Shown one piece after another: positions 1 through 37,796 of a stretch of 37,796 nucleotides of DNA (position 1 is the stretch's first letter; each line of letters starts with the position of its first letter). Both the position numbers and the translations under genes were made by a program. The notes beneath the pieces were generated by a model, which worked only from the letters and a program-made list of their open reading frames with translations, searched no databases and was not told the DNA's origin. The stretch is from Alphaproteobacteria bacterium. Lineage in GTDB: Bacteria; Pseudomonadota; Alphaproteobacteria; Rhizobiales; Aestuariivirgaceae. The stretch lies in assembly GCA_024279045.1 (NCBI GenBank), contig JAJRRZ010000027.1, positions 1-37,796 on the forward strand, given 5' to 3'.

Positions 1-11
1 AAGCCTTGCAA

Positions 12-91
12 TTTTCCTCAGGCAAAAATGTTGTTGTGCCGGCGCAGCGCCGCCGCAAGCCGGCACAACGCATCATTTTTCCTGAAGAAAA
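12..91. other. Long imperfect hairpin downstream of accC
   Basis: TTTTCCTCAGGCAAAAATG..GTTGTGCCGGC...GCCGGCACAAC..CATTTTTCCTGAAGAAAA. Confidence 0.6.
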
Positions 92-128
92 GTATTTGTG
101 GCCGACACCGTCGGCCACAAAACTTTTC
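87..128. terminator. 19-bp-stem hairpin downstream of accC (candidate terminator)
   Basis: GAAAAGT(a)TTTGTGGCCGAC-acc-GTCGGCCACAAAACTTTTC; perfect except one bulge; shares GAAAA with hairpin 12-91. Confidence 0.55.
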
Positions 129-156
129 TTCACGATCGACGGCACAGGAGCCGTGC

Positions 157-1506
157 TCAGTTTTCCTGCTGGCGCTTCAGCCAGTTTTCCAGCCAGTGAA
201 TGTCATACAGGCCGTCCTGGATGTCCGGCTCCTTGAGCAGTTTCTCGAACAGCTCGATCGTGGTCTTCACCCCGTCGATGACATATTCATCCAGCGCCCG
301 GCGCAGACGCATCAGGCATTCGTTGCGGTTTTTGCCGAAGACAATGAGCTTGCCGATGAGGCTGTCGTAATAGGGCGGGATGACATATTCGCCATAGACA
401 TGCGAATCCACCCGCACGCCCAACCCACCGGGGACGTGCAGATGCGTAACCTTGCCGGGCGAAGGGGTGAAAGTGGCGGGATCCTCGGCGTTGATGCGCA
501 CCTCGATGGCATGGCCGCTGATACGCACATCCTCCTGCTTCATGCTCAGCGGCGCACCGGCGGCAACACGGATCTGCTCCTGCACGAGATCGAAGCCGGT
601 GATCTGCTCCGTTACCGGGTGTTCCACCTGCAGACGGGTGTTCATCTCGATGAAATGAAACTCTCCGTCTTCATAAAGGAATTCCACGGTGCCGGCCCCG
701 GAATAGCCCAGCCTGGCGATGGCATTGGCCACTGTTTCACCGATCTGCTGGCGCTGCTCGGCATTCAGTGCCGGGGAGGGAGCCTCCTCCCACACCTTCT
801 GGTGCCGGCGCTGCAGTGAACAGTCGCGCTCGCCCAGGTGCACCGCGTTGCCCTGACCGTCGCCGAACGCCTGCACCTCGATATGGCGTGGCCTGGCCAG
901 ATATTTCTCGATGTAGACCTCGTCGTTGCCAAACGCCGCGGCGGCCTCGGAGCGGGCGGTGAGGAAGGCTTCCTCCAGCTCCGATTCATTGCGCGCCACC
1001 TTCATGCCGCGCCCGCCTCCGCCGGCGGAGGCCTTGATGAGCACCGGATAGCCGATATCACGCGCCACCTTGCGCGCCTCGTTCAGCGACTGGACCGCAC
1101 CATCGGAGCCCGGGACCACCGGAATGCCCAGTTCCGCGGCGGTCTGTTTGGCGGTTACCTTGTCGCCCATCAGGCGGATATGCTCCGCGGAGGGGCCGAT
1201 GAAGGCTATGTCATGCTCGGCAAGGATCTCGGCAAAGCGGGCGTTTTCGGAGAGGAAGCCGTAGCCTGGGTGCACGGCATCGGCGCCGGTGATTTCGCAG
1301 GCGGCGATGATGGCCGGGATATTGAGATAACTCTCGCTGGCAGGTGGCGGGCCGATACACACGCTCTCGTCGGCCAGGCGCACGTGCATGGCGGCCTCGT
1401 CGGCAGTGGAATGCACCGCCACGGTGGCAATGCCCAGCTCACGGCAGGCGCGCAACACGCGCAGGGCGACTTCGCCGCGGTTGGCGATCAGCACCTTCTC
1501 GAACAT
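157..1506 (-). CDS. accC: Acetyl-CoA carboxylase biotin carboxylase subunit AccC
   Basis: 449-aa [29 protein letters not shown]..., ATP-grasp GGGGRGMKV and [14 protein letters not shown] motifs; next to accB. Confidence 0.97.
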
Positions 1507-1519
1507 GCGACACCCACCC

Positions 1520-2029
1520 TCATTCGATGATCATCAGCGGTTCGTCGAACTCCACCGGCTGGCCGTCTTCCACCAGGATGGCCTTCACCACGCCGGCGCG
1601 CGGGGCCGGGATCTGATTCATGGTCTTCATCGCCTCGATGATCAGCAGCGTCTGCCCCTCCTTGACCTGCTGGCCGACCTCCACGAACGGCTCCGCTCCG
1701 GGCGCGGGGGCGCGATAGGCGGTGCCAACCATCGGCGCACGCACCACGCCGGGGTGGCTGGCGGCATCGGCTTCCGCCGGGCCTTCCTCGACCTGAGCGG
1801 TCTTCTGCTCAGGCGCAGCGGCGGGTGCGGCACTCGCCACGGCAGGCGCAGCAACCTGCGCCACCACCTGCTGCGCTGGCAGGTCGCGCGCCAGGCGCAG
1901 GTGCAGGTTGTCGAGGTTCAGCTCGATTTCCGTCAGCTCCGTCTCGCGCAGCAGTTCGGCCAGCTGGCGGATGGTATCCATGTCGATGGCGGATGCGCCA
2001 GAAGGAATCTTGCCTTTTTTCTCAGCCAT
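1520..2029 (-). CDS. accB: Acetyl-CoA carboxylase biotin carboxyl carrier protein AccB
   Basis: 169-aa ORF with biotinyl motif EAMKTMNQI and Ala/Pro-rich linker; directly upstream of accC. Confidence 0.96.
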
Positions 2030-2075
2030 GTCGGAGCCTTCCCGGTTCGAGCCTTTCCAGCAGTTGGTTGTTGCC

Positions 2076-2537
2076 TCAGATCTCGATGCTGTCGTCCTTG
2101 CTCAATCGCCACGCCAATGCCTGCAGCGCCAGCTCGTAGCCATCCGCGCCCAGTCCGGCGATGATGCCATCGGCCAGCGGGGCAATGAGCGACTTGTGGC
2201 GAAATGATTCGCGTGCGTGAATGTTGGAAAGGTGCACCTCGATGATCAGTCCATCAAAGGCTCGCAATGCATCATGAATGGCCACCGAGGTATGCGTGTA
2301 GGCAGCGGCGTTGATGATGATGGCTGCCGCGCCCGTCTGAATGGCATCATGTATATCGGCGACGATTTCACCTTCGCCGTTGCGTTGGCGGAAAGCGATT
2401 GCCAGCCCCAGCCGGGTGGCGGCCTGCTGGCAGCGGCGCTCGATATCGGCCAGAGTTACGTGGCCATAAGTGTCCGGTTCCCGCCGGCCAAGCAGGTTCA
2501 GGTTCGGACCGTTGAGGATATGGACAAGATCGGCCAT
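2076..2537 (-). CDS. aroQ: Type II 3-dehydroquinate dehydratase
   Basis: Start set at [31 protein letters not shown]-type motif, [28 protein letters not shown]. Confidence 0.95.
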
Positions 2538-2849
2538 GTGCGTAGCGCCAGATCCCTGTGCTTGCGTCATGCCTGCCATGACGCGTGGCCAGAACATGCG
2601 GAATCGCGAAGCTTACATTGCATTGGTGTTGCCCGAAAAACGCGCCGGGCGCAAGCGAAAGCCCCGTTATCGCTTCGCAAGGGGCGGGCCGTAGAGCGCG
2701 CTCAATGCCAGCGCAAAATGCCGCACCTGTCTTCATTTGCCGCCACCACGCTATATTATCCTCGGCCAGAATTCCGACCGATCGAGTCGGGTATGTGTTT
2801 TCCGCATGCTGTCAAGATCAATGCTTCCAATATCGACGGAGTTGGGAAA

Positions 2850-3866
2850 ATGAGCGGTAATCCGACACAGGCGTCCGCCACGCCCGGCGAGGCAGCACAT
2901 CCCGCCGAGGGCATGCGGCTGAAATTCTTTCCCGTGTCGTTCTTCGCCCTGACCATGGGCCTGTCGGGCCTGACACTGGCCTGGCGCAAGGGAGCGGAGC
3001 TACTGGGCACCACGGGGCTGGTTTCGCACCTTCTGGGGCTGCTCACCCTTGCCGTCTTCGCCGTGTTGCTGGGCTTCTACGTGATGAAGCTGCTGCGCTA
3101 TCCGGAAGCGGTGAAGAACGAGTTCAACCATCCGGTGATGAGCGCCTTCGCGCCGACCATCTCCATCTCGCTGCTTCTGCTGGCGCTGTGCATGCTGCCG
3201 CTGACGCCACGTTTTGCCACCTTGCTGTGGGCGGCGGGTGCGGCGCTGCATCTGGTGCTGACCCTGCACATCGTGCGCAGCTGGGTCCACAATGACCACT
3301 TCGAGCTGGGCCACATCAACCCGGCATGGTTCATCCCGGCGGTGGGCAATGTGGTGGCGCCGCTGGCCGGTGTGCCGCTGGGACACACGGAGCTGTCATG
3401 GTTCTTCTTTGGCATCGGCATCTCCTTCTGGGTGATACTGCTGGTCATCGTTTTCTACCGCATCCTCTTTCATGACCCGCTGCCACCAATGCTGCTGCCC
3501 ACCCTGTTCATCCTCATTGCCCCGCCGGCAGTGGGCTTTCTCGCCTATGTCGAGCTGAACGGCGGCAATATCGATGCCTTTGCCCGCGTGCTCTACCATC
3601 TGGCGCTGTTCTTCACGCTGTTGATGCTCATCGAACTGCCGCGTTTCCTGAGGCTTCCGTTCTTCCTGTCATGGTGGGCCTATTCGTTTCCCCTGGCAGC
3701 CATGACCACGGCCACCTTCGTCATGGCCGAGAAGGTGGGCGGCGCTTTTTTCCAGTGGCTGGCGCTGATCATGCTGGTGGGGCTGAGCGTGCTCATTGCC
3801 TGGCTGGCCTTCAACACCGCGCGCGCCATCCGGGCAGGGAAGATCTGCCAGCCGCCGAAACACTGA
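2850..3866 (+). CDS. SLAC1/TehA-family membrane transporter (tellurite-resistance/dicarboxylate transporter-like)
   Basis: Start set at MSGNPTQASATPG...; about 10 hydrophobic segments, FFPVSFFALTMGLSGL and HINPAWFIPAVGNVVAPLAG motifs. Confidence 0.85.
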   Translation: MSGNPTQASATPGEAAHPAEGMRLKFFPVSFFALTMGLSGLTLAWRKGAELLGTTGLVSHLLGLLTLAVFAVLLGFYVMKLLRYPEAVKNEFNHPVMSAFAPTISISLLLLALCMLPLTPRFATLLWAAGAALHLVLTLHIVRSWVHNDHFELGHINPAWFIPAVGNVVAPLAGVPLGHTELSWFFFGIGISFWVILLVIVFYRILFHDPLPPMLLPTLFILIAPPAVGFLAYVELNGGNIDAFARVLYHLALFFTLLMLIELPRFLRLPFFLSWWAYSFPLAAMTTATFVMAEKVGGAFFQWLALIMLVGLSVLIAWLAFNTARAIRAGKICQPPKH

Positions 3867-4082
3867 GAACCGCGACGGAGCGACGGGGGCAGGGGAGCGC
3901 CCGCCGCCACGAAACTGGCGCAATGTTGCGAAATGTTGCGAAGAGTTCATTCGCGCGCGATCTTGTGAAATGCGTTGTGATGCGAACACATCGCAAGGCA
4001 TGTTATGTATTGCGGCACATCATGTATCACGGTGTAGAGGACATTTGCGCCAGCCGGTGCATCAGTCAGGGGAACGGATTGC

Positions 4083-5363
4083 ATGACGCTTTCGCGCAGG
4101 GACATGCTGGGGCTGATAGCCGTGGGATTGGCGGCGGGCGCGCTGCCGGCAGTGCCCGCTCAGGCCCGCAAGATCAGCAACTTCAACCGCCGCATGCTGG
4201 CGCCGCCGACAAAGACGGAAGTTTTTGGCGATGCCTCCACCGTGTCGCCGATGCTGGGTGAGGCCACGCCGCAGCTGATGGAAGAAGCCATTGCCCATTA
4301 CGACATGATCGCTCGCGCCGGTGGCTGGCCGCAACTGCCGCACTTGCGACGCACGCTGGTGGCCGGCAGCCGCGGCAGGCTGGTGCGCGCGCTGCGCGAG
4401 CGCTTGATCCGCGAGGGATATCTGCCGCCACAAGCGCGTGGCTCGAAGCGTTTCGACAAGCAGGTGGTCCAGGCGGTCATGCGCTTTCAGCGAAATCATG
4501 GCCTCAGGGTGATGGGCCATGTGGACAATGCCACCATCGACGCGTTGAACGTGCCTGCCGAGACACGGCTGGAAACCCTGCTGGCCAACCAGCCGCGGGT
4601 GGAATGGGCAGTGCGGGGCATTGCCCCGCGATATATCCTGGTGAACATTCCCGCCATCCAGATCGACGCTGTGCAGAACGGAGTGGTCTACTCTCGTCAC
4701 AACTGCATCGTCGGCATGCCCGACAGACCTTCCCCCGCGCTCATCTCGAAGGTCAGCGAACTGAACTTCAACCCCTATTGGACAGCGCCGCGCTCCATCG
4801 TGCGCCGCGACATCATTCCGCAGGCCATGAAGAGCGGCAATCCGAAGCGCTTCCTGCAGCAGCAGCGCATCCGCATTCATGATGGCTTCAACGGCCCGGA
4901 AGTCGACCCCGATACACTGCCGTGGCCGGATATTGACATCCGGCGCTATGTCTTCCGCCAGGATCCTGGGGACGGCAATGCGATGGCCACGGTGAAGATC
5001 AACTTTCCCAACAGATATGCCGTCTACATGCACGACACCCCGACGAAGCAGCTTTTCACGTCTTCGCAGCGTTATTTCTCGTCGGGCTGCGTGCGCGTGG
5101 AACAGGTGCATGTTCTCACCGAATGGATCCTGCGCGGCACGCCCGGCTGGGACAGGCGGCGCATCGAGCAGGTGGTGCGCTCGAAGGAGCGCATCGACGT
5201 GCACGTGGACAACAAGCCCGCCGTCATCTGGGCCTATCTTACCGCCTGGCCCATGGCCGACGGCTTCGTGCGCTTCCGCGAGGATATCTACCGCCTCGAC
5301 GGTACCGGCTTCGTCTTCGGCCAGCCACAGCCCGTTGGCCGGCTGGCCGGTCAGCCGGGCTGA
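4083..5363 (+). CDS. L,D-transpeptidase (YkuD domain, YcbB-like) with peptidoglycan-binding domain and Tat-like signal
   Basis: SRRDMLG leader, PG-binding-like VMRFQRNHGLRVMGHVDNATIDALN, catalytic HDTPTKQLF...RYFSSGCVRVE. Confidence 0.9.
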   Translation: MTLSRRDMLGLIAVGLAAGALPAVPAQARKISNFNRRMLAPPTKTEVFGDASTVSPMLGEATPQLMEEAIAHYDMIARAGGWPQLPHLRRTLVAGSRGRLVRALRERLIREGYLPPQARGSKRFDKQVVQAVMRFQRNHGLRVMGHVDNATIDALNVPAETRLETLLANQPRVEWAVRGIAPRYILVNIPAIQIDAVQNGVVYSRHNCIVGMPDRPSPALISKVSELNFNPYWTAPRSIVRRDIIPQAMKSGNPKRFLQQQRIRIHDGFNGPEVDPDTLPWPDIDIRRYVFRQDPGDGNAMATVKINFPNRYAVYMHDTPTKQLFTSSQRYFSSGCVRVEQVHVLTEWILRGTPGWDRRRIEQVVRSKERIDVHVDNKPAVIWAYLTAWPMADGFVRFREDIYRLDGTGFVFGQPQPVGRLAGQPG

Positions 5364-5621
5364 CCTCAGCCGGGTTGACTGCAATCCGGTCGCCGATGGC
5401 TCTGCCTGCATGCCATCCCGCCGTGCCCCCTTGCCATCTGTATGGCTGAAAAGTTATTCATGAAGCGGAATTAACTGCCGCGTGGATTTTTGCTGGCGTT
5501 ATCCTTGCCATCGCGGCAAGGGGAGGGAATGCTCAACAGCGGCGGTGAGGAACGCCATGCCCGCAACAGCGCGCGCCATGCGCAATGTGGCAGGCGGGCG
5601 GCAGTGGGGAGCGTCGGTATC

Positions 5622-6866
5622 ATGGCGAACATCAATTACAAGCGTGTATTCCGCGAGGCCATCGAGAAACTTCACGATGAGGGGCGCTACCGCTATTTCG
5701 CCCAGCTTCGCCGCAAATGCGGCAACTATCCACGCTCCCTGTATTACGACGACGCCGGCAACGTGAAGGAAGTAACCGTCTGGTGCTCCAACGACTATCT
5801 CGGCATGGCTCAACACCCGGATGTGCTGGCCGCCATGCACGAGGCGCTGGATGATGTGGGCGCCGGCGCTGGCGGCACGCGCAACATTGCCGGCACGTCA
5901 TGGTATCACGTGCAGTTGGAGCAGGAACTTGCCGACCTGCACGGCAAGCAGGCCGCACTGTTGTTCAACTCCGGCTACATGGCCAACCAGGCCACGCTCT
6001 CCACCTTGGCGAAGCTGCTGCCCGGCCTGATTACCTTCTCCGATGCGCTCAACCATGCCTCGATGATCGAGGGCATCCGCCACGGGCGCGGCGAGAAACG
6101 CATCTTCCGCCACAATGATCTGGAGCACTTGGAGCAACTGCTGAAGGAGGCCGACCCGGACGCGCCGAAACTGATTGCCTTCGAGTCGGTCTATTCCATG
6201 GATGGCGACATCGCGCCGATCGCCGAGATCTGCGATCTGGCCGAAAAATACAACGCCATGACCTACATCGACGAGGTGCATGCGGTTGGCATGTATGGTC
6301 CGCGCGGCGGCGGCGTGTGCGAGCGCGAGGGCCTGCTGGAGCGCATCGACATCATCGAGGGCACGCTGGCCAAGGCCTTCGGCATCATGGGTGGCTACAT
6401 CGCCGCCGATGCCGACGTTACCGACGCCATCCGCTCCTATGCCGCGGGGTTCATCTTCACCACCTCGCTTTCGCCGGTGCTCACCGCCGGGGCGCTGGCC
6501 TCGGTGCGCCACCTGAAGGCATCGAGCCGCGAGCGCGAACTGCAGCAGAAACACGCCGCGCTGCTGCGCGAGAAGCTGCTGGACAGGCATTTGCCGGTCA
6601 TCGTTACGCCCAGCCACATCGTGCCGGTGATGGTGGGCAATGCCAAGCGCTGCAAGCAGCTCACCGACACTTTGATGGAACGCTACGATATCTATGTGCA
6701 GCCCATCAACTATCCCACCGTGCCGGTGGGCACGGAGCGCATCCGCCTCACGCCAGGGCCGTTCCACACGCCCGAATACATCGACGAGATGGTGGAGGCG
6801 CTGGACACCCTGTGGGACGAGCTGGAGCTACCGCGCAATTTGCCACAGCGCGAGGCAGCCGAGTGA
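5622..6866 (+). CDS. hemA: 5-aminolevulinate synthase
   Basis: Start set at [70 protein letters not shown]. Confidence 0.96.
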
Positions 6867-6893
6867 CTGGCGGCTGCATGATTGAAGACAACA

Positions 6894-6927
6894 GGCGGCG
6901 CGCTTGCGGATTTCGTGGCGCGCTGCC
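6894..6927 (+). terminator. Hairpin between hemA and glyA
   Basis: GGCGGCGCGC...GCGCGCTGCC (9/10 paired) followed by TTGCTTTT. Confidence 0.4.
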
Positions 6928-7028
6928 TTGCTTTTGCATGGGCGCATTGCCATAAGCGAAGCCGAACAACGGGGCTCTTGCCGCTGCCCGGACTGGGCGG
7001 CGATGCATTGCACGAGAGGAAAGGCCAC

Positions 7029-8327
7029 ATGCCGCAAACCACCCACTCCGGTTTCTTCACCCGTCCACTGACCGGATCGGATGCCGATGTCATGCGCGCC
7101 ATTGCGCGGGAACTGTCGCGCCAGCAGAACGAGATCGAGCTGATTGCCTCGGAAAACATCGTCTCGCGCGCGGTGATGGAGGCGCAAGGCTCGGTGCTGA
7201 CCAACAAGTATGCCGAGGGCTATCCAGGGCGGCGCTATTATGGCGGCTGCCAGTATGTGGACGTGGCCGAGGAACTGGCCATCGAGCGGGCGAAAAAGCT
7301 GTTCGATGCTGAATTCGCCAACGTCCAGCCGAACTCCGGCTCGCAGGCCAATCAGGGGGTGTTCCTGGCGCTGCTGCAGCCGGGGGATACCATCATGGGG
7401 CTGTCGCTGGCCTCTGGCGGGCACCTCACCCACGGCTCGCCGGTGAACATGTCGGGCAAGTGGTTCAACGTGGTTGCCTACGGGCTGGAAGAGGGCACGG
7501 ATCTCATCGATTACGACGAGGCGGAACGGCTGGCGAAGGAACACAAGCCGAAGCTCATCATTGCCGGTGGTTCGGCCTATCCGCGCATCATCGACTTTGC
7601 CCGTTTTCGCGCCATTGCCGATGCGGTGGGGGCATGGCTGATGGTGGACATGGCGCATTTCGCAGGGCTCGTGGCTGGTGGTGTGCACCCCAACCCGCTG
7701 GAGCATGCCCACGTGGTTACCACCACCACCCACAAGACGTTGCGCGGCCCGCGCGGCGGCATGATCCTCACCAACGACGCCGATCTGGCAAAAAAGATCA
7801 ATTCCGCCATCTTCCCCGGCCTGCAGGGCGGGCCGCTGATGCATGTGATCGCGGCGAAAGCGGTGGCCTTCGGCGAGGCGCTGCGCCCGGAGTTCAGGGC
7901 CTATGCCGAAGCAGTGGTGCGCAACGCGAAGGTGCTGGCGCAAACGCTGGTGGATGGCGGGCTGGCCATCGTCTCCGGCGGCACGGACACCCATGTCATC
8001 CTCGTTGACCTGCGGCCACTGGGGCTGACCGGCAAGGCGGCAGAAGCGGCGCTGGGCAGGGCCAACATCACCTGCAACAAGAACGCCATTCCCAACGATC
8101 CGGAAAAGCCCTTTGTAACCTCGGGCATTCGCCTTGGCTCGCCGGCGGCCACCACGCGCGGTTTCGGCGAGGAAGAGTTCCGTCTCACCGGCGAGCTGAT
8201 CCTGGAAGTGCTGCGCGGCCTGGCGCAAAACGGCGAGGAGAACAACGCGGCGGTGGAAGCGGCGGTGAAGGAAAAGGTGCTGGCGCTGACCGGGCGCTTC
8301 CCCATCTACGACCAGCCAATGGGGTAG
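7029..8327 (+). CDS. glyA: Serine hydroxymethyltransferase
   Basis: Start set at [62 protein letters not shown]. Confidence 0.98.
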
Positions 8328-8339
8328 GGAACAACAGCC

Positions 8340-8807
8340 ATGCGCTGCCCGTTTTGTGCATCGGAGAACACGCAGGTGAAGGATTCGCGGCCCGCGGAGG
8401 GCGGGGCGGCCATTCGCCGGCGGCGTGAATGTGCCGATTGTGGCGGGCGCTTCACCACCTATGAACGGGTGCAGTTGCGCGAGTTGACGGTGATCAAGCG
8501 CTCCGGGCGGAAGGTGCCCTTCGACCGCGACAAGCTGGCGCGTTCCATCAACATTGCCCTGCGCAAGCGCGAGGTGGACGAGGAGCGCGTGGAACGCATG
8601 ATCAACGGCATCGTGCGGCAACTGGAAAGCGGCGGCGATGCGGAGATCACCTCCCTGCAGATTGGCGAGTTGGTAATGGACGGCCTGCGCAAGCTCGATG
8701 ACGTGGCCTTCGTGCGCTATGCCTCGGTTTATCGCAATTTCCGCGAGGCAGAGGATTTTTGCCAGTTTCTCGGCGAGCTGCAGCAGCGCAGCGCTGATTC
8801 GTCCTGA
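8340..8807 (+). CDS. nrdR: Transcriptional repressor NrdR
   Basis: [43 protein letters not shown] zinc ribbon plus ATP-cone; downstream of glyA. Confidence 0.97.
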
Positions 8808-8841
8808 CAGGCTATGTCAGCGAGGCGCTTGTGTGCGCCGC

Positions 8842-9525
8842 TCACTTCTGTTCCAGTTGCGGCATGGCGGGGGCGATGATGCCCATTTCCTCCAGCCGCC
8901 GGTCCAGATAGGCCGAACAGGCGTCGGCAAGCTCCTCCACCTTGTTCTCGAAGAAGTGGTTGGCGCCGGGCAGCACCTGATGCTCGATGGTGATGCCTTT
9001 CTGTGTCTTCAGCTTCTTCACCAGGTTTTCCACCACCTCCGGCGGGGTTACCTTGTCCAGCTCGCCGTTGATGAACAGCCCCGACGTGGGGCAGGGCGCC
9101 AGGAACGAGAAGTCGTAATGCCGCGCCAGGGGGGCGATGGTGAGAAAACCGTGCACTTCCGGGCGGCGCATCAACAACTGCATGGAAATCCACGAGCCGA
9201 ACGACACCCCCGCCAGCCAGCAGGTGCGCGCCTCCTTTACCTGGCCCTGCAGCCAGTCCAGCGCCGCCGCTGCATCGGCCAGCTCACCGGCGCCATTGTC
9301 AAAGAAGCCCTGGCTGCGCCCGCAGCCGCGGAAATTGAAGCGCAGCACGGCAAAGCCCTTGCGCGCGAACATGTGATACAGCGCGTGCGGGATGGGGTTG
9401 TTCATGGTGCCGCCGAAGCACGGGTGGCCGTGCAGCACCAGGGCGATGGGCGCGTTGGGTTCCTGCGCCGGATGGAAGCGGCCTTCCAGCCGCCCCGCCG
9501 GGCCGTTGAAGATGACCTCGGGCAT
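8842..9525 (-). CDS. Alpha/beta hydrolase
   Basis: Start set at MPEVIFNGPAGRLEGRF; LVLHGHPCFGGTMNN, LRFNFRGCGRSQG, AGVSFGSWI, GANHFFENK. Confidence 0.88.
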   Translation of the reverse strand: MPEVIFNGPAGRLEGRFHPAQEPNAPIALVLHGHPCFGGTMNNPIPHALYHMFARKGFAVLRFNFRGCGRSQGFFDNGAGELADAAAALDWLQGQVKEARTCWLAGVSFGSWISMQLLMRRPEVHGFLTIAPLARHYDFSFLAPCPTSGLFINGELDKVTPPEVVENLVKKLKTQKGITIEHQVLPGANHFFENKVEELADACSAYLDRRLEEMGIIAPAMPQLEQK

Positions 9526-9690
9526 GGTTCGGATGTGTCCTCGGTTTCGGGCTGTTTTTCCAAGTGTCGAACTGGCACCAGAGATATAAGCCGTGCGTGG
9601 CGGATGGCAAGCATATCGTGGCGGGGCAAGCGGCACGCTCAACCGGTCTCTTGCTCCAACAGGTGAAAAGCCATGCGCGGCAGGTGCAAA

Positions 9691-9715
9691 ATAGTTGATT
9701 AGGCTAGTCGGGTAT
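9691..9715 (+). promoter_or_regulatory. Putative IscR type-1 operator
   Basis: ATAGTTGATTAGGCTAGTCGGGTAT fits the E. coli type-1 consensus ATASYYGACTRWWWYAGTCRRSTAT at 21/25 positions by hand; about 180 nt upstream of iscR. Confidence 0.65.
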
Positions 9716-9894
9716 TTTATATCGCATGAGACAACAGGCGCGAACGGGTGCTGTCAGGGTGGTCTTGCGGTGTTGCCGCGGCTGCTCGACAGGCGAAAGC
9801 ATACATCCGCGCGACCGGAATTGCAAAGCCCCTGTTGCCGCGCCTGCTTGCTCATGGGGCAGGGTGCGCCGGGGTGCATATGGGAGAGACCGGC

Positions 9895-10413
9895 ATGAAA
9901 CTTTCCACCAAGGGCCGCTATGCCGTCATGGCGATGGCCGACCTGGCCGTGCGCCAGAGCGACAGGCCGGTGCCGCTGGCCGCCATTGCCGCCAGCCAGA
10001 ACATCTCGCAGGAATACCTGGAGCAGCTTTTCGCCAGGCTGCGCCGTGCAGGGCTGGTGGAGTCGGTGCGCGGGCCTGGCGGTGGCTACCGCCTCAGCCA
10101 CGACCCGGAGGAAACCTTCATCATCGACATCATCCGTGCCGCGGACGAGGCGCTGCAGGTAACCCGGTGTGCTGATGGTGATGGTGTGATAGGTTGCCAG
10201 AATGGCGAGGCCTGTATCACGCACGAGCTGTGGTCGGCGCTGAGCCGGCAGATATGCAGCTTTCTCTCGCACATTACCCTGGGCGATGTTATCGAGAAGC
10301 GCAATCTGGCGCTGGCCGCGGAGGTGCGGCGCACTGCCGCGTTGCCGATGCACGACGCTGCCGGCGGCAGCCGCGCGAAGGCAGGCGCCAGGCGCGAAAG
10401 GGCCGATGCCTGA
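9895..10413 (+). CDS. iscR: Rrf2-family Fe-S cluster regulator IscR
   Basis: MKLSTKGRYAVMAMADLA...; LRRAGLVESVRGPGGGYRL; C..C..C..H ligand-like set; heads suf cluster. Confidence 0.92.
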   Translation: MKLSTKGRYAVMAMADLAVRQSDRPVPLAAIAASQNISQEYLEQLFARLRRAGLVESVRGPGGGYRLSHDPEETFIIDIIRAADEALQVTRCADGDGVIGCQNGEACITHELWSALSRQICSFLSHITLGDVIEKRNLALAAEVRRTAALPMHDAAGGSRAKAGARRERADA

Positions 10414-10478
10414 GCCGCGCAATGCCTGAACCATGCAAGGCAACCGTTTGCCGCGCCATCGAATACCGGAGATGATCA

Positions 10479-11942
10479 ATGGCCGATCAGGACACCATTC
10501 GCCAGGTCGAGGAGCTGAAGAAATACAAGTATGGCTTCGAGACGCAGGTGGAGACGGAAAAGGCTCCAAAGGGGCTGAACGAGGACATCATCCGCTTCAT
10601 CTCGCGCAAGAAGGGCGAGCCGGAGTGGATGCTGCAATGGCGCCTGAAAGCCTATGAGCTGTGGCTGAAGATGGAAGAGCCGCGCCACTGGCCCAACATC
10701 ACCTACGAGCCGATCGATTATCAGGATCTGCACTATTATGCGGCGCCGAAGAAGAAGAGCATCAAGAGCCTCGACGAGGTGGATCCGGAAATCCTGAAGA
10801 CCTACGAGAAGCTGGGCATTCCGCTGCGCGAGCAGGAGGTGCTGGCTGGCGTGGAGGGGGCGCCGAAGGTGGCGGTGGATGCGGTGTTCGATTCCGTCTC
10901 CGTGGCCACCACTTTCCGCGAGGAGCTGGAGAAGGCCGGCGTCATCTTCTGCCCCATCTCCGAGGCCATCCAGAACCACCCGGATCTGGTGCAGAAATAT
11001 CTCGGCTCGGTGGTGCCGCAGGGCGACAACTTCTTCGCCGCGCTCAATTCCGCCGTGTTCACCGACGGCTCCTTCGTCTACGTGCCGAAGGGCGTGCGTT
11101 GCCCCATGGAGCTGTCCACCTATTTCCGCATCAACGAGAAAAAGACCGGGCAGTTCGAGCGCACGCTGATCATCGTCGATGAGGGCGGTTACGTGAGCTA
11201 CCTGGAAGGCTGCACCGCGCCGATGCGCGACGAGCATCAGTTGCATGCGGCGGTGGTGGAGCTGATCGCGCTGGATGATGCGGAGATCAAGTATTCCACG
11301 GTGCAGAACTGGTATCCCGGCGACGAGGAGGGCAGGGGCGGCGTCTATAACTTCGTGACCAAGCGCGCCGATTGCCGCGGCAGGAACTCCAGGGTGAGCT
11401 GGACACAGGTGGAGACCGGCTCGGCCATCACCTGGAAGTATCCTTCCTGCATCCTGCGCGGCGACAATTCGGTGGGCGAGTTCTATTCCATCGCCATTTC
11501 CAACAATGCCCAGCAGGTGGATTCCGGCACCAAGATGGTGCACCTGGGGCGCAACACGAAAAGCCGCATCATCTCCAAGGGCATTTCCGCCGGCAGGTCG
11601 CAGAATACCTATCGCGGGCTGGTGTCGGTGCACCGCAAGGCGCACGGGGCGCGCAACTTCACCCAGTGCGACAGCCTGCTGATCGGCGAGAGGTGCGGCG
11701 CGCACACCGTGCCCTACATTCAGGCCAAGACACCGCATGCGAAGGTGGAGCATGAAGCCACCACCAGCAAGATCGCCGAGGATCAGCTGTTCTATCTGCG
11801 CACCCGCGGCATTCCGGAAGAGGAGGCCGTGGCGTTGATCGTCAACGGCTTTGTGCGCGAGGTGATCCAGAAACTGCCCATGGAGTTCATGGCCGAGACA
11901 CAGAAGCTGATCGGCATTTCGCTGGAGGGCTCGGTGGGGTAG
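10479..11942 (+). CDS. sufB: Fe-S cluster assembly protein SufB
   Basis: 487 aa; [69 protein letters not shown]. Confidence 0.98.
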
Positions 11943-11971
11943 GCGAAGGCTGCCGCTGGTGGAGCTTTCGC
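11943..11971 (+). terminator. Hairpin directly after sufB stop (possible attenuator)
   Basis: GCGAAGGCT...AGCTTTCGC inverted repeat, 9-bp stem with one G-T wobble; no clear poly-T. Confidence 0.35.
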
Positions 11972-12075
11972 ATGCTGGCGCCGCAGAAGGCAGAAGGCAA
12001 CGACAACGGGTTTTCTCCGGGACATGGAGATGACGTCAAAGGCCCGAAGTGGGACGCGAGAAACATGGTCATGTG

Positions 12076-12161
12076 TCATGCCCGGTCTGGAGCCGGGCAT
12101 CCAGGGCGGCAAACGCCGCGGCGTGTAGCTCTGGATTGCCGGATCAAGTCCGGCAATGACA
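12076..12161. repeat. REP-like palindromic intergenic repeat between sufB and sufC
   Basis: TCATGCCCGGTCTGGAGCCGGGCATCC...CTGGATTGCCGGATCAAGTCCGGCAATGACA: two hairpins in the typical arrangement of alphaproteobacterial interspersed palindromes. Confidence 0.75.
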
Positions 12162-12186
12162 GGGAGCAGAAACGGGAAAATGTGAA

Positions 12187-12966
12187 ATGCTGCTGGAAGT
12201 GAAGGACCTGCGGGTGCAGGTAACGCCGGAAGATGAAGAGGATGCGGGCGAGGCGAAGGAAATCCTGAAAGGCCTGTCGCTGTCGCTGGATCGTGGCGAG
12301 GTGCACGCCATCATGGGCCCGAACGGCTCGGGCAAGAGCACGCTGTCGCATGTGCTGGCCGGCAAGCCGGGCTACGAGGTGAGCGGCGGCGAGGTGCTGT
12401 TCGACGGCGAGGACATTCTCGAACTGGAGCCGGAAGAGCGCGCCGCGAAGGGGCTGTTCCTGGCCATGCAGTATCCGGTGGAAATCCCCGGCGTGCCTTA
12501 CATGCAGTTCCTGAAGATTGCCGTGAACTCCCAGCATAAGCTGCGCGGAGAGGAGGAGCTTTCCACGCCGGACTTCATGCGCTTGGTGCGCGAGAAGGCG
12601 CGGGAACTGGATATTTCCATGGACATGCTCAAGCGCCCGGTGAACGTCGGCTTCTCCGGTGGCGAGAAGAAGCGCATGGAAGTGTTGCAGATGGCGGTGT
12701 TGCAGCCGTCCCTGTGCATTCTCGACGAGATCGATTCCGGGCTGGACATCGACGCGCTGAAGGTGGTGGCCGAGGGCGTGAATGCCCTGCGCGACGAAAC
12801 GCGCGGCTTTCTGGTGATCACCCATTATCAGCGGCTGCTGAACTACATCGAGCCGGATCACGTGCACATCATGGCCGATGGGCGCATCATCCGCTCCGGC
12901 GGCAAGGAACTGGCCTTGCAACTGGAAAAGGAAGGCTATGCCGCCTTCGTGCAGGACGCAGCATGA
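12187..12966 (+). CDS. sufC: Fe-S cluster assembly ATPase SufC
   Basis: Walker A MGPNGSGKSTLSHVLAGKPGYEVSGG; GFSGGEKKRMEVLQ signature. Confidence 0.98.
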   Translation: MLLEVKDLRVQVTPEDEEDAGEAKEILKGLSLSLDRGEVHAIMGPNGSGKSTLSHVLAGKPGYEVSGGEVLFDGEDILELEPEERAAKGLFLAMQYPVEIPGVPYMQFLKIAVNSQHKLRGEEELSTPDFMRLVREKARELDISMDMLKRPVNVGFSGGEKKRMEVLQMAVLQPSLCILDEIDSGLDIDALKVVAEGVNALRDETRGFLVITHYQRLLNYIEPDHVHIMADGRIIRSGGKELALQLEKEGYAAFVQDAA

Positions 12967-12979
12967 GGAGATGGCAAGC

Positions 12980-14302
12980 ATGAGCAAGCCGATCAACATG
13001 CTGGCGGCGGAACAGGCCTGGCGGGAGGCGCTGGCAGACTTTCAGGCCGACCCGGCGTGGCTGCAGCCGCAGCGCGCGGCGGCCTTCGCACGCTTTGCCG
13101 AGCTGGGCCTGCCCACCCCACGCACGGAAAACTGGCGCTGGAGCGACATTCATCGCCACCTGAACGCGCTCTACACGCCACTGGCGGAGCCGCAAACGGC
13201 AGCCGAGGCGGCGCGGGCATTGCTGGATGATCACCTGCTGAAGGTGGCCGATGCGGCAACGATGGTGTTCGTCGATGGCCGCTTCGCCCCGGAACTGTCG
13301 CGGCTGATGGAGGAAGAGGGGGTGGAGGTCGTCGCCCTGTCGGAAACGCCGCTGCCCATCGACTGGGCCGATCTCGCCGCCGACGAGCACGACGCGATGG
13401 ATCTGCTCAACCTGGCCCATGCCGGCGATGGCGCGCTGATCCGCGTGCGCACCGGGGTGCGGGCGGGCATTCCGCTGTTGCTGGTGAACATTCTCACCGG
13501 TGCGGGGCATTCCACCGCGCTGCGCCATTTCATCCGGGTGGAGGAGGGCGCTTCCTTCACCCTCTACGAGGCGCAACTGGGCGGCGGCGATCATGTGGCC
13601 AATGTGGCGACGAAGGCCATCGTGCATGACCATGCCAGCCTGCGCCGCGTGCAGGTGAACGAGACCGACGAGCAGGCCATTCGCCTTGCGGCGCTGCGCG
13701 CGGAGGTGCTGGGCCATGCCACGTTGCACGATACCACGCTGCTCACCGGCGGGCGTTACCACCGCCAGCACACGGAAGTGCATCTGAACGGCGAGCATGC
13801 CGACATCACCACCAATTGCGCCTATCTGATCCGCGGGCGGCAGCATGCCGACACGCGGCTGCTGATCAACCATGCCAAGGCGCACGGCGCCTCGCGCGAG
13901 ACCTTCAAGTGCGTGATGGACGAACATGCGCGCGGGGTCTTTCAGGGGCTGATCAACGTCGCGCCGGGGGCTTCGGCCACCGATGGGCAGATGGCGGCGC
14001 ATGGCCTGTTGCTGGGTGAGGCAGCGGAGTTCGACTCCAAGCCGGAGCTGACCATCTATCACGACGACGTGGCCTGTGCGCATGGCTCCACGGTCGGCGC
14101 GCTGGACGAGGAGCAGATGTTCTACCTGCGCGTGCGCGGCATTTCCGAGCGCCGGGCGCGGGCGTTGCTGGTGGCGGCCTTTGTCGGCGAAGTGTTCGAT
14201 GGCATCGAGGAAGAGGCCGTGCGCGAGGCGCTGGCCGCCCATGCAGAACGGTGGCTGGCCGAGGGCGCGGAACGGGGTGGCAAGCCGGAGGCGGCGGCAT
14301 GA
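12980..14302 (+). CDS. sufD: Fe-S cluster assembly protein SufD
   Basis: MSKPINMLAAEQAWREALADFQ...; GLPTPRTENWRWSDI; C-terminal CAHGSTVGALDEEQMFYLRVRGIS. Alternative start at 12971. Confidence 0.95.
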   Translation: MSKPINMLAAEQAWREALADFQADPAWLQPQRAAAFARFAELGLPTPRTENWRWSDIHRHLNALYTPLAEPQTAAEAARALLDDHLLKVADAATMVFVDGRFAPELSRLMEEEGVEVVALSETPLPIDWADLAADEHDAMDLLNLAHAGDGALIRVRTGVRAGIPLLLVNILTGAGHSTALRHFIRVEEGASFTLYEAQLGGGDHVANVATKAIVHDHASLRRVQVNETDEQAIRLAALRAEVLGHATLHDTTLLTGGRYHRQHTEVHLNGEHADITTNCAYLIRGRQHADTRLLINHAKAHGASRETFKCVMDEHARGVFQGLINVAPGASATDGQMAAHGLLLGEAAEFDSKPELTIYHDDVACAHGSTVGALDEEQMFYLRVRGISERRARALLVAAFVGEVFDGIEEEAVREALAAHAERWLAEGAERGGKPEAAA

Positions 14303-15552
14303 CGGAGGTGCTGGCCAGAAAGGCGGGAGCCGCGGCCCTTGATGTGGAACGCATCCGCGCGGATTTTCCCATCCTGTCGCGGCAGGTGCACGGCAAGCCG
14401 CTGGTCTATCTGGACAACGGCGCATCGGCCCAGAAGCCGCAATGTGTCATCGATGCCGTATCCCGCGCCTATGCGGAGGAATATGCCAACGTGCACCGCG
14501 GGCTGCATTATCTCTCCAACCTGGCCACGGAGCGCTTCGAGGCGGCGCGCGAGACGGTGCGCGGCTTTCTCAACGCTGCTTCCACCGACGAGATCGTCTT
14601 CACCCGCAACGCCACGGAGGCCATCAACCTGGTGGCGGCCAGCTTCGGCCAGGCGTTCATCGGCGAGAGCGACGAGATCATCGTCTCGCTGCTGGAGCAT
14701 CATTCCAACATCGTGCCGTGGCATTTCCACCGCGAGCGCAAGGGCGCGGTGCTGAAATGGATCCCGGTGGATGATGATGGCCAGCTCATCGTCGAGGAAT
14801 ACGAAAGGCTCTTCACGCCGCGCACGAAAATCGTGGCGCTGACCCACATGTCCAACGCGCTGGGCACCATTCCACCGGTGAAGGAGATGATCCGCATTGC
14901 CCATGAGCACGGTGTGCCGGTGCTCGTTGACGGGTCGCAGGCGGCGGTGCACCTGCCGGTGGACGTGCGCGATCTCGACGCCGATTTCTATGTCTTCACC
15001 GGGCACAAGACCTATGGCCCCAGCGGTATCGGCGTGCTGTATGGCAAGTCCGAATGGCTGGAGAAGCTGCCGCCTTACATGGGCGGGGGCGAGATGGTGG
15101 GCGAGGTTACGCCGGAGACAATCGACTATGCCGCGCCACCGCATCGCTTCGAGGCCGGCACGCCACCCATCGTGCAGGCCATCGGCCTGGGCGAGGCATT
15201 GAAATACATGGACGGCATCGGGCGCGAGAAGATTGCCGCGCACGAGGCGGCACTGCTGACTTATGCGACGGAGCGGCTCGGCGGCTTGGAGGGATTGCGC
15301 ATTATCGGCACGGCGCGGGAGAAGGGTGCGATCGTCTCCTTCGAGCTGCAAGGCGTGCACTCGCATGACCTGGCGCAGATCATCGATCGATACGGCGTGG
15401 CGGTGCGCGCCGGAACCCATTGCGCGCAGCCCATCCTGCAACGCTTTGGCGTGCGCAGCACCTGCCGCGCCAGCTTTGCCATGTACAACACGATCGAAGA
15501 AGTGGATGCACTGGCCGAGGCGCTGGAGAAGGCGAAGATGTTCTTCATGTGA
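14299..15552 (+). CDS. sufS: SufS-type cysteine desulfurase
   Basis: MTEVLARKAG...FPILSRQVHGKPLVYLDNGASAQKPQ; FTGHKTYGPSGIGVLYGK; RAGTHCAQPIL; ATGA overlap with sufD. Confidence 0.97.
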   Translation: MTEVLARKAGAAALDVERIRADFPILSRQVHGKPLVYLDNGASAQKPQCVIDAVSRAYAEEYANVHRGLHYLSNLATERFEAARETVRGFLNAASTDEIVFTRNATEAINLVAASFGQAFIGESDEIIVSLLEHHSNIVPWHFHRERKGAVLKWIPVDDDGQLIVEEYERLFTPRTKIVALTHMSNALGTIPPVKEMIRIAHEHGVPVLVDGSQAAVHLPVDVRDLDADFYVFTGHKTYGPSGIGVLYGKSEWLEKLPPYMGGGEMVGEVTPETIDYAAPPHRFEAGTPPIVQAIGLGEALKYMDGIGREKIAAHEAALLTYATERLGGLEGLRIIGTAREKGAIVSFELQGVHSHDLAQIIDRYGVAVRAGTHCAQPILQRFGVRSTCRASFAMYNTIEEVDALAEALEKAKMFFM

Positions 15553-15691
15553 AATACGCCCTGCTCGCCATCTCCGCCGCCTTGTTCATCATTCGAGGGC
15601 GGCACAGAGGAGGCGGGCAGGGCAGAAGGCGAAACGCGAAACGCAGGATGTGCCGGAAAAGGCAAGGATGTTTTGCATGCAAGGTGGTGCC

Positions 15692-16678
15692 ATGAGTGAT
15701 CGGGCCGATGACAAGACGCAGGGAAAGGGGCGCCGCTTCACACCTGAAGAGCGCGAGCAGATCAAGCGCGAGTTGAAGGCGCAGATGCGTGCCTACGTGG
15801 ATGCGCTGAAGGCGCAGATGCTGGCCAACAGGGAAGGCGGCAAGCCCGACCTGGAAGAGGCCATGAGCAAGGCCGAACAGGAAGCCGCGCGCAAGATCGC
15901 CGAGCAGGCGGCGCAGGGTGATCCGATGGTGGAGGAGGTCGCGCGCGTGCAGGCAGCGGCGCACCCGTCGGCGCAACCCGCGGCGGCTCCTTCGGCTTCG
16001 TCGGCTCTGTCGGCACAGCCCGCGCCCCGGTCTGGCCAGCAGGCGACGCACCATGACGGGATGATCCCGAAGCTGTCGAGCTGGAAGCCGGCGACGAAGC
16101 AGGAGGACGAGCCGGAGAAACAGCCCACATCACAGCCCGTGGCACAACCTGATGCGCGCGAGGTGCTCGATGTCGCCAGCAAGGCCGATGAAGCGCCGCC
16201 GCCGCAAGCCGGCGCCGCGCCGCAGGCCGCGCAGCCTTCGCAGGCCTCCGCGGCCATTGACGTGAACCCCGGCGAAGATGCCGGCAGCTTTGATGCCGAT
16301 GCCGCGGAAGGGCAGGGCGGTTATATCGTGCCCGATGAGGAGGCGGCGAAATCGGCCATTCCGCGCGATGAGCTGGAGCGTTTGACGAAGGACATCATCG
16401 CCGCGCTGAAGACCATCTACGACCCGGAAATCCCGGTGGACATCTACGAACTGGGGCTGATCTACCGTATCGACATTGCCGATGATCGCACTGTTACCAT
16501 CGACATGACGCTGACCGCGCCGGGCTGCCCGGTGGCGGGCGACATGCCCGGCTGGGTGCAGAAGGCCGTGGCGGAGGTGGAAGGCGTGAATGACGTGAAG
16601 GTCAACCTGGTGTTCGACCCGCCGTGGGACATGTCGCGCATGTCCGACGAGGCGCGCCTTGCGCTGAACATGTTTTGA
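15692..16678 (+). CDS. SufT-like MIP18/DUF59-domain Fe-S assembly protein with long N-terminal extension
   Basis: C-terminal domain LTKDIIAALKTIYDPEIPVDIYELGLIYRIDIADDRTVTIDMTLTAPGCPVAGDMPGWVQ; N-terminal ~215 aa Ala/Pro/Gln/Glu-rich. Confidence 0.88.
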   Translation: MSDRADDKTQGKGRRFTPEEREQIKRELKAQMRAYVDALKAQMLANREGGKPDLEEAMSKAEQEAARKIAEQAAQGDPMVEEVARVQAAAHPSAQPAAAPSASSALSAQPAPRSGQQATHHDGMIPKLSSWKPATKQEDEPEKQPTSQPVAQPDAREVLDVASKADEAPPPQAGAAPQAAQPSQASAAIDVNPGEDAGSFDADAAEGQGGYIVPDEEAAKSAIPRDELERLTKDIIAALKTIYDPEIPVDIYELGLIYRIDIADDRTVTIDMTLTAPGCPVAGDMPGWVQKAVAEVEGVNDVKVNLVFDPPWDMSRMSDEARLALNMF

Positions 16679-16742
16679 TCCGGCAATGAATGGCAGGCTT
16701 GCCTGCCACACGCCGCAGCAATGACGAAAGGAGCCAGGACAA

Positions 16743-17120
16743 ATGACCGGTATGGCAATCCTCAATCTGACCGATGCTGCCGTGGCGCGTATTCGTGCGT
16801 TGCAGGAGAAATCCGGCAAACCTGGTGCGGGCTTGCGCATATCGCTGAAGGAAGGCGGCTGCGCAGGCTATGAATACGACATGCAGTGGGCGGAAGAGCC
16901 CAACCCCGGCGATGACGTGGTGGAACAGGACGGCGTGAAGGTCTACATCGACCCGGGCGCATTGCTCTATCTGCTGGGCTCCACCATGGATTACCAGGAA
17001 GACAGGCTGAAGGCCGGTTTCGTCTTCGACAATCCCAACCAGATTTCCGCTTGCGGCTGTGGCGAATCGGTGCAGTTGAAGCCGGTGGATCCGGAGGTGG
17101 TGGAGAAAATCCGCGGTTGA
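16743..17120 (+). CDS. sufA: SufA/IscA-type Fe-S carrier
   Basis: ISLKEGGCAGYEYDMQW ... NPNQISACGCGESVQL, conserved Cys and CGCG; end of suf cluster. Confidence 0.9.
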   Translation: MTGMAILNLTDAAVARIRALQEKSGKPGAGLRISLKEGGCAGYEYDMQWAEEPNPGDDVVEQDGVKVYIDPGALLYLLGSTMDYQEDRLKAGFVFDNPNQISACGCGESVQLKPVDPEVVEKIRG

Positions 17121-17281
17121 ATATGCGCAATCCAGTGGGATGCAAGTGCATGCCACTGGCCGATGTTGCCGCCGCCAGGCACGCCAGCTCCATTGCCACA
17201 GTCTGTTCCGCACCGCCATGTCGGCAAGGTGCTGCACGGAGATGCCGGACGCTTTCACTCACGCCATTGTCAGGTGCACAT

Positions 17282-17301
17282 GATTATCACATGCGATAAT
17301 C
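17282..17301. promoter_or_regulatory. Perfect inverted repeat upstream of cytochrome c'-like gene
   Basis: GATTATC-acatgc-GATAATC, 7-bp arms, 6-nt spacer. Confidence 0.4.
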
Positions 17302-17349
17302 CCGCATGACCATATCAGGGTGGAGCACCTGCAAGAGAGAGTCGCGAAG

Positions 17350-17814
17350 ATGAAAACCTTGCACAGGCGCGGCATGTTTGCCGCAACAATGTTGTCTGCT
17401 GCCATTATGCTGTTGCCCGCACATGAGATACAGGCGCACAAGGGCGCGCAAGGCGTGGTGAAAGAGCGCATGAAGGGCATGATGCGCATGGAGAAAAGCT
17501 TGCGCCCCATCAATGCCATGCTGCAGGGCAAAAAGCCGTTCGACGCGAATCTGGTGCACAGGCAGGGGCGTGAGATCCTGCGCCATGCCGAGCGCATCCC
17601 GCACCTGTTTCCGCAGGGTTCGCTGCAATATCCCAGCGAGGCCGCGCCCGCCATCTGGCGGAACTTCGACGATTTCCGCCAGCGCGCCGATGAGCTGAAG
17701 CGCACCGCTCTGCTGCTGATGGAAGCCAACGCCGCCACCCTGCCGGACATCGCCCGCGAGATGCGCGCTGCCTGCAAGGGCTGCCACGAGAAATACCGCA
17801 TCGAGAAGGATTGA
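17350..17814 (+). CDS. Cytochrome c'-like protein (c-type heme, secreted)
   Basis: MKTLHRRGMFAATMLSAAIMLLPAHEIQA signal peptide; C-terminal CKGCHEKYR heme motif; RMKGMMRMEKSLRPINAML four-helix-bundle-like. Confidence 0.85.
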   Translation: MKTLHRRGMFAATMLSAAIMLLPAHEIQAHKGAQGVVKERMKGMMRMEKSLRPINAMLQGKKPFDANLVHRQGREILRHAERIPHLFPQGSLQYPSEAAPAIWRNFDDFRQRADELKRTALLLMEANAATLPDIAREMRAACKGCHEKYRIEKD

Positions 17815-17855
17815 GGCGTCGCCAGGCCGCCATACAGGGCAGGGCGGTAGCGGAG

Positions 17856-18728
17856 TCAGTTGCCCGCCTGGCCCGAATGCAGGGCGAACAGGGCAATGGC
17901 GCAGGCGTTGGAAACGTTCAGCGAGCGGATTGCGCCAGGCATGTCCAGCCGCAGCACCGCATCACATGTCTCGCGTGTCTTGCGCCGCAGGCCTTTGCCC
18001 TCTGCGCCCAATACCAATGCGACCTTGCCGGGCACGTCCATGCCGCAGCGCAGTTCGCCCTCGCCGTCGCTATCCAGCCCCCACAGGGTGAAGCCATGGC
18101 CGCGCAACTCATCCATGGCGCGGGCCAGGTTGACCACGCGCACCAGCGCCACATGCTCCAGCGCGCCGCTGGCCGCCTTGGCCAGCACGCCGGAGGCCAG
18201 CGACGGGGCGTGCCGGGCGGTGGTGATGAGCGCACGCACGCCGAAGGCGGCGCAACTGCGCAGGATGGCGCCGACGTTGTGCGGGTCGGTTACCTGATCC
18301 AGCAGCAACAGCACGCCTTCCCGCGCAGCCACATCGGCCAAAGTTGGTGCGGGCAGTGGCTCGGCGAACAGCAACACTCCCTGATGCACCGCCTCCGCGC
18401 CCAGCCGCTGCGAAGGCTCCTGCGGACGCACCACCTCCGGCGTGATGCCGGCGGTGCGGAAGTCCTGTTGCAGCTTCTTTACCGCGTTCAGCGTGGCGAA
18501 GGCGCGCAATATCTTGCGGCCCGGGTTGTGCAGCGCTTCGCGCACGGTGTGAATGCCGTAGAGGATCTCCTCGTTTTCCGCCAGCGGCGAGAAGCAGGGC
18601 CGTGCATCCGCACCCTGGCGCTTCCTGTCGCATGCTTTGCCATCACCCTTGCCACTTCTTCTGTCATCCCCCTTGCCAAGGCTGGCTCTGTCGCGCCGCC
18701 CGCTGTTCCTGCCTTCGTGCCGAGCCAT
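17856..18728 (-). CDS. rlmB: 23S rRNA (guanosine-2'-O-)-methyltransferase RlmB-like (SpoU/TrmH family)
   Basis: EILYGIHTVREALHNPGRKI; LDQVTDPHNVGAILRSCAAFGV; LVLGAEGKGLRRKTRETCD; SLNVSNACAIALF. Confidence 0.93.
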   Translation of the reverse strand: MARHEGRNSGRRDRASLGKGDDRRSGKGDGKACDRKRQGADARPCFSPLAENEEILYGIHTVREALHNPGRKILRAFATLNAVKKLQQDFRTAGITPEVVRPQEPSQRLGAEAVHQGVLLFAEPLPAPTLADVAAREGVLLLLDQVTDPHNVGAILRSCAAFGVRALITTARHAPSLASGVLAKAASGALEHVALVRVVNLARAMDELRGHGFTLWGLDSDGEGELRCGMDVPGKVALVLGAEGKGLRRKTRETCDAVLRLDMPGAIRSLNVSNACAIALFALHSGQAGN

Positions 18729-18829
18729 GCCCCTGCCTCCATCAATCAATACTGCGTGATCCTCTTGCAACCTCCGCCGGAATTGCCAACATCCCTGTCG
18801 CAACATGCCGCAAGGAGCAGGCAAACACC

Positions 18830-19510
18830 ATGAGTTCGGTCAATACCCCGCACGGCAAGGCGCGCGACAAGGCACCTGATGCCGACAAGGCACCTGATAC
18901 CATGCAACAGCACTGGAGTGGTGTCTACGCCACGAAAAACGAGGATGAAGTGAGCTGGTATCAGGCCCGCCCGGAAACATCCCTGCGGCTGATTGCCAAC
19001 ACCGGCTGCGGCGCGCACGCAGCGCTGATCGATGCCGGAGGCGGCGCTTCCACGCTGGTGGATCATCTGCTCGATGCCGGCCATGACGATCTCACCGTGC
19101 TGGACATTGCGCCCGAGGCGCTGGAAAAAGCCCGCGCACGCGTTGGCGAGCGGGCAGGGCATGTGGAATGGATTGCCGCCGATGTGCTGCAATGGCAACC
19201 CACGCGCCGCTACGATATCTGGCATGATCGCGCAGTGTTTCATTTTCTCACCGATGCGCAAGACCGCCGCCGCTACGTGCAAGTGCTCACCCGCGCCCTG
19301 AAACCCGGCGGACATGTCATCATTGCCACCTTCGCGCCCGATGGCCCGGAGAAATGCTCCGGCCTGCCGGTGATGCGTCATTCGCCACACAGCATTGCCG
19401 CGGAGCTGGGTGATGCGTTCGAGTTGCTGGAAACGGTGGATGAACATCACATCACGCCCGCCGGGCGGGTGCAGCATTTCAATTATGCCCGCCTGCGCCA
19501 CAAGCGCTGA
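18830..19510 (+). CDS. Class I SAM-dependent methyltransferase
   Basis: MQQHWSGVYATKNEDEVSWYQ; ALIDAGGGASTLVDHLLDAGHDDLTVLDIAPEAL. Confidence 0.88.
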   Translation: MSSVNTPHGKARDKAPDADKAPDTMQQHWSGVYATKNEDEVSWYQARPETSLRLIANTGCGAHAALIDAGGGASTLVDHLLDAGHDDLTVLDIAPEALEKARARVGERAGHVEWIAADVLQWQPTRRYDIWHDRAVFHFLTDAQDRRRYVQVLTRALKPGGHVIIATFAPDGPEKCSGLPVMRHSPHSIAAELGDAFELLETVDEHHITPAGRVQHFNYARLRHKR

Positions 19511-19550
19511 ACACTTGTCCCGGTGGGAGCGGGCATGGAAGTGTTAACGC

Positions 19551-19608
19551 AAGGTTGCCGAGACCCGGCGCAATTGCCGGTTTCGCGTTTGCGGCAAGGC
19601 AACCTTTT
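19551..19608 (+). terminator. Nested hairpin between methyltransferase and polysaccharide deacetylase
   Basis: Outer AAGGTTGCC...GGCAACCTT (9-bp perfect) enclosing CCGGC-gcaatt-GCCGG; followed by TTCA, weak T-tract. Confidence 0.4.
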
Positions 19609-19663
19609 CATGTCATCCTGCCCGGACGAGTATCGGGATTGTTTCGGGAAGGGAACATCCGTC

Positions 19664-20746
19664 ATGTCCTTTGTTTACCGCACCGTGCTGGATGTGCTGC
19701 ACCGTTCCGGGCTGGCGCGCGCCAGCCGCGGCACTTGCCGTGGCGTGGGCGTGGTGTTCATGCTGCATCGCGTGCTGCCCGCTACCTTCAGCGCCGCCAG
19801 CACCACAGGCACGGCTGGAGATGCCTTCGCGCCCAATGCGGGGCTGGCCATTACACCGGAATTCCTGGATGCCGCCATAGCCATCACTCGCCAGCAGGGC
19901 TATGACATCATCCCCCTGCGCGAGGTGCCCGCACGGTTGGCCGCCGCGCGCGAAGGCAAGGCGCGGCGCCCCTTTGCGGCATTCACGCTGGATGATGGCT
20001 ACCGCGACAACATGGAACACGCCTGGGAGGTGTTCCGCCGCCACGAGGCGCCCTTCACCATCTTCGTCGCTCCGGCCTATGCCGATGGAGAAGGCGAATT
20101 GTGGTGGGATGCGCTGGAGCAGGTCATCCGCGCCAACGATGTGCTGCACTGCGATCTGCCCGGCTTGCCGCGATCCATTCCCATGGTCAGTGCCGCCGAC
20201 AAGCAGGCGGCATGGGACATGCTCTATCCTGCCATCCGTTACATGGACGAGCATGCCCAGCGCGAATTCATCATCCGTTTTGCCGCGCGCCACGGCGTGG
20301 ATGTGCATCAGCAGTGTCGCGAGCTGATCATGGACTGGAACGAGCTGCGCGAGATCGCCGCCGACGAGCTGTGCGACATCGGCGCGCACACGCTGCATCA
20401 CCGGGCGCTGGCGCGCACGCCGGAAGATGAGGCTCGCCACGAGATGGCCGCCTCGCGCCAGCGCCTGCAGCAGGAGCTGGGGGTGGCGGCGGACATGCTG
20501 GCCTATCCCTATGGCGATGCCGATTCCGCCGGACCGCGCGAGTTTGCCTTGGCGCGGGAACTGGGCTTCACGCTGGCGCTCACCACCCGCAAGGGCCACC
20601 TCTATGCCGAACATGCGGATCATCTCACCGCCTTGCCGCGGCTGTCGCTGAATGGCTTCTACCAGCAACCGCACTACCTCGACGTGCTGCTTTCCGGCCT
20701 GCCATTCCTGCTCTACAATCGTTTCCGCCGCCTCAATGTTGCCTGA
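19664..20746 (+). CDS. Polysaccharide deacetylase family protein (NodB-like)
   Basis: VGVVFMLHRVLP; FAAFTLDDGYRDNMEHAWEV; DIGAHTLHHRALAR; LAYPYGD. Confidence 0.9.
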   Translation: MSFVYRTVLDVLHRSGLARASRGTCRGVGVVFMLHRVLPATFSAASTTGTAGDAFAPNAGLAITPEFLDAAIAITRQQGYDIIPLREVPARLAAAREGKARRPFAAFTLDDGYRDNMEHAWEVFRRHEAPFTIFVAPAYADGEGELWWDALEQVIRANDVLHCDLPGLPRSIPMVSAADKQAAWDMLYPAIRYMDEHAQREFIIRFAARHGVDVHQQCRELIMDWNELREIAADELCDIGAHTLHHRALARTPEDEARHEMAASRQRLQQELGVAADMLAYPYGDADSAGPREFALARELGFTLALTTRKGHLYAEHADHLTALPRLSLNGFYQQPHYLDVLLSGLPFLLYNRFRRLNVA

Positions 20747-20889
20747 GCCGTGCCGGGCGCGGGTGGCCGAAACAGGACGGGAGAAAATTCCCGGCACCCC
20801 TGTCGCGTTGCGGTTGACGTCCTGTGTGCCGCGGCGCAATATCCCTGACCGTTGCAATATCAATTTACCACAATTGATGGCAGGCGGGC

Positions 20890-22050
20890 ATGCGGATCAT
20901 CACTGAAACGGCGGCGCTGCGCGATCTCTGCCGGGATCTCGCGGCGGAAGACTACATCACCGTGGATACTGAATTCATCCGCGAACGCACCTATTGGGCC
21001 AGGTTGTGCCTGATCCAGGTGGCCGGCGCACGCGAGGCGGTCATCATCGACCCGTTGGCCGAAGGCATCGACCTGTCGCCATTCTTCGACCTGCTGGCCG
21101 ATGAGAGGGTGCTGAAAGTGTTCCATGCCGGGCGGCAGGACGTGGAAATCTTCCATCATCTTGCCGGACGCATACCCGCGCCGTTGTTCGACACGCAGAT
21201 CGCCGCCATGGTCTGCGGCTTCGGCGATCAGGTGAGTTATGGCGCGCTGGTGGAAAGGCTCACCGGCGTGCGAATCGACAAGGGCTCGCGCTTCACCGAC
21301 TGGGCGCGCCGCCCGCTGTCGCAGCGGCAACTGGAGTATGCCCTGGCCGATGTTACGCACCTGCGCGAGGCCTACGAGAAGCTACGCGAGGAACTACGCC
21401 GCTCCGGGCGCGAACCCTGGCTGAAGGAAGAGCTGGCCATTCTCACCAGCCGTGAAACCTACGAACAGGACGTCGACGAGGCATGGCGGCGCATCAAATT
21501 TCGCCCGCGTGATGCGCGGCAACTGGCTTTGCTGCAGCGCCTGGCCCGCTGGCGCGAGGAGGAAGCCCAGCGCCGCGACCTACCGCGCCGCCGCATATTG
21601 AAGGACGAGGCCATTGTCGAGATCGCCAGTGAAATGCCACGCACCGAGAAGGCATTGGCCGCCTTGCGCAATGTCTCCGCCGATCAGGCCCGGAAGGGGG
21701 CTGGCAAGGCCATCGTGAAGCTGGTGGAGGAGGTGCTGGCCCTGCCAAAGGAACAACTTCCACAGCTGGCGAAACGCGAAAAGCCCCACCCGGAAGGCAC
21801 CCAGGCGCGCGCCGACATCCTGAAGTTGGCGCTCAAGATCGTCTGCGAACGAGAGAACATTGCACCGAAACTCCTTGCCTCCGCCGCCGACCTGGAAAAA
21901 CTGGCCGCCGGGCGCGAGGATCTGCCAGTGCTGAAGGGCTGGCGCCGCGAGGTTTTTGGCGATCTGGCATTGCAATTGCTGCGCGGCGAGCGGGTCATTG
22001 GCCTGAAAAGTGGCCGCCCCGCCATCCTGCCGGCCCGGGGTGAGTGCTGA
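20890..22050 (+). CDS. rnd: Ribonuclease D
   Basis: DYITVDTEFIRERTYWARLCLIQVAG; VLKVFHAGRQDVEIF; YALADVTHLREAYEKL; HRDC-like C-terminus. Confidence 0.95.
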   Translation: MRIITETAALRDLCRDLAAEDYITVDTEFIRERTYWARLCLIQVAGAREAVIIDPLAEGIDLSPFFDLLADERVLKVFHAGRQDVEIFHHLAGRIPAPLFDTQIAAMVCGFGDQVSYGALVERLTGVRIDKGSRFTDWARRPLSQRQLEYALADVTHLREAYEKLREELRRSGREPWLKEELAILTSRETYEQDVDEAWRRIKFRPRDARQLALLQRLARWREEEAQRRDLPRRRILKDEAIVEIASEMPRTEKALAALRNVSADQARKGAGKAIVKLVEEVLALPKEQLPQLAKREKPHPEGTQARADILKLALKIVCERENIAPKLLASAADLEKLAAGREDLPVLKGWRREVFGDLALQLLRGERVIGLKSGRPAILPARGEC

Positions 22051-22185
22051 TGCTGTTGATTGTTCCTGCCGGATGCTGCCTTCCCTTCTCTTCCTTGCCA
22101 TGGAGTGATGAAATTTCTCTCGTCCGGGAGCTGTTTTTGGTTATGTTGGGAATTTGATGGTCATTTGCACCGAAACGGGCTTTCC

Positions 22186-22349
22186 TGGGCCCGGGGCCCA
22201 TTAAGAGGCATGGTAGGTGCGTCATTTGCGAAAAATATCAGCGTTTTTTGCCCGCCGGGAATGCCTGTAGGTATTTCCAAGGGCAAAAAGGCGTTGATAT
22301 GCAGCATGAACGCCACAGATGCCGTAAAAATTTATGGGTCCTGTCCCAA
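22186..22349. mobile_element. Diverged MITE-like hairpin element (E1)
   Basis: TIR-like TGGGCCCGGGGCCCAT / rc TTGGGACAGGACCCAT, internal ATATCA(G/A)CG..TTTTTGCCC arms, GGGAATGCC-TGTA-GGTATTTCC apex at centre. Confidence 0.6.
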
Positions 22350-22373
22350 GGCAGGCGGGAAATCCCGAACATC

Positions 22374-22538
22374 TAGGGTCTGGTCTCAATAAATGAGTGC
22401 TTCTCATGGGCATTTTGGCAAAATAGCAGCGGCTTTTCGTTCGCAGGCAATAGTGGAGCTATTGGCAAGAACGAAAAACCGCCTGATATGCAGCCAAAAT
22501 GCCCATGGGGAGTGCTCAGGTATTGAGTCCAGACCCTA
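22374..22538. mobile_element. MITE-like long palindromic element (E2), TA-flanked
   Basis: TAGGGTCTGG(T)CTCAATA...TATTGAG(T)CCAGACCCTA; arms pair along whole length (about 80% by eye), apex CAATAG-tggag-CTATTG exactly at the midpoint. Confidence 0.8.
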
Positions 22539-22597
22539 GTGCAACACCTCTGAAATGGCTCGCCTGCACAAGGCGCAACATATGGAGAGAAAGGCAC

Positions 22598-23110
22598 ATG
22601 CAAAACACCGGGCCTGACCTGGACGAACGCTACCGCAAGGGGTTCCCTGTTTCGTGGGACCAGTTCCACCGGGATGCCCGCGCGCTGGCCTGGCGGCTGG
22701 CGGAGAAGGGCCCATTTCATGCAGTGCTGGCCATTACCCGAGGCGGGTTGGTGCCTGCGGCCATCGTCGCGCGCGAGCTTGACCTGCGCGACATCGAAAC
22801 CATTGGCATCGCTTCCTACGATTTCAGCAGGCAGGGCGAACTGAACATGCTGAAAAGGCCGGCGGAGAAATATCTGAAGGATGGCGGCGCCGGGGTGCTG
22901 GTGGTGGATGACCTGGTGGACACCGGCAAGACGCTGAAATTCACCCGCGAGCTCTTGCCGAACGCGCATTACGCCTGCGTTTATGCCAAGCCCGCCGGGG
23001 TGCAACTGGTGGATACTTTCATTACCGAGGTGTCGCAGGATACTTGGATTTTCCTGCCGTGGGACATGGCGCTGCAATTCGCGCCCCCCATCCGCGAAAG
23101 CGGCGCCTGA
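22598..23110 (+). CDS. gpt: Xanthine (hypoxanthine/guanine) phosphoribosyltransferase Gpt-like
   Basis: [66 protein letters not shown]. Confidence 0.9.
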
Positions 23111-23471
23111 TGCTGCCAGCGCAGGCAGGGCAGACTCATTACGCACGCCTTCGAACTCGTGTGCATTTCTGCTCTCGACAAGGCCCCTTATCGCATGGAG
23201 ACCAAAATTTCCGCAGGCGCCTGCATGCATGTTGTTTGCAACATGCCGGGGCTGCTGAAAAGCAGGCGCGGCTGTGGCGCGATAGCAATTTTCGTCATTG
23301 TCCTGATTGTCTCGTCAACCACCACAGACAAGGGGTAGACAAGAGGTGTCTGTGATGAAGCTGTTTCTTCGGGAGTTCGGTAGCAGGCACAATGCTTGTG
23401 CATTGCGTGCGGGGCGGCCCTGCGTTATCAAGCGGACACGCAAAAACTGGATGCACACGGGAGAATCGCGA

Positions 23472-23759
23472 ATGTCCGTGGATACAGAGACGGTGCAGCG
23501 CATCGCGCGGCTGGCGCGCATACGCATTGCCGAGGAAGAACTGGAGCCGATGGCCAGGGAGTTGTCGGCCATTCTCGACTGGATCGGCCAGCTCGACGAA
23601 GTGGATACGGCTGACGTGGAGCCGATGACCTCGGTGGAAGACATGCCGATGAAGAAGCGCGCCGATGTGGTAGCCGACGGCAATTGCGCGGACGACATCC
23701 TGGCCAATGCGCCAAGGCGCGAGGGCAACTTCTTCGTTGTTCCCAAGGTGGTTGAATAA
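23472..23759 (+). CDS. gatC: Asp-tRNA(Asn)/Glu-tRNA(Gln) amidotransferase subunit GatC
   Basis: [52 protein letters not shown]; upstream of gatA. Confidence 0.96.
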
Positions 23760-23789
23760 TCAGATACAGATATCTGAAGGGCTGGATGA

Positions 23790-25271
23790 ATGTCCGAACT
23801 TACCGATCTGACATTGGAGCAGGCGCGTGATGGCCTGAAGAAGGGTGAATTCAGCGCCAGCGAACTCGTCGAGGCCTATTTGCAGGCCATCGAGGCGGCC
23901 AATGGCGCGCTGAATGCCTACATTGCCAGCACGGCGGAAAAGGCGCTGGAAATGGCCGCAGAGAGTGATGCCCGCCTGAGCAAGGGTGAGGCGCGCCCCC
24001 TGGAGGGCGTGCCCATCGGCGTGAAGGACCTGTTCGCCACCCGTGATGTGCATACCCAGGCCTGCTCGAACATCCTGCGGGACTTCCGCCCGCGCTATGA
24101 ATCCACCGTTACCGCCAATCTGTGGCGGGACGGCGCGGTGATGCTGGGCAAGCTGAACATGGACGAGTTCGCCATGGGCTCGTCCAACGAGACGTCCTGT
24201 CATGGCCCGGTGGTCAATCCGTGGCGGCGCAAGGGAGATGAGGCGAAGCTCACCCCCGGCGGCTCTTCGGGCGGTTCGGCGGCTGCCGTGGCGGCACGAC
24301 TGTGCGCGGCGGCGACTGCCTCGGATACCGGCGGCTCCATTCGCCAGCCCGCGGCCTTTACCGGCACGGTGGGCATCAAGCCCACCTACGGGCGCTGCTC
24401 GCGCTGGGGCATGGTGGCCTTTGCTAGCTCGCTGGATCAGGCCGGGCCCATTGCCCGCACGGTGCGTGATGCCGCCATCATGCTGACTTCCATGGCCGGC
24501 CATGACGAGAAGGACACCACTTCGGCCAATGTCGAGGTGCCGGATTTCGAGGCGGCACTGGACGGCGGCATCGAGGGAATGAAAATCGGCATTCCGAAGG
24601 AATACCGCGTGCAGGGCATGCCGAAGGAAATGGAAAAGCTGTGGCAGCAGGGCGCGCAGTGGCTGAAGGAGCAGGGCGCGGAAATCGTGGAAGTCTCCCT
24701 GCCGCACACGAAATATGCGCTGCCGGCCTATTACATCGTTGCCCCGGCGGAGGCCTCTTCCAATCTGGCGCGTTATGACGGCGTGCGCTACGGCCTGCGG
24801 GTGGAGGCCGACGACCTCACCGACATGTATGAGCTGACGCGTGCGCAAGGGTTTGGCGCGGAGGTGAAGCGCCGTGTGCTCATCGGCACCTATGTGCTTT
24901 CCGCCGGTTATTACGATGCCTATTACCTGAAGGCGCAGAAGGTGCGCACGCTCATCAAGCGCGATTTCGATGCGGTTTTCGAGCAGGTGGATGCGCTGCT
25001 CACGCCAACCACGCCGTCGCCCGCCTTCGCGCTGGGAGAAAACGTGGACGACCCGCTGAAAATGTATCTCAACGACATCTTCACCGTTACGGTGAACATG
25101 GCCGGGCTGCCGGGCATTTCCGTGCCGGCGGGGTTTTCGGCGGATGGCTTGCCACTGGGCCTGCAGTTTATCGGCAAACCGTTCGACGAGGCCACCATCC
25201 TGAAACTGGCGCACGGCATCGAACAGGCGGCTGATCTGGATATGGCGCCCAGTGCCTGGTGGAAGAGCTGA
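23790..25271 (+). CDS. gatA: Asp-tRNA(Asn)/Glu-tRNA(Gln) amidotransferase subunit GatA
   Basis: 493 aa; [58 protein letters not shown] amidase signature. Confidence 0.98.
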
Positions 25272-25556
25272 TCTCCTGTGGTCGGCAGGTTCACTGCGCG
25301 ACACGAGTTCATCCACTCCATCGTCTCCGCCGAAGCGGGGATTCACAATATACCTTGAAAACAGTTGCCAGGCTCAGAACCGGTCAGTCCCGGTTTGCGC
25401 GGTGGTTGTTGTGGCCGATCTTTACCTTGCCGGCCATTTCATTTTCCTGCCATTGATTGCATATGGCCTTTTTGCGATAGTGCGGCCACACTGCCGCATG
25501 CCCCGCGCGGGCATGGCGGGTTTACATGCCACACAACACGAGTGAGGACATCGCAC

Positions 25557-25820
25557 ATGGGCGCGTTTTCCATCTGGCACTGGCTGATCGTTCTGGTGGT
25601 GGTGCTGCTGCTGTTCGGCGGCTCCGGCAAGATTTCCTCCCTGATGGGCGATCTAGCCAAGGGCATCAAGAGCTTCAAGAAGGGCCTCTCCGACGATGAC
25701 GAGGCCGTTGCCGCGGAAGACAAGAAGAGCATCGAAGACAAGAAAAGCATCGAGGCAAAGCGCCAGGCCGATGCCGGCGAAGCCTCGTCCAGCGAAAAGA
25801 AGACCGGCACCGGAAGCTGA
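25557..25820 (+). CDS. tatA: Sec-independent translocase subunit TatA
   Basis: [44 protein letters not shown]. Confidence 0.95.
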
Positions 25821-25911
25821 GGCGCAACTTCCGGCACGGCTCGTGCGCAAGCCCCGTTTCGCGGCTGCGCCGCGCCTCGAATTCATCTGAACAGGCAGGG
25901 CACCTCTCGCC

Positions 25912-26457
25912 ATGTTCGATTTCGGCCTAGGCACATCGGAATTGCTGCTCATCGCCATGGTGGCGCTCATCGTAGTGGGCCCGAAGGAGCTGCCCGGGCT
26001 GCTGCGCACCATTGGCCGCTGGGTGGGCAAGATCAAGGCCCTGGCCGCCGACTTCCAGAGCCACCTTGACGACCTTACCCGGGAAACCGGCGTGAAGGAG
26101 GTGAAGGAAAAGGTGGAAAAGGACATCGGCGCGTTGTCGATCGAGGACCTGGATCGCGAATTCGCCGAGATCGAGAAGGAAATGCGCGAGCAGTTGGCCG
26201 AAGGGGCGAAACAGCCAGGCGGGCCGAAAGAGGCGGATGACGAGAATCTCGTCGAGGAAGAGGAGCGCCCCCTGCCGGAAACGCTCGATCTGGACAGCGA
26301 ACCAGGCGCGGCCAATGCACGGAAGGCCGCGCCAGGCAACGATGCCGAAGAAACTGGAGACGCCGCGGATGCGTCACGGAACATCCCGGCGGATACGGAC
26401 GATGCCGCGTCGAAGAAAACTGCGCCAGGGAAAGTAGCCGCCGGAGAACAGGCCTGA
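25912..26457 (+). CDS. tatB: Sec-independent translocase subunit TatB
   Basis: MFDFGLGTSELLLIAMVALIVVGPKELPGLLRTIGRWVGKIKALAADFQSHLDDL; between tatA and tatC. Confidence 0.95.
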   Translation: MFDFGLGTSELLLIAMVALIVVGPKELPGLLRTIGRWVGKIKALAADFQSHLDDLTRETGVKEVKEKVEKDIGALSIEDLDREFAEIEKEMREQLAEGAKQPGGPKEADDENLVEEEERPLPETLDLDSEPGAANARKAAPGNDAEETGDAADASRNIPADTDDAASKKTAPGKVAAGEQA

Positions 26458-26510
26458 GAACATCGTGCTGATCCCCGAAGCATTCACCCAGCCAGGTTGA
26501 ACGAACGAGC

Positions 26511-27347
26511 ATGAGCAGCAACGACATTGCCGAAAAGACGCCGGCACAGACACCTGCTCCGTCCGGCGGGGAGGAGCCGGACGAGGTGGAGGCCTCGCGC
26601 GCGCCGCTCATCGAGCATCTCATCGAGCTGCGCCAGCGGCTCATTCATTCGCTCATCGGCTTTGTCATCGCCTTCATTGTCAGCTTCTATTTCGCCAACC
26701 CGATCTTCAACTTCCTGCTGATCCCCTACAAGTGGGCCATTGGCGATGCGGCGGATCTGCAACTCATCTACACCGCGCCGCAGGAGTTCTTCTTCACGCA
26801 ATTGAAGATCGGCATGTTCGGCGGGCTGTTCCTGGCCTTTCCGTTGATCGCCATGCAGATCTACAAGTTCGTCGCACCCGGCCTCTACAAGCACGAGCGC
26901 GCCGCCTTCCGACCCTATCTGATTGCCACGCCGCTGCTGTTCCTGCTGGGCGCGGCGTTGGTGTTCTTCTTCATCCTGCCGGTGGCGTTGAAGTTCTTTG
27001 CCAGCTTCCAGCAGACCGGCGAGGGCGGCAAGGCGGCCATCGAACTGCTGCCGAAAGTGTCGGAATATCTCTCGCTGGTGATGACACTGATCCTTGCCTT
27101 CGGGGTGGCCTTCCAGTTGCCGGTCATCCTCACCCTGCTGGGCCGCGCGGGCATCGTAACCGCGGAACAACTGCGCAAGGGGCGGCGCTACGCCATCGTC
27201 GCGGTGGTAACCATCGCCGCCATCTTCACGCCGCCCGATCCGTTCTCGCAGATCGGCCTGGCCCTGCCCATGGTGGGCCTTTACGAGGTGGCCATCTGGC
27301 TGGTGGCGCGCGCCGAGAAGAAGCGCGAACAGGAATCACGGGCATGA
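26511..27347 (+). CDS. tatC: Sec-independent translocase subunit TatC
   Basis: [75 protein letters not shown]. Confidence 0.97.
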
Positions 27348-27377
27348 TGCCGCACGATATGGCAGGATGTGCCATGA

Positions 27378-28700
<1,323 letters not shown>

Positions 28701-28723
28701 AGCCACCACACGGGTGGGAAGCT

Positions 28724-30736
28724 TCACCAGCCACCACCGCCGCCACCACCACCACCGCCGCCTGAGCTTCCACCACCGAAGGAGCCGGAAGACGAATGCG
28801 ACGGCATCGACGCTGCCATGCTAGCCGCCATGTCCTGTGCCAGGGATGAGGACAGGGAATCCGCGCCACTGGAAAAATCACGCATCAGGTCGCCCTCGTA
28901 CCAGCGTGGCTGATAGGTTGCCGCCACCGCGCCACCAGCCGCCGCCGCCGTGGCCAGCCATGCCCTGAAGGCGCGTGTCCACGGCTCTTCCACGTCCAGC
29001 GCCACCGCCCAGGGCAACAGCTTCTCATACAGCGGAATGGACATTTCCGGCATGCCGTCCTCGCCGCGCCTGTTCAGGCGCTGCCTTTCCGCTGTTTCGA
29101 TGAACATGCGAAGGCCCTCGATCTCGTCCATTACACGCCGCCCTTCACGGGTGGGGCGCGGCAACAGGCGCTGAAACACCATCAACAGCAGTGGCGGTGC
29201 AAACAGCAGCGCCGCCAGCGGCCACAGCGCGATGCCGGATTGCAGCAGCGGCGCCAGCAGATGGCGCACGCCCGCGTTGAGGAACGCCAGCAGGATGAAG
29301 CCGACGAACAACAGCGCGAAAACAGTATGCAGCCGTGTCATGATTCCCCGTGCTGAGAAGACCTCCCGCAACAGGTTGTAGATGATGACGACCGGTATCA
29401 GCAGAAAGACTTCCACCAGCAGCAACTCGTGTGCGTAAGGCGCACCCAGCGTTGCCAGCGCCACCAGTCCGACGCCGATCAGCGCCAGAATGCCCAGCCC
29501 GATGAGAAAGTAACGCCTGTTGCGCTGGTACAGGTTGTCTGCGTATTCACGCTCCAGGGCTTCCTGAAATCTGCCCAGGACCATCCGCAGGCGCTTGCCG
29601 GTGGACTTGTCCAGTGTCAGCGGGGCATCAGGGTCGAGCAATTCGCTCAGGATCAGCCGTTCCCCCGGCGGCAGGCTGTTGTCCACGGGTTTCAGGCGGC
29701 GCAGGCTCAGCCTGCCGGCCTCGTCGCGTTTCAGCGAGACAAATCCTTTTGTTGCCAACGACAGCAGTGCGGCGATGAACGGGCGCGATTCTTCGGCGCG
29801 GATTTCGCCGGCTTCACGCATCAGCGCCGCGGCAATGGCGGGAGAAATGCCCTGTGGTGGTTCCCAGCGCGGCACGATGATGCCCGGCGACGGATCGCGC
29901 CCGTAACGCCACCAGGCCCAGCCGAAATAGCCCGCCAGCAATGCCACACCCGCCGCCAGCCAGCCCAGCCCGGCCAGATCCCATGCCTGCCACCAGAATT
30001 GTTTCAGCGCGCCGGGGGGCTTCACCACTCCGCTGGGAAAGGCGATGGCTATGGTGAAGCCTTCACCCGGCATCAGCGGGCGGTTGGTTTCCGCCACGAA
30101 ACGCCCGGCCCGGGCGAGCATGACACGGGCATCGCGCCCTTGTTCGCCCAGCCGCCCCGTATAGACGGCATGGCGCAGGACGGGGGCAGGGGAGGGCAAT
30201 GCCACTTCCACCCGCGCATGGCGGATGGGAAAGATCCAGAAATTGCCCGTAACGTTCCAGTAAAGCTCGTCGTAATCATTGAAGAAGCGCAACTGGCGCG
30301 TGGTGCGGTATGTAATGGCGTAGGTGTATGTCCCTGGCGGCAGAAATGCCTCCTGGCGCCCGATATAGATGCGCGCCACGCCCCTATCGGGGTGCTTGAC
30401 GAACCAGTTTTCCGGCTGGCCGTCGCGCAACACCTTCAGGACCTTCAGACCCACCTGGCCAACCCCGCCGTCGGCGCGGCGGAAACGCAGTGGAAAGTCG
30501 CGGTAGATGCCGCGTCGGATCTGCCGTCCCTCGGCCCGCACACGAATGGTTTCGGTTACCAGCAGCGCACCATCATGCTGCACCCGCACCGTGCTGGAGA
30601 AGTCGAGAATTTCCTCTGCCGCACGCGCCAGATATGAGGTGCCGGCCAGCAACGCGGCAACCAGCACTGCCAGCAGCAGCCAGTGGCGGGAAGCGAGCCT
30701 GGGCAGAGGGTGGTGCGGGTGCCGGGTCCACATCAT
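28724..30736 (-). CDS. DUF2207-domain membrane protein with Gly-rich C-terminus
   Basis: EEILDFSSTVRVQHDGALLVTETIRVRAEGRQIRRGIYRDFP; TM segments; C-terminal SGSFGGGSSGGGGGGGGGGGW; adjacent to lemA. Confidence 0.85.
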   Translation of the reverse strand: MMWTRHPHHPLPRLASRHWLLLAVLVAALLAGTSYLARAAEEILDFSSTVRVQHDGALLVTETIRVRAEGRQIRRGIYRDFPLRFRRADGGVGQVGLKVLKVLRDGQPENWFVKHPDRGVARIYIGRQEAFLPPGTYTYAITYRTTRQLRFFNDYDELYWNVTGNFWIFPIRHARVEVALPSPAPVLRHAVYTGRLGEQGRDARVMLARAGRFVAETNRPLMPGEGFTIAIAFPSGVVKPPGALKQFWWQAWDLAGLGWLAAGVALLAGYFGWAWWRYGRDPSPGIIVPRWEPPQGISPAIAAALMREAGEIRAEESRPFIAALLSLATKGFVSLKRDEAGRLSLRRLKPVDNSLPPGERLILSELLDPDAPLTLDKSTGKRLRMVLGRFQEALEREYADNLYQRNRRYFLIGLGILALIGVGLVALATLGAPYAHELLLVEVFLLIPVVIIYNLLREVFSARGIMTRLHTVFALLFVGFILLAFLNAGVRHLLAPLLQSGIALWPLAALLFAPPLLLMVFQRLLPRPTREGRRVMDEIEGLRMFIETAERQRLNRRGEDGMPEMSIPLYEKLLPWAVALDVEEPWTRAFRAWLATAAAAGGAVAATYQPRWYEGDLMRDFSSGADSLSSSLAQDMAASMAASMPSHSSSGSFGGGSSGGGGGGGGGGGW

Positions 30737-30745
30737 CTTGCCCCC

Positions 30746-31318
30746 TCATGATGATGGGGAAAGATCAACCTTCGGCACCTGCCGGGCAGAAGCGTCATCC
30801 AGCTCGAAGTATTCCGCCTTGGTGAAGTGAAAGGCATTGGCGATGATATTGGAGGGGAAGGATTCCACCAGCACGTTATTGTCGCGCACCGCGCCGTTGT
30901 AATAGCGCCGCGCCATCTGGATATCGTGCTCGATCTGCTGCAGTTGCCGTTGCAGATCCAGCACATTCTGGTCCGCCTTCAGGTCGGGATAGTTTTCCAC
31001 CGCCACGATGATTTTGCCCAGCAGCGAGCCGATCTCCTGCTCCACGGCGGAGCGCTCGGCGGGTGATGCATCACTCATGCCACTGGCCTTGGCACGCAAC
31101 TCTGTTACCTTTTCAAGGAGATCCTTCTCGTGCTTCATGTAACCCTTTACCGCAGCAACGAGGTTCGGGATGAGATTGGCGCGTTTTTTCAGTTGCACAT
31201 CGATGCCGGAATAGCCCTCCTGAACCATCTGGCGCGCGCGCACCAGACTGTTATAGATGATGATGCCATAGCCGACGATGGCGGCGGTGATCAGCAGCAG
31301 GGTCAAGGACGTGGACAT
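30746..31318 (-). CDS. lemA: LemA family protein
   Basis: Start set at MSTSLTLLLITAAIVGYGIIIYNSLVRARQMVQEGYSGIDVQLKKRANLIPNLVAAVKGYMKHEKDLLEKVTELRA. Confidence 0.95.
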   Translation of the reverse strand: MSTSLTLLLITAAIVGYGIIIYNSLVRARQMVQEGYSGIDVQLKKRANLIPNLVAAVKGYMKHEKDLLEKVTELRAKASGMSDASPAERSAVEQEIGSLLGKIIVAVENYPDLKADQNVLDLQRQLQQIEHDIQMARRYYNGAVRDNNVLVESFPSNIIANAFHFTKAEYFELDDASARQVPKVDLSPSS

Positions 31319-31426
31319 CTTCTTCCCCCCTTCCCTCGTTGAACAGGCTCCTCGCACATTGCATGCATCATGATACCATGCACGGAGCCACCGCAACCTG
31401 CCACAGATGAAGGAGCATTGCCAGCC

Positions 31427-32815
31427 ATGGCCAAGGCGAGGAGCACATACGTCTGCCAGTCTTGCGGGGCCGTGGCGCCGCGTTGGGCCGGGCGCTGCGA
31501 TGCCTGTGGACAATGGAACACCATTGTCGAGGAAGCGCCTGAGCAGCCGCTGGCCGCTTCCGGCGGCGCGCGCCTGCCGAAGGGTCGGGGGCGCGAGCTG
31601 CACCCCCTGGCCGGCGAGGCCACGCCGCCGCCCCGCATCACCTGCGGCATTGCCGAGCTGGACAGGGTAACCGGTGGCGGCTTCGTGCCCGGCTCGGCGC
31701 TGCTCATCGGCGGCGATCCGGGCATTGGCAAGTCCACGCTGATGTTGCAGGCGCTGGCGGCGCTGGCCGGGCAGGGCAGGCGGGTGGTCTATGTCTCCGG
31801 CGAGGAGGGACTGGATCAAATCCGCCTGCGGGCGCAGCGCCTGGGCGTGCTCGACGCGCCGGTGCTGCTGGCCGCCGATACCAATGTCGCCGACATCGTC
31901 GCCACGCTGGAGCGCGAAAGGCCGGACGTGGTGGTCATCGATTCGTTGCAGACGCTGTGGACGCCGGTGGTGGAATCGGCCCCCGGCACGGTCAGCCAGT
32001 TGCGCGCCGGGGCGGAGGCGCTGGTGCGGCTGGCCAAGAAGAGCGGCGCGGTGGTGTTGCTCATCGGCCACGTTACCAAGGAAGGGCAGATCGCCGGGCC
32101 GCGGGTGGTGGAGCACATGGTGGACGCGGTACTCTATTTCGAGGGCGACCGCGGGCACCAGTATCGCATTCTGCGGGCGGCAAAAAACCGCTTCGGCGCC
32201 ACCGACGAGATCGGCGTGTTCGAGATGCGCGGGCGAGGGCTGGTGGAGGTGGAGAACCCGTCGTTGCTGTTCATGGGCGATTCGCAGGCCAGCGTGGCGG
32301 GCGCGGCGGTGTTCGCCGGCATGGAGGGGCGCCGTCCGTTGCTGGTGGAGCTGCAGGCGCTGGCCGTGCCCACCACCTTCGCCACGCCACGGCGCGCCGT
32401 GGTCGGCTGGGATTCCGCCCGCCTGGCGATGATCCTGGCGGTGCTGGAGGCGCGCGCCGGGGTGCGGCTGGGCCAGCACGATGTCTATCTCAATGTCGGT
32501 GGTGGCATGCGCGTGCGCGAGCCCGCCGCCGATCTGGCCGCCGCCGCGGCGCTGATTTCCTCGCTTTCCGGCCAGCCGTTGCCCGCCGGCACGGTGCTGT
32601 TCGGCGAGGTGGCTCTGTCGGGCCGCGTGCGCGCCGCGCCACAGGCCGAGCAGCGCCTGCGCGAGGCAGCCAAACTGGGCTTTTCGCTGGCGCTGGTGGC
32701 GGAAGAAACGCAGGTGCCGAAGGGGCTGGCCATGAAGGTGCGCCCACTGGCCGATGTGGCGGCGCTGGCGGCATTGCTGTTACAAGGTGGTGGAGGAGGC
32801 GCCGCCGCACCTTGA
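31427..32815 (+). CDS. radA: DNA repair protein RadA
   Basis: MAKARSTYVCQSCGAVAPRWAGRCDACGQWNT zinc finger; GGDPGIGKSTLMLQ; YVSGEEG; KNRFGATDEIGVFEM. Confidence 0.97.
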   Translation: MAKARSTYVCQSCGAVAPRWAGRCDACGQWNTIVEEAPEQPLAASGGARLPKGRGRELHPLAGEATPPPRITCGIAELDRVTGGGFVPGSALLIGGDPGIGKSTLMLQALAALAGQGRRVVYVSGEEGLDQIRLRAQRLGVLDAPVLLAADTNVADIVATLERERPDVVVIDSLQTLWTPVVESAPGTVSQLRAGAEALVRLAKKSGAVVLLIGHVTKEGQIAGPRVVEHMVDAVLYFEGDRGHQYRILRAAKNRFGATDEIGVFEMRGRGLVEVENPSLLFMGDSQASVAGAAVFAGMEGRRPLLVELQALAVPTTFATPRRAVVGWDSARLAMILAVLEARAGVRLGQHDVYLNVGGGMRVREPAADLAAAAALISSLSGQPLPAGTVLFGEVALSGRVRAAPQAEQRLREAAKLGFSLALVAEETQVPKGLAMKVRPLADVAALAALLLQGGGGGAAAP

Positions 32816-32920
32816 CGCGGGCGGGGTGGCTGTGGTGTTTGAGGCGCAAGTCAAACCGCCCGCATCTCGACTGGCATAACAGGCAAGAAGAGCGTCGGGC
32901 GCACGGGGGACGAGGCCAAG

Positions 32921-33526
32921 ATGCAACTGCTCGACATCATACTCGTCGTGCTGATGCTGGTTTCCGGCCTGCTGGCGCTGATGCGCGGCTTCACCCGCGA
33001 GATCCTCTCCCTGTTCGCCTGGGTGGTGGCGGGTGCGGCGGCGTGGTGGGCGGTGCAGTTGCCGCCCCTGGTGGAGTTCGCGCAAGGCTTCATTGCCAAC
33101 CAGAAACTGGCCGTGGTGGTTACTGGCGCGGCGGCCTTCCTGCTGGTGTTGCTGGTGATGTCGGTGATATCGGTGAAAATCGGCGACTGGGTGCTGGATT
33201 CAGCCGTCGGCCCGTTCGATCGCACATTGGGTGGCTTCTATGGCGTGTTGCGCGGACTGGTGCTGGTTACCATTGCCTACCTGTTCTATATCTGGATGGT
33301 GCCGGAGAACCGGCGCGCCGAATGGATCGAGAAAGCCAGTCTGAAGCCGCTGATCACCGGCACGGCGGAAGTGCTCATCGGCTTCATGCCAGCCGATATT
33401 GGTGAGGTTCTCACCCAGAAGCTGGCGGCTGGCAGTGGTCAGAACCAGGAGGGCAGGGCGGCAGACATCGGCGCTGATGACAAGCAGAGGCTGGAAAACC
33501 TTGCCGGTGGACATGGCGAGCAGTAA
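32921..33526 (+). CDS. cvpA: CvpA family protein
   Basis: MQLLDIILVVLMLVSGLLALMRGFTREILSLFAWVVAGAAAWW; upstream of purF. Confidence 0.92.
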   Translation: MQLLDIILVVLMLVSGLLALMRGFTREILSLFAWVVAGAAAWWAVQLPPLVEFAQGFIANQKLAVVVTGAAAFLLVLLVMSVISVKIGDWVLDSAVGPFDRTLGGFYGVLRGLVLVTIAYLFYIWMVPENRRAEWIEKASLKPLITGTAEVLIGFMPADIGEVLTQKLAAGSGQNQEGRAADIGADDKQRLENLAGGHGEQ

Positions 33527-33616
33527 GGCATTGGCGGCGCCAAGGGTGGCAAGGGCTGCTGTGGCAATGGCGCAGATGGCCGACATGCGCGGCACAGGCG
33601 GAATGATGCGGGCGGA

Positions 33617-35089
33617 ATGACCATGTGGCACGATTTCGATCTCGATGGCGATCTGCTGCGCGAGGAGTGTGGCATTTTCGGCATTCACGGGCATGCCGAT
33701 GCCGCCGCGCTCGCCGCGCTGGGTCTGCACGCGCTGCAACACCGTGGCCAGGAGGCGGCGGGCATCTGCACCTATGATGGCCAGCAGTTCAACCTGGAGC
33801 GCCGCCTTGGCCTAGTTGGCGATCATTTCACCAAGGAGACCACCATCCGCCGTCTCGCAGGCGAGGTGGCCATTGGCCATGTGCGCTATTCCACCACCGG
33901 CACCACCATCCCGCGCAACATCCAGCCATTCTTTGCAGAGCTGGCCACCGGCGGTTTCGCCATCGCACACAACGGCAACCTGACCAATGGCCTGCTGCTG
34001 CGCCGCGAGCTGATCGATTCCGGGGCGATCTTTCAGAGCACCTCGGACACGGAAGTGTTCCTGCACCTGGTGGCGCGCTCGCCGCACCGCCGCCTGATCG
34101 AGCGCTTCATCGACGCGCTCAGGCAGGTGCAGGGCGGTTATGCGCTGGTGGCGATGACGGAAAAGAAGCTCATCGGCGCGCGCGACCCGCTGGGCATCCG
34201 CCCGCTGGTGCTGGGCCGGCTGGGCGAGAACTGGATCCTCGCTTCGGAGACGGTGGCGCTGGACATCATCGGCGCGGAATTCGTGCGAGAGGTGAAGAAC
34301 GGTGAGGTGGTGATGATTACCGGCACCGGCGAGGAGGGCATCGCCAGCTATTTCCCGTTCCCCGAACAGCGCGAGCGCCCTTGCATCTTCGAATACATCT
34401 ACTTCGCCCGCCCCGATTCCATCGTTGGCGGACGCTCGGTCTATCAGGTGCGCAAGCAGATGGGGCGCATTCTGGCCGAAGAGTCGCCAGCGTCTGCCGA
34501 CATCGTCGTGCCGGTGCCCGATTCCGGCGTACCAGCGGCGCTGGGCTATGCGGAAGCCTCCGGCTTGCCGTTCGAGCTGGGCATCATCCGCAACCACTAT
34601 GTGGGTCGCACCTTCATCGAGCCAACGCAAAAGATTCGCGCGCTGGGCGTGAAGCTGAAACATAACGCCAACCGCGCGATACTGGAAGGCAAGCGGGTTG
34701 TGCTGATAGACGATTCCATCGTGCGCGGCACGACATCGAAGAAGATCGTGCAGATGGTTCGCGAGGCTGGCGCGGCGGAGGTGCACATGCGCATTGCCTC
34801 GCCGCCCATCACGCACCCGGATTTCTACGGCATTGACACGCCCAGCCGCGAGCAACTGCTGGCGGCAACGCACTCGCTGGAGGAAATGCGCGCCTTCATG
34901 GAAGCCGATTCCCTGGCCTTTATCTCCGTCGATGGACTGTATCGCGCGCTGGGCCATGAAGGACGCGATGCACAACATCCGCAATATACCGATCATTGCT
35001 TCACGGGCGATTATCCGACGCCACTGGCCGATCAGCGGGACAGTGAGCGGGACCCGAAACAATTGCCGCTGCTGGCCGATACTGCCTGA
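33617..35089 (+). CDS. purF: Amidophosphoribosyltransferase
   Basis: ECGIFGIHGHADAAALAALGLHALQHRGQEAAGI; DSGVPAALGYAEASGLPFELGIIRNHYVGRTFIEPTQ; VVLIDDSIVRGTTSKKIV. Confidence 0.98.
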   Translation: MTMWHDFDLDGDLLREECGIFGIHGHADAAALAALGLHALQHRGQEAAGICTYDGQQFNLERRLGLVGDHFTKETTIRRLAGEVAIGHVRYSTTGTTIPRNIQPFFAELATGGFAIAHNGNLTNGLLLRRELIDSGAIFQSTSDTEVFLHLVARSPHRRLIERFIDALRQVQGGYALVAMTEKKLIGARDPLGIRPLVLGRLGENWILASETVALDIIGAEFVREVKNGEVVMITGTGEEGIASYFPFPEQRERPCIFEYIYFARPDSIVGGRSVYQVRKQMGRILAEESPASADIVVPVPDSGVPAALGYAEASGLPFELGIIRNHYVGRTFIEPTQKIRALGVKLKHNANRAILEGKRVVLIDDSIVRGTTSKKIVQMVREAGAAEVHMRIASPPITHPDFYGIDTPSREQLLAATHSLEEMRAFMEADSLAFISVDGLYRALGHEGRDAQHPQYTDHCFTGDYPTPLADQRDSERDPKQLPLLADTA

Positions 35090-35201
35090 ACGGTCTGTCT
35101 GGAACGCGGCAATGTGCAAGACGTATGTTCCGCCCGTGCCGTGGCAGACACAACTCCTGCATTTGTGGCAGACATCGGGACAGACACGAACCTCGTATTC
35201 A

Positions 35202-35242
35202 TGGAAAATTTCTGCCTGCGTTTGGTGGGCAGAAAGTTTCCA
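35202..35242. other. Strong inverted repeat downstream of purF
   Basis: TGGAAA(A)TTTCTGCC - tgcgtttggtg - GGCAGAAA(G)TTTCCA; followed by second palindrome CATAAT-acat-ATTATG (35241-35256). Confidence 0.6.
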
Positions 35243-35302
35243 TAATACATATTATGCGAATTGCTGATGTGGCGCACTGCCGCTTTCGGATTGCCCCCTT
35301 TG

Positions 35303-35413
35303 CCTTCGGCACTTGCGTTTCTTCCGCTACGACCGCCAGCGAAAAAAACCAGCCTGGCCCGCCTCACGCAGGGGCTGTTCAGTCTGTGGCGCAGCGCGGA
35401 TGTGGCCCGACAA
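35303..35413 (-). pseudogene. radA 3'-region remnant (non-functional fragment)
   Basis: Reverse complement TTGTCGGGCC..CCGCGC.GCGCCACAG..GA.CAGC.CCTGCG.GAGGC...CTGG.TTTTTTCGCTGGCG....GCGGAAGAAACGCA.GTGCCGAAGG aligns with radA 32615-32723; contains stops/indels. Confidence 0.8.
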
Positions 35414-35527
35414 TGCCCTTGCATGGCGCATGCTTGATGCACCATGCTTGTTGCGCCGTCAGGAACGTTTCTGCGATGAAGCTTTCGCAGATGTCCACAT
35501 GTTCAATGAAATGCGCAGGAGTTGCTG

Positions 35528-35644
35528 ATGGATTGCGGAGAATTCCTTGCCGAGATGGCCCTGCTGATTGTCAAGCTGCTGGCGATCTGTGTGGTGCTGG
35601 CATTGGCCATCACCGGGTTGGTTCTCTACATGGGCTGGCTGTAA
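35528..35644 (+). CDS. Putative small single-TM protein (38 aa)
   Basis: MDCGEFLAEMALLIVKLLAICVVLALAITGLVLYMGWL*, AGGAG Shine-Dalgarno 6 nt upstream; below the size cut-off of the supplied ORF track. Confidence 0.5.
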   Translation: MDCGEFLAEMALLIVKLLAICVVLALAITGLVLYMGWL

Positions 35645-35690
35645 GGGATGATGGCAGCGAGATGCGCCAACGCAGCAATATGTGCCAAGG

Positions 35691-35804
35691 TCACCAGGTT
35701 TGATGCGTGTGGTTGGTGTGCTTGGGCATGTGGCTGATCCCCATGCTGTCATGAGGCCAGTCGAAATCCACGCCAATATCCCCGTTCAACCGCAACAATT
35801 GCAT
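35691..35804 (-). CDS. Putative small His-rich protein (37 aa)
   Basis: MQLLRLNGDIGVDFDWPHDSMGISHMPKHTNHTHQTW*, AGGAG upstream of ATG on minus strand (AGGAGCAGAAATG); C-terminal part of the listed 83-aa ORF. Confidence 0.35.
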   Translation of the reverse strand: MQLLRLNGDIGVDFDWPHDSMGISHMPKHTNHTHQTW

Positions 35805-35986
35805 TTCTGCTCCTGATGCCTGCCAGGCCTGGCTCTGGGGAAGGCCTCCCCGTGCCAAACTGGCACATCCCGGCAAGCGCCACGCAAGGCCTGCGCAGCA
35901 GCCCGTTAACCATGATCGCCTAGACTTTCCGCACACGGCCAATGCGGCGCTTTCGTGCCTTTCGAGGCCATAACGGGAAGTCTGTC

Positions 35987-36676
35987 ATGCGTAGCAACAA
36001 GTCATTGTTTCGCTTTTCTCCCACACTGGCAGTGGTTGGTGTGGCGCTGTTGCTGAGCGGCTGCAGCCGAGCCTGGGAAAGCAACCCGCCACAGGCCGAC
36101 GCCGACGGCGTCGCCGCGGTGCAGACCAGTTCCATTACCCCTGCTCCGGCACACAATGCACAAGGAACGGTGCCACCATTCGGCGCATCGGGCGTGCCGG
36201 CCGCCTATGAGTTTGGCCGTGGCTACCGCGTTGGCGCGGGCGACAGGCTGGCCATCCGGGTGATGGGCCAGCAGGAGCTGACCGGTGTCTACACCGTCGA
36301 TCCGGACGGCAACATCTCCATGCCATTGATCAACACCATATCCGTGGCAGGCCTGAGCCTGCGCGAAGTGGAGCGACTGATCACCACGCGCCTGCGCAAT
36401 GGTTTCCTGCGCAATCCGTCCGTGGCTGTGCAACCAATGGAACTCCGCCCATTCTACATTCTTGGTGAGGTGCGCCAGGCCGGGCGCTATGCCTATCAGC
36501 CAGGCATGACAGTGGCCGAAGCCGTGGCGCTGGCGCGCGGCTTTTCCGAACGTGCCGACACCGGAGTAGTGCTGTTGACCCGTCGCACGGCGGAAGGAAC
36601 CAGAACCTACAAGACACCCGTAACCGCACAGGTCTATCCGGGCGACATCATCTACGTGCGCGAGCGCTGGTTCTGA
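35987..36676 (+). CDS. Polysaccharide biosynthesis/export lipoprotein (Wza/KpsD-like, SLBB)
   Basis: Start set at MRSNKSLFRFSPTLAVVGVALLLSGC lipobox; YRVGAGDRLAIRVMGQQELTGVYTVDPDGNISMPLI; FYILGEVRQAGRYAYQPGMTV. Confidence 0.92.
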   Translation: MRSNKSLFRFSPTLAVVGVALLLSGCSRAWESNPPQADADGVAAVQTSSITPAPAHNAQGTVPPFGASGVPAAYEFGRGYRVGAGDRLAIRVMGQQELTGVYTVDPDGNISMPLINTISVAGLSLREVERLITTRLRNGFLRNPSVAVQPMELRPFYILGEVRQAGRYAYQPGMTVAEAVALARGFSERADTGVVLLTRRTAEGTRTYKTPVTAQVYPGDIIYVRERWF

Positions 36677-36782
36677 TTTCCCGACCAAAAGCAGCCCGCT
36701 TCCTCGCACAAGCATTTTCATGCCTTGATGTTCGAGCCACCGGACGGGGACGGAGCCAATACCACAAGCAAGCGAAAGAACG

Positions 36783-37796
36783 ATGCGCATCCTCCACATA
36801 TTTCGTGCACCGGTGGGTGGGCTGTTTCGCCACGTGCGCGATCTCGCCCGCGAACAGGCCGCCATGGGCCACGAGGTAGGCATCATCTGCGACCTGTCCG
36901 GCGGTGAAGCCGCCACCGCACAGCTTGCTGACATGGTGGACTACCTGAAAATGGGCGTAACACGACTGAAGATGGGCCGCCTGCCCGGCCCCGCCGACAT
37001 CGAGACGGCAAGCGAGATTCGCCATCGTCTGAAGCTGTTTCGTCCGCATGTGGTGCACGGGCATGGCGCAAAGGGTGGCTTCCATGCCAGGCTGGCAGCG
37101 CGCGGGCATGATGCCGTGGCGCTCTACACGCCGCATGGCGGCTCGTTGCATTATCAGTGGCGCTCGCCCGCCGGCGCGATGTTCCTGACCGCGGAACGCT
37201 GGCTGTTGGGCAAGACCGATGGGCTGGTGTTCGTCTGCCACTACGAGCGCAAGGTCTTCAGCGAAAAGGTTGCTCTCCCCCCCTGCCCCGTGGCTGTTGT
37301 GCACAATGGGCTGAGCGAGGAGGAATTCAGTCCCGTGGAGCCAGCGGAGGATGCCGCGGATTTCCTGTTCATCGGAGAGATGCGCCGGCTGAAAGGCGTT
37401 GACGTGCTCATCGAAGCGCTGGCGCAGATGCATGCACAAGGCCACAAGGCGCGTGCCGTGCTGGTTGGCGACGGGCCGGACCGTCAGAGTTTTGCGGCGC
37501 TCATCGAGCAATATGGTCTGGCCGACCATGTGCGCATGCCCGGCGCCCTGACGGCGCGCGAGGCCTTCACGCTGGGACGCGTCGTGGTGTTGCCTTCACG
37601 CGCGGAGTCCTTCCCCTACGTGGTGCTGGAGGCACAGGCCGCCGGGCTGCCGGTGATCGCCAGCCATGTCGGTGGCATTCCGGAGGCGTTGCCCGAGGAT
37701 ATGCTGGTGGAGCCGGAGAATGCCGAGGCCCTGGCCGCGCGCATGACCCATGCCCTGTTCGATCCGCATCTGCATGGCGATGCCCGCCAGCGGGTG
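36783..37796 (+). CDS. Glycosyltransferase family 4-like (partial; runs off 3' end)
   Basis: Open from MRILHIFRAPVGGLFRHVRDLAREQAAMGHEVGIICD to window end without stop; FLFIGEMRRLKGVDVLIEAL, VVLPSRAESFPYVVLEAQAAGLPVIASHVGGIPEAL. Confidence 0.92.
   Translation, partial: MRILHIFRAPVGGLFRHVRDLAREQAAMGHEVGIICDLSGGEAATAQLADMVDYLKMGVTRLKMGRLPGPADIETASEIRHRLKLFRPHVVHGHGAKGGFHARLAARGHDAVALYTPHGGSLHYQWRSPAGAMFLTAERWLLGKTDGLVFVCHYERKVFSEKVALPPCPVAVVHNGLSEEEFSPVEPAEDAADFLFIGEMRRLKGVDVLIEALAQMHAQGHKARAVLVGDGPDRQSFAALIEQYGLADHVRMPGALTAREAFTLGRVVVLPSRAESFPYVVLEAQAAGLPVIASHVGGIPEALPEDMLVEPENAEALAARMTHALFDPHLHGDARQRV

Follow-up and report, generated by a model that had tools for sequence, protein, structure and literature searches.

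RUP elements of Streptococcus and Correia elements of Neisseria are intergenic sequences of about 100–150 bp that tend to be palindromic and are thought to be mobilised in trans. IS711 is an insertion sequence (IS) that falls within the IS427 group of the IS5 family. In Brucella, this IS measures 842 bp, carries two overlapping open reading frames, duplicates TA within a YTAR target and prefers landing in palindromic Bru-RS repeats (PMC2266754). In Paracoccus yeei, MITEPye1 is a non-autonomous transposable element (MITE) derived from IS1182 (PMC11578231), and RUP and Correia elements have been treated alongside MITEs (PMC2229807, PMC10969869).

Here we describe an element, named A, in a 37,796-nt stretch of alphaproteobacterial DNA (the window, which is contig 52 of a 2.23-Mb draft genome in 300 contigs). 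Element A is very probably a non-autonomous palindromic MITE on which an IS5-family transposase probably acts in trans, and which occupies YTAR sites in about 75 copies. It shares the spacer between rnd and gpt with a copy of a second family, B. The features of the locus are as follows.

20890–22050, + strand: rnd, ribonuclease D, the upstream gene (TIGR01388, 424 bits; cut-off 299)
22188–22343, − strand: copy of MITE family B (85% identity to the family) with degraded tips; older, and absent from the first-pass annotation
22373–22539, + strand: MITE family A copy, from CTAG to CTAG, its body plus flanking TA being 22374–22538 (from copies, fold and alignment)
22374–22375, no strand: left TA of the YTAR target, here C-TA-G (from the sequence and the target logo of 98 tips)
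22376–22393, + strand: left terminal inverted repeat, GGGTCTGGTCTCAATAAA (from matches to the 15-mer tip in the same genome)
22448–22464, no strand: hairpin apex CAATAG-TGGAG-CTATTG, centre 22456
22519–22536, − strand: right terminal inverted repeat, GGGTCTGGACTCAATACC in the − strand reading (18/18, with TA, against one end of the IS in L167, described below)
22537–22538, no strand: right TA of the target (from the sequence)
22598–23110, + strand: gpt, xanthine phosphoribosyltransferase, the downstream gene (NF006613, 234 bits; cut-off 138)

A palindromic element between rnd and gpt

The sequence from 22373 to 22539, CTAGGGTCTGG...CCAGACCCTAG, is an end-to-end palindrome with CTAG at either side. 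Folded as RNA, 22374–22538 reaches a predicted −106.6 kcal/mol with nearly its whole length paired, against −46.6 ± 3.9 for dinucleotide shuffles (z −15.6; 0 of 200 shuffles as stable). An independent repeat finder recovers arms at 22373–22437 and 22475–22539 with 78% ungapped complementarity, and the only two occurrences of the terminal 18-mer in the window are the ends of element A, where chance predicts 0. The palindrome described in the first-pass annotation is thus borne out by fold, repeat finder and terminal 18-mer. Its apex and centre are confirmed by the sequence, and its TA flanks by the sequence and by the aligned flanks of other copies. The further statement that the arms pair over their full length holds for nearly the whole strand, but mismatches and small internal loops make the pairing imperfect. 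The element is 167 bp long and has no coding potential beyond spurious frames; 58 nt separate it from the gpt start codon downstream (ATG, 22598), and rnd lies upstream.

Dozens of copies at YTAR sites

The same genome holds at least 41 full-length A copies at 93–98% identity (40 of 115 candidate places scored), so that this is a multi-copy repeat, as the first-pass annotation had proposed, and not a single-copy palindrome. The 15-mer tip TAGGGTCTGGACTCA matches the genome 152 times at up to two mismatches (reversed control, 0/1), and half of this tip count gives an estimate of about 75 copies. Many of the tip matches lie about 126–140 bases from a contig end, which indicates that the assembly breaks inside the A repeat. 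Many draft contigs do end within A (for example G000 C5, C94, C133, C149 and C164), and IS and MITE copies are accordingly undercounted. By a crude coding/codon model 36 of the 41 copies are intergenic; the copies have no preferred orientation, and several stand directly at stop codons. Neither a plasmid collection nor a distant blastn search with the element gave a match, and an order-wide scan of 398 genomes for the terminal inverted repeats matched only three genomes in two genera.

Aligned flanks of the A copies define a target of Y-TA-R, mostly CTAG; the logo of 98 tips reads C or T at position −3, T at −2 and A at −1, followed by G. TA stands at both sides of 23 of the 41 copies, the remainder differing mainly at the outer base, and the 18 of 41 that miss TA on one or both sides exceed the number predicted from a decay of about 4% per site. 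Across 98 A and 71 B tips, single deviations in the flanking TA fall on the outer base 36 times versus 14 times on the inner, tip-adjacent base, as though this inner base were part of the element. As an account of the non-TA flanks, a model that places the tip-adjacent base in the element, with no duplication, reaches significance for B (p 0.004), whereas A taken alone does not (p 0.23).

A relative lacks the element at this locus. The gpt gene is present in all 11 genomes of the genus and, within the stretch examined, has rnd adjacent only in G002, where a spacer of about 80 bp without A or B separates the two genes, compared with 547 bp in the window. Of the empty site that the first-pass annotation looked for in relatives, a spacer without the element was therefore found, but its sequence is too diverged for the exact empty junction to be aligned and read. 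In G002, one locus (L086) carries a single tip with no partner.

The hairpin as transposon or host RNA

A hairpin of such stability, 58 nt upstream of the gpt start codon, could also be a conserved regulatory RNA or attenuator of the host, riboswitch-like or a terminator hairpin, and it may be present in a gpt leader RNA, a possibility raised in the first-pass annotation. As a host regulatory RNA, however, the element would have to sit in dozens of copies at unrelated places, and this copy number refutes a gpt-specific element, though a local secondary effect on gpt is conceivable; nor does G002 have an orthologous copy. An Rfam search gave no above-threshold match in or near the element, a search of the rnd–gpt spacer for promoter-like sites gave none, and no U-run follows the stem on the + strand.

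Substitutions among the A copies bear on the same point. Private mutations do not distinguish paired from unpaired sites (0.28 versus 0.19 per site; p 0.54), and of the 38 at paired sites 24 break the pair, so that no selection on resident hairpins is visible. Variants shared between copies are found somewhat less often at paired sites (0.157 versus 0.37 per site; p 0.025), which would suit a regulatory RNA. If real, this deficit points to constraint during spread, not after insertion. The A copies fold better than the consensus with random substitutions, which appears to stem from the shared variants. After insertion, A copies decay neutrally. Selection on the hairpin as host RNA was considered and dropped, the singletons being free of constraint and not depleted at paired sites. 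We regard a host regulatory RNA as highly unlikely; in all likelihood the hairpin is part of the transposon.

An IS5-family element with the same ends

The first-pass annotation had named IS630/mariner or IS5-group transposases as candidate helpers for a TA-flanked element. Scanning the 18-base tip across 85,000 species genomes returned 18 stretches, one of which (L167; JAGNKE010000026.1, an alphaproteobacterial MAG) contains a complete IS of 833 bp at 372–1204. It runs from TAGGGTCTGGACTCAATAA to TTATTGAGTACAGACCCTA within C-TA-G, with TA at both sides, and its terminal repeats match the A tips at 18/18 and 17/18 positions. Two overlapping frames, ORFA (DUF4096) and ORFB (DDE_Tnp_1), encode transposase halves that both exceed the cut-off of the NCBIfam IS5 model NF033580. 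In anatomy this IS matches IS711 of Brucella. A full-length IS with the ends of element A, anticipated by the first-pass annotation, therefore exists, and together with the copy number, terminal repeats, TA flanks and element-free spacer it supports the MITE reading made there.

As to the transposase family, the IS5 half of the earlier guess fits the tips and the NF033580 match, but the IS630/mariner half does not. Movement by an IS630/Tc1-mariner transposase with a TA target would account for the TA at both sides and the preference for CTAG, but no IS630-type DDE_3 (PF13358) transposase was matched in this genome and the sole complete element found with A tips is an IS5-family IS; we consider it very improbable. 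Spread as a REP/BIME or REPIN-type repeat by a RAYT (tyrosine) transposase, which would suit a palindromic, mostly intergenic, high-copy sequence, is the most remote of the explanations weighed: element A has 167 bp and 18-bp terminal repeats, compared with 20–40 bp for REPs (PMC3733652), and it combines a fixed, TA-flanked target with tips that match a DDE IS.

The most probable helper is an IS5-family transposase. This genome encodes several, those related to the transposase of L167 being at most 45% identical to it over the main length. No IS with exactly the tips of A was found in the 300-contig draft, which is fragmented at repeats and probably lacks the bodies of multi-copy ISs. The nearest IS in this genome, IS-gamma, is of the IS5 family, with the end TAGGCTCCGGACTCAATT and a tip that resembles that of A at 15 of 18 positions. 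IS-gamma, with tip GGCTCCGGACTCAATT, is inserted at a TA shared with A copies in L199 (C287) and L025 (C216), its body mostly missing from the assembly.

Other MITEs with the same tips have unrelated bodies: one of about 270 bp in G042 (L150, 1500–1770) and, in two other MAGs, ones of about 115 bp (L163, 6610–6726; L178, 6522–6636); all these hosts are proteobacterial MAGs. Repetitive frames resembling CRISPR arrays lie near transposase matches at L109 1–580 (G004 C35) and L122 ~1980–3140 (G002 C110).

We infer the following course from these sequences. A MITE of about 163 bp plus TA on each side, almost fully palindromic and without a gene of its own, would be recognised at its terminal repeats, GGGTCTGGWCTCAATA (A-type ends also being written GGGTCTGG and GGGTCTGGACTCAATA), by an IS711-like two-reading-frame IS5-family transposase acting in trans. 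Insertion at YTAR, mostly CTAG, would leave TA at both sides, and repeated rounds would have spread the element to about 75 copies, mostly intergenic and near stop codons. That placement would follow from the great rarity of YTAR in a GC-rich genome, together with the ends of other elements, which supply sites.

A neighbouring family and a proposed exchange of tips

The B copy sits just upstream of A, between rnd and A, and the two account for about 320 of the 547 bp between rnd and gpt. At least 42 B copies with ends TAGGCTCAGGACYCATAA were scored in this genome out of 101 candidates, that at 22188–22343 included. The B tips match an IS5-family IS of the same genome: a B-like tip lies just upstream of the transposase start in L100 and just past the transposase C-terminus in L101 and L102. 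A and B copies often adjoin, with a TA in common. Another element adjoins 15 of the 98 A tips and 18 of the 71 B tips. YTAR occurs at only 14 sites in the 37.8-kb window, two being the ends of element A itself. These counts of adjoining tips led us to consider whether the elements are specially attracted to one another's ends, an idea that was set aside, as this scarcity of sites may suffice.

Aligned in reverse orientation, the interiors of A and B prove homologous (local score 50, against 31 for the best of 300 shuffles), so that the two families have a homologous core and different tips. The same core occurs across the genus with A or B tips, and both ends are nearly always of the same type. 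The bodies of a B-tipped copy in G009 (L095) and an A-tipped copy in G010 (L088) are 90% identical, whereas their tips agree at 13 of 18 positions at each end; tips of the same type agree at 15–18 of 18 in most pairs. A tree built from 58 bodies trimmed of their tips requires about three changes of tip type (bootstrap 3–4; shuffled labels 18), although the starred branches alone force only one.

Several copies have mixed ends. In the core tree, the BB, BA and AA copies of G010 cluster (L237, L238 and L239 among them, whose cores differ little), and the BA copy L238 is recombinant, its left half following the BB copies and its right half an almost exact match to the AA copy L237. In the genome of the window, a B element has an A-type tip at its right end alone (L226), and L131 of G008 also has mixed tips. 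In our reading, these mixtures arose when copies recombined and so exchanged their ends, and the A and B tip types presumably answer to different transposases, which suggests that these MITEs may change the transposase they parasitise. Tentatively, and with slightly less than even confidence, we propose that a long-lived palindromic core could repeatedly swap its terminal repeats, and hence its IS5-family transposase, via half-and-half recombinants (one end of each type) that regain matched ends; the core, and not the tips, would then be the heritable unit across species of the genus. If the tip changes are true, a non-coding element may outlive the loss of its helper by recombining onto the ends of another transposase.

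Comparison with known elements

As a high-copy, palindromic MITE of IS5 type, A belongs to a known kind of element, and the apparent repeated, concerted change of tips is the part of specialist interest. Two such families at dozens of copies each in a 2.2-Mb genome also help to explain the broken assembly and part of the intergenic DNA. RUP and Correia elements differ from A in having unrelated sequences and other IS families. MITEPye1 resembles A in being short, lacking an open reading frame, bearing terminal repeats of an IS family, lying between genes and folding into a long stem (PMC11578231). By contrast, A has IS5-family tips, a TA target and about 75 copies, compared with 1–3 per chromosome for MITEPye1.

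The closest likeness in host is to Bru-RS1 and Bru-RS2, which, by description, are like A roughly 100–160-bp palindromic intergenic repeats from the same order, Hyphomicrobiales, although Bru-RS measures 103–106 bp. Identity of the tips to those of an IS is seen for A itself, and its likeness to the Brucella repeats is one of description. As with IS711 and Bru-RS, an IS of the ~833-bp, two-frame type and MITEs here meet at common YTAR sites, and A and B extend the IS711/Bru-RS picture from Brucella to an uncultured genus of Hyphomicrobiales.
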